This document shows, in pieces, positions 1 through 64,000 of a DNA stretch of 64,000 nt. Position numbers and translations under genes: made by a program. Within the stretch, counting starts at the first letter, position 1. The number at the start of each line of letters is the position of its first letter. Under the pieces are notes generated by a model, which saw only the letters and a program-made list of their open reading frames with translations, made no database searches and was not told the DNA's origin. The DNA is from Rhodobacterales bacterium HKCCE4037 (lineage in GTDB: Bacteria; Pseudomonadota; Alphaproteobacteria; Rhodobacterales; Rhodobacteraceae), in contig WVSM01000003.1 in the NCBI GenBank assembly GCA_015689645.1, positions 186,001 to 250,000 on the forward strand. Direction: 5' to 3'.

Positions 1-309
1 CAGCGCGCGTTCGTTCGCAATCGCCCAGACGTAGACCCCCCAGTTGATCGAGATGAACACGCTGGTCAGCGCCGCCATCGCCAGCATCGAGGGGCTGCGG
101 AACGCCACGCGCAGATCGCCCGTCCGGCCCGTCGCCCAGATCAGCAAGCCGATGATCGGCAGTGACCAGACCACGCGATGGGCCACCACCTCGGCCGGGT
201 CCAGATGCTCCAGCGCCTTAAGATAGAGCGGCAACCCGCCCCACAACACGTAGGCGCTGATCGCGTAGGCAAAGCCCGCGGGCGTGTCTTCGGATTGCCC
301 CTGAGCCAT
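1..309 (-). CDS. rarD: RarD-type EamA family permease (N-terminal part, runs off window)
   Basis: Reading the minus strand from ATG at 309, the first 103 codons encode a hydrophobic protein beginning MAQGQSEDTPAGFAYAISAY, followed by LWGGLPLYLKALEHLDPAEV and a SINWGVYVWAIANE segment. The WGxxPLYxK and NWxxYVWAI patterns are typical of the first two to three membrane helices of RarD (EamA/DMT superfamily), an inner-membrane permease of uncertain substrate. The start has GGAGGGG about 4 bases upstream. The gene is divergent from the amidohydrolase at 429. The C-terminal two thirds lie before base 1, so completeness cannot be judged. Confidence 0.8.
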   Translation of the reverse strand, partial: MAQGQSEDTPAGFAYAISAYVLWGGLPLYLKALEHLDPAEVVAHRVVWSLPIIGLLIWATGRTGDLRVAFRSPSMLAMAALTSVFISINWGVYVWAIANERAL

Positions 310-428
310 CTGCCCCTCCGTTCGGCGAAATCGAAGCGCACTTCACATAGCGGCATGGCAAATGGCAATTCAGAGCCTGTGATGTGTCCCATCACGCGGG
401 CTGAACGCGACTGGACGCGCGCGGCGCA

Positions 429-1655
429 ATGACCGACACTCGCCCCATGGATAGCCTTCCCATCAATCCCGACCGCTTTCTCGAAACCCTTCACGCCCTG
501 CGTCGCTTTGGCCAGGACGGCCCCGGCGTCCGCCGCCGTGCCTTCTCGGCCGAGGACCTCGCCTCCCGCGACTGGCTGGCCGAACGCATCACGCAGGCCG
601 GGCTCGATCCGCATTTCGACCCGGTCGGCAATCTCTTCGGGCTGACCGAAGGCCGCTCGCTCCTCGTTGGCTCCCACTCAGATACCCAGCCCGAAGGCGG
701 CTGGCTCGACGGGGCGCTCGGTGTGGTGGCGGCATTGGAGATCGCACAGGCGAGCCGCGAGGTGGACGGTCCGCCGATCTCGATGGTCAGCTTCCAGGAC
801 GAGGAGGGGCGCTTTGGCGCGCTCACCGGCTCCTCGACATGGTCGGGCAAACTCTCCTTGCAGGAGGCCGACAGGCTGACCGCAAGCGACGGCACCGGTT
901 TCGCGGATGCGCGCGCCATGCTCGACAATCGGGTGAGCGACTTCATCGACCATGCCCGCTTCTCCGGCTTCCTCGAAATGCACATCGAACAGGGCCCCGT
1001 CCTCGATCAGTCGGACGAGGCCATCGGAGTCGTCACCGGGATCGTCGGGCTGCGCCAGTTGCAGATCACCGTCTCGGGCCAGCAGAACCACGCGGGCACC
1101 ACGCCCATGGCGCTCCGGCGCGATGCCTTCACCGCCGTCTCCCGCTTCGCGACACAGCTGGAGGATCGTCTGCAAAACATCGTCACCCCGCAATCGGTCT
1201 GGACCATCGGGCAGATCAGGCTCACGCCGAACGCGTCCTCCATCGTGCCCGGCAAAGCCGTCTTCTCCCTGCAATGGAGGGACGCGGAATGTGACCGGCT
1301 TGACCGGATGGAACAGGTGATATTGGAAACGCTCGCCACCGTGCAGCACAGCACCGGCTGCACCTTCTCCGCCAACCGCCTGCGCCAAGACATCACGCCC
1401 ACGCCGATGGATGCCGATATGCAGGCGGCCCTGTCCCGCGCTGCCGAGGCGATTGCGCCCGGCAAATGGCGCAGCATGCCGTCCGGCGCGCTGCACGACG
1501 CCTCGAACCTCGCGGGCCTGATGCCGACAGGTATGCTGTTCGTGCCCTCCATCGGCGGCATTTCCCACGATTTCGCCGAGGATACGGCCGAGGCGGATCT
1601 CGTCACTGGCCTGAAAGTGCTGGCTCAGGCTGCCTTCGAGGTCGCCTCCGCCTGA
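429..1655 (+). CDS. M20 family Zn-dependent amidohydrolase (N-carbamoyl-L-amino-acid hydrolase / allantoate amidohydrolase type)
   Basis: The 408-residue protein has the usual length and motif order of the hydantoinase/carbamoylase branch of peptidase family M20. Visible metal-site motifs are [19 protein letters not shown] (His83, Asp94), FQDEEGRF (Glu125/126) and EMHIEQGP (His185), with a C-terminal [12 protein letters not shown] histidine motif. Such enzymes hydrolyse N-carbamoyl amino acids or allantoate in the cytoplasm during pyrimidine or purine breakdown. No hydantoinase or purine genes are adjacent, so the substrate is open. Met7 (447) is an alternative start. It stands alone and is followed by a small hairpin. 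Confidence 0.85.
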
Positions 1656-1673
1656 AAAGAATACGGATTCTTT
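1656..1673 (+). terminator. short hairpin after the amidohydrolase
   Basis: AAAGAAT (1656-1662) and ATTCTTT (1667-1673) can pair around an ACGG loop directly after the stop codon. The stem is A/T-rich and no clean T-run follows, so it is a weak terminator candidate. Confidence 0.35.
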
Positions 1674-1824
1674 CTGTATATATTCCGGCACTTAGAAGAT
1701 TTCTTCGAAAAACTTCGCCCAAGCGCGACGGAAACTCCGCCCGCGCCCGTGATACCTCATGTCTACAGCATTTCAGACATCCACATTTTTGAAGACCACC
1801 ATTTGAACCCAAAGGAATTGACCC

Positions 1825-2205
1825 ATGAAAAAGACCATCAAAGCCCTCGCCCTGATCGCAATTGCCGCTTCTGCTGCCCTGCCTGCCTCGGCCAACACCT
1901 TCCTCGGCGCGCGTGTCGCCGCCGATACTTCGGACGTCGACGTGATTGCCGTCCCCGGCGCGCAGCTTTTCAGCGAAGTCCGCTTCTGCGTCGTGAACCG
2001 CGCCGTGCATTTCGGTGACGTGGACGTCCGCTTCGCCATCGGCACCAGCCAGGACCTGCCCGTCCGTCGCATCGTGGCACCCGGCCAGTGCACCAACTGG
2101 CTCAACCTGCGCGGCCCGGCCCGGAACATCGACGAGATCCGCTTCCGCTACCAGACCATCGTGAACGCCGGTCCGCAGGCCCTCGTCACCGCCCACGGCC
2201 GGTAA
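1825..2205 (+). CDS. small secreted protein of unknown function
   Basis: The 126-residue product starts with a clear Sec signal peptide: Lys-Lys, a hydrophobic run and an ALPASA cleavage site near residue 23. The mature part of about 100 residues has two cysteines (FCVVN and QCTNW, likely a disulfide) and a beta-rich character. I do not recognise the family. The ATG follows AAAGGAATTG at good spacing. It is monocistronic and ends in a strong terminator. Likely periplasmic. Confidence 0.75.
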   Translation: MKKTIKALALIAIAASAALPASANTFLGARVAADTSDVDVIAVPGAQLFSEVRFCVVNRAVHFGDVDVRFAIGTSQDLPVRRIVAPGQCTNWLNLRGPARNIDEIRFRYQTIVNAGPQALVTAHGR

Positions 2206-2229
2206 TCCCCGCCGCCATCACTCCCCGAA

Positions 2230-2254
2230 ACCCCGGCCTCGCGCCGGGGTTTTT
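2230..2254 (+). terminator. rho-independent terminator
   Basis: A perfect 8-bp stem, ACCCCGGC (2230-2237) with GCCGGGGT (2243-2250), has a 5-base loop and is followed by TTTT. It ends the transcript of the secreted protein at 1825. Confidence 0.85.
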
Positions 2255-2312
2255 GCGTGTCGCGTGTCACAGTTTATTGCCACACGGCGGCAAGAACATT
2301 ACATGAACAAAC

Positions 2313-3548
2313 ATGGTTAAACGCACGACACAGGAAAAGCTCGCGATTCTCGCCGATGCCGCCCGCTACGATGCCTCCTGCGCCTCGTCGGGGTCCGTCC
2401 GGCGCGACAGCCGCGATGGCAAGGGGCTTGGCTCGACCGGCGGGACCGGGATCTGCCACGCCTATGCGCCGGATGGCCGTTGCATCAGCCTGCTCAAGAT
2501 CCTGATGACGAATTTCTGCATCTACGATTGCGCCTATTGCGTGAACCGCGTCTCGTCGAACACGCCGCGCGCCCGGTTCAGCGTGGAGGAGGTGGTCGAC
2601 CTCACCCTCTCCTTCTACCGGCGCAATTACATCGAAGGGCTGTTCCTGTCCTCCGGCATCATCCGCAGCCCCGACGAGACGATGGAGCAGATGGTACTGA
2701 TCGCCCGCACCCTGCGCGAGCAACACAATTTCCGGGGTTACATCCACCTCAAGACCATCCCCGACGCCGCGCCGGAACTGATCGAGGAGGCCGGTCGCCA
2801 CGCCGACCGCCTGTCGATCAACGTGGAATTGCCCACGGACAACGCGGTAAAGGCCTATGCGCCCGAGAAGGACCCGAAAACCATCCGGGGCGCGATGGGC
2901 GACGTCCGCAAATTGCGGGAGGCTTCGCGCGACAAAAGTTATCGCGGCAAGCGCCCCGCCCGCTTCGCACCCGCCGGCCAGTCGACGCAGATGATCGTCG
3001 GCGCGGATGGTGCGAACGACGCCACGATCCTCGGCCAGGCCAACCGCCTCTATTCCGACTACCGGCTCGGGCGCGTCTACTATTCCGCCTTCTCGCCCAT
3101 CCCCGACAGCTCCGCCGCCCTGCCCCTCATCAAGCCGCCGCTGATCCGCGAGCATCGGCTCTACCAGGCCGACTGGCTGCTGCGGTTCTACGATTTCTCG
3201 GTGGATGAGATCACCGGCGCGGCGGAGGGCGGCAATCTCGATCTGGAGGTCGACCCGAAACTCGCCTGGGCGCTCAAGAACCGCGCGATGTTCCCCGTCG
3301 ACGTGAACCGGGCCGAGAAATCACTGCTCCTGCGCGTGCCCGGTTTCGGCACCAAGACCGTGGGCCGCATCCTGTCGACCCGCCGTCACCGCACCATCCG
3401 ATACGAAGACCTCGTGCGCATGGGCGCGAACATGAAATCGGCCCGCGCCTTCATTTCGGCAGGCGGGTGGAGTCCTCGTGCACTGACCGATTCCGCCGAT
3501 CTGCGCGCCCGCTTCGCGCCGGGGCCGCAGCAACTCCAGCTGATCTGA
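2313..3548 (+). CDS. putative DNA modification/repair radical SAM protein
   Basis: The 411-residue protein carries the radical SAM cluster motif C69-IYD-C73-AY-C76, so a 4Fe-4S cluster and S-adenosylmethionine chemistry are expected. A C-terminal helix-hairpin-helix-like segment (LLRVPGFGTKTVGRIL) suggests DNA contact. The layout matches the family annotated as putative DNA modification/repair radical SAM protein, found next to a UdgX-type uracil-DNA glycosylase gene, as here: its TGA overlaps the next ATG (TGATG). The reaction is not established, so the repair role rests on motif and neighbour. Confidence 0.85.
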   Translation: MVKRTTQEKLAILADAARYDASCASSGSVRRDSRDGKGLGSTGGTGICHAYAPDGRCISLLKILMTNFCIYDCAYCVNRVSSNTPRARFSVEEVVDLTLSFYRRNYIEGLFLSSGIIRSPDETMEQMVLIARTLREQHNFRGYIHLKTIPDAAPELIEEAGRHADRLSINVELPTDNAVKAYAPEKDPKTIRGAMGDVRKLREASRDKSYRGKRPARFAPAGQSTQMIVGADGANDATILGQANRLYSDYRLGRVYYSAFSPIPDSSAALPLIKPPLIREHRLYQADWLLRFYDFSVDEITGAAEGGNLDLEVDPKLAWALKNRAMFPVDVNRAEKSLLLRVPGFGTKTVGRILSTRRHRTIRYEDLVRMGANMKSARAFISAGGWSPRALTDSADLRARFAPGPQQLQLI

Positions 3549-4978
3549 TGTATCGCGTCACCCTGCCCCGCATCGGGACGGCGCAGGCGTGGCGCGCCGC
3601 GCTGCGCTCCGCTGTCACCAACGACATCCCGCCGGGGCAGATCGACTGGGCCTTCGACACCTCCACGCCCTCGCTGTTCGACGCCGCCCCCCTGCCCGCG
3701 CCCCGCGCGGCGCTGACCGTGCCCAAAGCTTTCGCCAAGCTCGCCGACGGCGTCATCTGGCATTCCGATCCCGAACGTTTCGCCCATCTGCACGCCGCGC
3801 TCCTGCGCGCCCGCGCCACGCCTGCGCTTCTCTCCGATCCGGGTGACGAAGACATGGCCCGCCTGCGCCGCATGGCGAAGAACGTGGGCCGCTGTATCCA
3901 CAAGATGCACGCCTTCGTCCGCTTCCGCGAACTGCCCACCAACGGCCCTCGCCCACGCTTTGCCGCGTGGTTCGAGCCGACCCACCATACGGTCGAGCCC
4001 GGCACGCCGTTCTTCGCCAAACGCTTCGGCGACATGGATTGGCTGATTGCCACGCCCGATATCACCGCCCGCTTCGAGGATGGACACCTGTCGTTCGAGG
4101 AAGCGGCCCCCCGCCCGGACCTCCCCGAGGACGCGACCGAGGATCTCTGGACCGAATACTATCGCTCCATCTTCAACCCCGCCCGCGTGAAGGTCAGCGC
4201 CATGCGGTCGGAGATGCCGGTGAAATACTGGAAGAACATGCCCGAGACGCGGATCATCCCCGAACTGCTCTCCGGCGCCGAAGCCCGCGTCCGCCAGATG
4301 CAGGAGGCCGCGCCGACCCTTCCGCCCGTCTACGCGCAGCGCGTCATGGAACGCCGTGCCCCCGCCCGCGTTGCCGACAGGATGGACCCCGACATCCCGA
4401 CCCTCGACGCGCTCCGAACACTCGCATCCGAGATGCCACTGCAGGACGGCTACGGCCGAATGGTGCTTGGCGAAGGCCCGTCCCCCGCGCCGCTGATGAT
4501 CGTGGGCGAGCAGCCCGGCGACATGGAAGACCGCGCAGGCCGCCCCTTCGTCGGTCCCGCCGGGCAACTCTTCGACCGCATCGCCAAGACCGCCGGCTTG
4601 CGCCGCGAAGACGCCTACGTCACCAATGCCGTGAAACGCTTCCGCTACCGCCAGACCGGCAAGCGTCGCCTACACCAGCCGCCGAACCGCGGCGATATCG
4701 AGCACGGGAAATGGTGGCTCGACCTCGAACGCCGCTTCGTCAAACCGAAGCTGACGCTTGCCATGGGCGGCACCGCGGCCGAGGCGCTGACCGGCGAGCG
4801 TGCGGGCCTTCTCAAGCGCCGGGGCCGGATCGAGGATACCGAGAACGGCCCTGTCTTCCTGACGCTCCACCCCGCCTACATCCTGCGCCTGCCGGACGCG
4901 GAACAGCGCGCCGAGGCGGAAGAGGCCTTCGCCAGCGACCTCGCCGCCGTTCAGGCCCGTCTTGTGGAGATGTCGTAA
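3548..4978 (+). CDS. udgX: UdgX family uracil-DNA binding protein with N-terminal DUF4130 domain
   Basis: The 476-residue protein fuses an N-terminal DUF4130 domain (about residues 1-245) to a C-terminal family 4-like uracil-DNA glycosylase domain. The glycosylase half has GEQPGDMED (320-328), a DAYVTNAVKRFRY stretch and KRRLHQPP with His376. In UdgX proteins the His of the KRRIH loop forms a covalent bond with the deoxyribose after uracil excision; it is retained here, with Leu in place of Ile. LHPAYILR near the end is the second catalytic motif region. The ATG overlaps the stop of the radical SAM gene, so the two are translationally coupled. Confidence 0.88.
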   Translation: MYRVTLPRIGTAQAWRAALRSAVTNDIPPGQIDWAFDTSTPSLFDAAPLPAPRAALTVPKAFAKLADGVIWHSDPERFAHLHAALLRARATPALLSDPGDEDMARLRRMAKNVGRCIHKMHAFVRFRELPTNGPRPRFAAWFEPTHHTVEPGTPFFAKRFGDMDWLIATPDITARFEDGHLSFEEAAPRPDLPEDATEDLWTEYYRSIFNPARVKVSAMRSEMPVKYWKNMPETRIIPELLSGAEARVRQMQEAAPTLPPVYAQRVMERRAPARVADRMDPDIPTLDALRTLASEMPLQDGYGRMVLGEGPSPAPLMIVGEQPGDMEDRAGRPFVGPAGQLFDRIAKTAGLRREDAYVTNAVKRFRYRQTGKRRLHQPPNRGDIEHGKWWLDLERRFVKPKLTLAMGGTAAEALTGERAGLLKRRGRIEDTENGPVFLTLHPAYILRLPDAEQRAEAEEAFASDLAAVQARLVEMS

Positions 4979-5002
4979 TCCGGCGCGAAAATACTCAATT
5001 CC

Positions 5003-5021
5003 ATCCACACTCTCTGTGGAT
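5003..5021. repeat. inverted repeat between convergent udgX and ychF
   Basis: ATCCACA (5003-5009) and TGTGGAT (5015-5021) form a 7-bp stem with a 5-base loop between two converging genes. It may serve as a bidirectional terminator although no T-run follows. The arms resemble DnaA boxes, which I consider coincidental. Confidence 0.35.
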
Positions 5022-5050
5022 AGATCTCGTTTCGTCAAGGCGCCGGAAAA

Positions 5051-6148
5051 TCACCCGCTGTGGAGAATATGCAGGATGTCACCGTCCTTGACGATGTAAC
5101 CCTTGCCTTCCGCTCGCATCTTGCCCGCGTCCTTGGCCGCGTTTTCGCCGCCTAGGGACACGAAATCATCGTAGGCGATCGTCTCGGCCCGGATGAACCC
5201 CTTCTCGAAATCGCCGTGGATCACGCCCGCCGCCTGCGGGGCGGAGGTGCCCTGCCGGATCGTCCAGGCGCGTGCCTCCTTCGGCCCCACCGTGAAGTAG
5301 GTCTGCAACTTCAGCAGCCCGTAACCGGCGCGGATCAACCGGTCCAGGCCGGCCTCCTCCAGCCCGAGCTCCTCAAGGAACATCTGCGCCTCGTCGGCAT
5401 CCAGCTGCGCGATTTCCTCTTCGATCTTGGCGGAGATCACGACATGCGAATTGCCCTGCGCCGCCGCCATCGCGGCCACGCGCTCGGATTGGGCATTGCC
5501 CGTCCCGGCATTCTCTTCCTCGACGTTGCAGACGTAAAGCACCGGCTTCGACGTCAGCAGCTGCAGCATCGACCACGCCTTCGCATCCTCCGGATCCACG
5601 TCCACCGTGCGGGCGGGCTGACCATTCTCAAGCGCGGCCTTCGCGGCCTCCATCAGCCGCTGCGACTGCACCGCGTCCTTGTCGCCCCCGCGCACCTTGC
5701 GGATGATGTTCTGCAACCGCTTCTCGATGCTCTCCAGATCGGCCAGCATCAGCTCCGTCTCGATGGTCTCGGCATCGGCGACCGGGTCCACCCGGCCATC
5801 GACATGGGTCACGTCACCGTCCTCGAAACAGCGCAGCACATGGGCGATCGCATCGGTCTCGCGGATGTTGGCGAGGAACTGGTTGCCGAGGCCCTCCCCT
5901 TTGCTCGCACCCTTCACGAGGCCAGCGATATCCACGAAGGTCATGCGCGTTGGGATCACCTGTTTCGACCCGGCGATCTCGGCCAGCTTGTCGAGCCGCG
6001 CATCGGGCACCGCAACATCACCGACGTTGGGCTCGATCGTACAGAACGGGAAATTCGCCGCCTGCGCCGCGGCTGTCTTCGTCAGCGCGTTGAACAGCGT
6101 GGACTTGCCGACGTTCGGCAGCCCGACGATACCCATCTTGAAACCCAT
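5051..6148 (-). CDS. ychF: redox-regulated ATPase YchF (Obg-related P-loop protein)
   Basis: The 365-residue protein has the family length and begins with the P-loop GLPNVGKST. The nucleotide-specificity loop reads NVEE rather than NKxD, the YchF hallmark that favours ATP over GTP. The [20 protein letters not shown] switch region and the C-terminal TGS-type domain (from [12 protein letters not shown] to the ILHSG end) are intact. YchF binds ribosomes and modulates translation and oxidative stress responses. A second in-frame ATG lies four codons downstream. It is monocistronic, converging on udgX. Confidence 0.95.
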
Positions 6149-6312
6149 GGCGGTCCCCTTTGCGAAAGTCGCCGCCTTCTACGGCGCGGCGCGGGGCACC
6201 GCAAGCATCCGCGCCTTATGGCTCCTCGCCGAACGTCACGGTGTCCGCCAACAGGACGAACCGGTGGGCTACTGCCGCTGGCAGTTGCATCGCGGGCCGC
6301 CGTGACGGCATT

Positions 6313-6732
6313 TCAAGACCCGGACTGGTCGCCGAAAACCGCTTCGATTGCGACTGTGGCAATTGCCTCGTCATCAGCCGAGGCGACGCCCGAGACGCCG
6401 ACCGCGCCGATCACCTCGCCTTCCACGACAATCGGCATCGCGCCCTGCATGGGCATGCCGTCCGGCAGGCGCAGCAGGCCCAATTCGCCCGCCCCTAGCC
6501 GGTTGGCGAGGTCGCGCGTCGGCCCCCGGAACAAGGCCGCGCTGCGCGCCTTGCCCTCAGCCACCGCAACCGTTCCCGGATCGGCCCCGTCCATCCGGTG
6601 CAGGGTCAACACCTGCGCCCCCGCATCGACGACGCATATCGTGACGCTCCAATGGTTCGCGGCGGCGTGGTTCATCGCGGCCTGCGTGATCGCCATGGCG
6701 TCACTGCTCTCGATAACCGGTTTCATCTTCAT
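6313..6732 (-). CDS. GlcG/HbpS-like haem-binding family protein
   Basis: The 139-residue protein belongs to the GlcG/HbpS (PduO C-terminal like) alpha/beta fold: it has HWSVTICVVDAGAQVLTLHRMDGA, GKARSAALFRGPT and the closing GAVGVSGVASADDEAIA segment. Members bind haem or cobalamin-like cofactors or sit in glycolate operons. None of those genes is adjacent, so the role is open. I chose the ATG at 6732 because GGGAGGGAG lies just upstream; an ATG two codons later (6726) is possible. No signal peptide is seen, so it is cytoplasmic. Confidence 0.8.
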   Translation of the reverse strand: MKMKPVIESSDAMAITQAAMNHAAANHWSVTICVVDAGAQVLTLHRMDGADPGTVAVAEGKARSAALFRGPTRDLANRLGAGELGLLRLPDGMPMQGAMPIVVEGEVIGAVGVSGVASADDEAIATVAIEAVFGDQSGS

Positions 6733-6989
6733 CTCTGGTTCTCCCTCCCTGCGTACCTGCCCCGTGGTTGTCGCCATCATCTCGCATTTCCCGATGCAGC
6801 GCGATCCCTGACGCCGGGCAAATCCGTGATAATTCCGGGCATCTTGAGCTACTCCCCGCCTTCTGGACAGTTTCGGGGCTGGCACACCCTGTCAGCGCAG
6901 GTGACGCCAATGTCTCGCCGCCTCTCGACACCGGGGCCGCTTTTGCCTACATCTGCGCCCACACATTTCGTCCCAAAAGGACCATAACC

Positions 6990-7013
6990 ATGGAACTCCC
7001 AACACGGGCCTGA
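6990..7013 (+). CDS. possible 7-codon leader peptide upstream of the MATE gene
   Basis: ATG GAA CTC CCA ACA CGG GCC TGA encodes MELPTRA. It is preceded by AAAAGGACC, a good ribosome binding site, and is followed after 11 bases by a 10-bp inverted repeat. It lies about 130 bases before the MATE start in the same orientation. The 409-base stretch 6733-7141 holds no other gene. Leader-peptide control of a drug exporter is inference; there is no direct evidence that it is translated. Confidence 0.3.
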   Translation: MELPTRA

Positions 7014-7024
7014 GCCCTTCGCCA

Positions 7025-7051
7025 ATGGTTAACGCGGATTCCGTTAACCAT
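7025..7051. repeat. 10-bp inverted repeat upstream of MATE gene
   Basis: ATGGTTAACG (7025-7034) and CGTTAACCAT (7042-7051) are perfect inverted arms around a 7-base spacer. There is no T-run after it, so it is more likely an operator or an RNA hairpin in the leader than a terminator. It lies about 90 bases upstream of the exporter start. Confidence 0.6.
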
Positions 7052-7141
7052 ACGAATTGTTGAAAATCAATGGCTTGCGACAGGTTGCACGCGTGCGATC
7101 CCTACGCAGCCGTCTCGCCGGACCGCTCCGGCAGGTGTTCC

Positions 7142-8467
7142 ATGACTGACCAATCTTTCCTCCCCGAGGCGACCACCCGGGCCGAGTTCGGCCCCCTCAT
7201 CCGTCTCTCCGTTCCCCTCATGACCGGCCTCGCCGCAGCGCTGCTGATCGGCGTGGTCGATACCGCGATGATCTCGCCGCTCGGCACCGTGCCACTGGCG
7301 GCGGCGGGCATCACCATGGCTGTCTGCATCATCATGGTCTCCGCCCTCTGGGGCCTGATCACCGTGATCTCCGTCCAGATCAGCCAGGCCGACGGCGCAG
7401 GCGAGCCCGCCCGCGTGGCCCATGCCCTGCGCACCGGTCTCATGCTTTGCGTCCTCGGCGGCGGCGGGGGCGGCCTCCTGATGCTGGCGCTTTACCCCGC
7501 GCTCGCCCCCCTCGGTCAGCCGCCCGAGGTCATCGCCGTGCTGCTGCCCTACTGGGCGTCGATGGCGTTCTGGCTGATCCCCTTCACGCTGTTCTTCGGC
7601 CTCAAGAGCCTGTGGGATGCCATCGACCGCCCCTGGGTCGCCGTGGGCCTCAGCTACATCGGCGTGGTGGTGAACATCCCGGCGAATTACACCTTCATCC
7701 ACGTCCTCGACTGGGGACTTCTGGGCGCGGGGCTCGCTTCGATCCTGTCGCAGAGCTGTTCGCTGCTGGCCGCCGTCACGGTCCTGCTGCGCGCACCGTC
7801 CATGGCCCCCTACCGCCAACGCGTAGCCGTGGCGTGGCGCGATGTCCGGGCGCAGTTCCGCCAGGCCCTCCCGCTCTGCATCGGCTATGCCGGAGAGGGC
7901 GGCGCCTACGCGATGGTCGGCGGCATGATGGGCTGGCTCGGGGCCGAGGCGCTGGCCGCCCACCAGATCGTCAACGCGCTGGCGGGCGTGGCCTACATGA
8001 TCCCCCTCGGCATGGCCGGCGCGGCCTCGATCCGGGTAGGGCAGGCCGTGGGCGCCGCAAGTTCGGCGCGGCTCAGGCCGATCGTGAAAGCGTCCTTCGG
8101 ACTGGTGATCCTGTGGCAAGCGGTTGCCGCGACGCTGTTCGTCTTCGGCGGGCGCTGGCTCGCCGGCCTGATGTCCGACGACCCGGCAGTGATCGAGCTG
8201 GCGACGGCGTTGTTCGTGATGGTCGCGCTGCTGCAGATCGCCGACGGTGTGCAGGGCGTGGTGCTCGGCGCGCTCAGGGGCATGTCCGACAATACGTGGC
8301 CCTCGGTCCTGACGCTGATCGCCTACTGGCCCCTCGCGCTGCCGGCGAGTTACCTGTTCGGCTTCGTTCTGGACCTCGGCGCGGTCGGCGTGTGGATGGG
8401 CTACATGGTCGGCCTTGCGCTGGCCGCCATCGTGCTTCCGCTGCGCTTCTGGCGTCTCACGGCCTGA
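7142..8467 (+). CDS. MATE family multidrug/Na+ efflux transporter
   Basis: The 441-residue integral membrane protein has about 12 hydrophobic segments in two homologous halves, as in MATE transporters of the DinF/NorM type. Family-typical segments include PLMTGLAAALLIGVVDTAMISPLG near the N terminus and MIPLGMAGAASIRVGQAVGA at the start of the second half. It would export organic cations or drugs using a Na+ or H+ gradient. The ATG at 7142 has AGGTG upstream and leaves a short cytosolic tail before helix 1; a longer in-frame start at 7070 lacks a binding site. It may be controlled by the leader features at 6990-7051. Confidence 0.88.
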   Translation: MTDQSFLPEATTRAEFGPLIRLSVPLMTGLAAALLIGVVDTAMISPLGTVPLAAAGITMAVCIIMVSALWGLITVISVQISQADGAGEPARVAHALRTGLMLCVLGGGGGGLLMLALYPALAPLGQPPEVIAVLLPYWASMAFWLIPFTLFFGLKSLWDAIDRPWVAVGLSYIGVVVNIPANYTFIHVLDWGLLGAGLASILSQSCSLLAAVTVLLRAPSMAPYRQRVAVAWRDVRAQFRQALPLCIGYAGEGGAYAMVGGMMGWLGAEALAAHQIVNALAGVAYMIPLGMAGAASIRVGQAVGAASSARLRPIVKASFGLVILWQAVAATLFVFGGRWLAGLMSDDPAVIELATALFVMVALLQIADGVQGVVLGALRGMSDNTWPSVLTLIAYWPLALPASYLFGFVLDLGAVGVWMGYMVGLALAAIVLPLRFWRLTA

Positions 8468-8477
8468 CGAAACGCAA

Positions 8478-8504
8478 AGGGCCGGCCCTGCGTGGGTCGG
8501 CCCT
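8478..8504 (-). terminator. hairpin between convergent MATE and Pmp3-like genes
   Basis: AGGGCCG (8478-8484) pairs with CGGCCCT (8498-8504). Read on the minus strand it is followed by TTGCGTTT, so it fits best as the terminator of the small gene at 8541-8732 while also lying just past the MATE stop. Confidence 0.5.
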
Positions 8505-8540
8505 GATGCGTTCAGAGGATGCCGGGTGCCACCTTTGGCC

Positions 8541-8732
8541 CTATCCCCGCGCGTCCGCGTTGCGGCGCTCGAAGATGACGAACCATGCCAGAAGCACGAA
8601 CATCGGATGCGTCAACCCGCCCGAGAAGATGATCGCCAGAAGCCAGATCGGCGCGATGATGATCCCGAGGATCACGCGACCGGCGAGGAAGATCGACAGG
8701 GGCGGAAGCAATATGGCGAGTACGTAGTTCAT
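8541..8732 (-). CDS. Pmp3/YqaE (UPF0057)-like small membrane protein
   Basis: The 63-residue product is almost entirely two hydrophobic helices (about residues 3-20 and 24-52) separated by a short turn, ending in a charged FERRNADARG tail. Size, two-helix layout and the LPPLSIFLAGRV start resemble the Pmp3/YqaE family of small membrane proteins linked to membrane potential and salt stress. The canonical family motif is diverged, so the assignment is moderate. It shares a short divergent promoter region with trpA. Confidence 0.6.
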   Translation of the reverse strand: MNYVLAILLPPLSIFLAGRVILGIIIAPIWLLAIIFSGGLTHPMFVLLAWFVIFERRNADARG

Positions 8733-8860
8733 GAAGTGTAAATGGTGTGAGCCCGCATTCGGTTCCAGAGCCGATGGGAAAAGTTGCATCGCTTTCCCCA
8801 CCGCTTGATTTCCCCGGTAGCTTGCCGCAAACGAGGCGAACGACACTTCCGGAGCGCCCC

Positions 8861-9652
8861 ATGACCCGCATCGACGACACCTTCGCCCGCCTCAAGGCCG
8901 ATGGCACGAAAGCCTTCGTCTCCTACATCATGGCCGGTGACCCGGATTACGATACGTCGCTTGCGGTGATGAAGGGCCTGCCGGGCGCGGGTGTGGACAT
9001 CATCGAATTGGGCCTGCCCTTCACCGATCCGATGGCCGATGGCCCGACGATCCAGCTGGCCGGTGGCCGCGCGCTCGACGGCGGCATGACGCTGGAAAAG
9101 ACGCTGCAGATGGTGCGCGATTTCCGCGAAGGCGACGCCACGACCCCCATCGTGCTCATGGGCTATTACAACCCGATCTATTCGCGCGGCGTGGACAAGT
9201 TCCTTGCCGACGCCAACGAGGCCGGGATCGACGGCTTGATCGTCGTGGACCTGCCGCCGGAGGAAGATGAGGAGCTGTGCATTCCCGCCCAGAAAGCGGG
9301 CCTGAACTTCATCCGCCTCGCCACGCCCACGACCGATGACAACCGCCTTCCGGCCGTCCTGACCAACACGTCGGGCTTCGTCTACTACGTCTCGATCACC
9401 GGCATCACCGGCGCAGCGGCGGCGGAAGCCAAGGACGTCGGCCCCGAGGTCGCGCGGATCAAGGCCAAGACCGACCTGCCCGTGATCGTGGGCTTCGGGA
9501 TCCGCACGCCCGAGACGTCCGAAGCCATCGCGGCGGTCGCCGACGGTTGTGTCGTCGGCTCTGCCATCGTGTCAGAAATTGCGGAGGGCAAACCGGTGGA
9601 AGAGGTTCTGGCCTTCGTGAAGTCGCTGGCCGACGGCGCGCACCGGGCGTGA
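8861..9652 (+). CDS. trpA: tryptophan synthase alpha chain
   Basis: The 263-residue protein is a complete TrpA TIM barrel. It contains the family signature [17 protein letters not shown] with the catalytic Glu and Asp, then [17 protein letters not shown] and [11 protein letters not shown]. It cleaves indole-3-glycerol phosphate to indole, which is channelled to TrpB in the alpha2beta2 complex. Its partner trpB is about 10.4 kb away on the opposite strand with trpF, so the alpha and beta genes are not co-transcribed. The ATG at 8861 has CGGAGC upstream; the in-frame extension to 8747 lacks support. Confidence 0.96.
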
Positions 9653-9656
9653 TCGT

Positions 9657-10148
9657 CTAGTCCCGCGCTGCGTCCAGATGGGCGCGCAAGGCGCGCAATT
9701 TCGGCAGCACGCTCTCGACCCAATCGGCTGGAAACACCTCGGCCAAGGCGGCCATCTCCGGCACGAGCGCGGCAATCGCCTCTTCGCGGAACGTCCGTCC
9801 GGCTTCGGTCAACCAGACCTGCTTCGATCGCTTGTCGGCGGGGTTGGGGCGCATCTCCACCCAGCCGCGCTTTTCGACCAGTGCGAGCGTGTGGCTCAAC
9901 GTCGTCTTCGGCACCTGGAACGCCTGTGCGATCTCCAGCGGGGTGCGACCGTCGCCGACCCGCGCGAGGTGGTTGAGAACGCTGAAATGCGACACCAGAA
10001 CGCCGGGCGGCATCCGCGCTTCGAACATGGTCCGGCTCAACTGCTCGACAATACCGATCTCGTTGAACAGTTCGAACCACTGGCGCGGGTCGGGCGACGT
10101 GCCGTCCCGCGCCGTTTCTCCTGTTTCCGCGGTCGCGGTGTCAGACAA
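9657..10148 (-). CDS. MarR family transcriptional regulator
   Basis: The 163-residue protein has the MarR winged-helix pattern: SHFSVLNHLARVGDGRTPLEIAQAF, the recognition helix VPKTTLSHTLALVEKRGWVEM, then the wing RPNPADKRSKQVWLTEAG. MarR dimers usually repress their own operon and respond to small phenolic or oxidant ligands. Its ATG overlaps the stop of the upstream nitroreductase-like gene by 8 bases, so both are one operon. The tandem palindrome at 11307-11350 is the likely binding site. Confidence 0.88.
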   Translation of the reverse strand: MSDTATAETGETARDGTSPDPRQWFELFNEIGIVEQLSRTMFEARMPPGVLVSHFSVLNHLARVGDGRTPLEIAQAFQVPKTTLSHTLALVEKRGWVEMRPNPADKRSKQVWLTEAGRTFREEAIAALVPEMAALAEVFPADWVESVLPKLRALRAHLDAARD

Positions 10149-11280
10149 GTTTCGCCTCCAATGGCCATCTCGGGCTTTCGCCGACCTCCGGCCCGTATCC
10201 CACCCTTGCCCACATTTGCACGGTCCCGCCGTCCGGCGCCAGACGCGCGTGAATGGTCCGGTAAAGCCCGGCCATCTCGGGGTATTCCTGCAAGGCTTGG
10301 CTCAGCGGCTGCATGGCGATGCCTTGTGCGGTTGCCGCGAGGTTCATGCGCACCAAATCCCGGCCCGCGCGCATCTGGTCGGCGCGCGTGTTTCCGTCCG
10401 TGACCAGCCAGACATGGCCCATCGCGGTGTCGGTGTTGGCGTAGACGGCCTCAAGCCCCTGCCGATAGGCGACCGAAGTGCGATCCATCGCGGTTTCCTG
10501 GGTGAACAGGCCGACGCGCGATAGCCCTTCGAAAACCGGCCCGGTGAAGTCGATACCGTCAGGGTTGGCGTCGACCTCGCGCCGCCCGATCCGGAACAGG
10601 TCGACCGACTCGCGATAGGTGTGTTCCGTCTCGATCTCGATCCGCAGGGCCTCGCGGCTGAGGGCACGGGCCTCGGCGATGTCTTCCTCCGAGAGCGAGC
10701 CGCCGGGAACGGCCCCGTGGATCGCGGCGGCCAGGATCGCGTCGAGGGCAGACGGCGGGACCGGCCGCGTCGTGTCGTAGGGTTCCTTGTTCGACCGGCG
10801 ATGCGGCACCTGGGCGAAAAGCGGATCGGCGGCAGCGTCGGTCGGGAAAAACCGGCACCGCGCAACTGGCCGCGCATCGAGCGCGTCTGGCAGGCTGCCT
10901 TCGGGGAACACCTCCGTCTCCACCCGGTAGTCATCCTCCAGCGCGGCGAGGCGCATCACCTCAAGGAAACAGCCAAGGCCGATCACGATCTGGCGGCTGA
11001 ACGGATCGGTTTCCGGCAGAAGGCGATTGGTATCAACATGAAGCGTCACCTCGTCCGGACCGCTCAGATCGACAATCCAGGGCTGACGGTTGTGCGGGTT
11101 GGGCGCGAGGATCGCCCAACTCAGGGCGCGCAGGCGCGGGTCGTCATAGCCACCGGCGGCGGACCAAGGCGCGGCGGCGCGCGTCGGACTGCGAGTGATG
11201 TCGTAGCCGAACGCGGCCGTTGCGGCGACGATGGTTCCGCCCCCCAGAAGGGCGAGTGTCTTGCGGCGGGACAGGGTCAT
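10141..11280 (-). CDS. Tat-exported nitroreductase-like (Acg family) protein
   Basis: The 379-residue protein begins with a twin-arginine signal (SRRKTLALLGGG followed by an alanine-rich hydrophobic stretch), so a folded, cofactor-bearing protein exported to the periplasm is expected. The body resembles Acg-like nitroreductase-fold proteins: APNPHNRQPWIVDL near the start is the flavin-contact segment, with HRRSNKEPYDTTRPV and a later AATAQGIAMQPLSQALQ helix. Substrate and redox partner are unknown. The ATG at 11280 has GGAGCC upstream. It heads an operon with the MarR gene. Confidence 0.75.
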   Translation of the reverse strand: MTLSRRKTLALLGGGTIVAATAAFGYDITRSPTRAAAPWSAAGGYDDPRLRALSWAILAPNPHNRQPWIVDLSGPDEVTLHVDTNRLLPETDPFSRQIVIGLGCFLEVMRLAALEDDYRVETEVFPEGSLPDALDARPVARCRFFPTDAAADPLFAQVPHRRSNKEPYDTTRPVPPSALDAILAAAIHGAVPGGSLSEEDIAEARALSREALRIEIETEHTYRESVDLFRIGRREVDANPDGIDFTGPVFEGLSRVGLFTQETAMDRTSVAYRQGLEAVYANTDTAMGHVWLVTDGNTRADQMRAGRDLVRMNLAATAQGIAMQPLSQALQEYPEMAGLYRTIHARLAPDGGTVQMWARVGYGPEVGESPRWPLEAKLV

Positions 11281-11306
11281 GGTCAGGCTCCAATGGACGG
11301 GATCGA

Positions 11307-11350
11307 TAATAGTGCGATATCGCATTACTTAGTACGATATCGTATTATAT
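11307..11350. promoter_or_regulatory. tandem palindromic operator upstream of nitroreductase-marR operon
   Basis: Two near-identical 17-mers, AGTGCGATATCGCATTA (11311-11327) and AGTACGATATCGTATTA (11331-11347), lie exactly 20 bp apart. Each contains a perfect 12-bp palindrome (TGCGATATCGCA and TACGATATCGTA). The whole block, flanked by ATAAT and TTATAT, is itself roughly symmetric. It starts about 30 bases upstream of the ATG at 11280 and contains TATAAT-like sequence on the minus strand. Two helical turns of spacing suit two dimers on one DNA face. Autoregulation by the adjacent MarR protein is inferred. Confidence 0.75.
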
Positions 11351-11481
11351 GCAAGTCCCATGTCCGATCCGTTCTCCGACAGGCAAAGCCAGGCGCCCGC
11401 TCGCCCAAGCGTGGATCGCGCCCATGGACTCCGCCCATAGCAATTGGTAAAGAAATCTTACCACCGGGAGGGAGCCCCCAC

Positions 11482-12645
11482 ATGCCTGTCATCACCGAGA
11501 TCGAAGACCTCAAGCGCATCTACAAGCGGCGGGTGCCGAAGATGTTCTACGACTATGCCGAATCGGGCTCCTGGACAGAACAGACCTTCCGCGAGAACGT
11601 CAGCGATTTCAGCCTGATCCGATTGCGCCAGCGCATTGCGCGGAACATGGAGGGGCGCTCGACCGCGACGCAGATGGTCGGACAGGACGTGACCATGCCC
11701 GTAGCACTGGCGCCCGTGGGCCTGACCGGCATGCAAAGCGCCGATGGCGAGATCAAGGCCGCCCGCGCGGCCGAGCGGTTCGGCGTGCCCTTCACCCTGT
11801 CGACCATGTCGATCTGTTCCATCGAGGACGTGGCCGAACATACGCAGAAACCGTTCTGGTTCCAGGTCTACACCCTCAAGGACGATGATTTCATGAAGCG
11901 TCTCTTCGCCCGCGCGAAGGACGCCAAGTGTTCCGCCCTCGTCATCACGGTCGATCTCCAGATGCTCGGCCAGCGGCACAAGGACCTCAAGAACGGCCTC
12001 TCCGCCCCGCCGAAACTGACCCCGAAATCCGTCGCCAACATGATGACGAAGGTGCCGTGGGGGCTGGAGATGCTGCAGACCAAGCGGCGCTTCTTCGGCA
12101 ATATCGTGGGCCACGTGGATGGCATCGACGATCCGGCCTCGCTCAGCTCATGGACGGCGCAGGCCTTCGACCAGAGCCTCGACTGGGAGCGGATCAAGGA
12201 GTTCCGCAGCTGGTGGGACGGGCCGGTGATCCTGAAGGGCATCCTGGACGAGGAAGACGCGAAGATGGCCGTGGATGTCGGCGCCGATGCAATCGTGGTG
12301 TCGAACCACGGCGGGCGTCAGCTGGATGGGGCGTTGTCCTCGATCCGCATGTTGCCGCGCATCATGGATGCAGTCGGCGACAAGGTGGAGGTGCATCTCG
12401 ACAGCGGCATCCGCTCGGGCCAGGACGTGTTGAAGGCCGTGGCGCTGGGGGCCAAGGGCACCATGATCGGCCGCGCCTTCGTCTATGGTCTCGGGGCCAT
12501 GGGGCAAGAGGGCGTGACCAAGGCGCTGGAGGTCATCCACAAGGAACTCGACACGTCGATGGGTCTATGCGGCGAACGCAAGATCGCCGACCTGGGCCGC
12601 CACAACCTGCTGATCCCGAAGGGCTTCCACGACGAGTGGGCGTAA
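11482..12645 (+). CDS. FMN-dependent alpha-hydroxy-acid dehydrogenase (L-lactate dehydrogenase/LldD-like)
   Basis: The 387-residue protein has the full family length. It has the substrate-site motif VSNHGGRQLDGA with catalytic His276 and Arg279, the KRRVPKMFYDYAESGS start, and the FMN-phosphate-binding DSGIRSGQDVLKA and GRAFVYGLGAMG segments. Such enzymes oxidise L-lactate, glycolate or related acids to 2-oxo acids; LldD is membrane-associated and feeds the respiratory chain. The exact substrate cannot be read. The ATG follows GGGAGGGAG. It is monocistronic and convergent with the MFS gene. Confidence 0.88.
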   Translation: MPVITEIEDLKRIYKRRVPKMFYDYAESGSWTEQTFRENVSDFSLIRLRQRIARNMEGRSTATQMVGQDVTMPVALAPVGLTGMQSADGEIKAARAAERFGVPFTLSTMSICSIEDVAEHTQKPFWFQVYTLKDDDFMKRLFARAKDAKCSALVITVDLQMLGQRHKDLKNGLSAPPKLTPKSVANMMTKVPWGLEMLQTKRRFFGNIVGHVDGIDDPASLSSWTAQAFDQSLDWERIKEFRSWWDGPVILKGILDEEDAKMAVDVGADAIVVSNHGGRQLDGALSSIRMLPRIMDAVGDKVEVHLDSGIRSGQDVLKAVALGAKGTMIGRAFVYGLGAMGQEGVTKALEVIHKELDTSMGLCGERKIADLGRHNLLIPKGFHDEWA

Positions 12646-12653
12646 TCGCCCGG

Positions 12654-13808
12654 TCAGGACGCCTGTGCGCTTCGCCGCGCGACGCTGCGCAGGTAATAGG
12701 CCAGGGCCGGGGCAAACAACGCCAGTGCCGCGACCACGACGAAGGCCATGCGGAGACCGAACGCGCCCGAGACGAGGCCCATGACAGACGGGGCCAGCAC
12801 GAAGCCCATGAAGCCGATCACCGCCGCGCGTGCGACGGCCGCCGTGCGGTGTTCGGGGCGCACCATCCGCCCCACGATCGCCAGCCCGACGGGCCCGACG
12901 GCGGCAATGCCCAGGCCCATCGCGCCGAAGCCCGCGTAGGCCACCAGCGGCGTGGGCGCCCCGGCGGCAACCAGCGCGCCGAAACAGGCCATGGCCGTGC
13001 CGATCACGATGATCGCATGTTCGCTGAACCGTTCGGTCAGGGCCTGCCCCGAAAAACGGCCGATCGCCATGGTGAAGCCCAGAACCGCAGGGCCCAACGC
13101 GCCTTCCGCCGCCCGGCCTCCCAGCGTGCGCTCGATATGCAACGCCGACCACGATTCGACCGTCGCCTCCACGAAGAACGCCACCAGCACGATCGCTCCG
13201 CACAGGACAACCGTTGGCCAGGGGAACCGGTTGCTGCGCCGCGCTTCCTCGTCGACGGGTTCGACCTCCGTGCGAAGGGGCAGCGACATCAGGAAGATCG
13301 CAAAGGCAACCGCGCCGAAAATTTGGACAGGCTCCAGCCCGGCCTCCCGTGCCAGCCCGGTCAGGATGGCCGATATCGCGTAAGCCACGGAGAACATGGC
13401 GTGATTGGCGTTCATCAGCGACCGGCCGGAACGCGCCTCCAGTTCCGACACGCGGGCGTTCATGACCACGTCCAGCATGCCCGAGGCATAGCCTGCCGCC
13501 ACCATGGCGAGGAACATAACCAACGGTCCGTTCGCCAGTGCCGGCCCGATCGCCAGCGCCGCGAAGGTCATGCCGGCCAGCAGCATCGCATCGCGCCCGA
13601 AGCGGCGGTCGAATCTCGGGGCCGCCCACATCGTGGTGGCCAGCCCGATGGCCGTTCCCAGAAGGATCAGGCCGAATTGCGTGTCGGTCGCCCCGATCCC
13701 CGCTTTCAACACCGGCACCTGCGCGGCAAAAGATCCCCAGAAGGTGCCGACGATCATGAAGGCGACAAGCGGGCGGCGCGACAGCGACAAGGCGGACAGG
13801 ATGTTCAT
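12654..13808 (-). CDS. MFS transporter (YbjJ/FucP-like)
   Basis: The 384-residue protein has 12 hydrophobic segments. Segments typical of the YbjJ-like branch of the major facilitator superfamily include [15 protein letters not shown] at helix 1, the [13 protein letters not shown] loop 2-3 and [16 protein letters not shown] in helix 4. The substrate is unknown. The ATG at 13808 removes an N-terminal extension starting at a TTG (13859); neither has a strong ribosome binding site. Its stop lies 8 bases from the stop of the convergent dehydrogenase gene. Confidence 0.82.
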
Positions 13809-13941
13809 GGCGGCAGCCGTCGCACGGCCTTGCGGGACGCGCAAGAGGGGTCTTTTCAAACGCCCCGGCCTGCCCTATACGCGCGACTTCACATCACGGG
13901 CCGACACCCTTGGAGGCGGCCCACAACCTAGGAGAACAGCA

Positions 13942-14601
13942 ATGGCTGGTGAGATTCCTGATCTTATCGCCGAGGCACGGACGGGGACAGGCAAGGGGGC
14001 CGCTCGTCAAGCACGCCGTGAAGGTAACGTGCCCGGTATCGTTTATGGCGGCGGCGCCGATCCGCTTCCGATCCAAGTCCCCTTCAATGTCCTTCTGAAG
14101 AACCTCAAGGCGGGCCGCTTCATGGCCACCCTCTTCAACCTGAAGGTCGAAGGCCAGGACGACGTCCGCGTGATCTGCCGCAACGTGCAGCGCGACGTGG
14201 TGAAGGACCTGCCGACGCACGTCGACTTCATGCGCCTCAAGCGGACCTCGAAGGTCAACCTCTTCATCCCAGTCACCGTGGTCGGCGAAGAGAATTGCCC
14301 GGGCCTGCGCAAGGGCGGCGTGCTGACGATGATCCGCCCCGAGGTGGAACTGCGCGTGACCGCCGGCGATATTCCGGAAGAGATCACCATCGACATCACG
14401 GGACTGGAGATCGGCGATACGATCACCATCTCCTCGGTTACCCTGCCCGAAGGCGCGAAAGCCACCATCGAGCGTGACTTCGTGATCGCGAACATCTCGC
14501 CGCCGAAAGGTCTGGGCGGTGCGTCCGAAGACGAGGACGAGGATGACGGCGAAGAGGTTGCAGCCGACGAAGTGCCCGCAATCGAGGTCGACGAGGAGTA
14601 A
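13942..14601 (+). CDS. rplY: 50S ribosomal protein L25/general stress protein Ctc
   Basis: The 219-residue protein is the long (Ctc/TL5) form of L25, which binds 5S rRNA through the N-terminal domain ([21 protein letters not shown]) and has a second beta domain (residues about 100-190). The C terminus is a highly acidic tail ([10 protein letters not shown]). AGGAGAA precedes the ATG. In many relatives pth follows directly; here two other genes intervene. A strong terminator follows, so transcription is likely separate. Confidence 0.95.
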
Positions 14602-14628
14602 TCTTCTCCCGACTTGCTGAAATACCGA

Positions 14629-14658
14629 AGCGCCGCCCCAACCGGGCGGCGCTTTTTC
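14629..14658 (+). terminator. rho-independent terminator of rplY
   Basis: AGCGCCGCCC (14629-14638) pairs perfectly with GGGCGGCGCT (14644-14653), with a 5-base loop followed by TTTT. It is a 10-bp GC-rich stem. Confidence 0.9.
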
Positions 14659-14750
14659 GTTGCGGGGAAGGTCCTACCCGCATCATCCGGGTCGCCTCTT
14701 CCCGGGACCATGGCCATCCTCCCGGTGACCCAACCGAAAGGACCCTCGCC

Positions 14751-15218
14751 ATGCATTTCCGCATCCGTGGCCTCGACCCCGCGCCCTTCACTCATCTCTA
14801 TGGCCTCTCCGACGCGGACCTCGCCGCCCACGGGGCCGAGCGCTACATCGCCGACGCGCCAAATTCCCTGCCCGACCGCATCACCATGCGCGACGCCGAA
14901 CCGGGCGAGGCGATGATCCTGCTCAACCACACCTACCAGCCGGCGACCTCCGCCTACCACGGCACCCACGCGATCTTCGTGAAGGAGGGTGCCACCGAAA
15001 CCTATGATGCGGTGGACGAGATCCCGCCCGTCATGGCCCACCGCCTCCTGTCGCTGCGCGGCTTCGACGAAGGCCACAAGATCGCCGACGGCCGCGTGGT
15101 CCCCGGAAGCGAGGCTGCAAAAGCGATCCGCGACATGTTCGCCAACCCCGCCATCCGCTACATCCACGCCCATAACGCCGGGCACGGCTGCTACTCGGGG
15201 CTGGTGGAGCGGGCGTAG
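14751..15218 (+). CDS. DUF1203 domain-containing protein
   Basis: The 155-residue cytoplasmic protein fits DUF1203 in length and motifs: RIRGLDPAPFTHLYGLSDADL, PCRITMRDAEPGEAMILLNH-like segment (here PDRITMRDAEPGEAMILL) and the closing YIHAHNAGHGCYSGLVER. No biochemical function is known for the family. It stands between rplY and a minus-strand methyltransferase gene. Confidence 0.8.
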   Translation: MHFRIRGLDPAPFTHLYGLSDADLAAHGAERYIADAPNSLPDRITMRDAEPGEAMILLNHTYQPATSAYHGTHAIFVKEGATETYDAVDEIPPVMAHRLLSLRGFDEGHKIADGRVVPGSEAAKAIRDMFANPAIRYIHAHNAGHGCYSGLVERA

Positions 15219-15226
15219 CCGGACCC

Positions 15227-15937
15227 TTACGCGCTCTCGCCCCACACCCTGCGGAACCCGAGGATCTTGCCCCGCGAGGTGACCGGATCATAGGTCATGT
15301 CCATGTCACTCATCCGGTCGACGATCTTCTTGATCACATCCGCCCCGTATTGCTTGGGATGGATCTCCATCACGCAGAACCTGAGCGGGCATTTCCAAGG
15401 GCGGTCGAAGAACTGCGCCTCGGCCCCTTCCACGTCCATCAGGACGACATGGGGCCGGTGCGCGCGCAGAAGCTCGTGAAACCCGATCAGCGGCACCTCG
15501 ACCTGCCGCCCGCCCTTTGCGCCAAGGCGCGATCCGGTGAACCCCGCCGCAAGGTGGAAACTCGCCGTAGCACCCTCCTCCGCATGGCCCACGACCGCGC
15601 CGTGCATGAGGCTGACGCCGCCCACGCCGTTGCGGCGGTGATTGCCCTCGATCACCGGCAGAAGGTCGGGGTTCGCCTCGATCGACAGGACGTTCTCGGG
15701 TTCGGTCATTTTGGCGGCCAGCGTGCCGACATATCCCAGCCCCGCCCCCAGCTCCAGCACCCGGAACCCCGGGCGCACGCAGCGATCGACGGCGCGGGCC
15801 TCGTCGGCCTCGTAGCTTCCGTCACTCAGCTTTTCGGCAATCGCCTCGGTCGCCAGTGCGGCGGGCAATGCAAGATCCAGCCCGTTGATCCGGTAAAGGC
15901 GCTCACCCGTTTGCTGCATGTCGGTCATTTCATTCAT
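15227..15937 (-). CDS. FkbM family SAM-dependent methyltransferase
   Basis: The 236-residue protein has a Rossmann methyltransferase core: VLELGAGLGYVGTLAAKM is motif I for S-adenosylmethionine, SIEANPDLLPVIEGN is motif II, and VVLMDVEGAEAQFF plus FCVMEIHPKQYG match the FkbM family. These enzymes methylate sugars or other small molecules. The ATG at 15937 follows GGGGAAT; the ATG at 15928 is also possible. The short gap to pth makes the two divergent genes share a promoter region. Confidence 0.82.
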   Translation of the reverse strand: MNEMTDMQQTGERLYRINGLDLALPAALATEAIAEKLSDGSYEADEARAVDRCVRPGFRVLELGAGLGYVGTLAAKMTEPENVLSIEANPDLLPVIEGNHRRNGVGGVSLMHGAVVGHAEEGATASFHLAAGFTGSRLGAKGGRQVEVPLIGFHELLRAHRPHVVLMDVEGAEAQFFDRPWKCPLRFCVMEIHPKQYGADVIKKIVDRMSDMDMTYDPVTSRGKILGFRRVWGESA

Positions 15938-16071
15938 ATTCCCCGCATTAGGGGCCGATTTGGGCGAATTGAGGGCGTGGCCCGGCCCGCGAACCGTGCC
16001 ACCTCGCCCGCACCTTGGCAAACGCCGCAACGCCCCATATCACCTTGGGCAAACGAGAGAGGATCCGAGCC

Positions 16072-16755
16072 ATGCAACTCTGGGTCGGCCTGGGCAATCC
16101 GGGCGCGAAATACGCGGGCAACCGCCACAACATCGGCTGGATGGCCGTGGACCGGATCGCCGGGGATCACGGCTTCGCGCCGTTCCGCTCGAAATTCCAG
16201 GGCAGCATCAGCGAGGGCACATTGGGCGGCGAGAAGGTGCTGCTCCTGAAGCCCGAAACCTTCATGAACCTCTCCGGTCAATCGGTGGGCGAGGCGATGC
16301 GTTTCTACAAGCTGGAGCCGCCCGACGTGACCGTCTTCCATGACGAGATCGACCTCGCGCCGGCCAAGGTCCGCGTGAAGGCAGGCGGCGGACATGCGGG
16401 CCACAACGGCCTGCGCTCGATCCACCAGCATATCGGGCCGCATTACGACCGCGTGCGCCTTGGCGTCGGACATCCCGGCCACAAGGACCGCGTGCCGGGC
16501 TACGTGCTCAGCGATTTCGCCAAGGCCGATGCCGAGTGGCTGGACGACGTGCTGCGCGGCGTCAGCGATGGCGCGGTTGAGCTTGCGCGCGGCGACAGCG
16601 GCAAGTTCCTGAACGCCGTGGCGCTGCGCACCGCGCCACCCCGATCGTCGAAATCGACACCGAAGGCAGAGACGGCGCCGGAGGTCGAGCCGGAGCCCGC
16701 GGACACGCCCGACGACCGCAGCCCGCTGCAAAAGCTTGTGGACAAGTTCCGTTGA
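16072..16755 (+). CDS. pth: peptidyl-tRNA hydrolase
   Basis: The 227-residue protein has the Pth signature: GLGNPG (Asn9), the catalytic NRHNIGW with His19, PETFMNLSGQSV and FHDEIDLAPAKVRVK. It releases tRNA from peptidyl-tRNA that drops off ribosomes. The C terminus is extended by about 40 residues of low-complexity Pro/Glu-rich sequence ending SPLQKLVDKFR, common in this family of alphaproteobacteria. GAGAGGATCC precedes the ATG. Its stop overlaps the TTG start of the next gene. Confidence 0.95.
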   Translation: MQLWVGLGNPGAKYAGNRHNIGWMAVDRIAGDHGFAPFRSKFQGSISEGTLGGEKVLLLKPETFMNLSGQSVGEAMRFYKLEPPDVTVFHDEIDLAPAKVRVKAGGGHAGHNGLRSIHQHIGPHYDRVRLGVGHPGHKDRVPGYVLSDFAKADAEWLDDVLRGVSDGAVELARGDSGKFLNAVALRTAPPRSSKSTPKAETAPEVEPEPADTPDDRSPLQKLVDKFR

Positions 16756-17828
16756 GCGACCGCCTGCGCGCCGCATTCGCGCGGCAGGGTGAGGTCACGG
16801 GCCAGCTAGGCTCTTCCTTCATGGCGCGGCTCATGCCGCTGATCGGCGCGCGCCTCGACGACGGTACAGCCGTCGGCGCGCGTTGCCTCGCGTGGGAGGG
16901 GGATGTCTCCGCCGCCGGGCAATCGGTGCCGCTGCGGCTCGCGGGAGCGCTGCACGGGCTTGTGCTGGACGGAAGCGACAAAGGTCTCGCCGCCGCCTAT
17001 CCGCCAAACGACGTGCCCGATGACGCGCTCTGGCAAGCGCTTCAATCCGCCCTTGTCACCCACGAAACGCGCATCCACGCATGGCTTGACCGCCCGCCCC
17101 AGACCAACGAGGTGCGCCGCTCCGCCGCGATCGTCGCCGGCATCTGGTGGGCGCTCGACCGCGTCGGCCAGCGTCCGGTGGTCCTGTCCGAACTCGGCGC
17201 CAGCGCGGGCCTGAACCTGTCGCTCGACCGCTTTGCGCTGTCGGTCGGTGGCGCGACCCATGGTAAGCCGGACAGCACGGTGCACCTCACCCCCGACTGG
17301 ACCGGCGCTTTCCCGCACCCCATGCAAATCGACGTCACCGACCGCGCGGGGGTCGACCTGACCCCGCTCGACCCGCACGACCCGACCGACCGCCTGCGCC
17401 TACTGGCCTACATCTGGCCTGACCAGCCCGAGCGCCTTGCCCGCACCAAAGCCGCCATCGCCTTGGCCGACACGCCCGTGGACCGTGACGATGCCGCCCC
17501 GTGGCTGGCCAGAAGGCTGAACCAGCCCTGGACCGGCCTGCACGTCGTCTATTCCACCATCGCCGCCCAGTATTTCCCTGACGCAACCCGCTCGGCGATC
17601 GCGAAATCCCTGGCCGCCGCCGGCGCGAAAGCGGACGCAACCGCCCCGCTCCTCCACCTCGCGATGGAGGCTGACGACGCAACCCCCGGCGCTGGTCTCA
17701 CCGCAACACTCTGGTCCGGTGGCGCGCCCGTCCAGCACGACCTCGCCCGCGTCGATTTCCACGGCGCATGGATCGACTGGCGCGACGCGCCTTCCCCCGT
17801 TCCCCGCTTTCCGCTAGGCCAAGGATGA
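16752..17828 (+). CDS. DUF2332 family protein
   Basis: The 358-residue cytoplasmic protein matches DUF2332 by length and by segments such as QTNEVRRSAAIVAGIWWA, LSELGASAGLNLSLDRF and GLHVVYSTIAAQYFP. The SELGASAGLNL motif resembles a methyltransferase-type glycine loop but the activity is unknown. The start is TTG at 16752, sharing TTGA with the pth stop, so translation is probably coupled. No better in-frame ATG exists before residue 24. Confidence 0.8.
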   Translation: MSDRLRAAFARQGEVTGQLGSSFMARLMPLIGARLDDGTAVGARCLAWEGDVSAAGQSVPLRLAGALHGLVLDGSDKGLAAAYPPNDVPDDALWQALQSALVTHETRIHAWLDRPPQTNEVRRSAAIVAGIWWALDRVGQRPVVLSELGASAGLNLSLDRFALSVGGATHGKPDSTVHLTPDWTGAFPHPMQIDVTDRAGVDLTPLDPHDPTDRLRLLAYIWPDQPERLARTKAAIALADTPVDRDDAAPWLARRLNQPWTGLHVVYSTIAAQYFPDATRSAIAKSLAAAGAKADATAPLLHLAMEADDATPGAGLTATLWSGGAPVQHDLARVDFHGAWIDWRDAPSPVPRFPLGQG

Positions 17829-17861
17829 AGACCAGCCAAACCGCCGCAGGAGTCAGCCGTC

Positions 17862-18248
17862 ATGGCGTTCGTCAAAGACCCGTCCCTCAATATCTTCGGT
17901 GAAGCCCTTCAACCTTGCTCGACCGACCCGCTGACCGGGTTCTTCCGCGACGGCGCCTGCGAGACCTGCACCGAAGATGCCGGCTCGCACACCGTCTGCT
18001 GCGTGATGACCGCCGAATTCCTCGCCTATTCGAAATACGTCGGCAACGACCTCTCGACCCCGCGCCCGGAATACGGCTTCCCCGGCCTCAAGCCCGGCGA
18101 CGGCTGGTGCGTCTGCGCCAGCCGCTGGCTGCAAGCCGCCGAAGAGGGGGCGGCACCGCTGGTCAACCTCTCCGCCACGCACAAACGCGCGCTCGACATC
18201 ATTCCGCTGGAAATGCTGGAAGCGCATGCGGTGCCGCCTTCGGCCTGA
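17862..18248 (+). CDS. DUF2237 family protein
   Basis: The 128-residue protein is a full-length DUF2237 member: NIFGEALQPCSTDPLTGFFRDG, CCVMTAEFLAYSKYVGNDL and PGDGWCVCASRWLQA are the conserved blocks. It has six cysteines, several paired closely (CETC, CC, CVC). The function is unknown; metal binding is only a guess. It lies 33 bases after DUF2332 and may share its transcript. Confidence 0.85.
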   Translation: MAFVKDPSLNIFGEALQPCSTDPLTGFFRDGACETCTEDAGSHTVCCVMTAEFLAYSKYVGNDLSTPRPEYGFPGLKPGDGWCVCASRWLQAAEEGAAPLVNLSATHKRALDIIPLEMLEAHAVPPSA

Positions 18249-18264
18249 CACCCGACGCACGCCG

Positions 18265-18810
18265 TCAGGCCTGCGCCTCCGAATTATCAGGTGTCTCGAC
18301 CTGGCGCGAGGCCGTTGGCAGACCGTCCGGAACATCCATCAGGTCTTCCACGAACAGGCTCAGGAACTGCGGCCGTCCGCTGACATTGGCCTTGCGGTAA
18401 ATTGCATTGGTCTGCGCCTTGACGGTCCCTTCCGAGGTGTCCCTCAGCGCCGCGATTTCCGAGAGCGTGCAGCCCTTGAGTGCGAACAGCGCCACGTCCC
18501 GCTCTGCCGGGGTCAGGCCCCATTCGGCGAACCGCTCTTCCACGATGTCCATGAACGCGCTCGAAGCGATCCGGAGCGCCTCCTCCGCGGCCCGCGTGCG
18601 CCGCAGGGACGCACGCAGGAACAGCGCGCCGAAGAACACGCCAAGCACCAGTCCCAGCGCGGCGCCGATCTCCATCAATTCGCGAAACCGCCACGGGATC
18701 GGGTCGACCGGCACGCGCAGGACCGACAGCAGGATATCCGACACGAAGATGATCGCGCAGACCACCTGCACGATGAGGATCGCAACGAATATCGCGGGTC
18801 GGTTCAGCAT
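18265..18810 (-). CDS. membrane-tethered LuxR-type (GerE) DNA-binding protein
   Basis: The 181-residue protein has two N-terminal membrane helices (about residues 6-26 and 46-66), a short coiled linker, then a GerE/LuxR helix-turn-helix: LTPAERDVALFALKGCTLSEIAALRDTSEGTVKAQ and a closing helix (residues 98-162). It lacks a receiver or autoinducer domain, so input may come through the membrane. Immediately upstream on the same strand lie two exported poly-aspartate proteins; the start follows the stop of the nearer one by 29 bases with no clear ribosome binding site. Control of that locus is inferred. Confidence 0.75.
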   Translation of the reverse strand: MLNRPAIFVAILIVQVVCAIIFVSDILLSVLRVPVDPIPWRFRELMEIGAALGLVLGVFFGALFLRASLRRTRAAEEALRIASSAFMDIVEERFAEWGLTPAERDVALFALKGCTLSEIAALRDTSEGTVKAQTNAIYRKANVSGRPQFLSLFVEDLMDVPDGLPTASRQVETPDNSEAQA

Positions 18811-18839
18811 GCGCTCAGACGGGCCCGGCGGGGACTGGA

Positions 18840-19277
18840 TCAGTCATCGTCGTCGTCATCGTCGTCATCGTCGCCACCGCCTCCGTGATCGTCGTCGTCA
18901 TCGTCATCATCCCGGCCGCCACCCCCGCGGCCACTGCGATCATCGTCATCATCATCGTCATCATCATCGTCGTCGTCATATTCGTATTCGGGAAGTTGCG
19001 GCTCGGGCGGACCACCGCCGTCGTTGTCCCCTGTCACGAGATCCCGAAATATCTGGCCATTGCGCGGATCGAGAACGATTTCCCGCGTCAGCGCGCCCCT
19101 TCGCGCCGTAATCCTGATCCGCCCGAGCAAGGTCCGGGTGACCTCCACGATGCGAAATCCCTGCTGGCGCAACTGCTGCAGAACCGATTGCGTCACACGA
19201 TCGTCCTGCGCCAGGACCGGCGTCGTGCAGGCAAGCCCGGCGCCGAGCCCGGCTACGAAATCGCGTCGCGACATCAT
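18840..19277 (-). CDS. exported PepSY-like protein with poly-aspartate tail (145 aa)
   Basis: The protein starts with a twin-arginine-like signal (MSRRDFVAGLGAGLACTTP) cleaved near VLAQ. A short folded part (residues 26-85) with VLQQLRQQGFRIVEVTRTLLG and REIVLDPRNGQIFRDL looks like a single PepSY-type repeat. The last 50 residues are runs of aspartate (about 13, 8 and 10) broken by Arg/Gly/His-rich linkers. The tail could chelate Ca2+ or other cations in the periplasm. GGAGGAC precedes the double ATG. Coding sequence in the tail is GAC/GAT repeat DNA prone to slippage. Confidence 0.7.
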   Translation of the reverse strand: MMSRRDFVAGLGAGLACTTPVLAQDDRVTQSVLQQLRQQGFRIVEVTRTLLGRIRITARRGALTREIVLDPRNGQIFRDLVTGDNDGGGPPEPQLPEYEYDDDDDDDDDDDDDRSGRGGGGRDDDDDDDDHGGGGDDDDDDDDDD

Positions 19278-19294
19278 CAGTTACGTCCTCCATC

Positions 19295-19327
19295 GAAAAG
19301 CCCGCCGACACGTCAGGTGCCGGCGGG
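19295..19327 (-). terminator. hairpin between the two poly-Asp genes
   Basis: On the minus strand CCCGCCGGCAC pairs with GTGTCGGCGGG (19301-19327, one mismatch) and is followed by CTTTTCG. It lies between the stop of the 174-residue gene (19358) and the ribosome binding site of the 145-residue gene, so it can end or attenuate transcription between the two. Confidence 0.6.
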
Positions 19328-19357
19328 TCTGCTCATGTGCTCCGTGAGTGGGCCGGA

Positions 19358-19882
19358 TCAATCGTCGTCATCATCATCGTCGTCGTCGTCATCGCCGCCA
19401 CGGTCGTCATCGCCACCGCGGTCGTCGTCGCCACCGCGGTCGTCGTCGCCGCCACGGTCATCATCGCCACCGCGGTCGTCGTCGTCATCATCATCGTCAT
19501 CGCCACGTCCGCGATCATCGTCATCGTCATCATCATCATCATCATCGTCATCATCGTAATCGTCATCGTCGTCGTCGCGGCTGAAATTGCGCGCCTCGCT
19601 TCGGATCTCGTGCCCGATGCGACCGATATATTCCGCATCGGCGGCTTCCCGTTCGGTTTCGAGAATCCGGCCAGTGCGGGTGTCGTAGATGACTTCGAGT
19701 TGCTGTGTCCCCTCGATCACCTCCACCTTGATCTCGCTCCGGCCGACGGTGATCTCGATGTAATCGTATCCCTGCTCCTGGTAGGCCGCCAGAAGCTGCT
19801 CGGCCGTGATGTCTGCCAAGGCAGCCGTCCCGCAAAAACCGGCCAGAACCCCGGTCGCGGCGCTGAACATATATCGTTTCAT
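19358..19882 (-). CDS. exported PepSY-like protein with poly-aspartate and DDDRGG repeats (174 aa)
   Basis: A Sec signal peptide (KRYMF start, cleavage near TAALA/DITA) is followed by a PepSY-like domain (residues 24-95: QLLAAYQEQGYDYIEITVG, IKVEVIEGTQQLEVIYD, GRILETER). The last 75 residues are almost all Asp: runs of 6, 14, 9 and 11 with a block of DDDRGG repeats. It looks like a diverged paralogue of the 145-residue neighbour. GAGGAGA precedes the ATG at 19882. Probably a periplasmic, cation-binding protein; the function is inferred only from composition. Confidence 0.7.
   Translation of the reverse strand: MKRYMFSAATGVLAGFCGTAALADITAEQLLAAYQEQGYDYIEITVGRSEIKVEVIEGTQQLEVIYDTRTGRILETEREAADAEYIGRIGHEIRSEARNFSRDDDDDDYDDDDDDDDDDDDDDRGRGDDDDDDDDDRGGDDDRGGDDDRGGDDDRGGDDDRGGDDDDDDDDDDD
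19392..19482. repeat. 18-bp tandem repeat coding for DDDRGG
   Basis: About five copies of an 18-bp unit (GTCGTCGCCACCGCGGTC and variants on the plus strand) encode the DDDRGG hexapeptide of the exported protein. Third-position variation between copies (CC/CG, ATC/GTC) shows selection or age rather than a very recent expansion. In-frame unit gain or loss would vary the tail length. Confidence 0.8.
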
Positions 19883-20071
19883 GTCGTGTCTCCTCGTAAT
19901 TGCGATGCGCGGCGTTTGTGCCGAACACAATTCGAGGAACCGCATCAAAGCAGCCCTTGGAAACCGGCTAAGGGTTTATGGGCCGGCCTGTAAACCCACG
20001 GAACATGCGCTTAAACCAAAGGTCTACGTGCAGCCTTCCGTCCCGTGGCGCCTTCCATCAGCCGATCCGGC

Positions 20072-21301
20072 TCAGGCGCCGCTCATGTCCCAGCCGAGGG
20101 CACGGGCCACGGTGAAGATGTCCTTGTCGCCCCGTCCGCACATGTTCATGCAGATGATGTGATCCTTCGGAAGATCCGGCGCGATCTTGGCCACATGGGC
20201 GAGCGCGTGGGACGGCTCCAGCGCGGGGATGATGCCTTCGGTCTCACAGGACAGCTGGAACGCGTCGAGGGCTTCGGTGTCGGTGATCGACACGTATTGC
20301 GCGCGCCCGATCTCGTGCAGCCAGGCATGTTCCGGACCGATCCCGGGGTAGTCGAGGCCCGCGCTGATCGAGTGGCCTTCGAGGATCTGGCCGTCCTCAT
20401 CCTGTAGAAGATACGTGCGGTTGCCGTGCAGCACACCGGGACGCCCGCCGGTCAGGCTGGCGCAATGTTCCATCTTCTCGTTCACACCCTTGCCACCGGC
20501 TTCGACGCCGATGATCTGCACGTCCTTGTCGTCGAGAAACGGAAAGAACAGTCCCATCGCGTTGGAGCCGCCACCGATCGCGGCGATGATCGTGTCGGGC
20601 AGACGCCCCTCGGCGGCCATCATCTGTTCCTTGGCTTCCTTGCCGATGATCGCCTGGAAATCGCGGACCATGGCCGGGTACGGATGCGGGCCCGCGACGG
20701 TGCCGATGCAGTAGAACGTGTCGCGCACGTTGGTGACCCAGTCGCGCAGCGCGTCGTTCATCGCGTCCTTCAGCGTGCCGCGGCCGGAGGTCACGGGCAC
20801 GACCTCGGCGCCGAGCAGCTTCATGCGGAAGACGTTGGGCGCCTGGCGCTCAACATCCGTTGCGCCCATGTAGACGACGCATTTCAGGCCGAACTTGGCG
20901 CAGACCGTGGCCGTGGCCACGCCGTGCTGGCCCGCGCCGGTCTCCGCGATGATGCGGGTCTTGCCCATGCGGCGGGCGAGGATGATCTGACCCAGCACGT
21001 TGTTGATCTTGTGCGCGCCGGTGTGGTTCAACTCGTCGCGCTTGAGGTAGATCTTCGCGCCGCCCAGACGTTCGGTCAGGCGCTCCGCGAAGTAGAGAGG
21101 CGACGGGCGGCCGACATAATGGGTCCAGAGATCCTGCATCTCGGCCCAGAAGCTGTCGTCGGTCTTGGCGTGCTCGTATTGCTTCTCCAGCTCGAGGATC
21201 AGCGGCATCAGGGTCTCGGACACGAACCGCCCGCCGAAATCGCCGAACCGGCCCTTTTCGTCGGGTCCGGTCATGAAGCTGTTCAAAAGATCGTCTGGCA
21301 T
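20072..21301 (-). CDS. trpB: tryptophan synthase beta chain
   Basis: The 409-residue protein is a complete TrpB1. [16 protein letters not shown] contains the pyridoxal-phosphate lysine, [13 protein letters not shown] the catalytic glutamate loop, and GGGSNAMG the phosphate-binding loop; YPGIGPEHA and [12 protein letters not shown] follow. It condenses indole with serine. GGAGAAG precedes the ATG. It follows trpF with an 81-base gap. A hairpin (GGCGCCT 20047-20053 with AGGCGCC 20074-20080) overlaps the stop codon and could end the transcript, though no T-run follows. Confidence 0.97.
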
Positions 21302-21382
21302 CGCTCTTCTCCGTTCCGCGTAACAAGGGCTTCGGCTCTTGGTGCCTTACATACTGTCACATGCGGTATGGGCAAGCTGCCT

Positions 21383-22030
21383 TTAGGTCCGAAGGGCCTC
21401 CGCGAACGCCTGCATCAGGGCCGGGTCCTTCACGCCCGGCGCGGATTCGACGCCCGAGCTCAGGTCGACCTGGCGCGCGCCCGTCCACGCGGTGGCCTCC
21501 GCCACGTTCTCCGGCGTCAGCCCCCCGGCCAGCATCCACGGCACGGTCCAATACTTGCGGCGCTTCAGCAAGTCCCAGTCGAACGCCGCACCGTTGCCGC
21601 CGGGCAGGTCCGCCCCTTTCGGCGGCTTCGCGTCGATCAGGAGCTGGTCGGCCACCTCCGCATAGATGTCGATCGCATCGAGGTCGGCGGCCTCGCGAAT
21701 GCCCACGGCCTTCATCACCGGCAGACCGTAGCGCGCCCGCACCTCGGCAACGCGCTCCGGCGTCTCGGACCCGTGGAGTTGCAACATGTCGAGCGGCACC
21801 GCGGCAGTCAGGTCATCGAGAAACCCGTCGTCCGCATTCACGGTCAGGGCCACTTTCGCGACGCCCGGCGGCACCAGCAATGCCAGTTCCCGTGCCGTTT
21901 CGAGCGACACGTTCCGCGGCGATTTCCCGAAGAACACGAAGCCCACGTAGCGCGCGCCGGCATCGACCGCGGCAGAAACGTCGGACGGGCGGCTTAGCCC
22001 GCAAAACTTGATCGCAATGTCGGACGGCAC
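21383..22030 (-). CDS. trpF: phosphoribosylanthranilate isomerase
   Basis: The 215-residue TIM-barrel protein has the TrpF motifs [12 protein letters not shown] (catalytic Cys), [29 protein letters not shown], the catalytic-aspartate region LIDAKPPKG and [14 protein letters not shown]. It converts phosphoribosylanthranilate to CdRP, the third step from chorismate. It lies 6 bases after the LapA-like gene and ahead of trpB, so ihfB-lapA-trpF-trpB probably form one transcription unit. Confidence 0.95.
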
Positions 22031-22036
22031 GGCGCG

Positions 22037-22474
22037 TCAGCGGGCGCGGGCCGTGTCGGCCTGGTCGAGGATGGCGAGCACCTCGTCCTCCTGCCCGTCC
22101 GAGCGGCGGCCCTTCATCTGCGCGACTTCCTGGTTCAGGCGCTGCGCCTCGCGGCGCTGGGTCTTCGCCTCGGACCGGTAGCGGTATTCCCGGAGGTATT
22201 CCCAGATGAAGCCGACGACGATGCCGACCAACAAGGCCAGCGTCACGACCAGCGAGACGGTCAGGTCGACCTTGCCATCCGCCCCGAACCAATCGGCGAT
22301 GACCGTGGGCAGCAAGCGTATTTCGGAAACGGTGAAGTCCCGGCCCATCGCCTCTTCCAGGCTCGCGGGCAGCAGGCTCACGGAAATCTGCTCCTGGTTG
22401 GAGACCGCGAGCAGCACCAGAACGATGGCCACGACCACCAGGAACAGGATTTTCAGATACCGAAAGATTGCCAT
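22037..22474 (-). CDS. LapA (DUF1049) domain membrane protein
   Basis: The 145-residue protein has two membrane helices (about residues 6-24 and 73-91), with the LapA-type NQEQISVSLLP segment after the first, and a basic coiled-coil tail (YLREYRYRSEAKTQRREAQRLNQEV). E. coli LapA acts with LapB in lipopolysaccharide assembly control; lapB is not next to it here. Position between ihfB and trpF is conserved in Rhodobacterales as far as I know. Confidence 0.8.
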   Translation of the reverse strand: MAIFRYLKILFLVVVAIVLVLLAVSNQEQISVSLLPASLEEAMGRDFTVSEIRLLPTVIADWFGADGKVDLTVSLVVTLALLVGIVVGFIWEYLREYRYRSEAKTQRREAQRLNQEVAQMKGRRSDGQEDEVLAILDQADTARAR

Positions 22475-22613
22475 CTCATTCCCCCAAGGCCCAATTCGCC
22501 GCTCAGGATAGCGGCGGCGGCCCTCTCATTCCATGTGGTTTTTTGCAGCTCTGACTCACGAACCAGCACAACGCCGTCGGGTTCCATTCACAACCCGGCC
22601 TCGCGCCGAACTC

Positions 22614-22901
22614 TCAGCTTTCCTGGCCGTTCAGACGATCACGCAACAGCTTTCCGGCCTTGAAAAACGGGACATGCTTTTCCTCGACCGAAACGCTTTC
22701 CCCGGTGCGCGGATTGCGGCCGACGCGGGCGTCGCGTTTCTTGACGGAGAAGGCGCCGAAGCCGCGGAGTTCGACGCGGTTGCCGCTGGACAGGGCGTCG
22801 ATGATTTCCTCGAAGATCGCGTTTACGATCCGTTCGACGTCGCGCTGGTAGAGGTGCGGATTCTCGTCGGACAGCTTCTGAATCAGCTCGGAGCGTATCA
22901 T
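22614..22901 (-). CDS. ihfB: integration host factor subunit beta
   Basis: The 95-residue HU/IHF-fold protein has [17 protein letters not shown], the [11 protein letters not shown] core and the DNA-intercalating arm GRNPRTGE. The opening residues and length mark IHF-beta rather than HU. With IHF-alpha (elsewhere) it bends DNA in replication, recombination and regulation. The 238-base upstream region to the tRNA must hold its promoter. A 139-base gap separates it from the LapA gene. Confidence 0.93.
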
Positions 22902-23139
22902 ATCATCCCCATCGATCTTCAGTTTGCATCGGACATAGCCGATAGCCCGACACTATAGGCACAACATGGTTCATTGGATACTCAAAAGCGGCTCAATTCG
23001 CGAAGAAAAAGTGGCCAAACGCCTGTTTCCAAGCGGGATTTTGCAGGTGCGGCACGATAGTGCACATGTATCCCGCAGCGCGGAGGGGTTTTCCCCGACC
23101 CGATTCGGAGCCGTCCGCAGCGGGCAATCCGATGGGGAA

Positions 23140-23216
23140 TGGCGGGCCCAGAAGGACTCGAACCCTCAACCTGCCGATTAGAAGTCGGCTGCTCTATCCG
23201 GTTGAGCTATGGGCCC
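23140..23216 (-). tRNA. tRNA-Arg (anticodon TCT)
   Basis: The minus strand reads GGGCCCATAGCTCAACCGG for the acceptor and D arm, a CCGA-CTTCTAA-TCGG anticodon stem-loop with anticodon TCT, a GGGTTCGAGTCC T arm, and an acceptor 3' strand TGGGCCC followed by G and an encoded CCA (23140-23142). All stems pair. It reads AGA/AGG-type arginine codons, which are rare in this GC-rich genome. Confidence 0.97.
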
Positions 23217-23308
23217 GCTTGCCGCCCGTTTAGCGGGTCACGGCCAAGCCGTCCACGGGCGCAAATGCGGTAGAAAGAACCCGTCGTGATCCTGTAGTTA
23301 TTCCGTAA

Positions 23309-23761
23309 CTACAAACGACGGCACATGAAGGCGCTTTCCGGGTCGTCCGTGTAGTCGCCGAACGGCGGGCAATAGGAGAACCCGGCCCGCTCGTAGAGCG
23401 CCCGCGCCGCCGCGTGATGGTCCTTCGATCCGGTCTCGAGATAGATCGCGCGCGCCTTCGACGCCGCCGCGACCTCCACCAGGTGGTCGAGAATGCGACG
23501 GCCCACGCCGCGCCCGCGCGCGGCATCCAGAACGTGCATGGATTTCAGCTCGACATTTTCACCGAAGGGTTTCAGCGCGCCGATCCCCAGCACCGCGTCC
23601 CCGTCCCGCAGGGCGAAGACCGTGGCGCCGGAAGCGCGCAGCTCCTCCGCCGTCATGACATGACAGCTTTCCTCGGCGGTCTGCGAGCGCATCAGCGCGT
23701 GGTGCCGTTCGAGAATGGCCGTGACGCCTGCGTCGGGCCGGTCGACCCGTTCGACGATCAT
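23309..23761 (-). CDS. GNAT family N-acetyltransferase
   Basis: The 150-residue protein has the GNAT acetyl-CoA motif A, ELKSMHVLDAARGRGVGRRILDHLV, followed by AIYLETGSKDHHAAARALYERAGFSYCPPFGDY, the common PhnO/YjgM-like ending. The ATG overlaps the TGA of the complex I subunit gene (TGATG), so the two are coupled. The substrate is unknown. The long upstream in-frame extension is antisense or out of frame with the upstream gene and is rejected. Confidence 0.88.
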   Translation of the reverse strand: MIVERVDRPDAGVTAILERHHALMRSQTAEESCHVMTAEELRASGATVFALRDGDAVLGIGALKPFGENVELKSMHVLDAARGRGVGRRILDHLVEVAAASKARAIYLETGSKDHHAAARALYERAGFSYCPPFGDYTDDPESAFMCRRL

Positions 23762-24072
23762 CAATGCGTCCAGGCCCCGCGCCGGTTGGTGGCGAAATTG
23801 TCGCCGTATCCGCCGGGGCGCACATTGGGCTTGCGGGACTTGGGCTTGGTCACGATGGCCTCGATCCCGTGGTCCTTGGCGTAATCCTTCGCCGCCTCCA
23901 GCGTATCGAAGCGCAGCCGCACCTGGCTGTCCATGTCCGAGGACGAGGTCCAGCCCATCAAGGGGTCGATCGAACGCGCCTCGGACGGCGCGAAATCCAG
24001 CACCCATTCCTTGGTCTTCGCCTGCCCCGAGGACATGGCGGACTTGGCGGGCTTGTAGATACGTGCGGGCAT
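23761..24072 (-). CDS. ETC complex I subunit (NDUFS4-like)
   Basis: The 103-residue protein matches the alphaproteobacterial homologue of the 18-kDa mitochondrial complex I subunit NDUFS4. Visible segments are [58 protein letters not shown] and [14 protein letters not shown]. It is an accessory subunit of NADH:ubiquinone oxidoreductase, typically encoded away from the nuo operon. GGAGAC precedes the ATG at 24072; an upstream ATG (24099) is less likely. Confidence 0.92.
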
Positions 24073-24320
24073 GGCGGGCGTCTCCGGCTGACGTGGCATC
24101 TGCGTTATGCAAAGGTTGCGCGCGCCTGGCAACGGGAATGGTGTCGCGGGGGGAGCGGGCTGAGACGCCCTTCCACTCGCTTCACTGAACCGACGCGAAC
24201 AGCGCAAACATCTCGTTGGTGGCGTTTATGACGTAGGCCGGTAGCCGGGCGGAGTGGTGATTTCTTAACGCGTTCGATGACAGCACTGTCAACTGTTCCT
24301 TTAACAAAGGCAAAGCGATA

Positions 24321-25820
24321 ATGACGAGAGGACTTTGGAGGATCGTCAGATTGAAAGAAACAGAACTCACCGGAAAAACCGCGCGGCTCTTAGGACTGAA
24401 CAATGTCAATATCATCATGGGGCGCAACGGCGCAGGGAAAAGCCGGTTCCTCCGCGACATTGAAGAAATTGGTAGCAGAAATAAAGAACGTTTCTACATA
24501 CGATACATAAGCCCTGAGCGAGCCGGCTCATTTAAGCGTGACGGGAATGTCCTCACAAACATGAGTTCGAGCCCAGAATGGCTTCGGTCTGTTCGTTCGG
24601 TCAACCAAGCTGAAAATTTCAAGGCCGCTTCTGCGATGCTGTTCCGCGAGGCTGAGACATTATACCTTCGTCGACTTGCGAAATCGCCTGAAATTCGGAT
24701 GGACCCGGCACGGAACTTCGAAGCCGACCGGCTGAGCAAAGTCAATCAACTACTAAGCAATATTTCACTTGAGATGGGAAACGCCGACTTCGAATTTCGT
24801 TCGCTGGCTAGTGGTGAGATAGTCGACCCGCAAAAGATCAGTAGCGGTGAATCTGAGGCCGTTGCTCTGGCCGCCGAAATTCTATACTTCTTCGACACTA
24901 TCGAATCCTCAAAATTTAATGTTCTGCTGCTTGATGAACCAGACGTGCATCTACATCCTGATCTTCAAGCCCGTCTTGGTAAGCTGATCATCGGAATGCT
25001 GTCGGAATTTGAGAATGATGCAGATAGCATTGCGGTCTGCCTTGCCACACACAGTGCGCCGCTTGTCTGCTCACTTGCTGACTCACAATATGTGTCGATT
25101 GGCACCAAAAGCTTTGAGGTCGATACCGTCCAATTAAAACCCGCCAATTCTGAGTTACGCAAAGTGGCGCCGTTCTTCGGCCATCCACTCTCACTTTCTC
25201 TAAGTGAGGATGCCGCGCTAATTTTGGAGGGCCAGGATGACGAGCGTGTCTGGCAGCAGGCCGCGCGCACATCGCAGGGCGGGATCAAAATTTTCCCAGT
25301 TCTTGCTGGAAGTGTCGATCAGCAAGGCGAACTCGAGACATTCTGCGTTGATCTCCTGGCCACGCTTTATGATAACCCTATCGCGTTTTCCCTTAGAGAT
25401 GGCGATGGTGTGGTTGGCGAGCCGCTCGAACATCGTCCGCCGCTTAGGCGCTATCGCTTACAATGCTATGCTATCGAGAATGCTCTTCTAACAGATGCTT
25501 GCTTATCTCTAATGGGAACAAACTGGGATGCGTTCCGCGAGGCAGCAGGCGATTGGATGCGTGCGAACTCGGAGCATCTAAACATCGCTCTTATTCAAGA
25601 AATCATCGAAGCAGAAGACCGGATGCGACACAAAAAAATAAAGAGCGTTCGCCAAATGATATGCGCGATTGCAGGATGCAGGAAACCCTGGGAGGTCGTG
25701 GTCGGTCAAGCGATTGGCGCCTTGCGAACGGATGATCTGGAGGCTGGAAACTCGCTTGTGGACTTCATCGGAGTTGAGGCCGTTCGCGACATCATCTTTC
25801 GAGACACCTCTGAATCATAG
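24321..25820 (+). CDS. AAA/ABC-type ATPase with C-terminal Toprim-like region (OLD-like)
   Basis: The 499-residue protein has Walker A GRNGAGKS (34-41), an ABC-like signature ISSGE (173-177), Walker B VLLLDEPDVHLHPD (201-214) and a switch His (LATHS, His244). After residue 298, ALILEGQDDERVW (Glu303, Asp306/307) and SLRDGDG (Asp360, Asp362), then IENALL, look like a Toprim nuclease domain as in OLD-family proteins. Such proteins often act in phage defence, but no partner gene (for example a UvrD-like helicase) is present. Codon use is clearly more AT-rich than neighbours, which suggests recent acquisition. Confidence 0.7.
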   Translation: MTRGLWRIVRLKETELTGKTARLLGLNNVNIIMGRNGAGKSRFLRDIEEIGSRNKERFYIRYISPERAGSFKRDGNVLTNMSSSPEWLRSVRSVNQAENFKAASAMLFREAETLYLRRLAKSPEIRMDPARNFEADRLSKVNQLLSNISLEMGNADFEFRSLASGEIVDPQKISSGESEAVALAAEILYFFDTIESSKFNVLLLDEPDVHLHPDLQARLGKLIIGMLSEFENDADSIAVCLATHSAPLVCSLADSQYVSIGTKSFEVDTVQLKPANSELRKVAPFFGHPLSLSLSEDAALILEGQDDERVWQQAARTSQGGIKIFPVLAGSVDQQGELETFCVDLLATLYDNPIAFSLRDGDGVVGEPLEHRPPLRRYRLQCYAIENALLTDACLSLMGTNWDAFREAAGDWMRANSEHLNIALIQEIIEAEDRMRHKKIKSVRQMICAIAGCRKPWEVVVGQAIGALRTDDLEAGNSLVDFIGVEAVRDIIFRDTSES

Positions 25821-26059
25821 TGCAGCGTTCTGGAAGCAGACCTCGTTTGGGTCTTTGGCGAACGACAGTTCTCCGCCCAAGAGGGTTGGGCACTCGCAAC
25901 TGCAGCGAATGTCCGCTTTCCGCTTATCGCGAGAATGCTGCGTCGGGCAGCAAGGACCGAGAAGGGCTCGAACCTACCATTCGCCCCCCCTATGCCGCGC
26001 GCAGCACCGGCGGCGGGACGACTGTGTCGCCCGCCGCCGCCAACCTCATGAAGCTCCAC
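25821..26059. other. intergenic end of the AT-rich islet with a tRNA-like T-arm
   Basis: This 239-base gap holds no gene. Around 25961-25976, GAGAAGGGCTCGAAC matches the T-arm part of the tRNA-Arg gene (CAGAAGGACTCGAAC) at 13 of 15 positions, but the rest of a tRNA cannot be folded and no CCA follows. It could be a decayed tRNA end or attachment-site remnant, or chance. Confidence 0.3.
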
Positions 26060-28018
26060 TCAAAGCGAGATGCGATACCGCGCGAAGCCCTCTTCGGTGT
26101 CGCCCGCCGGTTCGATGCTCACGCCTTCGACCGAGCCCACATAAGCCTCCGCCGCCGGGCCGGTGTCGAACAGGACCGTGGTCCCTTCCATCGGTGCGAA
26201 GGTCCAGTTGGCGTCGGCGGAGGGGCTGATCGTGCCCTGGTCGACGATGTAGCGCACGATCACGTCGCGGTTGGTGTCCGGCCCTTCGAAGACGATGGTG
26301 GAGCCGTCCGCACCGGGGAAGCTGCCGCCGCCGCCGGCGCGGTAGTTGTTGGTGGCGACGATGAACTCCTGCTCCGGGTCGATGGGCTCACCCTCGAACA
26401 TCAGGTTCACGATGCGATGGGCGTCGGGGTTCACCAGCTCGCCCTCGCTGTCGTAGCGGGACGGCTGGCTCAGGTCGATCTGGTAGGTCACGCCGTCGAT
26501 CACGTCGAAATTGTAGGACGGGAATTCGGGGTTGAGCAGGACCTGGTCTTCCTCGCCCGGCGTGATCTGGTTGAACATGCCCGCCGAGCGTTCCAGCCAT
26601 TCGCGCACGGTCGCGCCGTCGATGCGCACCGCGCGGACGGTGTTGGGATAGAGGTAGAGGTCGGCGACGTTCTTGATCGCGACCGGACCGGCGGCGACAT
26701 CGGTGTAATACTCCGGGCCGCCCCGGCCACCGGCCTTGAAGGGGGCTGCCGCGCTGAGGATCGGAAGCCCCTCATGCTCGGTGCCTTCCATCATCTGCGC
26801 GATGTACCAGGTCTGCGCGTTCGACACGATCTGGACCGAGGGGTCATCGGCCACCAGCGCAAAGTAGCTGTGCAGCGGCGCGTCGGTCTGGCCGACCTCG
26901 GCGCGAACATAGGCCAGCGTCGCCTCGTGTTCTTCCTCGACCGAGGCCAGCACCTCCTCATCGCTTTCGACCAGAGCCGTGACCGATCGGTCCTCCTCCC
27001 GCCGCGAAATCGGGCGCGCTTCGGAGACGTGGGAGGCGATGCGCCAGGTGTTGCCGTCGCGTTCCAGCATCAGGTCGACAAGGCCCATGTGGCTGCCCCA
27101 GAAGCCCGCCATGACGCCGGGCTTGCCCATGATCGTCCCGGCCTCCGCGTCGACGCCGGGGGTATCGGCATAGTCCGGGCCGGGGAAGACGCGGTGATGG
27201 TGGCCGGTCAGAATCACGTCGATCCCGTCGACACCGGCCAGCGGGATGGAAGCGTTCTCCATCATGTCGGTGTGATCGGCCGGCCCGATGCCGGAGTGGC
27301 TGAGCGCGATGATGATCTCGGCCCCGTCCTCGCGCATCTGCGGCACGTAGGCCTGGGCGCTCGCGACGATGTCCCGGACCTGCACGTTGCCTTCGAGGTG
27401 GCGGCGGTCCCATGTCATGATCTGCGGCGGCACGAAGCCGATCACGCCGATGCGGATCGGGTGTTCTTCGCCCGCGCCGTCGGTCAGCGTCCGGTCGAGC
27501 ATCACGTAGGGGGGCACCAGCGTGGTATCCTCGGGCGCGGTGCCGCCCATCTCCGTGGCGACGTTGGCGCAGACCACCGGGAAGGCCGCGCCGGCGACGG
27601 AGTTCATCAGGAACGACAGGCCGTAGTTGAATTCGTGGTTGCCGAGGGTCGAGGCATCGAAGCCGAGCGTGTTCATCGCCGCGATCATCGGGTGAACGTC
27701 GCCTTCGGACATGCCGCGTTCATAGGCCATGAAATCGCCCATCGGGTTGCCCTGCAGGAAATCGCCGTTGTCGAGCAGGATCGAATTGGTCGATTCCGCG
27801 CGCACCGCGTCGATGAGGGAAGCGGTGCGGGCAAGGCCCACGGTGTCGACCGGCCTGTCCGCGTAGTAATCGTAGGGGTAGACGTGGACGTGGATATCGG
27901 TGGTTTCCATCACCCGCAGATGCGCCTGCCCCGCCTGCGCACGGGCCGAGAACGGGTGCAACGCGATGAAACCGGTACTGGTCGCCAGGAAGGCGCGACG
28001 GCTGAACGTGATGGGCAT
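26060..28018 (-). CDS. cpdB: 2',3'-cyclic-nucleotide 2'-phosphodiesterase/3'-nucleotidase
   Basis: The 652-residue periplasmic protein begins with a twin-arginine-like signal ([12 protein letters not shown], cleavage after ARAQA). The calcineurin-like N-terminal domain has [41 protein letters not shown] and [11 protein letters not shown], which supply the dinuclear metal ligands. The C-terminal 5'-nucleotidase domain has the substrate Phe/Tyr clamp ([12 protein letters not shown] and related). It scavenges phosphate from cyclic and 3' nucleotides. GGAGGT precedes the ATG. Monocistronic. Confidence 0.93.
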
Positions 28019-28386
28019 GGGGAACCTCCGCTGAATTTTTTCGTGGTGATATGCGGTCCACGTTACAGCAGGGTGACGGCTTGGCCATAGCGCGATGACA
28101 GCGTATCCGCGAAGCGGCTGATGATTGCGTATCGCCGGCGGTCAGGAAATGGCGTTTTTTTGATGGCAATAGGCGAAATGCTGCACAGCGCGCCGTGGTC
28201 CGCCCTTGCCCCCGGCCCGGTCAAAATTTAAAACCACCTGCGATAAAGGTGAGACACTGCCTGTCGCGAAACGGGGTTGAACGCGCCGGCATTACACGGG
28301 CGTTTCGCCTTTCGCGGCTGGCGCAGTTCAAAGTTGAACCGCGCGGGAAACTCCGCCGGCGCGCCACGGGAATATGGGGTACGAAC
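28019..28386. other. intergenic region, no gene recognised
   Basis: This 368-base stretch separates the divergent cpdB and pyruvyl transferase genes and must contain both promoters. Short open frames exist on both strands near 28221-28425 but have no ribosome binding site and no recognisable product. I see no repeat or RNA element in it. Confidence 0.5.
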
Positions 28387-29130
28387 ATGGATCTTTCGCT
28401 TTGGTGGTGGGGCACGACCGATCACCCGAAGAACCTCGGGCCGCGCAACAATTTCGGTGACATCCTATCGCCCAACATCTTTCGGCATTATGGCGTGCAC
28501 TTCCGCGAAGCGCCGAGCTTCGAAGAGGCCAACATCATCTCTATCGGGTCGGTTGCGCGCCTCGCCAAGGACGGGGACACCGTCATCGGCAGTGGCGTCA
28601 ACAGTCAGGGCGAGGTGCTCAATCCCGATGCGAGATGGCGCGCGGTACGTGGTCCGCTGACCTGGGAGGCCGTCGAAAGGGGCGGCGGCGACTGCCCGAA
28701 GATATTCGGCGATCCGGCCCTCCTCTTGCCCCGGCTGATTGAGCCCCGGCAAACCCGATACCGCCTGGGCTTCGTGCCGCATTACTTGCATCCCGCGCAC
28801 TTGCCATTGCGCCGGATGCGCCGGATAAATGTCGTGCGCGACGACCCGCTTGAAGTCGCCAGCGAGATCACGGAATGCGACGCAATCATCTCCAGCAGCC
28901 TGCACGGGATCATCTGCGCCCATGCGTTTGGCATTCCGGCCGCTTGGGTGCCCTATCGCAAAGTGCCCGGAGACGGAGCGAAATTTCACGATCACTGCGC
29001 GTCGGTCGGGATCGAGGCCGAGCAATCCACCATCCGAAAACCCAAGTTCAGTTGCCCGAACCAGATCGACCTGTCGGACCTGGAAGCCGCCTTCGATCAG
29101 CTGGCCGAAGACAGTCGGACCGACGCCTGA
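28387..29130 (+). CDS. polysaccharide pyruvyl transferase family protein
   Basis: The 247-residue protein starts LSLWWWGTTDHPKNLGPRNN and has the family core: NNFGDILSP, GVNSQGEVLNPDARWRAVRGPLT, GFVPHYLHP and the conserved ISSSLHGIICAHAFGIPA. It would transfer pyruvate from phosphoenolpyruvate to a sugar of an exopolysaccharide, as ExoV does. It lies apart from the exopolysaccharide genes at 36-40 kb. The ATG at 28387 fits the family start; the upstream in-frame extension is not family-like. Ribosome binding site weak. Confidence 0.8.
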   Translation: MDLSLWWWGTTDHPKNLGPRNNFGDILSPNIFRHYGVHFREAPSFEEANIISIGSVARLAKDGDTVIGSGVNSQGEVLNPDARWRAVRGPLTWEAVERGGGDCPKIFGDPALLLPRLIEPRQTRYRLGFVPHYLHPAHLPLRRMRRINVVRDDPLEVASEITECDAIISSSLHGIICAHAFGIPAAWVPYRKVPGDGAKFHDHCASVGIEAEQSTIRKPKFSCPNQIDLSDLEAAFDQLAEDSRTDA

Positions 29131-29414
29131 GGTTCGGAAAGCCGGCCTGAACGCGGCCGTCGACTGCGCCAGCGGTGCATTGTGCCGCGGTTCGTCGATT
29201 GTGTTTTGGAGGGAAGAGTTGGTTGCCAGCCCTGGCCGAGGGAGCGAGGGGTGGGTGGGTATCGGCCGAGGGCCGGCAACCGCTTCTGCTGCTTGCCTGT
29301 CATGGATACGATCTTCGCCCCTCTGACGCAAAGGAATAAAACCCGCAATTCCCCTTATTTCATTAACGATTTCGCCCATATTCCCGTAAGAAAAGTTAAC
29401 GCCGCACAAAGCCT

Positions 29415-29434
29415 CCTGACACAGCGTTGTCAGG
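29415..29434. repeat. inverted repeat upstream of uvrB
   Basis: CCTGACA (29415-29421) and TGTCAGG (29428-29434) form a perfect 7-bp inverted repeat around 6 bases, about 70 bases before the uvrB ATG. It could be an operator or a leader hairpin. I see no canonical GTTC-N7-GTTC LexA box in the 375-base gap 29131-29505, which otherwise holds no gene. Confidence 0.5.
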
Positions 29435-29505
29435 GTATGTCAGACCCGCCCCTTGCAGCCCGCGCGCGAGGCTCCATTCTATGGAGCGTCGCCAGAGGAA
29501 CCCCG

Positions 29506-31701
<2,196 letters not shown>

Positions 31702-31830
31702 CCGCGTAAGGTGGGTGCAACCCACCATCCCCGGCCCATTTTCCCGACACTGTAGGATGCACATTCATTGTGCACCGCTATTGCGCACTGGACGACGCTC
31801 CGTCCTTGCGCCTGACCACCCACCTCGCCG

Positions 31831-31895
31831 ACCCGTTTTCGAAAACGGGTGAAGCGCGCTTTCGAAAGCGCGCGCAAGGCTGTTCGAACGGCCTT
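31831..31895. repeat. three tandem 20-bp palindromes centred on TTCGAA
   Basis: ACCCGTTTTCGAAAACGGGT (31831-31850, perfect), GCGCGCTTTCGAAAGCGCGC (31854-31873, perfect) and AAGGCTGTTCGAACGGCCTT (31876-31895, one mismatched pair) follow each other with centres 23 and 22 bp apart. They sit in the 415-base gap between uvrB and the fasciclin gene (31702-32116), which has no convincing gene. Overlapping open frames on the minus strand here are by-products of the composition. Role unknown; clustered hairpins could act in termination, mRNA stability or protein binding. Confidence 0.85.
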
Positions 31896-32116
31896 CCCTG
31901 CGCAGTTCCGCAAGGCAGGTAGACGCCTTGGCAGAGCTTTTCTGAGATCCTTTTTCCGCACGGAAACAACCACTCCACCCCCGGCTGCAACCTTGCAATC
32001 TCACCACCTCACGCGCGCCTCACACAGACGTGAGCCGCCCTCGGCGCTTCATTTGAAACTCATCGCCTCCCCCCACCGTATCTCCCAGCACAACCAAACC
32101 AACCGGGAGACACTCG

Positions 32117-32752
32117 ATGACCTTCAAGACAACACTCATGGCCACCGCCACTGCCGCCCTTCTGGCCGGGCCGGCCTTCGCCGATGCGCATTCCACGCTG
32201 ACCGTCGAGGACGTGCTCGGCACGGCATCGGGCGGCGAAAGCGCGATGGCGGACGACGCGATGGCGATGGACAACCCGACGGTGGGCGGCGCGCCGATGC
32301 TGGCCGATCAGCCGATCGCCGTGAACGCCTCGAACGCGCCGAACCTGACGACGCTTGTCGCCGCCGTGACCCAGGCCGAGTTGGTCGAAACGCTGTCCGG
32401 CGAAGGCCCCTTCACCGTTTTCGCCCCGGTCAACGACGCCTTCGCCGCGCTGCCCGAGGCGACGGTGAACTCCCTGATGATGGATGAGAACCGCGCGGCG
32501 TTGCAGGGCATCCTGACCTACCACGTGGTGCCCGGCACGATCACCGCCGCCGACCTGATGGAAGCGATCGAAAACAACGAATACGCCAACTTCACCACGG
32601 TCGAGGGCGGCACGATCACCGCCGACCTGGTGAACGGCAACGTCGTGATCTTCGATGAAACCGGCCGGTTCTCGACCGTGACCACGGCGGACGTGATGCA
32701 GTCGAACGGCGTCGTGCATGTCATCGACCGCGTGCTGATGCCCGCGAGCTGA
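32117..32752 (+). CDS. secreted fasciclin (FAS1) domain protein
   Basis: A signal peptide (cleavage near GPAFADAH) precedes a Met/Asp-rich linker (residues 25-65) and one FAS1 domain (about 70-211). The domain shows NLTTLVAAVTQAELVETLSG, GPFTVFAPVNDAFAALP, LTYHVVPG and the closing GVVHVIDRVLMP. Single-domain FAS1 proteins act in adhesion or as extracellular chaperones. GGGAGA lies ahead of the ATG. A strong terminator follows. Confidence 0.92.
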   Translation: MTFKTTLMATATAALLAGPAFADAHSTLTVEDVLGTASGGESAMADDAMAMDNPTVGGAPMLADQPIAVNASNAPNLTTLVAAVTQAELVETLSGEGPFTVFAPVNDAFAALPEATVNSLMMDENRAALQGILTYHVVPGTITAADLMEAIENNEYANFTTVEGGTITADLVNGNVVIFDETGRFSTVTTADVMQSNGVVHVIDRVLMPAS

Positions 32753-32776
32753 GGCAGGTGCCTACCTGACAGGCAA

Positions 32777-32807
32777 AGGCGCCGTCCCTTCACGGGGGCG
32801 GCGCTTT
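32777..32807 (+). terminator. terminator between fasciclin and convergent small membrane gene
   Basis: AAAGGCGCCGTCCC pairs with GGGGGCGGCGCTTT around a TTCAC loop, with one bulge, followed by CTCG. The A-rich and T-rich flanks allow function in both directions for the two convergent genes. Confidence 0.75.
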
Positions 32808-32814
32808 CTCGTGT

Positions 32815-33096
32815 TCAGTCGCGCGCCTTGCGCCGGACGGCCGCGAAGATCGCGAGGACCGCGGCGGCGAAGGCCGCGCCGACCAGAAGGATCAGGATGA
32901 TCCCGCCCGCCGCCAGCGCGGTGACACCGAGTGCCACCAGCAGGAATGGTGCGGCCAGCGCCGCCACGATGCCGACCGCCACGTAGAGCAGCGTCGGCCC
33001 CCGGGTGATGAAACTGGCGATGAAGCCCGCGACGGCCCCGACACCGACCAGAAGGATCAGGGCGAGGACGCCGATGACGTCGAGCAGGGTTTCCAT
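32815..33096 (-). CDS. small integral membrane protein, unknown function
   Basis: The 93-residue product is almost entirely hydrophobic, with three predicted helices (about 7-30, 36-58, 62-84) and a basic RRKARD tail on the inside. I do not recognise the family. AAAGGAGG is an excellent ribosome binding site before the ATG, which with high GC3 supports a real gene. Confidence 0.65.
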   Translation of the reverse strand: METLLDVIGVLALILLVGVGAVAGFIASFITRGPTLLYVAVGIVAALAAPFLLVALGVTALAAGGIILILLVGAAFAAAVLAIFAAVRRKARD

Positions 33097-33164
33097 GGGT
33101 GAGGCCTCCTTTGATCTGGCTTCTCAACACCCCGGCCCGGCGGAAGGTTCCCGGCACCAAGCGA

Positions 33165-33773
33165 TCAGAAGTTCGCCACCACGCTCGCGTCACCCGGCAC
33201 CACGGTCAGGCCGAGCATGTTCCACATCTGCATGCCGCCGCGGTAATAGCTGATGTTCTCCGCCGGGAAGCCGGCCTCGATCATCCGCCGCGCCGCCGTT
33301 GGGGATTGCCCGCACCACGGGCCGTTGCAGAACAGGATGACCTGCGGAAGGTCGCCCTCGCAGATCCAGCCGTCGAAGTCGATCTCGCAGCCGAACTCGC
33401 CCAGCCGGTCGGCAGCCTCGTTATAAGGCATGGAGAATGCGCCGGGGATCGTGCCGGCCTCGAATTCCGGCTCGATCCGGCCGTCGATGACGAGCGTATT
33501 CGGGTCCTGCAAGGCGGCGAGCACTTCCAGTTCACCCACCGGGGTCACGCCCTCGGCGGGGATCATCGGTTGGATGCAGAAGTTCGGACAGGGCCTCGCG
33601 ATCTGGGCAAAGTCGCCTTCGATCACGGCGGCATTGTCCTGCTCGCGCATGATCTCGACCGGACCTGAGGCGGTCTCGACCGTGACGGACATCATGTCGG
33701 GCGTGATGCCGACCGGGTCGGCGGAGGCGGTGCCGGCACTTGCGGCGAGGATGAATGCAATGGTCCAGCGCAT
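33165..33773 (-). CDS. exported rhodanese-like domain protein
   Basis: The 202-residue protein has a signal peptide (cleavage after GTASA) and a rhodanese domain (about 95-195): LVIDGRIEPEFEAGTIPGAFSMPYNEA, then the active-site loop ILFCNGPWCGQSPTAARRM with the candidate catalytic cysteine, and YYRGGMQMWNMLGL. Two further cysteines (CPNFC) lie before the domain. It may move sulfane sulfur in the periplasm; the partner is unknown. GGGAGAAAG precedes the ATG. Confidence 0.85.
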   Translation of the reverse strand: MRWTIAFILAASAGTASADPVGITPDMMSVTVETASGPVEIMREQDNAAVIEGDFAQIARPCPNFCIQPMIPAEGVTPVGELEVLAALQDPNTLVIDGRIEPEFEAGTIPGAFSMPYNEAADRLGEFGCEIDFDGWICEGDLPQVILFCNGPWCGQSPTAARRMIEAGFPAENISYYRGGMQMWNMLGLTVVPGDASVVANF

Positions 33774-33826
33774 GTCTTTCTCCCTTCGTTGGATGCAAAC
33801 ATTCGCGCATGTGAATACCTGTGCGG

Positions 33827-34477
33827 TCAACCCCCAGTAGTGCTGCTTTCAGCGTCCGTCGGCGCACCCAACGCCGCTTCGTCCAGCCAGAGATGGCCGT
33901 TTACGTATCCCCCGCGCACGAGCGTGCCGGTCTCCGCGATCTCCGGGAACTCCGCGATCCACTCGCGAAAGCGGTCGTTCGTGACAATCCGCGCGCCCAT
34001 GTCCCGCGCGGCGGCAAGGATGGTGGGGTCGGCCGGCTCACCCTTGGGCACCACGAGCGTGCGGTCCGCGGGCAGGTTCAGTCGCCTGGCGAGGTGGCTG
34101 TCGTCGAGATACCGGCCCTCCAGCTTGTAGCCGACATTCGCGTCGAAGATGATGCCGGGCCGGAACCCCAGATCTGCAAGCGCGGCGATGACCTCTTTGA
34201 CCGTATCGAGGCTGGGAGTCTCGTCCTTCCAGTGCATCACGTTCGAGCCGTCGATGACGACCGGCGGCAATCGGCGCTCCGCGCGGCGGGTGCGTTTGCG
34301 CCGCCTCGCCCGTTGCTCGGGCGCGGCCAGCCCCGGAAACAGGATCAGCACGAACGCCGCGATGGCCGAAAGCACGGACATCGTCAGCCACAGGGTCACC
34401 TCTGCCCGGCCGAGAGCGTAGGCCGCAAGGAAACTCAGCAGGGCGCCGAGGAACAGGACAAGCGGCATCCACCTCAT
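33827..34477 (-). CDS. membrane-anchored NYN/Zc3h12a-like ribonuclease
   Basis: The 216-residue protein has two N-terminal membrane helices (about 4-22 and 29-50), a very basic linker (RARRRKRTRRAERR), then a PIN-like NYN domain: PPVVIDGSNVMHW (Asp76), GIIFDANVGYKLE, ARDMGARIVTNDRFREW with later acidic residues. This fits the bacterial RNase Zc3h12a family. Cleavage of RNA at the membrane is inferred from fold and anchor. Its ATG overlaps the TGA of the MmcQ-like gene (ATGA), so the two are coupled. Confidence 0.8.
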   Translation of the reverse strand: MRWMPLVLFLGALLSFLAAYALGRAEVTLWLTMSVLSAIAAFVLILFPGLAAPEQRARRRKRTRRAERRLPPVVIDGSNVMHWKDETPSLDTVKEVIAALADLGFRPGIIFDANVGYKLEGRYLDDSHLARRLNLPADRTLVVPKGEPADPTILAAARDMGARIVTNDRFREWIAEFPEIAETGTLVRGGYVNGHLWLDEAALGAPTDAESSTTGG

Positions 34478-34827
34478 ACGCCAAGCTCCGCCCGAAGCTT
34501 CTTGGTGAGTTTGGCCACGACCATCTCGTAGCTCGTCCCGATATGATCGCGCAGGCTGGCATCGCTCATCGCGCCGGGGGTGTGGACCTGCACCCATTTC
34601 ATCCCGCGCGAGGCGAGGTAGGGCGCGGGCCGGATGCCGGGTTGCTGGGGCAGAACCTCGAAGGCCACGTCACCGACCTTGAAGGTGAAGGCATCCGCGC
34701 CGTCCGCCCATCCGCAGATCGCGAACACCTTGCCACCGACCTTCCAGACGTCGGCATTGCCCCATTGCACGACGTGGTTGGCGGCCTTCAGCGTGGCGCA
34801 GAATGTGTTGAACTCGTCCCGTGTCAT
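34474..34827 (-). CDS. MmcQ/YjbR family protein
   Basis: The 117-residue protein matches MmcQ/YjbR: VVQWGNADVWKVGGKVFAI, a FTFKVGDVAFEVL strand pair, PAPYLASRGMKWVQV and LRDHIGTSYEMVVAKLTKK. The fold is cytoplasmic and double-wing-like; DNA binding has been suggested for the family but function is unproven. Translationally coupled to the downstream NYN nuclease gene. The start at 34827 is the family start; upstream in-frame sequence is rejected. Confidence 0.85.
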   Translation of the reverse strand: MTRDEFNTFCATLKAANHVVQWGNADVWKVGGKVFAICGWADGADAFTFKVGDVAFEVLPQQPGIRPAPYLASRGMKWVQVHTPGAMSDASLRDHIGTSYEMVVAKLTKKLRAELGV

Positions 34828-34908
34828 GGGCACGACCTTTGCGGTTGCGCGCGGCGACAGCAAGCCTTCACACTGGCGCGACCGGCCTGTCCTGCTATCT
34901 TTTGCCAG

Positions 34909-35343
34909 ATGATGACCCGCCTCGCCGCATTGTTGATCCTGATCGCCACACCCGCCCCGGCCTGGGAGGCCGGCGTTGACGGGGCCTTGTGCACGTTGAG
35001 CCATGCCGAAGGCGAGGTGGAGGTGTATCTGACCTACGACCCCTCCGGCCCGCTTTACACCATTACGATGCGCGGCACCGCCCCGTGGCCGGACGCGCCC
35101 GAATTCGGCATCCGCTTCGACGGGGCGCGGCCCAACACGATCCTGACGGACCGTCACGAATTGTCCGGGGACGGGCGCAGCCTGGGGGTCTCGGACCGGG
35201 GCTTTGGGAACGTCCTGGACGGGCTGCAATTCAACGAGGTGGCAACCGGGTTCAGCGGTGCGGCGATGGTCTCGGTCTCATTGGAGGGCGCGGCACCCGA
35301 AGTGGAGGCCTTCCGCGCCTGCGGGTCGGTTCCAGCGGTGTGA
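34909..35343 (+). CDS. small exported protein of unknown function
   Basis: The 144-residue product has a signal peptide (MTRLAALLILIATPAPAW) and a mature part with two cysteines (ALCTLSH and RACGSV) and a beta-rich pattern. I do not recognise it. There are two adjacent ATGs (34909 and 34912). It is divergent from the MmcQ-like gene. Confidence 0.65.
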   Translation: MMTRLAALLILIATPAPAWEAGVDGALCTLSHAEGEVEVYLTYDPSGPLYTITMRGTAPWPDAPEFGIRFDGARPNTILTDRHELSGDGRSLGVSDRGFGNVLDGLQFNEVATGFSGAAMVSVSLEGAAPEVEAFRACGSVPAV

Positions 35344-35392
35344 GACAGGTTCGGTAAAGGTTCGTTAACCGGAATCGCCGCAGGGTTGGTTC

Positions 35393-35914
35393 ATGCCAAA
35401 CGACATGTCCGCCTTTCCCGTGAGTCCGTCCGGCCAGCAGCGCCTGCTGGACCGGGCCGCGCGCTTTGTCGACCGAGCGAAGGCCTTGATGGCGCAACCC
35501 GCCCTGACGCAGACGGAAGCGGCCCGCGCGCTCGATCACCTCGCCCGGATGCAGGGGGACCTGGCGGAAACGCGAAAGGCGGCCGGTTCCGGCACCGCCC
35601 AGGTCGAGCGGGCCGAAGATGCGATCCGTTCCGCGCGCAAGGCGATGACCGAGGCGCTGTTGCGGGCCGAACCGGGCGAGACGAGGATGGGCCTTGTTCC
35701 GCACGGCGCGGCGGAATTGGACGATATGAAAGTCGTGCCGGCTTCGATCTGCCGCAGCATGTTGGATCTGGACGCGCTGCGTCCCTACCTGGATGAGGCC
35801 GCCCTGCGGACTGCGCTTGCACGGCGATGTGCTGCAACCGGCCGTGCGGATGTGTCCGGCGTGGCCTACGCGGCCCTTCCGGCCTCGGCGCTGCTGGACT
35901 GTCCGATCCTGTGA
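35393..35914 (+). CDS. hypothetical cytoplasmic protein
   Basis: The 173-residue protein is mostly helical and charged (QQRLLDRAARFVDRAKALMA, EAARALDHLARMQGDLAETRKAA), with a coiled-coil-like centre and a C-terminal Ala-rich part. No motif is recognised. Two ATGs (35393 and 35405) are possible. Good GC3 supports coding. The 168 bases after it up to 36083 hold no gene, only a CGAACG/CGTTCG hairpin. Confidence 0.55.
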   Translation: MPNDMSAFPVSPSGQQRLLDRAARFVDRAKALMAQPALTQTEAARALDHLARMQGDLAETRKAAGSGTAQVERAEDAIRSARKAMTEALLRAEPGETRMGLVPHGAAELDDMKVVPASICRSMLDLDALRPYLDEAALRTALARRCAATGRADVSGVAYAALPASALLDCPIL

Positions 35915-36082
35915 AGCGCGTCGCGGACAAGTCGCAGCCGGAGAGCATTCGAAAGGCGGCACGCACCATGGCAAGCCTCGGACGAAAAGTTCGGCGCGGA
36001 GGAGTATCTGCGTCCTTGCATCAGGGTTGGTTCGAACGGCTGACGCTCGTTCGGCCTGCGGTCGGCCATAGGGTGCCGCAAG

Positions 36083-37453
36083 TCAGTTCGCCGCCGCCCG
36101 TGCGCCGAGGTTGATGATCGATGGCGTGATCTGGTCGATCACACGGTTCCAACGCGTTACGGGCTGTTCCGCCACGAAAATGATGTCTCCGGGCCGCAAC
36201 TCCATCCGTGTTGCCATGACGAGGTTGGCCGCATTGCGAGCATCCAGACGATAAGCCGTCACCGCGCCGACGGAGGCCGCGCTGTCCTCCTGCACTCGCA
36301 GGAGGTAGATCTGCGACGGGTCACCGGTGCGCTCGTTCCAGCCGCCCGCATCGAAAAGAGCATCGGCCAGATAGGCGCGGTTTTCGAATGGCAGCGCGAA
36401 CCGTCCCGGCGTCCCCACTTCCCCGGCGATGTAGACGTAGTCCTGCCCTTCCGCGCCAAATTCCAGCCGGTCGCGGAAGTTCTGACGGCTTTCCTCCAGA
36501 GCGCCGCGGCGGATCGAAACCTCGGTCTCGAGCTGGCGGATGGCGTCGGCCCGGGCGGCACGGCTGAATTCGGCCCGGGCGATGACCTCCTCGAAGTAGG
36601 CCTGCGCCTGCTCGAAATCATAGGCGGTGTCGACGAACAGGCTGTCGCCGTTCTGAAGGCGGAGACGTTGCAGGCCCTGCTCGGAATACAGCGCGGACGT
36701 GGGGATCTGGTAGAGCGCGCCGTCGCGGTAGATGCGGATCACGGCGAAATCATCGGCGTTGAGCGACAGGCCGCCTGCCGAGGCCAGAACCTCGTCGAGG
36801 TAGACAGGCGTCATGCCCACGGGCACCACGCCCGGGTTGCGCACGGCCCCGCCCACGGAGACACGCTGCGAGTTGAACTCGGCCACTTCCAGGCTGAAGG
36901 ACGGGTCGATCCGCGCTTCGATCAGGCGCTCGAACACGGCATCTTCGGCCTGCGCGAGGGTCAGGCCCGCGACCATGATCCGGCCCACGTCGGGAATGGC
37001 GATATCGCCGTTGTCCTGTACGGTGTAGCCCTGCCGCTGGTTCTGCGCGGCGACGAGGCCGGCCACCTCCTCGGCCGTGGTTTCGCCACGGGGTGTGGCA
37101 AGGATCAGGACATCGCCGACACCGATCTGGTAGGGGCCGGGATTGACCGGGGGCGGCACCCGCACCTCCAGCGCACCGGGGCGCGCCTGCGGATCGAACA
37201 CCGGGTCGGGCAGACGGTCTGCCCCGCGCGGGCCACCGCCGACGCCCGCGATGCGCGAGAACGCCTGCGGAAGGTCCTGTGGACTGTAAGGGCTGCGATT
37301 GGCATGGGCCACGGTCGCCGGCGACAGTTCGATCACCTGGACATTGTCCGATCCGGCGGTGGCGGAGATATCCGACGAAATATAGGCGGATCCGCAACTC
37401 GCCAATATCAGAAGAGCGGCCGCCGCCATCGCGCAGCGCAGAGACATCATCAT
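36083..37453 (-). CDS. outer membrane polysaccharide export lipoprotein (Wza/KpsD-like)
   Basis: The 456-residue protein starts with a lipoprotein signal peptide whose lipobox is LASC. A Poly_export domain (NPGPYQIGVGDVLILATPRG through DNGDIAIPDVGRIMVAGLTLAQAE) and SLBB repeats (VSVGGAVRNPGVVPVG; VYIAGEVGTPGRFALP) follow, then GDIIFVAEQPVTRWNRVIDQITP at the C terminus. It would form the outer membrane channel for exopolysaccharide. Three ATGs in a row open the gene. It is divergent from the phosphatase gene, sharing a 175-base promoter region. Confidence 0.92.
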   Translation of the reverse strand: MMMSLRCAMAAAALLILASCGSAYISSDISATAGSDNVQVIELSPATVAHANRSPYSPQDLPQAFSRIAGVGGGPRGADRLPDPVFDPQARPGALEVRVPPPVNPGPYQIGVGDVLILATPRGETTAEEVAGLVAAQNQRQGYTVQDNGDIAIPDVGRIMVAGLTLAQAEDAVFERLIEARIDPSFSLEVAEFNSQRVSVGGAVRNPGVVPVGMTPVYLDEVLASAGGLSLNADDFAVIRIYRDGALYQIPTSALYSEQGLQRLRLQNGDSLFVDTAYDFEQAQAYFEEVIARAEFSRAARADAIRQLETEVSIRRGALEESRQNFRDRLEFGAEGQDYVYIAGEVGTPGRFALPFENRAYLADALFDAGGWNERTGDPSQIYLLRVQEDSAASVGAVTAYRLDARNAANLVMATRMELRPGDIIFVAEQPVTRWNRVIDQITPSIINLGARAAAN

Positions 37454-37628
37454 CCGAACCCCTCACGCCCAAAGTCACGGGCGTTGCTTCCCTCGGTTGC
37501 CAGGCCTTCGCTGAAGCCGGTAGATCTCGACGGACATGCGACCCGGCTGGAGCGAATTTTCCTCAATTCTGATGCAGATTGCTCACGCAAAGGTTAGTAG
37601 AAAGTTAACAAGTTGAAAGATCGTTAAT

Positions 37629-38363
37629 ATGTCTCGCTGGCAGGCCCCCGCCCCCGAAGAACTGGTCTACGTCATCGGCGATGTGCACGGTTGCGTCGAC
37701 AAGCTGGAGGCGCTCCTGAAACGGCTCGACACCGACAGGGCGCAGTCCGGCCTGGGCCGGTATGTCTTCGTTGGGGATTACATCGACCGGGGCGACGGCA
37801 ACGCCGACGTCCTGACCTTCCTGTCCGAAGTGACGGCAGCCTTTCCCGATCAAGTCACCGCTTTGATGGGCAATCACGAGCGCATGCTGCTCGATTTCCT
37901 CGCCGATCCCACCGGCCCCGCGAAGCGCTGGCTGCGCTACGGCGGATTGCAGACCCTGGCGACTTTCGGGGTGGGCCGGGGCCTGACGACCGACACGCAG
38001 AGCGCCGGCGCGCTGCTGGATGCCGCCGGAGACCTGATGGAGGCCATGGGGTCGGACCTTGTCGATTGGGTGGGTTCCCTACCGCTCAGCTGGTCGTCGG
38101 GCAACCTCTGGGTCGTGCATGCCGGGGCCGATCCCGTGGTTTCGATGGAGGCGCAGCAGGCCAAGACCCTTCTGTGGGGCAGCGACGCCTTTCTCAAGAC
38201 CGATCGAGGCGACGGGCAATGGATCGCCTTCGGCCACCAACCCTTCGAGGCCCCTTTCGCGCAGGACGGACGTATCGCATGTGACACCGGCGCGGTTTAC
38301 GGTGGCCAGTTGAGTGCCGCGCGGATCGACCCGGAAGGCGAGGTCTTCTTCATCTCGGTCTGA
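37629..38363 (+). CDS. metallophosphatase of the serine/threonine phosphatase (PPP) type
   Basis: The 244-residue protein has the calcineurin-like metal motifs in order: VIGDVHGC, VFVGDYIDRGDGN, ALMGNHERMLLDF, VVHAGADP and IAFGHQPF. This is the PrpA/ApaH-like bacterial PPP layout, and the enzyme may dephosphorylate proteins or nucleotides. Its place between exopolysaccharide genes recurs in Rhodobacterales and suggests a link to polymer synthesis, but that is inference. Confidence 0.87.
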   Translation: MSRWQAPAPEELVYVIGDVHGCVDKLEALLKRLDTDRAQSGLGRYVFVGDYIDRGDGNADVLTFLSEVTAAFPDQVTALMGNHERMLLDFLADPTGPAKRWLRYGGLQTLATFGVGRGLTTDTQSAGALLDAAGDLMEAMGSDLVDWVGSLPLSWSSGNLWVVHAGADPVVSMEAQQAKTLLWGSDAFLKTDRGDGQWIAFGHQPFEAPFAQDGRIACDTGAVYGGQLSAARIDPEGEVFFISV

Positions 38364-38385
38364 CCGCCGGTCCAACCGGCGCGCG

Positions 38386-39048
38386 TCAATCCCCGCGCGC
38401 CAGAAGGACCATTCCGACGGTCCGCCAGATGATCCACAGCTCCAGCCGCGGATTGGCGCGGGCGATGTAATCGGCATCGGCCAGCGCCTTGGCCCGGGTC
38501 GCGGCGAGGCCCACGGCATAGCCTTGCGTGACCTGCGCCAGACCGCTCATCCCCGGCTTGACGGACAGGCGCTGGCGGTATTCGGGGATCGTTTCGAGAA
38601 ACAGGCGCGCATGGCGGGCGCAATCGGGGCGCGGGCCGATCAGGCTCATCTCGCCGCGCAGGATGTTGAAGGCCTGCGGCAGTTCGTCGAGCCCGGTCTT
38701 GCGCAGGATGTGGCCCAGGCGCGGGATGCGATCCACCTCCTTCGGGTCGAGCGGGCCGCGCGGGTCGGCCCGGCATCCCATGGTGCGGAACTTGCGAACC
38801 GCGAAGATCGCACCGCCCCGTCCCATCCTGTCCTGCCGGAAGAGCAATGGACCGGGATTGAAGACGGGGTTGAGAACCAGCAGCACCGCGCCGACCAGCG
38901 CGATGACCGGCAGCATCGCGACCGCAGCGGCAATGTCGGCAACCGCCTTGGCGCGCCAGAACAGGCGCGTGCCGCTGGTCGGGGCGACGCAGGGCGCTGG
39001 CTGACGCGGCGCAACCGCGAAGCTTTGGATATCCGGCATCAATGTCAT
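38386..39048 (-). CDS. undecaprenyl-phosphate sugar phosphotransferase (bacterial sugar transferase family)
   Basis: The 220-residue protein has one hydrophobic segment (about 38-60) and the catalytic bacterial sugar transferase domain: LLFRQDRMGRGGAIFAVRKFRTM, RIPRLGHILRKTGLDELPQ (with the Asp-Glu catalytic pair), FNILRGEMSLIGPRPDC and YRQRLSVKPGMSGLAQV. It loads the first sugar-phosphate on the lipid carrier for exopolysaccharide. The ATG at 39048 (or 39039) lies 110 bases from the divergent glycosyltransferase start. Confidence 0.9.
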   Translation of the reverse strand: MTLMPDIQSFAVAPRQPAPCVAPTSGTRLFWRAKAVADIAAAVAMLPVIALVGAVLLVLNPVFNPGPLLFRQDRMGRGGAIFAVRKFRTMGCRADPRGPLDPKEVDRIPRLGHILRKTGLDELPQAFNILRGEMSLIGPRPDCARHARLFLETIPEYRQRLSVKPGMSGLAQVTQGYAVGLAATRAKALADADYIARANPRLELWIIWRTVGMVLLARGD

Positions 39049-39157
39049 GGCTGCCCCCAAGCAGAAGCGCCCGGCGCAGCACCGGGACCGTTCCATTCAA
39101 CGCCTTATTCATAAAGATCGGCTTAATTGCGGGGATCACCGTTTGGAGGCACCGCGT

Positions 39158-40321
39158 TTGGACACGTCGCACCGGCATATCGCGATCCTCGGCTCGGTTG
39201 GCGTGCCGGCCTGCTACGGCGGGTTCGAGACGCTAGCCGAACAGCTCGCGCGGTTCCACGCCACAAACGGGCGGACGGAACGCCTTTCGATCACCTGCAG
39301 CGCGCCCGCCTTCGCCGATCATCCGCGCCGGTTTCTGGCCACTGACCTCGATTACCTGCCCCTGCCCGCGAACGGAGCGGCCAGCGTGCTCTACGATGCG
39401 CTCAGCCTGTCGCGCGCCCGCAGCTCCGGGGCAGACGTGGCCCTGCTGCTTGGGGTCTCCGGCGCGGTGGCCTTGCCGGATTTCAAGCGCGGCAAGATGC
39501 GTGTGGTGGTCCATGTCGACGGGCAGGAATGGACGCGAGCGAAATGGTCCCCGTCCGCCCGGCGTTTCCTGCGTTGGAGCGAGGGGCTTGCCATGTGCCA
39601 TGCCGATGCGATCATCGCCGACAGTCCCGCGATCGCCGATGACCTGTGGCATCGCCATGGACGCCGGGCGGACGTGCTGAGCTATGGCGGCGACCAGGCG
39701 GTCGGGATGCCCGGTGTCCCGTTACCTGCCGGTCTGCCGGACACCTACGCGCTCGCCATCTGCAGGATCGAGCCGGAGAACAACGTCGACATGATCCTGT
39801 CCGCTTGCGCCGCAACCGAAACGGCCCTCGTCTGCGTCGGAAACTGGAACAAAAGCCGCTACGGACGCGCGTTGAGGAGGCGCTTCGGACCGCATCCGAA
39901 GCTCCACCTGCTCGACCCGGTCTACGACCCGGCCCCGCTGCAATCGCTCCGGCGCAAGGCAGCGCTTTACCTGCACGGGCATTCCGCCGGTGGCACCAAC
40001 CCGTCGCTTGTCGAGATGATGCATGTCGGACGCCCGATCCTTGCCTACGATTGCATCTTCAACCACCAGACGACACGCGGGGCTGCGCAATATTTCGCGG
40101 ATGAAGCCGGATTGTCGGACGCTCTGCGGCAAGGGCAAGACCCAGCCATGGGAGCAAACCTTCGCATGATCGCCGGGCGGGACTATCGGTGGCAGGACAT
40201 CGGCGCGGCATATTTCGACCTGTTCGAACGGGTGGCGAACGCGCCGCGTCGGGCGGGCCGCGTCACTCCCCGATCGCCATTTCGATCCGCGATGCGATCT
40301 GCGCCGACCAATCGCCGATGA
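39158..40321 (+). CDS. glycosyltransferase (DUF1972/GT4-like)
   Basis: The 387-residue protein has an N-terminal DUF1972-type domain (HIAILGSVGVPACYGGFETLAEQLARF, with VVVHVDGQEWTRAKW) and a C-terminal GT-B half (AICRIEPENNVDMILSA, HSAGGTNPSLVEMMHVGRPILAYD). It probably adds a rhamnose- or other sugar to the lipid-linked chain. I chose TTG at 39158 because GGAGG sits 8 bases before it and it fits the family start. An ATG at 39047 would overlap the divergent gene. Its last 59 bases overlap the convergent DUF5665 gene. Confidence 0.85.
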   Translation: MDTSHRHIAILGSVGVPACYGGFETLAEQLARFHATNGRTERLSITCSAPAFADHPRRFLATDLDYLPLPANGAASVLYDALSLSRARSSGADVALLLGVSGAVALPDFKRGKMRVVVHVDGQEWTRAKWSPSARRFLRWSEGLAMCHADAIIADSPAIADDLWHRHGRRADVLSYGGDQAVGMPGVPLPAGLPDTYALAICRIEPENNVDMILSACAATETALVCVGNWNKSRYGRALRRRFGPHPKLHLLDPVYDPAPLQSLRRKAALYLHGHSAGGTNPSLVEMMHVGRPILAYDCIFNHQTTRGAAQYFADEAGLSDALRQGQDPAMGANLRMIAGRDYRWQDIGAAYFDLFERVANAPRRAGRVTPRSPFRSAMRSAPTNRR

Positions 40322-40574
40322 TCGGGATGAACTCGATCTGCGACAGCGCCCAGACGATCAGCGACAGCAGGACGGAGGCGCCGACCACGGTCCCGAGGCC
40401 CACGGCCATGCCGACGAGAAACCGGAACATCAGAATACGCGCCACCGACTGATGGATGACGAACATGCGGCTTTGGCGCAGGAAGGTCAGCTCCTGGTGC
40501 AGGACACGCACCTCTGCTGCGAGGTCCGCGGGCGGCGGGGTGGCTTCGCTTGTCTTTTCCTTGGTGTCGCTCAC
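40263..40574 (-). CDS. DUF5665 family small membrane protein
   Basis: The 103-residue protein has a charged N-terminal part with a short helix (AAEVRVLHQELTFLRQSRMFV), then one to two membrane segments (about 47-77) and an amphipathic tail. Length and layout fit DUF5665. Function unknown. Its 3' end overlaps the 3' end of the glycosyltransferase on the other strand by 59 bases. Confidence 0.7.
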   Translation of the reverse strand: MSDTKEKTSEATPPPADLAAEVRVLHQELTFLRQSRMFVIHQSVARILMFRFLVGMAVGLGTVVGASVLLSLIVWALSQIEFIPIIGDWSAQIASRIEMAIGE

Positions 40575-40619
40575 AACAATCCCCCCGTTTGCGCATCAAA
40601 GCCTAGCACGCCGAGCAGA

Positions 40620-41078
40620 TCATTCCAGATAGGCGCGCATCGCCTGGTAGATCACTGCCGTCGCCGCATTGGCGAGGTTGAGCGACCGGATATGCGGTGA
40701 CCGCATCGGCAGATAGAAGGTGCGCGCGGCACGCCCGTCAAGCACTTCGGCGGGCAAGCCCTTGGTTTCCTTGCCAAAGACGAGGTAGGCGTCCGGTGGA
40801 TACTCGGGCTCGTAGACCGAGCCGCCGGTGCCGTCGTCTTCGAACAGGAACAGCTGGTCCTCGCGCGGGGACCGGGCGTCAAGGAAGGCGCCCCAGCTTT
40901 CGTATTCCGTCAGTTGCACATGCTTCCAGTAATCCAGCCCGGCCCGGCGCACCGACTTTTCGGACAGGTCGAAACCGAGAGGGTGGATCACGATCAACTC
41001 CAGCCCAAGCGCGACGCAGGTGCGCCCGATGGTGCCGGTATTGCCGGGAATTTCCGGATGGACGAGGACGACCTTCAT
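40620..41078 (-). CDS. trmL: tRNA (cytidine(34)-2'-O)-methyltransferase
   Basis: The 152-residue protein is a short SPOUT (SpoU) methylase without an RNA-binding extension, as TrmL: VLVHPEIPGNTGTIGRTCVALG is motif 1, VFGKETKGLPAEVL motif 2, and LPMRSPHIRSLNLANAATAVIYQAMR motif 3 with the knot. It methylates the wobble base of tRNA-Leu. The ATG at 41078 gives the usual length; an ATG at 41108 would overlap the upstream gene's stop by 8 bases and is an alternative. Confidence 0.9.
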   Translation of the reverse strand: MKVVLVHPEIPGNTGTIGRTCVALGLELIVIHPLGFDLSEKSVRRAGLDYWKHVQLTEYESWGAFLDARSPREDQLFLFEDDGTGGSVYEPEYPPDAYLVFGKETKGLPAEVLDGRAARTFYLPMRSPHIRSLNLANAATAVIYQAMRAYLE

Positions 41079-41100
41079 GCTGTCCCCGGCAGCGGTCGTT

Positions 41101-41937
41101 TCAGGCATGGGGGCGGTCACGCCCCCCGAGCCCGGGCCAGCGGCGGGCCACCCGCCCCTCGCGCAGTTTCGCGCGGTGCAGATGGCCGCGCACGTCGTTG
41201 CGCCATGGCGTCTCGAGCCGCGTGTCGGCGAACCGTTCGGCCCAGTCGACGATCGCGCCCGCGTCCTGCGGGCGCAGCTTCAACGCACCGTCGAGCAGCG
41301 TGATGATCGAGCCTGCGGGCGTGTACCAGCGGTTCTGGATGTCCCGGACCCGTCCCGGCAGCACCTTGCCCAGTCCCCGGATCAGGCCACTGTCGGCAAA
41401 GCGCTGGATCAGCAACCCCATCTCGTCGCGGTTGTAGGAGATCAGCGGCGGGAAGGTGTCGAGGAACAGGGGCCCGTCCTCGTCCATGGCGAAGCTGTCG
41501 AGCGGGCTGTAGAGCCCGATCCGCTCGGGGCGCTGCGCGATCCGCCGCCAGAACTCGGCCACGTCGGTGGCGACCCGGTCGAGAAGGCCGATGGCCGCTT
41601 GCGTCCCGCCCTGCCGGAAGAGATGCGGCAGCATGGCATCGTCGGGTACGGCGCTCTGAACGATGACGGGCCGCTGCACACCGGCATGGTCGATCAGGCG
41701 CATCTGCGTATCCGGCACCCGGAGGCCGGCAAGACGCAGGCAGTCGAGGTAGGCATCGTGGCGGCGGGCCAAGGCCTCCTGCACGTCGAGATCCCGCCCG
41801 CCCCGGAATGCAATCAGGACATGGCCGGCCAGCGGGCCGGTCAGCGGGCGCATCGGCACCCCGTAGTTCCTTTGCGTCACCTGGATCGTGCCGGCGTCAG
41901 ACAAAGCCGCGCGGATCCAACCGGTCAATTCAGTCAC
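41101..41937 (-). CDS. conserved hypothetical protein (possible kinase-like fold)
   Basis: The 278-residue protein has no signal peptide. SPLDSFAMDEDGPLFLDTFPPLI resembles the metal-binding D-x-x-x-x-DxxPP segment of kinase-like or phosphotransferase-like DUF proteins; the rest is not recognisable by eye. The start is GTG at 41937 with GGGTGACGA upstream. It is in line with trmL and close enough to be co-transcribed. Confidence 0.6.
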   Translation of the reverse strand: MTELTGWIRAALSDAGTIQVTQRNYGVPMRPLTGPLAGHVLIAFRGGRDLDVQEALARRHDAYLDCLRLAGLRVPDTQMRLIDHAGVQRPVIVQSAVPDDAMLPHLFRQGGTQAAIGLLDRVATDVAEFWRRIAQRPERIGLYSPLDSFAMDEDGPLFLDTFPPLISYNRDEMGLLIQRFADSGLIRGLGKVLPGRVRDIQNRWYTPAGSIITLLDGALKLRPQDAGAIVDWAERFADTRLETPWRNDVRGHLHRAKLREGRVARRWPGLGGRDRPHA

Positions 41938-42119
41938 TCGTCACCCAAACGTTCGGCGTCGTGGAATACGACGCAGGATACGGACGGAGGGTGCTGTTGC
42001 GATGCAGGGTCCGGCGCCGTCGAAAAGCGGCTGCAGGGCCAGACCGGTGATTCCCCCCGGAACCCGTCGTGGCAGAGTCGCAACATGATGCGGCAACAGT
42101 CGCCTGGGCAAGGTACGTT

Positions 42120-42136
42120 AGGGTTTTGTTAACCCT
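42120..42136. repeat. AGGGTT/AACCCT inverted repeat upstream of secreted protein gene
   Basis: AGGGTT (42120-42125) and AACCCT (42131-42136) flank TTGTT, about 20 bases before the ATG at 42156. It could be an operator or a hairpin near the ribosome binding region; no other evidence. Confidence 0.4.
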
Positions 42137-42155
42137 GACGCTGCCAAATCTCCGC

Positions 42156-42881
42156 ATGCGTTGCGGAAGCGTCACGGTTTATGTCCTTTGCGCCGCGGCC
42201 ACCCTGACGGGTGCGCCCGCGTCCGCCGGACCTTGGGCGCGCGCGCAAGGCGACCTGTTCCTGTCCTTCCAGATTTCCGCCGAGGAAGAGCCCGCGCACC
42301 TGGTGGAAGGCCTGTGGGAGCCAGAGACCAACACCAGCCTCTATGCCGAATTCGGCGTGGGGCGCAGCTTCACCATCGGGGCCGATCTGGGCGGCGGCGA
42401 GACCAGCCAGATGGGCATCGCCTTCCTGCGCTACACGCTGACCCCGCCCGACGCGACGTGGCAATGGGCGGTAGATGCCGGCCTCGGCGCGCGGCGCATC
42501 GGTGAAGGGCCGGTCCATGGGCTGGTGCGCTTCGGCGCCTCCGTGGGGCGCGGCTTCGGCGAAAGCGACGGCGGCTGGCCGATCCCCATCCGGCACGAGG
42601 GCGGCTGGGTGTCGCTGGACACGGCCGTGATCTACGACGCCGAAATCGAAGACGTGATCTGGCAGGCCGAAGGCACGCTCGGATTTTCGCTGAGCGAGCG
42701 GGCAAATGCCATCGTCTCCCTCAAAGCCGAGGAATGGCCAGGCTCGGACATGATCGTCACGGTCTCGCCGTCCTTCGCCTTCGACATCCTGCCCGATACG
42801 ACCATCCGCCTCGGTGCGCGCGGCGCCCTCGAAGGCAGCACCAACGTGGGCGTGTTCCTGTCGCTCTGGCACACGTTCTGA
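42156..42881 (+). CDS. exported beta-rich (outer membrane-like) protein
   Basis: The 241-residue protein has a signal peptide (cleavage near GAPASA/GPWA) and then many short alternating beta strands (SLYAEFGVGRSFTIGADLG, VSLDTAVIYDAEIED) ending in a terminal phenylalanine (SLWHTF), which is typical of outer membrane beta-barrels. No family is recognised. The start at 42156 lacks a strong ribosome binding site; an in-frame ATG at 42069 has no signal peptide. Confidence 0.6.
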   Translation: MRCGSVTVYVLCAAATLTGAPASAGPWARAQGDLFLSFQISAEEEPAHLVEGLWEPETNTSLYAEFGVGRSFTIGADLGGGETSQMGIAFLRYTLTPPDATWQWAVDAGLGARRIGEGPVHGLVRFGASVGRGFGESDGGWPIPIRHEGGWVSLDTAVIYDAEIEDVIWQAEGTLGFSLSERANAIVSLKAEEWPGSDMIVTVSPSFAFDILPDTTIRLGARGALEGSTNVGVFLSLWHTF

Positions 42882-42922
42882 ACGCCCTCGCCCGCGGGCA
42901 AACTGGCTGATAGCGTGCCGGC

Positions 42923-43402
42923 ATGACCGACCGGAAGACCGACCCGATCCGCCCCACCGATGACGAGGCCCGTGCCCTCGCGCGGAGCCTCATCGCCAAC
43001 GCGCGTTTCGCGGCACTCGCCGTCACGGATCCCGACACCCAATCGCCCATGGTCACCCGCATCGCGCTGGTGCCCGGACCCGACGGCGTCCCGCTGAGCC
43101 TGATTTCGACGCTGTCGTCCCACACCCGCGCGCTCGAGGCGTCCGCCGCCTGCTCCCTGCTGATCGGCGAGCCCGGACCGAAGGGTGATCCGCTGACCCA
43201 CCCGCGCCTGACCCTGCAGGCCGAAGCCACAGCCGCCGACAAGGAAAAGCTCAAGGATCATTACCTGTCGCACTATCCAAAGGCGCAGCTTTATTTCGAC
43301 TTCGGCGATTTCCGCATGATCCGTTTCACCCCCACCGGCGGCCTTCTGAACGGCGGCTTCGGCAAGGCCTTCCTGCTGAGCCCGGGCGACATTGTGGCCT
43401 GA
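42923..43402 (+). CDS. HugZ-like pyridoxamine 5'-phosphate oxidase family protein
   Basis: The 159-residue protein has a split-barrel flavin-binding fold: FAALAVTDPDTQSPMVTRIALV, GVPLSLISTLSSHTRALEAS, CSLLIGEPGPKGDPLTHPRL and YFDFGDFRMIRFTPTGGLLNGGFG. The pattern is that of HugZ/DUF2470-lacking short forms linked to haem use in other bacteria. No haem genes are adjacent. Cytoplasmic. Confidence 0.8.
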   Translation: MTDRKTDPIRPTDDEARALARSLIANARFAALAVTDPDTQSPMVTRIALVPGPDGVPLSLISTLSSHTRALEASAACSLLIGEPGPKGDPLTHPRLTLQAEATAADKEKLKDHYLSHYPKAQLYFDFGDFRMIRFTPTGGLLNGGFGKAFLLSPGDIVA

Positions 43403-43471
43403 CGGACTCAGTTCCTTCTGCCTCTGTGCAAAATCATATGCAGACACGAAAATCCGTGCCATGCTCCGCCC

Positions 43472-43993
43472 ATGAGCGAGCATAAAATCGACCCGGATCT
43501 GGTCGGCATCTGGCTGTTACCCGGGCAACCGCAAACCTACGAAATCTACGAGAACGGTGACTACCTGATCGGTGAACCGGAGGAGTCGTTGCGTTTCGAA
43601 GACGCAGACAACCGCATGATCTGGGGCGACCGGCGGTTCCGGCGCTCGGGTGACCACGGCGTCGGCCTGATCGGGACATGGCTGGAAGAAGACACCGGCG
43701 ATGCCTGGGATTTCACCGAAGACCAGGCTGTCACGATCCTGACCGAGGACGAGACGTTGATCACCGGCATCTGGGCGCTGCGCGACCAGGGGCACAGCCT
43801 GTGGCATTGCGAAAAGCGGGCCAGTGTCACAAGCGACGGGGCCCATGTCGAATTCAGCTTCGTTTCCGGCGAGACCGCGCGATATGGCTACACGGTCAAG
43901 GCCGACGTCCTTTGCCTTCTGGACCCCGAGAACTGGACGGAATTGACGCGCTACCTGAATTCCAACCTCTACCTTGAAAGCGTCGCCAGCTAG
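43472..43993 (+). CDS. hypothetical lipocalin-sized cytoplasmic protein
   Basis: The 173-residue acidic protein repeats a GxW-strand pattern (LVGIWLLPGQPQTYEIYENGDY, GLIGTWLEEDTGDAWDF, LITGIWALRDQG), suggesting a small beta barrel of three related sheets, somewhat like lipocalin-type proteins. No signal peptide. No family recognised. Good codon bias supports a real gene. Confidence 0.55.
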   Translation: MSEHKIDPDLVGIWLLPGQPQTYEIYENGDYLIGEPEESLRFEDADNRMIWGDRRFRRSGDHGVGLIGTWLEEDTGDAWDFTEDQAVTILTEDETLITGIWALRDQGHSLWHCEKRASVTSDGAHVEFSFVSGETARYGYTVKADVLCLLDPENWTELTRYLNSNLYLESVAS

Positions 43994-44003
43994 GGCGCGC
44001 GCT

Positions 44004-44474
44004 TCACCAATGCATCGTCCCGACCGCGCCCTTGATGCGCCCGGTCAGGTTCGGCGTGACCCATCCGCCGTAGAAATCGCCGGGCTGCGGCATCACCTTG
44101 ATCGCGCCCACGAAGGCCTCGTCGACCGAGCTTGCGTAGAAAGACAGGTAATCGCGGATCGCGTCGAACCGTGCCGTTGGCGCCGGGTAGGACCATGCCG
44201 CGTTGGGGGACCGTCGGCCATTGACCACGAGGTCGAAATAGACCGCCCTGCCCTTCCATTCGCAATAGGTCTCCCGCGCCGTTGGCACCAGCGTCGACAT
44301 GACCACGTCGCTCGGCGGAATGTAGTAGGTCGGCGCGTGGTGGGTCTCCAGCACGCGGAACCCGGCCTCGGTATCGGCGATCGGCAAGCCCGCGAACACC
44401 GCGCGCAGGCGCTGCGCCACGGGCTGGAGCGCGGGCGGGCGCGGGTAGGACTGTACGTTTTCGACGGGCAGCAT
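44004..44474 (-). CDS. DUF427 domain protein
   Basis: The 156-residue protein matches DUF427: VFAGLPIADTEAGFRVLETHHAPTYYIPPSDV, ETYCEWKGRAVYFDLVVNG, AAWSYPAP and a C-terminal extension with KVMPQPGDFYGGWVTPNL. Function unknown. An upstream GTG (44528) lies inside the terminator loop of the preceding gene, so the ATG at 44474 is preferred although its ribosome binding site is weak. Confidence 0.8.
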   Translation of the reverse strand: MLPVENVQSYPRPPALQPVAQRLRAVFAGLPIADTEAGFRVLETHHAPTYYIPPSDVVMSTLVPTARETYCEWKGRAVYFDLVVNGRRSPNAAWSYPAPTARFDAIRDYLSFYASSVDEAFVGAIKVMPQPGDFYGGWVTPNLTGRIKGAVGTMHW

Positions 44475-44504
44475 GGGCGCGAGGTAGCGCGCTTGCCGGG
44501 CAAG

Positions 44505-44540
44505 GGAAAGCCCCCGGATCGACGTCACGCGATCCGGGGG
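44505..44540 (-). terminator. rho-independent terminator of the beta-helix protein gene
   Basis: CCCCCGGATCG (44511-44521) pairs perfectly over 11 bp with CGATCCGGGGG (44530-44540), loop 8 bases. On the minus strand it is followed by CTTTCCC. It lies 26 bases after the stop of the gene at 44566. Confidence 0.85.
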
Positions 44541-44565
44541 CGTCGTTCCGTCAAAGCGGGTCGCG

Positions 44566-46857
44566 TCAGTTGTCGCAGCGCGCCGTCACCATGACGGAGC
44601 CCTTGAGCGCCTGCGACCACCCGATCCGGATGCTGGTGCCGTTCGTGCCCTGGAAGCCTTGCGTCCAGGGTGCTTCGAACTGTGCCACCCCGCCGGCGGT
44701 CCGCACCGGGCCGTCGGGCAGCACCGACAGGCCATATTTCACCGGCGCGCCGAAGGGCGTGTAATCCGACATGTCCACGACCCATGTCTGTATTGCCGTG
44801 GCCTCGGTCGCCCGGATGTAACAGGGGTTTTCCGTCCGCTTGACGATGCCATGGAACGTGTTGCCGTCGAATTGCAGGTCCGCCGTGCGCGACAGGTCGA
44901 GCGGGGCGATGCTGTCGTCCACGCCTTCCACCTGCTCCAGCTGCGCGCCGTTGGTCTTCTTGAACAGGTTGCCGGTCACCGAGAGGCCATTGATGAAATG
45001 GTCGTCCCCGAACGGCTTGATCGAGATGAAGCGCATCCACGGTGCCGTGTTGGTGGCGAAGAAGATGTTGCCCTGCACCGACAGGCCATGGAACGACAGG
45101 CCGCCGGTGAAATCGGGCGACGGGTCCTTTTCGTTCGTCCATTCGATGTAGCAATTATCGACGTAGTTGCCGTGGAACGTCAGCTTGGCATTGGCGTCCG
45201 CGATGACCAGACCGGGTGAGCGCACGCCCTCCACGATGCTGTCGCCCTGGAAGAAATGGTTGCCGGTGACGATGTTGCCCGAGCCGGAGATCACGCCGAA
45301 ATGCAGGAACTTGTTGGCCCGGTTGTCGCGGATCTTGCAGTCCGATGAGTTGATGTTGAAACAGATCGACTTGCGGTCCGGCACGTTCAGCGCCTGCTCG
45401 TTCGACAGGAACTGGCAGCGGTCGATCTGCATCCCCTGGCAGCCTTCGTCGGCCGAGGTGATGGCCCGGTCCTTGGGTCCGGTGAAAAAGCAATCCTGGA
45501 TCTGGAACACCAGCCCGTCGAGCGGCAGCATGATGGCCGAGCAATAGCCGCCGCCTAGGAATTCCACGTCCGAAATGATGAAGCGTTGCAGGTTCAGCCA
45601 GCCAATGAAGTCGAGCATGTATTTGAACCGGGTGAAGGTATAGGTCTGGCTCGACGGCGCGGCGCAAAGGGGCGCGGACAGGGTGATCCGGCTCTGCGCG
45701 GCATTGGTGGCGGCCACGTAGATCTCGCGTCCCACGCCCTGCGGCGCGGTGACCAGCGAGCCGACCGGGATCGCCGCGGCATTCGACACGCCGGTGATCT
45801 CGAACGGGTTGGAAGCGGACCAACTGCCCGAACGCGTGTTCACCTCGTCGGTCCAGTCGCTCGAGGATTCCGCCACGAATTGCCCGTTCCGCAGAACCCT
45901 GCGGTTGGCATAGGTGTTGCGGTTTTCCACGACGGCTTGAACGTCGATCGGTTCAGTCAGCGTGATGCGACGTCCGCAAAGGTCGAAGGCCTCGAAATCG
46001 GATTGGTTGAACAGCTGTTGCAGCCCCTTCTTCAGGCCAAGCACCTCATCCCCGAAGCACTCCGCGTAGCCATCGAGATCGAAATTCTCGTTCAGCGCCA
46101 CGCGCACGTGGTCCGGCGCGATCAGGCGACCTTCGAAGCGGGCCGGATTGGTGAAGGTCACGTTCGACCCGACGAAGAAATCGCCCGCCGGCACCAGTAC
46201 CTCGCGTCCGTTCGCGGCGGCATCGGCGGCAGCAATGGCGTCCCGGTCATCGGTGGTGCCATCGCCCACCGCACCGTAGTCGCGGATATCCACCCAATCC
46301 ATCAACTTGCGATGAAAGACGGAGGTCACGTCCTCGACGGTGATGTTCTCGATCCGCACCTGCCCGCCATTCGGTCCGGTCAGGTCCAGCCCGACATGGG
46401 CATAGGTCGGCGCGGTGCCCCAGGCCATGTCCACGCCGCTCCGGTCGCCGGTGCCGAGGATGGCCGTGACCGTGTAGATCGAGCCATAGGCGGTGATGTC
46501 GACCGACGGGCCGAATTCGTCGAGGCCCGTCACGTGGGCGTTGGAGACATCGCCCGGCCAGGCCCCGATGCGCACGTCGGGCAGGTTGCCGGACAGCACC
46601 TTCACCCGCGCCGAGATGCGGAGGTAGAGACCTGGAACAACCGGCGTCTGCGACATGTAGCGGATCCGGGTCGTGGCCTCGGCCTTCAGGATCTCGAGGC
46701 AATCGCCGAAATCCGCATCCGCCGCGACGATGGCCGCGTTGGGTGCCGTGGCCCACGTGTCGCTGCCCGGCGTGCCGTCCTGCCGCGACCAGACGCCGAG
46801 CCCGTCGGAAAACGGCGGTGGCATCAGGATAAGGCCGTCGGTGATCACCTGGTTCAT
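44566..46857 (-). CDS. large right-handed beta-helix (pectate lyase superfamily) protein
   Basis: The 763-residue protein has an N-terminal beta-sandwich-like module (residues 1-165: LILMPPPFSDGLGVWSRQDG, RIRYMSQTPVVPGLYLRISA), then the pectate-lyase-3 entry motif VDIRDYGAVGDGTTDDRDAI (about 170-190). A long parallel beta-helix with NxFxG-type coils (IQDCFFTGPKDRAI, IDRCQFLSNEQAL, VQGNIFFATNT) and a C-terminal sandwich follow. No signal peptide. Such proteins bind or cut polysaccharides, including phage or gene-transfer-agent spikes. AAGGGG precedes the ATG at 46857. Confidence 0.8.
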   Translation of the reverse strand: MNQVITDGLILMPPPFSDGLGVWSRQDGTPGSDTWATAPNAAIVAADADFGDCLEILKAEATTRIRYMSQTPVVPGLYLRISARVKVLSGNLPDVRIGAWPGDVSNAHVTGLDEFGPSVDITAYGSIYTVTAILGTGDRSGVDMAWGTAPTYAHVGLDLTGPNGGQVRIENITVEDVTSVFHRKLMDWVDIRDYGAVGDGTTDDRDAIAAADAAANGREVLVPAGDFFVGSNVTFTNPARFEGRLIAPDHVRVALNENFDLDGYAECFGDEVLGLKKGLQQLFNQSDFEAFDLCGRRITLTEPIDVQAVVENRNTYANRRVLRNGQFVAESSSDWTDEVNTRSGSWSASNPFEITGVSNAAAIPVGSLVTAPQGVGREIYVAATNAAQSRITLSAPLCAAPSSQTYTFTRFKYMLDFIGWLNLQRFIISDVEFLGGGYCSAIMLPLDGLVFQIQDCFFTGPKDRAITSADEGCQGMQIDRCQFLSNEQALNVPDRKSICFNINSSDCKIRDNRANKFLHFGVISGSGNIVTGNHFFQGDSIVEGVRSPGLVIADANAKLTFHGNYVDNCYIEWTNEKDPSPDFTGGLSFHGLSVQGNIFFATNTAPWMRFISIKPFGDDHFINGLSVTGNLFKKTNGAQLEQVEGVDDSIAPLDLSRTADLQFDGNTFHGIVKRTENPCYIRATEATAIQTWVVDMSDYTPFGAPVKYGLSVLPDGPVRTAGGVAQFEAPWTQGFQGTNGTSIRIGWSQALKGSVMVTARCDN

Positions 46858-47158
46858 GTCATACCCCTTCGTTCGCGGGGCCCGGCCCTTGCCTGGGCAC
46901 CCCGGCGGTTCCATCGACCGCAACAGGGGAAACCGAGGCGCCCTGAACGGTCACCTCGGTTGTCTGCTTTGCAATGTCTGCGAATGACCCGGGTCCGGCT
47001 GACTGGGGCAGCCATGATCCCGGATTGCGCCGCCATGATTACGCCCGAAGAGTTAAGAGCGCGTTAACGAGGTCTCAATATTCCGAAACGCCGGAGAAGG
47101 CTGACCCGCGCGACGGCAGGACGGGCGATGCGCCCTGCGTGCGCGTCTCCCGGTGTCC
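46858..47158. other. intergenic region, promoter side of the beta-helix gene
   Basis: This 301-base stretch lies upstream of the beta-helix gene and downstream of the DUF4864 gene on the same strand. It must hold the beta-helix promoter. I see no gene or strong hairpin in it. Confidence 0.5.
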
Positions 47159-47602
47159 TCACACCCCGATGCCAGGCGCATCGAGGATTTCCACCCCACT
47201 GATCCGCCAGCCGTTTTCCGTCTGGATCATGGCATAGCCGAGGTAATGGGCGACACCGTTCCGGTCGATCACCTCGACCCGCTGAACGATCAGGCTTCCC
47301 AGCGACTGCAAGTCGATGAAGGTGACCGCGCCCGGCTCCCAGACCATCGGGAAGGCCTGCTCGACCATCATGCCGAACCGCTCCGGCTCGCCGAACATGC
47401 TCTGGATGCCGGGGCTGGCGAATTGCCAAGCGCCCATCAGGTCATCAGATCGGAACGCGTCGAACTGGCCGCCGATGACGGCCTCGATATCGGGGTTGGG
47501 GGCAAGCCGCTCCTGCGCCTGAAGCGGGCGCGGCGCGACGGCGGATGCGACAACGGCGAGGCCAAGCGCGAGGACTACGGACAGGGCAATGGCACGGACC
47601 AT
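47159..47602 (-). CDS. DUF4864 exported protein
   Basis: The 147-residue protein has a signal peptide (VRAIALSVVLALGLAVVASA, cleavage near LQAQ) and a cystatin/NTF2-like DUF4864 domain: IEAVIGGQFDAFRSDDLMGAWQFASPGIQSMFG, GRFGMMVEQAF-like stretch and YAMIQTENGWRISGVEI. Periplasmic, function unknown. AAGGAG precedes the ATG at 47602. Confidence 0.85.
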   Translation of the reverse strand: MVRAIALSVVLALGLAVVASAVAPRPLQAQERLAPNPDIEAVIGGQFDAFRSDDLMGAWQFASPGIQSMFGEPERFGMMVEQAFPMVWEPGAVTFIDLQSLGSLIVQRVEVIDRNGVAHYLGYAMIQTENGWRISGVEILDAPGIGV

Positions 47603-47683
47603 GGGACGTCTCCTTTTCGGGGCAGTTCTCTCCACTGTCCCGAACCACGTAGCACGCCCGCCAGAAGTTTCAGCCCAGGAGTT

Positions 47684-49330
47684 TCAACCGACGAGTTTGC
47701 CGTCCAGCCCGTCGCGGATCAAAGCCTTCGTCTCGTCAATCCCGTAAAGCGCGATGAACCCGCCGAACCGCGGACCTTGCGACGCCCCCAGAAGCACCTC
47801 GTAAAGGCCCGAGAACCACGCCCGAAGCGGCTCGAACCCGTGGGTCTTGCCGATGGCGAAGACGATGGATTGCAGGAACTCGTCATCCTGCCAGTCGACC
47901 TCCGGCAGGGGCACGTCCTTGCCTTCCTGCGCGTTCTTCCGGGCGATCACGTCCAGCGCCTTGTCGGCATCGCCGAGGCATTGGATCAGCTCTTCCATCG
48001 CCGCGCGTTCCTGATCGGTCGGCGCACGGAACACCCGCGTCGGCTTCACGAAATCATTGTAGTAGCGGATCGCGAAGCCCGCCGCCTGGTCCAGGTCGGG
48101 GTTCTTCTCGGGCGACGCGTCAGGTGCGTAACGGTTGATGAAGCCCCAGAGCTTCTCCTTCTCCTCGGCGCCCGACACGCTCACGAGGTTCAGAAGCATC
48201 GCGAAGGGCACCACCAGCGTGGAAGCCGGGACGTTGTGCCCGTGGATGTGGAACACCGGGTTCGCCAGCCGCTGCTCGATATCCTGGTCGGCATAGGCGC
48301 GCAGCTGCTGGTGATATTCGTCCACCGCCTTCGGGATCACGTCGAAATAGAGCCGCTTGGCCGTCTTGGGCTTGCCGAACATGAAATAGGCAAGGCTTTC
48401 GGACGAGGCGTAGGTCAGCCATTCGTCGATGCTGATCCCGTTGCCGGAGGATTTCGAGATTTTCTGGCCGTTCTCATCGAGGAACAATTCATAGGTGAAA
48501 TGCTCCGGCGCGGGATGGCCGAGGATCTCGCAGATCGCGTCGTAGATCGGCGTGTTGGTCGAATGGTCCTTGCCATACATCTCGAAATCAACGCCAAGCG
48601 CGGCCCACCGCGCCCCGAAATCGGGCTTCCATTGCAGCTTCACGTTGCCGCCGGTCACGGGCAGCGTCCACTCACGCCCATCCTCGTCGTCGAAGGTGAT
48701 CGTGTGTTCCTGCGCGTTCACCTCCTTCATCGGCACATAGAGCACGCGGCCGGTTTCGGGGTGGATCGGCAGGAAGATCGAATAGGTCTGCTGACGTTCC
48801 TCACGCAGCGATTTCAGCATCACCTTCATGATCGCGTCATAGCGTTCGGCGGCGAGCTTCAGCACCTCGTCGAACTGTCCACTCGCATAAAATTCCGTGG
48901 CCGAAATGAACTCGTATTCGAACCCGAAGGTATCGAGAAACCGGCGCAGCATGGCGTTGTTGTGATGGCCGAACGACTCGTGGGTGCCGAACGGGTCGGG
49001 CACCGAGGTCAGCGGCTTTTGCAGATGCTCGCGCAGCATCTCCTGATCGGGCACGTTGCCCGGCACTTTCCGCATCCCGTCGAGATCGTCGGAAAAACAG
49101 ATCAACCGCGTCGGAATGTCCGAGATCACCTCGAACGCGCGGCGGATCATCGTCGTGCGCAGCACCTCGCCGAAGGTGCCGATATGCGGCAGGCCCGAGG
49201 GGCCATAGCCCGTCTCGAACAGCACGTAGCCCTTCTCCGGCGGGCCATCCTTGTAGCGGTCCAGAACGCGCCGCGCCTCCTCGAAGGCCCAAGCCTTTGA
49301 CTTCATCGCCGCTTCACGCAAATCGCCCAT
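47684..49330 (-). CDS. lysS: lysyl-tRNA synthetase, class I
   Basis: The 548-residue protein is a class I (archaeal-type) LysRS, not the class II enzyme of most bacteria. The HIGH-type motif is [10 protein letters not shown], the KMSKS-type motif KISKSSGN, and [12 protein letters not shown] is family-specific. A C-terminal helical anticodon-binding domain follows. Alphaproteobacteria commonly use this form. The start at 49330 is the family start; an ATG eight codons later is possible. Monocistronic, divergent from terB. Confidence 0.96.
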
Positions 49331-49427
49331 GTCTTTTGTCCTGAAACCGAAGGGATGGCAGGCACCTATTGTTTACGGCAGGTGGCGTCAATAAATGACG
49401 GTCGAGACAGGAAACGGAGCAGTTGCC

Positions 49428-49844
49428 ATGACAGATCATTCCTTCACGCCCGAGGATTCCCTTGTGGCCATCATGGTGGGCATTTCCGTGTCGGATTCCA
49501 CGATCCGCACCTCGGAACTGCTGTCGATCGAGCAGATCGTGAACTTCCTGCCCGTTTTCGGCAATTACGACGCCGACCGCATGCGCCGCATCGCCAATAT
49601 CGTGTTCGACCTGTTCGAGGATGAGGATGGGGTCGATGCGCTCTTCGGCCTGGTGAAAGAGGATCTGCCCGAGCCGCTTTACGAAACCGCCTATGCGCTG
49701 GCCTGCGACGTTGCCGCCGCCGACGGAGCGATTGCCCAGGCGGAGTTGCGCTACCTCGAAGAACTGCGCCACGCGCTGAACATCGACCGGCTCCATGCCG
49801 CCGCCATCGAGCGGGGCGCCCGTGCGCGTCACATGACGCTCTGA
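49428..49844 (+). CDS. TerB family protein
   Basis: The 138-residue helical protein fits the tellurite resistance TerB family: DSLVAIMVGISVSDSTIRTSE, FEDEDGVDALFGLVKEDLP and ALACDVAAADGAIAQAELRYLEEL with acidic metal-binding positions. No other ter genes are near, so tellurite resistance should not be assumed. GGAG precedes the ATG at 49428; an upstream ATG at 49395 is an alternative. Confidence 0.82.
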   Translation: MTDHSFTPEDSLVAIMVGISVSDSTIRTSELLSIEQIVNFLPVFGNYDADRMRRIANIVFDLFEDEDGVDALFGLVKEDLPEPLYETAYALACDVAAADGAIAQAELRYLEELRHALNIDRLHAAAIERGARARHMTL

Positions 49845-49862
49845 CACGTGCTGCCGACACAC

Positions 49863-50426
49863 CTACAGGGCGTTTCGAACGGCCTTTGGAGCCACACGGG
49901 CAAGGTTGTCGTCCACGAACTCCCGTTCCGAAGCATTTATCTCTGTCGCCCGCGGATAGATCGGGTCCGCGCGGTCATCGAGCAGCGGAAGGTGCCAGCC
50001 GTCGGTCGTGTCGAAGAACTCCCGCGCACCGTCCTCTCCGAACTCCGCAAGGTAGCCCTGGATCACGGTATCGAGGTAGCTCAGCAGGATCGGATGATCC
50101 CCCACGGCCGCGTGCGCATCTTCCACCGCGTAGATCTGGACCAGCGGCTCGACCTCGCGTCCATGCCCGAACGCCGCCACCGGATGCCGCGCATAGGCGC
50201 CCTCGCGCTTGTCGAGCGCCGCCCAGTCCGCGCCTGGCACCGCCGCGATCAGCCCCGCGATCTCGCCCTCCGAATCAGGCACCGCCGTCAGGTAGGCGAC
50301 CTTGCGGAGCGAGGTGCCCTGCCACGCCCTGCGCCATCCTCTGACATGGGCGCGCGCCGCCTCGGGATAGCTGTGGGTCTGACGGTTCACGAGGCTGCCA
50401 TAGCCAAAGAAATAGGGATCACTCAT
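49863..50426 (-). CDS. gamma-glutamylcyclotransferase family protein
   Basis: The 187-residue protein begins with the AIG2-like motif PYFFGYGSLVN and has the catalytic Glu region LDKREGAYARHPV; EVEPLVQIYAVEDAH and YLDTVIQGYLAEFG follow. It may cleave gamma-glutamyl peptides in glutathione turnover, but many members are uncharacterised. The ATG at 50426 fits the FGYGS spacing. Divergent from the glycine cleavage operon. Confidence 0.82.
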   Translation of the reverse strand: MSDPYFFGYGSLVNRQTHSYPEAARAHVRGWRRAWQGTSLRKVAYLTAVPDSEGEIAGLIAAVPGADWAALDKREGAYARHPVAAFGHGREVEPLVQIYAVEDAHAAVGDHPILLSYLDTVIQGYLAEFGEDGAREFFDTTDGWHLPLLDDRADPIYPRATEINASEREFVDDNLARVAPKAVRNAL

Positions 50427-50509
50427 GGGGTCTGAATGGGGCAATTGAAGGCCTCTATCAAGCCCTCTTGATCCAACGCTTTTGCGCTGTATGCTTCCGC
50501 ACGCAATCG

Positions 50510-50680
50510 CAGGGAGACGCGGGGGCCTGGCACGACCAGACCCTTGGGCCGAAGGAGCAACCGCCCCGGTAATCTCTCAGGCAAAAGGACCTGCGGCAGC
50601 ACCAAATACTCTGGAGAGTGAGGGATCATGCCCTCCGCCGAAGGGATAACGATCTCAGGCCAAAGGACAGAGGGGGCATC
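50510..50680 (+). promoter_or_regulatory. tandem glycine riboswitch upstream of gcvTHP
   Basis: Two glycine aptamers follow each other. The first (about 50510-50597) runs from GGGAGAC through ...CTCTCAGGCAAAAGGACCTGC; the second (about 50611-50676) from CTGGAGAG through ...GATCTCAGGCCAAAGGACAGAGG. The CTCAGGCxAAAGGAC core, conserved in this riboswitch class, occurs in both. It lies 60 bases before the gcvT ATG. Glycine binding switches on the cleavage operon. The stretch 50427-50742 holds no protein gene. Confidence 0.95.
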
Positions 50681-50742
50681 GGTTCGCACATCCTGCGGTG
50701 TGCAAGTGATGCCGGGCGTCTTGTCCCGGAGAGGGGTTAAGA

Positions 50743-51861
50743 ATGGACGCGCTCGACGCTCAAGAAACTCTGCCACTGGCGGCCCTGCATGCAGAGCTTG
50801 GCGCGAAATTCGTGCCCTTCGCGGGCTGGTCGATGCCCGTGCAATACGGCCTCGGCGTGATGGGCGAACACAAGTGGACGCGCGAACACGCGGGCCTTTT
50901 CGACGTGTCGCACATGGGGCAGGTGTTGCTGCCGAAAGACGCCGACGCGGCGCTCGAAACCCTGGTTCCCGTGGACGTGATCGACCTGCCCGAGGGGCGC
51001 CAGCGCTACGGCCTTTTCACCAACGACACCGGCGGCGTGCTCGACGACCTGATGATCGCCCGCTGGCCGGACGCGCTGTTCCTTGTGGTCAACGCCGCCT
51101 GTCGCGACGCCGACATCGCCCACCTGCGCGCCCATGTCGAAGGTGTCGAGGAGGTCTCCGGCCGCGCGCTTCTGGCGCTGCAGGGGCCCGAAGCAGAAGC
51201 CGCGCTTGCCCCCCTCGTTCCAGCCGTCACCGAGATGCGCTTCATGGACAGCCAGCACCACGACTGGAACGGCCAGACGCTCTGGATCAGCCGCTCCGGC
51301 TATACCGGCGAGGACGGCTTCGAGATTTCACTGCCCGAGAGCGTCGCGGAGGATTTCGCCCGCGCCCTCCTGTCCGATGACCGCGTCCAGCCCATCGGCC
51401 TCGGTGCCCGCGACAGCCTGCGGATGGAGGCCGGGCTGCCGCTCTACGGCCAGGAAATGTCCGAGACGATCAGCCCGGTCGAAGCCGGACAGGCCTGGGC
51501 CATCGGCAAGGTCCGCCGCACAGGCGGCGACCGCGCGGGCGGCTTCCCGGGGGCTGATGTGATCCTCGACCAGCTCGCGAACGGTGCCCCCCGCCGCCGC
51601 GCAGGACTGCTGCCGGAAGGCCGCGCCCCGATGCGCACCGGCGTCGACCTCTACACCAGCGAAGACGTCGACACGCCCATCGGCCAGATCACCTCCGGCG
51701 GCTTCGGCCCGACCCTTGGCGCGCCCGTAGCACTTGGCCTGATCGACGCCAGCGTCCCGAAGGATGCCCCCCTCTACGGCGAATTGCGCGGCAAGCGCTT
51801 GCCGCTCACGCAAACCACCCTGCCCTTCACTCCCAACGGCTACAAACGGAGCACGAAATGA
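50743..51861 (+). CDS. gcvT: glycine cleavage system T protein (aminomethyltransferase)
   Basis: The 372-residue protein has GcvT features: [57 protein letters not shown] and the C-terminal [18 protein letters not shown] barrel. It transfers the methylene group from aminomethyl-lipoyl GcvH to tetrahydrofolate. First gene of the operon controlled by the glycine riboswitch. Its TGA overlaps the gcvH ATG (ATGA). Confidence 0.97.
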
Positions 51862-52220
51862 AATTCACCGAAGATCATGAATGGCTGAGCGCCGATGGCG
51901 ATATCATCACCGTCGGCATCACGCCCCACGCCTCCGAACAACTGGGCGATGTCGTCTTCGTCGAGCTGCCCGAGCTGGAAACGCAGGTGGCCAAGGGTGA
52001 CGAGATCGTCGTGATCGAAAGCGTCAAGGCGGCCTCCGACATCACCGCACCGCTGGATGGCGAGATCGTGGAGGTCAACGACGCGCTGGTCGACAACCCC
52101 GCCCTGGTCAACGAGGACCCGACCGGCGAAGCGTGGTTCTTCAAGATCAAGGTCGAAGATCCCTCGGCCCTCGACGAGTTCATGACCGAGGACGAGTACA
52201 AGGACCACATCGGCGAATAG
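51858..52220 (+). CDS. gcvH: glycine cleavage system H protein
   Basis: The 120-residue lipoyl carrier has [20 protein letters not shown], the lipoylation site [16 protein letters not shown] (Lys) and [17 protein letters not shown]. It shuttles the aminomethyl group between GcvP, GcvT and Lpd. Its stop codon lies within a 13-bp sequence repeated 26 bases later, next to the palindromic insertion before gcvP. Confidence 0.97.
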
Positions 52221-52298
52221 CGCCGAATGACCACATCGGCGGGTTGCCGCGAATTTTCGTACGAAAATTCGCACCCCGCAAAATCTTCTGGAAGATTT
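52203..52298. repeat. palindromic repeat element between gcvH and gcvP, with 13-bp direct repeats
   Basis: GACCACATCGGCG occurs at 52203-52215 (across the end of gcvH) and again at 52229-52241. Next come two palindromes: a perfect 22-bp one centred on TTTCGTACGAAA (52250-52271) and AAATCTTC-TG-GAAGATTT (52281-52298), which ends 2 bases before the gcvP ribosome binding site. Such stem-loops inside an operon may set the gcvH/gcvP expression ratio or mark a mobile repeat. Similar palindromes are, from memory, common in Rhodobacteraceae intergenic DNA. Confidence 0.75.
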
Positions 52299-52309
52299 CG
52301 GAGCGCCAT

Positions 52310-55147
52310 ATGCCCTGGACGACCACTGCCTACGACCCGACCGATTTCGCCAACCGCCGCCACATCGGCCCCTCTCCCGCCGAGATGGCAGAGATGCTGC
52401 AAGCGGTCGGCGCGGACAGCCTCGACGCCCTGATCGATGAGACCGTGCCCGCCTCGATCCGGCAGGATACGGCCCTCGACTGGCCGGCCCTGTCCGAGGC
52501 GGAACTGCTCGACCGGATGCGCGCGCTGGCCGCCAGGAACAAGCCGATGGTCTCGATGATCGGCCAAGGCTATTACAACACCCACACGCCCCCCGCGATC
52601 CAGCGCAACGTGCTGGAAAATCCCGCGTGGTACACGGCCTACACGCCCTACCAGCCGGAGATTGCACAAGGCCGGCTCGAAGCGCTGCTGAACTTCCAGA
52701 CCATGGTGGCGGACCTGACGGGCCTGCCCGTGGCCAACGCTTCCCTGCTCGATGAGGCCACGGCGGCGGCCGAAGCCATGGTCATGGCGAAACGCGTCGC
52801 CAAATCGAAGGCCGAGGGCTTCTTCGTGGACGAGGCCTGCCACCCGCAGACCATCGCTGTCATCGAAACCCGCGCAGAGCCTCTCGGCATCAAGGTCATC
52901 ACCGGCCCTGCCGACACACTGGACCCGAGTGCCGTCTTTGGCGCGATCTTCCAGTATCCGGGCACCTACGGCCACCTTACCGACCCAAGCGCCTCCATCG
53001 CTGCCCTGCATGACGCCCAGGCCATCGCGATCCTCGCCACCGACCTGCTGGCCCTGACCCTCATCAAGGAACCCGGCGCGATGGAGGCCGATATCGCCAT
53101 CGGCTCCGCCCAACGCTTCGGTGTGCCGCTCGGCTATGGTGGCCCCCATGCCGCCTTCATGTCCTGCCGGGATGCCTACAAGCGCCACATGCCCGGCCGG
53201 ATCGTGGGCGTCAGCGTCGACAGCCACGGCTCGAGAGCCTACCGCCTGTCGCTTCAGACCCGCGAACAGCACATCCGTCGCGAGAAGGCGACCTCGAACG
53301 TCTGCACCGCCCAGGCGCTTCTGGCGGTCATGGCCAGCTTCTACGCCGTGTTCCACGGGCCGATGGGCCTGCGCGCGATTGCGGAGCGGGTGCACCTGCG
53401 TGCCGCCCGCCTTGCCGCGACCTTGTCGAAAGGTGGCTACAAGCCCGACAATGACAGCTTCTTCGATACCCTCACCGTGCATGTCGGGACCATGCAAAGC
53501 CGGATCATGGCCGCCGCCGTGGCGCGCGGGATCAACCTGCGCGACGTGGGCGCGGACCGCATCGGGATCAGCGTTGACGAGGTCACGACCGACGCCCATC
53601 TCGACGCGCTTTGCCAGGCTTTCGGCATCAAGCTCGCGCCCGCCACCGACACACCCGGCATCCCCGACGATATGCTCAGGACGTCCGATTACCTGACGCA
53701 CCCGATCTTCCACATGAACCGGGCCGAGTCCGAGATGATGCGTTACATGCGCCGCCTCTCGGACCGGGACCTTGCGCTCGACCGCGCGATGATCCCGCTC
53801 GGCTCCTGCACCATGAAGCTGAACGCGGCGGTCGAGATGATGCCGATCACCTGGCCCGAATTCGGGTCGCTGCATCCCTTCGCCCCCGCCGATCAGGCTG
53901 AGGGTTACGCGGAGATGCTCGCGGACCTGTCCGCCAAGCTTTGCGAGATCACCGGCTACGACGCGATGTCGCTGCAGCCCAATTCCGGCGCGCAGGGCGA
54001 ATACGCGGGGCTTCTGACCATCGCCGCCTACCATCGCGCGCAGGGCGATCACCATCGCAACATCTGCCTGATCCCGCTTTCCGCCCATGGCACCAACCCG
54101 GCTTCCGCCCAGATGGCGGGGATGAAGGTTGTCGTGGTCAAGGCAGCGGAGAACGGCGATATCGACCTCGCCGATTTCCGCGCCAAGGCCGAGGAGGCCG
54201 GCGAAAACCTCGCCGCCTGCATGATCACCTACCCCTCCACCCACGGCGTGTTCGAGGAAACCGTGCGCGAAGTCTGCGAGATCACCCACCGCTTCGGCGG
54301 GCAGGTGTATCTGGACGGCGCGAACCTCAACGCCATGGTCGGCCTGTCGAAACCGGGCGACCTGGGCTCGGACGTCAGCCACCTGAACCTGCACAAGACC
54401 TTCTGCATCCCCCACGGCGGCGGCGGCCCCGGCATGGGCCCGATCGGCGTGAAGGAGCATCTTGCCCCCCACCTGCCCGGGCACCCCGAAACCGGCGGCG
54501 GCGAAGGTCCGGTCTCGGCCGCGCCCTATGGCTCGGCGTCGATCCTGCCGATTTCCTACGCCTACATTCACCTGATGGGCGGGGCGGGCATCACGCAGGC
54601 CACCAAGGTCGCGATCCTGAACGGGAACTACATCGCCAAGCGGCTGGAAGGCGATTACAACGTTCTTTTCAAGGGGAAGACCGGTCGCGTGGCCCATGAA
54701 TGCATCCTCGACACGCGCCCCTTTGCCGAGGTTGGCGTGACCGTCGACGACATTGCCAAGCGCCTGATGGACCACGGCTTCCACGCCCCGACAATGAGCT
54801 GGCCGGTTGCCGGCACGCTGATGGTGGAGCCGACGGAATCCGAGACGAAGGCCGAGCTCGACCGTTTCATCACCGCGATGAAGGCGATCCGCGCCGAGAT
54901 TGCGGAGGTCGAGGCAGGTGACATGGCGGTCGGCGACAGCCCCCTGCACCACGCGCCGCACACGATGGAAGATCTCGTGCGCGACTGGGACCGCGCCTAT
55001 TCCCGCGAACAGGGGTGCTTCCCGCCGGGCGCGTTCCGGGTCGACAAGTACTGGCCACCGGTGAACCGCGTGGACAACGTCGCGGGCGACCGCAACCTCG
55101 TCTGCACCTGCCCACCGTTGGAAGAATATCTCGACGCCGCAGAATAG
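52310..55147 (+). CDS. gcvP: glycine dehydrogenase (decarboxylating), P protein
   Basis: The 945-residue protein is a full-length fused alpha-beta GcvP. N-terminal half: [36 protein letters not shown], and [16 protein letters not shown]-terminal half: the pyridoxal phosphate lysine in [21 protein letters not shown], and [13 protein letters not shown]. It decarboxylates glycine and loads aminomethyl on GcvH. GGAGCG lies just upstream of the ATG at 52310. Last gene of the operon. Confidence 0.97.
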
Positions 55148-55170
55148 TGGCTGAAGGTCAGGGATCGAAG

Positions 55171-55220
55171 GGCCGATCATGGTTTCCGAAAGGTAAACAG
55201 GATCGGCTTTTTCTTTTTTT
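55171..55220 (+). terminator. terminator of the gcv operon
   Basis: GCCGATC (55172-55178) pairs with GATCGGC (55201-55207) across a 22-base loop, followed by TTTTTCTTTTTTT. The T-run is the strongest in the window. Confidence 0.8.
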
Positions 55221-55240
55221 ATCAGACCATTAGGTTATGT

Positions 55241-55254
55241 GTGCAAGCTTGCAC
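55241..55254. repeat. perfect palindrome GTGCAAGCTTGCAC, copy 1
   Basis: GTGCAAGCTTGCAC lies between the gcvP terminator and the end of the DUF4329 gene. An identical copy lies at 57049-57062. No binding protein can be named. Confidence 0.8.
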
Positions 55255-55272
55255 GCGCCAGGTGACCAGGTC

Positions 55273-55812
55273 TCAGCGCGAGCGGCCGAACCGCATGTAG
55301 AGGCCGTCCAGCGTGTAGCTCTCAGCCACCGGCCCATGCTCTTCCGGGAAGAAGTTCGGATCGACCGGAATGCAATCCCGCCCGCAGGCCTGGATCATCG
55401 TGCCGGTCGTGCCGTTGACGAACCAGAGCCGCCCGCCCGGCGTGCCGACCCAACCGTTCACGCCATACCGCATGTCGCCTTCGACGTCCTGGATCGACGG
55501 CACTTCGCCGTCATACCCCCGCCCCCACGCCGCATGCGTGTGCCACGAGGAAACCGCCCGCATGCCAGGCTCCAGCGGCATCGAGGCACAACTCGCCTCA
55601 CCGCCCCAGGACGCCTTGGTCGTGCTGTAATTGCCCTCATTATCCTGGAGGATGAAGCCACAGACCTCTCGGTTGAAGGTTACCGAAAGGCGGTTCATCT
55701 GCTCCATCAGGGCCAGGACGAACTCCGTTTCCGCCGCATCCTGCGCCGAGGCAGCAGGCGCGAGCATTGCGGAAAGGGCGAGTGCGGACAGGGTCGAAAC
55801 AAGCTTGCGCAT
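55273..55812 (-). CDS. exported DUF4329 domain protein
   Basis: The 179-residue protein has a signal peptide (KLVSTLSALALSAMLAPAASA) and a JAB-like DUF4329 domain: VSSWHTHAAWGRGYDGEVPSIQDVEGD has the two histidines and later aspartate expected of a metal-dependent isopeptidase-type fold, and GRLWFVNGTTGTM follows. Three cysteines are in the mature part. It may act in the periplasm on peptides; activity is unproven. The ATG at 55812 starts the signal peptide. Confidence 0.75.
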   Translation of the reverse strand: MRKLVSTLSALALSAMLAPAASAQDAAETEFVLALMEQMNRLSVTFNREVCGFILQDNEGNYSTTKASWGGEASCASMPLEPGMRAVSSWHTHAAWGRGYDGEVPSIQDVEGDMRYGVNGWVGTPGGRLWFVNGTTGTMIQACGRDCIPVDPNFFPEEHGPVAESYTLDGLYMRFGRSR

Positions 55813-55998
55813 GGGACGAAAGTCTCCGGTACGGATATGTTGAAAGCAGGTTAGCGGAGAACCGCAGGCAGGCAATGCGAAAGATCGTGAAGCGTCTGTA
55901 ACGGCCAGGTCAAGCCGCGTTCCGAACATGACTGCGCCAAGCGGTGCGTGTCGCGGGGAAAGACGCGAAAGCGTAACCGCCGCTGAGCGCAGACGCCG

Positions 55999-56082
55999 TC
56001 AGATCGCGGCCCAATCCGAGAACCGGAACGGCGTCGGACGCGGCTTGCGTTGCTTGTGAGGGGCAGAATGGCGAGGGGTCAT
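55999..56082 (-). CDS. 27-residue mini-protein with FSDWAAI C-terminus
   Basis: ATG at 56082 opens 27 codons: an N-terminal basic, Pro-rich half (MTPRHSAPHKQRKPRPTP) and a tail FRFSDWAAI. AAAGGAAC lies about 10 bases upstream. A second mini-ORF at 56181-56276 ends in nearly the same peptide. The last 17 coding and stop bases are identical in both. Conservation of the tail in two copies suggests a real, very small protein family. Function unknown. Confidence 0.5.
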   Translation of the reverse strand: MTPRHSAPHKQRKPRPTPFRFSDWAAI

Positions 56083-56180
56083 GGCGGGGTTCCTTTCACC
56101 CTCGAACATAGGGCGCGGGGAATACCATGTCTTTGGGTGTTACACTGCCTTGACAGGCGTGTGCGAGCCAGTGGGCACTC

Positions 56181-56276
56181 TCAGATCGCGGCCCAATCAG
56201 TGAACTTGAACGGTGCGGGAACAGGACGGCCAGGGATCGGGCTGGCGGGGCGGCGGGGCAGTGCTTTGCGTTTCAT
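56181..56276 (-). CDS. 31-residue mini-protein with FTDWAAI C-terminus
   Basis: ATG at 56276 opens 31 codons: basic Pro-rich start (MKRKALPRRPASPIPGRPVP) and tail APFKFTDWAAI. GGATAACCGAG precedes it. It is a paralogue of the 27-residue ORF 99 bases downstream on the same strand: both have an RK/P-rich head and a P-F-[RK]-F-[ST]-DWAAI tail. The shared tail with different heads argues against chance. Function unknown. Confidence 0.5.
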   Translation of the reverse strand: MKRKALPRRPASPIPGRPVPAPFKFTDWAAI

Positions 56277-56282
56277 CTCGGT

Positions 56283-56593
56283 TATCCAACGTGGTTGCGC
56301 TTTGAATGTTCCGGATGCTGGGATCCGACGCATCTGCCACGCAATATCGGCGCGCTGATATCGGATAGCCTGCGGGACTTCTTCCCCTATTTTCGGAACG
56401 TTGGCGGAGAATGGCTTATCGCTCGCCGAGGTGCGCAGGCTTTGGCGCAACGGATACGCCCCCCTGTCGAATTGAGCTTGATCTCCGCCGGAGGAAGCGC
56501 GCAGCGCGGGCCGCGAATTGAGCCGTGGCTCTGCACAGGGATGCCCTGGACACGCGAGAGAATCACCTACGCCGAGTTCATGCGCCAGACATG
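56283..56593. other. unassigned region between mini-ORFs and cspA
   Basis: About 310 bases with no convincing gene. A plus-strand frame from a TTG at 56295 (99 codons) lacks a ribosome binding site and any recognisable motif, so it is not called. It may be decayed sequence or the promoter region of the mini-ORF pair on the minus strand. Confidence 0.4.
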
Positions 56594-56622
56594 AAAAAGG
56601 CGCGTCCGGGACCGGGCGCGCC
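56594..56622 (-). terminator. rho-independent terminator of cspA
   Basis: On the minus strand GGCGCGCCCGG and CCGGACGCGCC pair with one mismatch and are followed by TTTTT (plus-strand AAAAA 56594-56598). Confidence 0.85.
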
Positions 56623-56646
56623 ATTCATTGGTTCAGGAACCGAGGC

Positions 56647-56853
56647 TCAGACGAGCGACAGGTTCACTGCGCTTTCGCGGCCGTCGCGGCCAGCTTCGAG
56701 GTCATAGGTGACCTTCTGGTTGTCGGCGAGGCCGGTGAGGCCCGAACGCTCGACTGCCGAGATGTGGACGAAAACGTCCTTGCCGCCCGTCTCGGGTGCA
56801 ATAAAGCCGAAGCCTTTGGTGGTGTTGAACCATTTCACAGTGCCGTTGGCCAT
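56647..56853 (-). CDS. cold shock protein (CspA family)
   Basis: The 68-residue single-domain protein has both RNA-binding motifs: NGTVKWFNTTKGFGFI (RNP1 KGFGFI) and DVFVHISAV (RNP2 VFVHI). It is an RNA chaperone. AGGAG is a good ribosome binding site. The long leader (56854 to about 57050) with a GTGCAAGCTTGCAC palindrome 196 bases upstream could hold cold-responsive structure, as in other csp genes; that is inference. The gap 56854-57197 has no protein gene. Confidence 0.95.
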   Translation of the reverse strand: MANGTVKWFNTTKGFGFIAPETGGKDVFVHISAVERSGLTGLADNQKVTYDLEAGRDGRESAVNLSLV

Positions 56854-57048
56854 CTGTGTATCTCCTAAGTTTAAGTCCCGCCCGCGTGCTTGCGGCGGTA
56901 TGGCGTCAGTTGGGTAGCAGATCGAGACTGAGGCCTTGGTAGAGGAGACAGCGGACGAGATGCGGTAACGGTCGCAGGGGCCATATGCGCCGGATCGGGA
57001 TGAAATGCAAGGGATTCGCGTGGGCTCGGCGGAAAGGGGCCGAGGGAT

Positions 57049-57062
57049 GTGCAAGCTTGCAC
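57049..57062. repeat. perfect palindrome GTGCAAGCTTGCAC, copy 2
   Basis: Identical to the copy at 55241-55254. It lies 196 bases upstream of the cspA start, just before an AT-rich stretch. It may be an operator for cspA or for the RAYT gene. Confidence 0.8.
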
Positions 57063-57197
57063 AAAGCGGTTAAGTTGCTGTTTTTGCTTATAGTATAGAA
57101 TTTCGTTAAGCAAATTTTAAGGAGTTGCCAGCCGTTTGGAGGGCTGACCTGAACGTGGTTAACCGTAACGTAACCCTGTCGGCCCAATGTTCTGTTC

Positions 57198-57851
57198 ATG
57201 CCGAGATACCGCCGCCCGTTCGATCCGTGTCGTCCCGTGTACTTTACCGTGTGTCTGGCAGATCGGGGATCGAGCGCGTTGATCGACCATCTGGATATCT
57301 TGCGAGAGGCGGTGCGGGTGACGAAAGCGGATCGGCCGTTCGAGATCTTGGCTTGGGGTGAGCGGCGGTCCGCGCAGCGGCGAGCCGTCCAGTGGACGGA
57401 TCGAGGCGCGAACGGGCGGAGCCCAGGCGTCTTGCCGGATCACATGCACGCCGTGTGGCGGTTGCCGGAAAGTGATGCGAATTTTTCGCAACGGTGGGGG
57501 CGGATCAAGGCGCGGTTTTCGCGGGATGCGCGGCGAGCCGGGTTGGCGGCGCCGTGCGACGGTGCCGGGGGTGGGGACGGCGGGACAAGTCCCGCCCTAC
57601 GGTCTGGCGCGAACCGTAGGGCGGGATTTATCCCGCCGACCGAAACGCCACGGAAAGGCGAAGCGGGCATTTGGCAACGCCGCTTCTGGGAACACCATTG
57701 CCGCGACGACCGCGATCTGGAGGCGCATATCCGCTATTGCTGGCTGAACCCGGTGAAGCACGGGCTTGTCGAGCGGCCCGTGGATTGGGCGGCGTCGTCG
57801 ATCCACCGTGACATGCGGTTGGGGCGGATGGAGCCGGAATGGTTTGTTTGA
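57198..57851 (+). CDS. REP-associated tyrosine transposase (RAYT, Y1/HUH family)
   Basis: The 217-residue protein starts MPRYRRPFDPCRPVYFTVCL and has the HUH motif LPDHMHAVW (His82, His84) and a Tyr180 in HIRYCWLNPVKHGLVERP, the pattern of RAYT transposases of the IS200/IS605-like Y1 group. The length exceeds the usual 150-190. Two in-frame insertions explain it: residues 54-77, and about 117-152, which contain a palindromic repeat and a REP pair respectively (see repeats). It is single copy here, with no flanking inverted repeats. Whether it is still active is uncertain. Confidence 0.82.
   Translation: MPRYRRPFDPCRPVYFTVCLADRGSSALIDHLDILREAVRVTKADRPFEILAWGERRSAQRRAVQWTDRGANGRSPGVLPDHMHAVWRLPESDANFSQRWGRIKARFSRDARRAGLAAPCDGAGGGDGGTSPALRSGANRRAGFIPPTETPRKGEAGIWQRRFWEHHCRDDRDLEAHIRYCWLNPVKHGLVERPVDWAASSIHRDMRLGRMEPEWFV
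57357..57428 (+). repeat. 72-bp in-frame palindrome-bearing insertion in the RAYT gene
   Basis: RAYT homologues pass directly from the ...EILAW strand to VLPDHMH. Here 24 extra codons (57357-57428) lie between. They carry CCGTCC-AGT-GGACGG (57385-57399), a perfect 6-bp inverted repeat, and are a multiple of three long. The extra residues are basic and look non-structural. The insertion point is inferred from family knowledge, not from an alignment. Confidence 0.55.
57579..57637. repeat. two inverted REP-like hairpins (BIME-like) inside the RAYT gene
   Basis: GGCGGGACAAGTCCCGCC (57579-57596) and GGCGGGATTTATCCCGCC (57620-57637) are each small hairpins, followed or preceded by CTACGG (57597-57602) and CCGTAG (57614-57619), so the pair is in head-to-tail inverted orientation with 11 bases between. 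The reading frame continues through. REPs are the substrates of RAYTs, and here the element is within the transposase gene itself. Confidence 0.85.
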
Positions 57852-58101
57852 GGTCGCAGCATTGCTCAGACCATGGGTAGGGTTGCGAGCGCGTGTTTCG
57901 CCAAGGAACACCGACACATCAAGTCGGCACGATGCGACAAGCACACTACGAAGCCTTTAGTTCAGTTCAATGCACTGACTGTGCCCTCGCCGCTTCTATC
58001 ATAAATTCTGTTGCACGTTTGTGTGGAACTTTTTTCGCGATTCACCCATATTTAGTATGCGGAGAACGATAATCACAAATGATTGCACAGGAGGGCACCG
58101 T

Positions 58102-58314
58102 ATGGCCGAACGCAAATCTGCGTTGAAACGCGCACCAGAGCGCCCCGAACTCGAGGCGCTTTACGACGCAGCCAAGACTAGGGAACTCACAGACGAGGAA
58201 CTACAACGACAACGAGCCAGCTTCGTGTATGGTAACGCGCCCAAGGGCTCGCGCATCACGAAGGAGTCCGCTGAAGCGTCTGTTGGGAAGTTCCGGTTGA
58301 AGGCTTCTGCGTAA
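58102..58314 (+). CDS. putative antitoxin partner of the Fic protein
   Basis: The 70-residue basic protein (SALKRAPERPELEALYDAAKTRELTDEEL, then RASFVYGNAPKGSRITKESAE) precedes the Fic gene with a 12-base gap. Its place and size match Fic antitoxin genes; the FVYGNAPxxSRITKE segment is, from memory, typical of proteins encoded just before Fic genes. I see no canonical [ST]xxxE[GN] inhibitory motif. AGGAGGGC precedes the ATG. The codon use is AT-richer than neighbours. Confidence 0.6.
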   Translation: MAERKSALKRAPERPELEALYDAAKTRELTDEELQRQRASFVYGNAPKGSRITKESAEASVGKFRLKASA

Positions 58315-58326
58315 GGAAATCTATCG

Positions 58327-58920
58327 ATGTTCGTACTGGAAGAAGAAGACGCGGATCTCTTCGATAGGGTTCAGGAGCAGAACCTGAACCGGCAGTACGA
58401 ACTTCTGACAAATTGTATTGAAATCGGCCTCACAAAGGGGCCGGTTTCTTTCGACAAGTATCTACTTTGGGCGCTCAACCACGTCGCGGTTGCTAACATC
58501 TCTCAGTTTGGAGGTAGGTTTCGAAAAGAGCCTATCTATGTTGGCGACCACATCCCACCTCACTTTAACGAAGTAGAAAATTGGATGGACCGGTTCGTGT
58601 CTACGGTCCAAGAAAACTGGTACATTTGGACGCCAACCGAGCTCGCTGCATATGGGCTGTGGCGGATGAATTGGATACACCCATTCATAGAAGGCAACGG
58701 GCGAACAGCTCGTGCAGTGTGCTACTTTTTACTCTGTGTTCGTTCCGGCGCACTGTTACCAGGCGACAAAACAGTCCCGGAACGCATCCGCGAAAACCGC
58801 CGAGGTTACGAGGAAGCGCTCATCGCGGCTGATCGAGCTTGGGACGCTGGCCACTTGGATTTCTCGCGCATGGAAGATTACCTAGCTGGATTAGTAGCGG
58901 CACAACTCAGCGAGTCTTAG
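58327..58920 (+). CDS. Fic family AMP-transferase (toxin-like)
   Basis: The 197-residue protein has the Fic motif HPFIEGNGRTAR (118-129) with catalytic His118 and the anion-binding Gly-Asn-Gly-Arg, so adenylyl transfer to target hydroxyls is expected. A nearby TNCIE sequence at the N terminus resembles the inhibitory helix but lacks the Gly/Asn after Glu. AAGGAAA precedes the ATG. With the upstream small gene it forms a likely toxin-antitoxin module, AT-richer than flanks, between the RAYT gene and ettA. Confidence 0.85.
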   Translation: MFVLEEEDADLFDRVQEQNLNRQYELLTNCIEIGLTKGPVSFDKYLLWALNHVAVANISQFGGRFRKEPIYVGDHIPPHFNEVENWMDRFVSTVQENWYIWTPTELAAYGLWRMNWIHPFIEGNGRTARAVCYFLLCVRSGALLPGDKTVPERIRENRRGYEEALIAADRAWDAGHLDFSRMEDYLAGLVAAQLSES

Positions 58921-58938
58921 CTGCAAACACATTTGCAG
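58921..58938. terminator. small hairpin between convergent fic and ettA
   Basis: CTGCAAA (58921-58927) pairs with TTTGCAG (58932-58938), 4-base loop, just after the fic stop and before the ettA stop. A weak shared terminator. Confidence 0.45.
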
Positions 58939-58943
58939 AACCG

Positions 58944-60599
58944 CTACCTCACAAACTTCTTGTACTTCACACGCTTCGGCTCCAGCGCATCCGGCCCAAG
59001 CCGCCGCTTCTTGTCTTCCTCGTAGGCCGAGAAATCGCCTTCGAACCATTCCACGTGGGCCTCGCCCTCGAATGCCAGGATGTGCGTGCACAACCGGTCG
59101 AGGAAAAAGCGGTCGTGGGAGATGATGACGGCGCAGCCGGCGAAGTCGGACAGGGCGTCTTCCAAAGCGCGCAACGTCTCGACGTCGAGGTCGTTGGTCG
59201 GCTCGTCGAGGAGCAGGACGTTGCCGCCGGACTTCAGCAGTTTCGCCATGTGGACGCGGTTGCGTTCGCCGCCTGACAGCAGGCCGACCTTCTTCTGCTG
59301 GTCGCCACCCTTGAAGTTGAAGGTGGAGCAATAGGCGCGGGAGTTCACTTGCGCGTCGCCCAACTCGATGATCTCGGCGCCGCCGGTGATCTCTTCCCAG
59401 ACGGTGGCGTCGGGGTTCAGCGCGTCGCGAGACTGGTCGACGTAGGAGAGGTCGACCGTGTCGCCATATTCCAGCGTGCCTTCGTCGGGCTGTTCCTGAC
59501 CCGTGAGCATGCGGAAGAGCGTGGATTTCCCGGCGCCGTTGGGGCCGATGACGCCGACGATGCCGCCGGGCGGCAGGGCGAAGGTGAGGTCTTCGATCAG
59601 CAGGCGGTCGCCGTAGCCCTTCTTGAGGTTGTTGACCTCGATGACCTTGGAGCCGAGGCGCGGGCCGTTCGGGATGACGATCTGCGCGCGGGAGAGTTTT
59701 TCACGCTCGGACTGGGCGGCGAGATCCTCGTAGGCGTTGATGCGGGCCTTCTGCTTGGCCTGGCGGGCCTTGGCGCCCTGGCGGATCCACTCAAGCTCGC
59801 GTTCGAGGGTCTTCTGGCGGGACTTGTCTTCGCGCGCTTCCTGTTCGAGGCGCTTGGCCTTCTGTTCGAGCCATGCGGAGTAATTGCCCTCGTAAGGGAT
59901 GCCGCGACCCCGGTCGAGTTCGAGGATCCAGCCGGTGATGTCGTCGAGGAAATAGCGGTCGTGGGTGACGATCAGGATCGTGCCCTTGTAGTCGATCAGG
60001 TGCTGCTGGAGCCAGGCGATGGTCTCAGCGTCGAGGTGGTTGGTCGGCTCGTCCAGCAGCAGCATGTCGGGCGCTTCGAGCAGCAGTTTGCAGAGCGCGA
60101 CGCGGCGGCGTTCCCCGCCCGAAAGCGTGGCGACGGGGGCGTCGTCGGGCGGGCAGCGCAGGGCTTCCATGGCGACGTCGATCTGTGAGTCGAGGTCCCA
60201 GAGGTTGTTCGAGTCGATCTCGTCCTGAAGCTGCGCCATCTCGTCGGCGGTCTCGTCGGAATAGTTCATCGCAAGCTCGTTGAAACGGTCGAGCTTGGCC
60301 TTCTTCTCGGCGACGCCGAGCATGACGTTTTCACGGACGGTGAGGGATTCGTCGAGCTGCGGCTCCTGCGGGAGATAGCCGACGCGCGCGCCCTGGGCGG
60401 CCCAGGCTTCCCCGGTGAAATCCTTGTCGAGGCCGGCCATGATCTTCATCAGGGTGGACTTGCCCGCGCCGTTGACGCCAACGACGCCGATCTTCACGCC
60501 GGGGAGGAAGGACAAGCGAATGTTCTCGAAGCATTTCTTGCCGCCGGGATAGGTCTTGGAGACACCATCCATGTGGTAGACGTATTGATAGGCTGCCAT
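58944..60599 (-). CDS. ettA: energy-dependent translational throttle protein EttA (ABC-F)
   Basis: The 551-residue protein has two ABC cassettes (GVNGAGKST ... LSGGERRRVALCKLLLEAPDMLLLDEPTNHLD and GPNGAGKST ... LSGGERNRVHMAKLLKSGGNVLLLDEPTNDLD), joined by a charged coiled linker, as in EttA of the ABC-F family. It binds the ribosomal E site and couples elongation to ATP/ADP ratio. YVYHMDGVSKTYPGGKKCFENI is the family start, so the ATG at 60599 is right. GGAGCG precedes it. Confidence 0.95.
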   Translation of the reverse strand: MAAYQYVYHMDGVSKTYPGGKKCFENIRLSFLPGVKIGVVGVNGAGKSTLMKIMAGLDKDFTGEAWAAQGARVGYLPQEPQLDESLTVRENVMLGVAEKKAKLDRFNELAMNYSDETADEMAQLQDEIDSNNLWDLDSQIDVAMEALRCPPDDAPVATLSGGERRRVALCKLLLEAPDMLLLDEPTNHLDAETIAWLQQHLIDYKGTILIVTHDRYFLDDITGWILELDRGRGIPYEGNYSAWLEQKAKRLEQEAREDKSRQKTLERELEWIRQGAKARQAKQKARINAYEDLAAQSEREKLSRAQIVIPNGPRLGSKVIEVNNLKKGYGDRLLIEDLTFALPPGGIVGVIGPNGAGKSTLFRMLTGQEQPDEGTLEYGDTVDLSYVDQSRDALNPDATVWEEITGGAEIIELGDAQVNSRAYCSTFNFKGGDQQKKVGLLSGGERNRVHMAKLLKSGGNVLLLDEPTNDLDVETLRALEDALSDFAGCAVIISHDRFFLDRLCTHILAFEGEAHVEWFEGDFSAYEEDKKRRLGPDALEPKRVKYKKFVR

Positions 60600-60782
60600 G
60601 GGTCCGCTCCGCTTCCGGGTGTGGGTTTGATCGCGCCTTCCATACGCGGGCGCGGCGGGATGGGCAACGGCCCTGCGTGGCAGATGGGCCACGGCCGGAG
60701 GGGGGCGGGAAATCCGCAGGTGACGGGGCGGGTGTTGGTGGCGTAGGACGGCGGCCCAACCCAAGGACCAGAGGACGATCCG

Positions 60783-60836
60783 ATGGAATATCGCAGCCAG
60801 ATCACGTCAGGCCCCTGCCTGAACCACCGCTTCTAG
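60783..60836 (+). CDS. 17-residue mini-ORF followed by terminator (module A)
   Basis: MEYRSQITSGPCLNHRF is preceded by CCAGAGGACGATCCG (good ribosome binding site AGAGGA) and is followed after 43 bases by a strong terminator, then after 76 bases by a small gene at 60983. The same arrangement recurs at 63477. It could be a leader peptide or a stand-alone micro-protein. There is no experimental or homology support beyond the parallel layout. Confidence 0.45.
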   Translation: MEYRSQITSGPCLNHRF

Positions 60837-60879
60837 CGGCCTGTCTGTCTGCGCGTCGGATCATCCGCGCGTTCACCTG

Positions 60880-60906
60880 AAGGCCGCCATCCGGTGCGGC
60901 CTTTTT
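60880..60906 (+). terminator. terminator/attenuator of module A
   Basis: AAGGCCGC (60880-60887) pairs perfectly with GCGGCCTT (60896-60903), loop CATCCGGT, followed by TTT. The stem is identical to that of the terminator at 63573. Confidence 0.85.
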
Positions 60907-60982
60907 CATGGGTTTCCTTGAGGTTTTCGTGAAGAGCGTCGTGTCGCGTGGCGGCTTTCCCTATCCGCAAAGGAGGAAAGTC

Positions 60983-61255
60983 ATGACCAGAGACGATCGG
61001 CGGCCCGTTGGTCCGGGCCTTGTCATCTTGTTTATCATCAAATTGGCCGTGGCCATCGGGCCCGATATTGCGCGGCGCGCGCCTGACGTCGTTCGGGCGA
61101 TGCCGCCGCCGCGGGTGGCCGGTGATGCCCTCGCCGGGTTCGACGGTGCGGCGCTTGGCCGGACGGTCGACGATCATCGGCTCGGACAGCTTGGCGAAGT
61201 GACCTTCGACGGGCTTGTCGAAGTGATGCAGGCCGATGGCGAGGAGTCCGAGTAG
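60983..61255 (+). CDS. small hypothetical membrane-anchored protein (module A)
   Basis: The 90-residue product (TRDDRRPVGPGLVILFIIKL start) has one hydrophobic segment (about 13-27) and a soluble acidic tail ending DGEESE. AAAGGAGGAAAG, one of the best ribosome binding sites in the window, precedes the ATG. The leader just before it (GGCGGCTTTCC) resembles that of the gene at 63678. Minus-strand frames in the same place are shadows. Function unknown. Confidence 0.6.
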   Translation: MTRDDRRPVGPGLVILFIIKLAVAIGPDIARRAPDVVRAMPPPRVAGDALAGFDGAALGRTVDDHRLGQLGEVTFDGLVEVMQADGEESE

Positions 61256-61282
61256 GGTGATCCGGCCCCGATCGGGGTCGGG

Positions 61283-63250
61283 TCAACTGGCGGCGCGCAG
61301 GCCGGTGGGGAGGTCGTGTTCCGAGGGGATCACGATCTCTTCCCCGTGCGCGACCAGGTCGAGAAACGCGTCGCGGGGCATCGGGCGGGCGATTCCGAAC
61401 CCCTGAAGCCGGTAACAGCCGTGCTTGAGCAGGAATTCGGCCTGCTCGCGGGTTTCGATGCCTTCGGCGATGGTGCCGACACCGAGGGCCTGGCAGAGCC
61501 GCAGGATCGAGGTGGTAATGATCCGCGCTGAGCGGTCGTGGGTGACATTCGCGATCAGGCTTCGGTCCAGTTTCACGCCACTGACATTGAGTTGGCCGAG
61601 GTGGGCCAATCCCGCGTAGCCGATGCCGAAATCGTCGAGGCAGACGGAATGGCCCAGTTCGCGCAGCTGGTTGATGCGTGCGGCGGCGAGGCTGTGGGTG
61701 GCATCGGCGCCGAAAAATGTCGTCTCCAGCACTTCGGCAATGAGGTGGTCGGGTTTGACGCCGGCCGTCAGCGCCTCTTCCTCCAGCCGGGTGAGAAAAT
61801 CGCCGTGGGCCAGCGCCTCGGACGAGGTGTTGAATGCGCCGTGAATGGTATGGCCGCGCGCCTGGAGTTCGGCCACCAGCGACGCGCAGGCCCGCAGGGC
61901 GGCGAAATCCACGTCTGTCATCCGGTTCACCCGCGCGGCATATGGCAGGAACCGGTCGGGCGGGACCCGTTCACCGTTGTCGCGGGTCCAGCGTGCAAGG
62001 GTTTCGAACGAGCGGATCTGGCCGCTCCGCCCATCCATCACGGGTTGGAAGTGGAATTCGAGGCCCTCGGTGTCGAGCGCGTGGATGAATTCCTCCATCA
62101 TCGCGTTGTCGGCTTCCTGCCGGCTGTGAAGCTCGGCGTCGTAGCGGGCGATCGCGGGCGCGCCGGGGCGCTTGGCCTCGTAGAGCGCGAAATCGGCGGA
62201 ACGGATCAGATCCTCAGCCCGGGCACCGGCGGTGTCGTTCAGCGCAAGCCCGATGGAGGCGTTGCATTCGACCGATGTGTCGTAGACGGAAACCGGGGTC
62301 CGGATATGGTCGAGAAGCGCGTCAGCCAGGAGTTGCAACGCCTCGAAAGTCGGCACGTCCGGGATCGCGACAACGAATTCATCGCCACCGATCCGGCAGC
62401 ACAGGCCGTCCGTCCCGGCAATGGCCGAGACGGCGTCCGCCACGTGACAGAGGACGCGATCGCCGACGGAATGGCCGTGGCTGTCGTTGACCGCCTTGAA
62501 GCGATCGAGGTCGATGTAAAGGAGGCCGAGAGGCCGTAACGGCGCCCTCCCATCCGGATCCGCCATTGACTTTTCCACGTGGCGCAGGAAGGCACTCCGG
62601 TTCAGCAGGCCGGTCAGGGCATCATGATCAGCAGCGTGGGAGAGAACGCCTTTCGCTTCCTCAAGTTCGCGCTCGCGCTGCACCTGGTGTGTGACATCGC
62701 GCGACACGAGGACCACGCGCTGTTCGCCCGGTCGCGGTTCCACCACCGCTTGGCTGAATTCGTGCCAGAAACGTTCCCCGTTCGCGCGGACGTTCTGGCG
62801 GCGGTGGAAGGTGCGAAACGTCTCATCCTCGGGGTCGAAACGGAAATCGGCGATTTCCTGATCCGTCATGCGATCCTCGGGCGGAAAACAGAATTCCTGC
62901 GGCTTGCGGCCAACGATATCGGACAGCTCGCACCCCATGGTCCGGCAATAGGCCGGGTTGGCCCAGAGGATGTGCGCTTCCATGTCTTGGTAGACGAGGC
63001 CGTCGCTGGCGTTTTGGGCGACCGCGTGAAAGATCGCCTCCTGCGCGGCGACGTTATCGAGGGTTTTCCGGGCACGGCCCAAGTCCCGTTCTGCCTGCCG
63101 CGTGGCGCGAAATTTACGAAACAGCACGACCGCAGCGATGACGAGAAGAAAAAGCGGGAGGATATCGACGACCAGAAGATGCCAAAGGTCTTGGTAGCGT
63201 CCTGACAACGCTTCAACGATCATTGCGTTTGGCGAGTGGTCGGCGTGCAA
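61283..63250 (-). CDS. membrane-bound PAS-GGDEF-EAL cyclic-di-GMP protein
   Basis: The 655-residue protein has one N-terminal membrane helix (about 25-44), a PAS domain (72-188), a GGDEF domain (205-375) with intact RIGGDEF (GGDEF 288-292) and no RxxD inhibitory site, and an EAL domain (385-645). The EAL signature is FETLARW (Glu416-Thr-Leu); other phosphodiesterase motifs are kept as FNTSSEA, LETTFF, CLDDFGIGYAG, VKLDRSLI, AEGIET and RLQGFGIARPMP. Both synthesis and hydrolysis of c-di-GMP are possible. Start TTG at 63250; an ATG at 63223 is possible. Confidence 0.9.
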   Translation of the reverse strand: MHADHSPNAMIVEALSGRYQDLWHLLVVDILPLFLLVIAAVVLFRKFRATRQAERDLGRARKTLDNVAAQEAIFHAVAQNASDGLVYQDMEAHILWANPAYCRTMGCELSDIVGRKPQEFCFPPEDRMTDQEIADFRFDPEDETFRTFHRRQNVRANGERFWHEFSQAVVEPRPGEQRVVLVSRDVTHQVQRERELEEAKGVLSHAADHDALTGLLNRSAFLRHVEKSMADPDGRAPLRPLGLLYIDLDRFKAVNDSHGHSVGDRVLCHVADAVSAIAGTDGLCCRIGGDEFVVAIPDVPTFEALQLLADALLDHIRTPVSVYDTSVECNASIGLALNDTAGARAEDLIRSADFALYEAKRPGAPAIARYDAELHSRQEADNAMMEEFIHALDTEGLEFHFQPVMDGRSGQIRSFETLARWTRDNGERVPPDRFLPYAARVNRMTDVDFAALRACASLVAELQARGHTIHGAFNTSSEALAHGDFLTRLEEEALTAGVKPDHLIAEVLETTFFGADATHSLAAARINQLRELGHSVCLDDFGIGYAGLAHLGQLNVSGVKLDRSLIANVTHDRSARIITTSILRLCQALGVGTIAEGIETREQAEFLLKHGCYRLQGFGIARPMPRDAFLDLVAHGEEIVIPSEHDLPTGLRAAS

Positions 63251-63476
63251 GCTGTCATGTCCCCCGGCGGCCAGTTGCCATTGTCCTAAAGCGCTAGCCC
63301 GAATTCCCCGTTAATCCCGCCCCAAGGGCCGAGCCTTTTCGTGGTGCATTTCATTAAAATGCTGTCGAAGCGGTCACACCGGAACTCACCGAAATCCGAC
63401 GTTCGCAAAAAACTGGTGGAGCGATCGCATCGCGGGGTGCTACGAGGCCCGTACCGCAACCCGGAAGGAGGCCATC

Positions 63477-63533
63477 ATGGCCATGTCCCGTTTCTATTTC
63501 CAACGCCCGACGGGCGTGAAGCTCGCCCCCTAG
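63477..63533 (+). CDS. 18-residue mini-ORF followed by terminator (module B)
   Basis: MAMSRFYFQRPTGVKLAP has GGAAGGAGGCC, an excellent ribosome binding site, 5-12 bases upstream. A terminator with the same stem as in module A starts 39 bases after the stop. The small gene at 63678 follows. It could be a leader peptide (note Phe-Tyr-Phe) or a real micro-protein. Confidence 0.5.
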   Translation: MAMSRFYFQRPTGVKLAP

Positions 63534-63572
63534 GCGCGGCCGAGAAACGGGTATTCACACCACCCCTTCCCG

Positions 63573-63603
63573 AAGGCCGCCCGCGACGCGGCCTTTCTTT
63601 TTG
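63573..63603 (+). terminator. terminator/attenuator of module B
   Basis: AAGGCCGC (63573-63580) pairs with GCGGCCTT (63588-63595), loop CCGCGAC, followed by TCTTTTT. Stem identical to 60880-60906. Confidence 0.88.
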
Positions 63604-63677
63604 CTTTCGACTTCCATCAGACGCAATTCGACCCAAGCCCTTCGCGCGGCGGCTTTCCGAACCAAGAGGAAAGACCA

Positions 63678-63887
63678 ATGCAAACCATTTCCGTTCTTCG
63701 CCCCCTGCCCCTTTGGCGCCGGTTCCAGCGCTGGATGGCGCGTCCGCTGGCGGAGTCGCAGACCCCTCCGGATGACGCGAATATTCCGGATTACCTGCGC
63801 CGCGACGTCGGGTTGATGCCACGGCACCGGAAGCCCGCCGGGCGGGCCAATGATCCACCCCCGGCGCCGCCGTTCAGGCTGTTGTAG
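63678..63887 (+). CDS. 69-residue basic small protein (DUF1127-like C-terminal motif, module B)
   Basis: The 69-residue protein has a basic, Trp-rich N-terminal helix (VLRPLPLWRRFQRWMARPLA) and then IPDYLRRDVGLMP, which resembles the YLRRDIGL end of DUF1127 small proteins that bind RNA in Rhodobacter. A basic, Pro-rich tail follows. AAGAGGAAAG precedes the ATG. The leader GGCGGCTTTCC just before it also occurs before 60983. No gene is seen in the last 113 bases of the window. Confidence 0.6.
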   Translation: MQTISVLRPLPLWRRFQRWMARPLAESQTPPDDANIPDYLRRDVGLMPRHRKPAGRANDPPPAPPFRLL

Positions 63888-64000
63888 GCATCGGGGCGGC
63901 GCTGGCGCAGTCGATTGACAGCTTGTCCGCGCCGCCCCATCAAGGCCTCCGGTTGAAAAACGGGAGCGTCCTTCCTTGCGCCACGAGTTGCCACATGCGT

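Follow-up and report, generated by a model that had tools for sequence, protein, structure and literature searches.

A RAYT transposase gene of a Rhodobacterales bacterium carries its genome's own REP pair in a variable loop and a separate structured element near its HUH motif

The gene for a REP-associated tyrosine transposase (RAYT) in Rhodobacterales bacterium HKCCE4037 contains two in-frame insertions of different kinds. One is an inverted pair of the genome's own REPs, located in a variable surface loop, and the other is a 72-bp copy of a structured interspersed element. RAYTs are enzymes thought to move and spread short palindromes of the REP type. Our reading, to which we assign a probability of roughly 70%, is that RAYTs of this kind carry cognate REPs in a permissive loop, with repeated exchange of the resident repeats, and that the 72-bp insert is a separate matter. 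The window, meaning the whole stretch of DNA that was analysed, comprises 64,000 nucleotides (contig WVSM01000003.1, positions 186,001 to 250,000). The original prediction placed a RAYT gene at 57198-57851 with a 72-bp in-frame insertion containing CCGTCCAGTGGACGG and an inverted, in-frame pair of REP-like hairpins at 57579-57637. All of these were recovered at the positions given below, alignment with homologues confirmed both insertion points, and further copies of the REP and of the 72-bp element were found in the genome. The accompanying interpretation survives in part: the insertions are in frame and the pair belongs to the REP family of the host genome, but the two insertions differ in kind. 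A single element for both was rejected because sequence, tag and copies differ. The features are as follows, in window coordinates.

56647-56853, minus strand: cold-shock (csp) gene beside the RAYT gene
57198-57851, plus strand: RAYT open reading frame, 217 aa
57357-57428, plus strand: in-frame copy of the structured interspersed element (72 nt, residues 54-77; 77.6 bits with covariance model R1)
57385-57399: palindrome CCGTCCAGTGGACGG, the longer hairpin of the 72-bp element
57525-57671, plus strand: variable alphaC-beta4 loop (residues 110-158), expanded by the REP pair; placed by alignments and model secondary structure
57579-57602, minus strand: REP 1, a CCGTAG-tagged hairpin read as GGTSPALR; placed by exact sequence and genome copies
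57614-57637, plus strand: REP 2, a CCGTAG-tagged hairpin read within NRRAGFIPP; placed by exact sequence and genome copies
58102-58917: small protein with no family match, then a Fic-family protein, directly behind the RAYT gene

The window RAYT matches the NCBIfam model NF047646 with 135.5 bits (curated cut-off 80), and a Pfam search of the protein gave no match. Its nearest solved relative is the E. coli TnpAREP structure 4ER8, both by sequence (E 1.8e-29) and by comparison of the predicted fold with 4er8_A (E 1.3e-12, TMt 0.81). The AlphaFold model has a mean pLDDT of 72.6 and a pTM of 0.70. The HUH motif is DHMH (residues 81-84) and the tyrosine motif is YCWLNP (residues 180-185). In an alignment of 33 RAYTs, from which L074 was left out, D81, H82, H84 and P185 are invariant, and M83, Y180 and N184 are conserved in at least 90% of the rows. 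The best-scoring named relatives in the protein scan are mostly Rhodobacteraceae. The genome (3.84 Mb in 36 contigs) also encodes a second RAYT of 158 aa (contig C11:14021-14479, covered by L010/L012), which has a short loop and neither insertion. REPs of another stem, GTAGGGTGCACATTCATTGTGCACC (GTGCAC type), adjoin this second gene, as does a gene whose translation reads by eye like a sigma-70 factor.

REP 1 (GGCGGGACAAGTCCCGCC-CTACGG) and REP 2 (CCGTAGGGCGGGATTTATCCCGCC) form an inverted, REPIN- or BIME-like pair with the tags facing inward, and both repeats are translated in frame. The arms of the pair (57575-57603 and 57613-57641) are each 29 nt long and 90% complementary, and the predicted DNA fold of -31.1 kcal/mol (z -8.3) is equalled by none of 200 shuffles. 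The sequence CCGTAGGGCGGGA is present in 10 exact copies in the genome, no two of which lie close together except those in the RAYT gene; the reversed-pattern control gave none. Likewise, the 22-nt REP GTAGGGCGGGACTTGTCCCGCC, from which REP 2 differs at two apical bases, has 10 genome copies at no more than one mismatch, one of them in the RAYT gene, with a control count of 0. The loop repeat thus has GTAG at the foot of a palindrome and is multicopy, as GTAG REPs are. The 3.6 kb of the window on either side of the pair contain no further GTAGGGYG. Elsewhere in the genome, the same REP is also present in frame in a CbiE/CbiT fusion gene (L008 1490-1513; C32:83359-83382), where it is again read as GGTSPALR and falls within the stretch matched by the CbiT model.

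The REP pair expands a loop between a helix (residues 96-113) and a strand (164-167) of the AlphaFold model, named alphaC and beta4 from the order of elements in that model. The pLDDT drops below 50 at residues 125-148, and 4ER8 has only a few residues at this point. Two hairpins of at least 8 bp arise in only 0.05% of 2000 synonymous recodings of the window loop, and a single 8-bp stem in 5.6%. Synonymous recoding of this loop and of the survey loops described below ruled out chance palindromes as the source of the hairpins.

REP-coded peptides occupy the same loop in homologues, both among the 68 loci of the protein scan and within the genus, with stems that differ between genomes. In a first set of 68 RAYT records (one per locus; L098, L099, L100, L101, L103 and L078 left out), a hairpin of at least 7 bp is present in 25 of 27 loops longer than 25 aa and in one of 41 shorter loops (L049). 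These loops hold 45 hairpins, whereas 60 synonymous recodings average 4.25 and never exceed 8. A family survey then drew evenly on 394 genomes (393 genera), 122 of which have the RAYT type of the window when counted at E <=1e-20. The survey loci are the 130 of 150 matches listed, window included, and 125 of their loops were parsed (the exceptions being L236, L288, L291, L294 and L298). Among these listed matches, tagged REP hairpins are found in 54 of the 125 parsed loops, or about two fifths, and the window RAYT is therefore not a one-off case. The hairpins are again a property of long loops, with tags in 52 of 61 loops above 25 aa and in 2 of 64 shorter ones, while hairpins of any kind are present in 54 of the 61 and a hairpin of 7 bp is lacking in the other 7 (all among the matches listed). 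Homologues with the extra residues and no repeats would have spoken against the original prediction, and in both sets the long loops mostly hold repeats. The long survey loops contain 81 tagged hairpins, whereas 100 synonymous recodings yield 0.72 on average and no more than 4. Per length, the loops carry 83 tagged hairpins in 10,767 nt and the flanking gene body (318 nt before and 230 nt after the loop) carries 10 in 60,313 nt. Ten survey loci have loop DNA identical to that of first-set loci, and so the two data sets overlap.

Plain tolerance might produce such a distribution. REPs would jump everywhere near RAYTs and only the alphaC-beta4 loop would bear them, leaving a pattern of survivorship with no role and no link between enzyme and repeat. 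About half of the RAYTs indeed have REPs in their flanks as well (30 of 61 with long loops and 33 of 64 with short loops, among the survey matches listed), and the loop is predicted to be disordered. Long loops in L171, L185, L212 and L257 retain a REP-like peptide although they have no 7-bp hairpin, and the CbiE/CbiT gene shows that a REP can be carried in frame elsewhere. However, tolerance sits less easily with tagged hairpins in a single loop of 54 of 125 RAYTs when the commonest REP stem counted has 1-117 copies per 3-5 Mb genome where it is present. It is also at odds with the nearly constant reading frame of the tags, which is shared by 42 of 48 reverse and 29 of 31 forward tags in the survey loops among the matches listed. 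Because one forward frame creates a stop and the others are open, a near-single frame means that ancestry or peptide selection must contribute. The observed frames also count against our own reading, being a better fit to a few ancestral insertions that were later overwritten, or to peptide selection, than to many free insertions. We give tolerance as the full account somewhat less than even odds.

The repeats in the loop also tend to be those of the genome in which the gene resides. Four REP stem patterns were counted in 19 genomes (as exact-stem or one-mismatch patterns), and the cognate test used the 15 in which the loop stem is one of the four. The loop stem is the commonest of the four in its own genome in 13 of these 15, a result reached by 1 of 100,000 label shuffles, whereas another stem outnumbers it in the remaining two (G015 and G024). 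The counts include the loop copies themselves, and hence the match in G008, G020 and G023 derives only from copies at the RAYT locus: in G020 and G008 the only stem copies found sit inside the RAYT gene, and in G023 all four are at its locus. By these exact-stem or one-mismatch counts, a REP can survive solely within its RAYT gene. Flanking repeats give a similar picture. In 23 of 29 survey cases the loop arm matches an arm of a REP in the gene's own flank (at most one difference in 7 nt), compared to a mean of 12.3 and a maximum of 20 in 2000 shuffles of the loop-flank pairs. The other six loops do not match their own flank REPs.

Close relatives can hold different REPs. The loci L052 and L060 share 92% DNA identity before the loop and 89% behind it, and their loop stems differ, being of the GGTGGGG and GCCGGGC types, respectively. 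The loop of L058 holds a REP pair, and that of its relative L057 (81% and 79% identity before and behind) is only 19 aa long. A quick tree of 46 rows, in which support for many branches is weak (6 of 43 are starred), requires at least 16 switches of stem type and 18 of arrangement. The gene itself appears to be more settled than its repeats. A cold-shock gene is present in the fetched locus at 17 of 68 protein-scan loci and at 13 of 30 survey loci (window included; the two sets overlap), and at none of 77 controls. This recurrent neighbour suggests long residence of the RAYT gene while its loop REPs turn over.

From these data, we propose that alphaC-beta4 is an expandable surface loop of a long-resident RAYT, in which the host genome's own REP pair would land and be kept. 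Only insertions that keep the frame would survive, and the loop REPs would for that reason be translated, mostly as G-x-x-P turn peptides. The loop would gain, swap and lose REPs repeatedly within the family and would usually hold the REP type current in the genome. In this way, the enzyme gene and its presumed substrate could stay physically linked even as dispersed REPs fade. We infer that the RAYT itself made the loop insertions through a cis preference, and that this linkage, rather than mere tolerance, accounts for the retention of the repeats.

A regulatory role for the pair is unlikely in our judgement. The RAYT would bind its own inverted-REP hairpin, in mRNA or in lagging-strand DNA, and thereby damp its own synthesis. 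The strong DNA fold of the 29-nt arms (z -8.3) and the cognate nature of the loop pairs are both compatible with such a circuit, and down-regulation of RAYTs by REP hairpins is mentioned in the accessible parts of PMC3733652. However, 64 of the 125 parsed RAYTs are short-looped and 62 of these have no tagged REP, and the orientation of the tags varies between RAYT lineages of the survey. A further and rather improbable extension of the linkage reading is that the REP-coded loop is functional, with one stretch of DNA serving both as binding target and as protein sequence and so coupling the transposase to its substrate. Because the loop is encoded by the REP itself, each change of the resident REP would then rewrite the enzyme loop at once.

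The 72-bp block lies between strands beta2 and beta3, right behind Trp53 and right before the sequence VLPDHMH. It replaces one Val codon of the homologues, for a net gain of 69 nt. In the model, it interrupts a core strand and has a pLDDT below 50 beside the active site. The possibility that this insert is also a REP was rejected by inspection of the alignment consensus, which has no GTAG or GTGG tag at the foot of either hairpin. Rather, it is one copy of a roughly 75-bp element dispersed through the family. Of 61 relatives, 15 contain DNA resembling the element (the genome itself, five of the genus, eight others of the family and one outside it), although some of these matches span about 30 nt or less.

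The predicted structure of the element, derived from 22 copies of which the window copy is one, consists of a basal stem, two hairpins and a trailing hairpin. Changes on both sides are seen in 15 of 23 base pairs, and 97.0% of cells are paired. The covariation score is 0.448 compared to 0.148 when shuffled (0 of 500 reach the observed value), and it is 0.083 at most when the partners are slid. The trailing hairpin is not supported by covariation because it has no changes on both sides. Individual copies range widely in stability relative to shuffles, with z values of -1.69 (window), -0.48 (L105), -3.02 (L014) and -3.87 (L121), and a single copy thus need not fold better than its shuffles. The covariance model built from these copies (R1) found the element in 19 of 22 genomes, in numbers from at least 1 to at least 35 (the latter in G013), including at least three in the window genome; the numbers are minima, as the scoring covered a part of the candidates. 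Tandem arrays of two to three copies with a spacing of about 71-75 bp are found in other genomes (L113/L122, L125, L126). By inspection, several copies lie directly behind apparent gene ends, where GGTGAG can supply the stop codon. A comparison of 10 loci with Rfam (cmscan, E <=1) returned four hits, all below the gathering score and none overlapping the element.

Covariance-model matches inside RAYT genes were found in the window, in L088 (Roseicyclus) and in L100 (Jannaschia) among 74 sources, namely the window plus 73 loci retrieved in searches for RAYTs; in L059 the element lies outside the RAYT gene. A further case, L111 (G039), entered through the element search. These three are the only RAYT loci examined, besides the window, with the element inside the gene, and all three genes are broken: L088 is frameshifted, L100 is scrambled and L111 is deleted behind the element. 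On the right, all four have VLPDHMH or what is left of it, and the left junction lies behind the Trp of AW in the window, L088 and L111. We propose that RAYT genes in more than one lineage have acquired copies of the element before VLPDHMH, most of these genes now being broken. The insertion in the window would be an event independent of the REP pair, perhaps a disabling one, in which a structured non-REP element arrived beside the HUH motif.

Whether the window gene is itself a recent pseudogene, killed by this insert with its frame left open by one-in-three luck, is a closely balanced question on which we lean slightly towards no. The broken state of the other three genes with the element near the same site suggests inactivation, as does the low model confidence of the insert next to the active site. 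Against this, the HUH and tyrosine motifs are intact and the open reading frame has no stop or frameshift. At 59 near-invariant alignment columns the protein differs at three, one of them through the insert itself, and the other 32 rows differ at 0-7. The insert keeps the frame and the remaining protein appears intact, so activity of the enzyme is possible.

Recurrence at one position raises the possibility of site-specific, homing-like insertion into this codon of RAYT genes, a proposal we treat as tentative and somewhat doubtful. It would explain why the element precedes VLPDHMH or its remnant directly at four loci, and why three of them share the left junction. It would also fit the fact that L060, which is 96% and 92% identical to L088 before and behind the loop, lacks the element, and that the element copies differ in sequence. 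However, the left flank in L100 is YCW and not AW, and no common target is evident, by inspection, beside other copies. The window is also the sole carrier among the 130 survey loci (among the matches listed), and because the window, L088 and L100 entered the set by way of the window gene, rates cannot be read from them. A junction-pattern search of 394 genomes gave five matches, of which the window alone is a RAYT with the element and the other four are in unrelated frames; the exact pattern would miss altered junctions such as that of L111.

The neighbouring genes offer another explanation for part of this recurrence. The small protein and the Fic-family protein behind the window RAYT are possibly a toxin-antitoxin pair. 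Beside the broken RAYT of L111 there is the truncated beginning of a Fic gene, a fragment that matches the Fic-family gene of the window, and a relative of the small protein is also legible there in three-frame translations. These shared neighbours make a shared history of the two insertions possible, through descent or transfer of one event. In L111, a gene that reads as IS-like follows the small protein and the Fic fragment.

REPs inside transposase genes have precedents. The accessible parts of PMC6006769 (Quentin et al. 2018) describe in-frame REPs within tnpAREP genes as a 'unique feature of subclass 2.4', a group with the HUH motif NH[IFV]H and a beta3-alphaC insertion that is found in Cyanobacteria, Bacteroidetes and various phyla. 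As in that subclass, the REPs described here lie within the transposase gene, keep the frame and are located between the HUH and tyrosine motifs. However, the present RAYTs have DHMH and an alphaC-beta4 insertion, and they come from genera of one family that include named Rhodobacteraceae. Assignment to subclass 2.4 was rejected on the basis of the HUH motif and the insertion point. The same parts of that paper give DHLH, WE and YIHYNP as the motifs of subclass 2.2 (the E. coli type); the window RAYT instead has DHMH, WQ and YCWLNP, yet its nearest solved relative is still E. coli 4ER8. They also note that the alphaC-beta4 region of subclass 2.2 neighbours the region that recognises the REP hairpin, and that such genes are few or absent in any one alphaproteobacterial genome.

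The repeats resemble REPINs (PMC3116915) and GTAG REPs (PMC3733652), as described in the accessible parts of these papers, in being multicopy GTAG hairpins that form inverted pairs, adjoin RAYT genes and often supply stop codons. The difference is that the present pair is part of the RAYT coding frame. PMC3733652 also covers REPs that lie in frame in many unrelated genes, and these intragenic REPs and the Rickettsia palindromic elements are similar, by description, in that palindromic repeats are translated in frame. In the present case, unlike in these, the host gene encodes the presumed mobiliser of the repeat. The accessible part of PMC8266576 has nothing on internal REPs. Among open-licence papers, we found none on REPs in the alphaC-beta4 loop or on the 72-bp element. 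What is new here is a known principle in another clade, the E. coli-like RAYTs, and in another loop, together with evidence that the loop REPs track the cognate type and are exchanged.

The genes described here bear on the question of how RAYTs and their REPs remain matched over long periods. They form a large natural series in which cognate REPs are carried, swapped and lost at one defined loop, which makes this question testable by comparison. They also show that a supposedly selfish repeat has repeatedly supplied the coding sequence of a protein loop. Finally, insertion of a structured element next to the active site may be one way in which RAYTs are switched off in nature.
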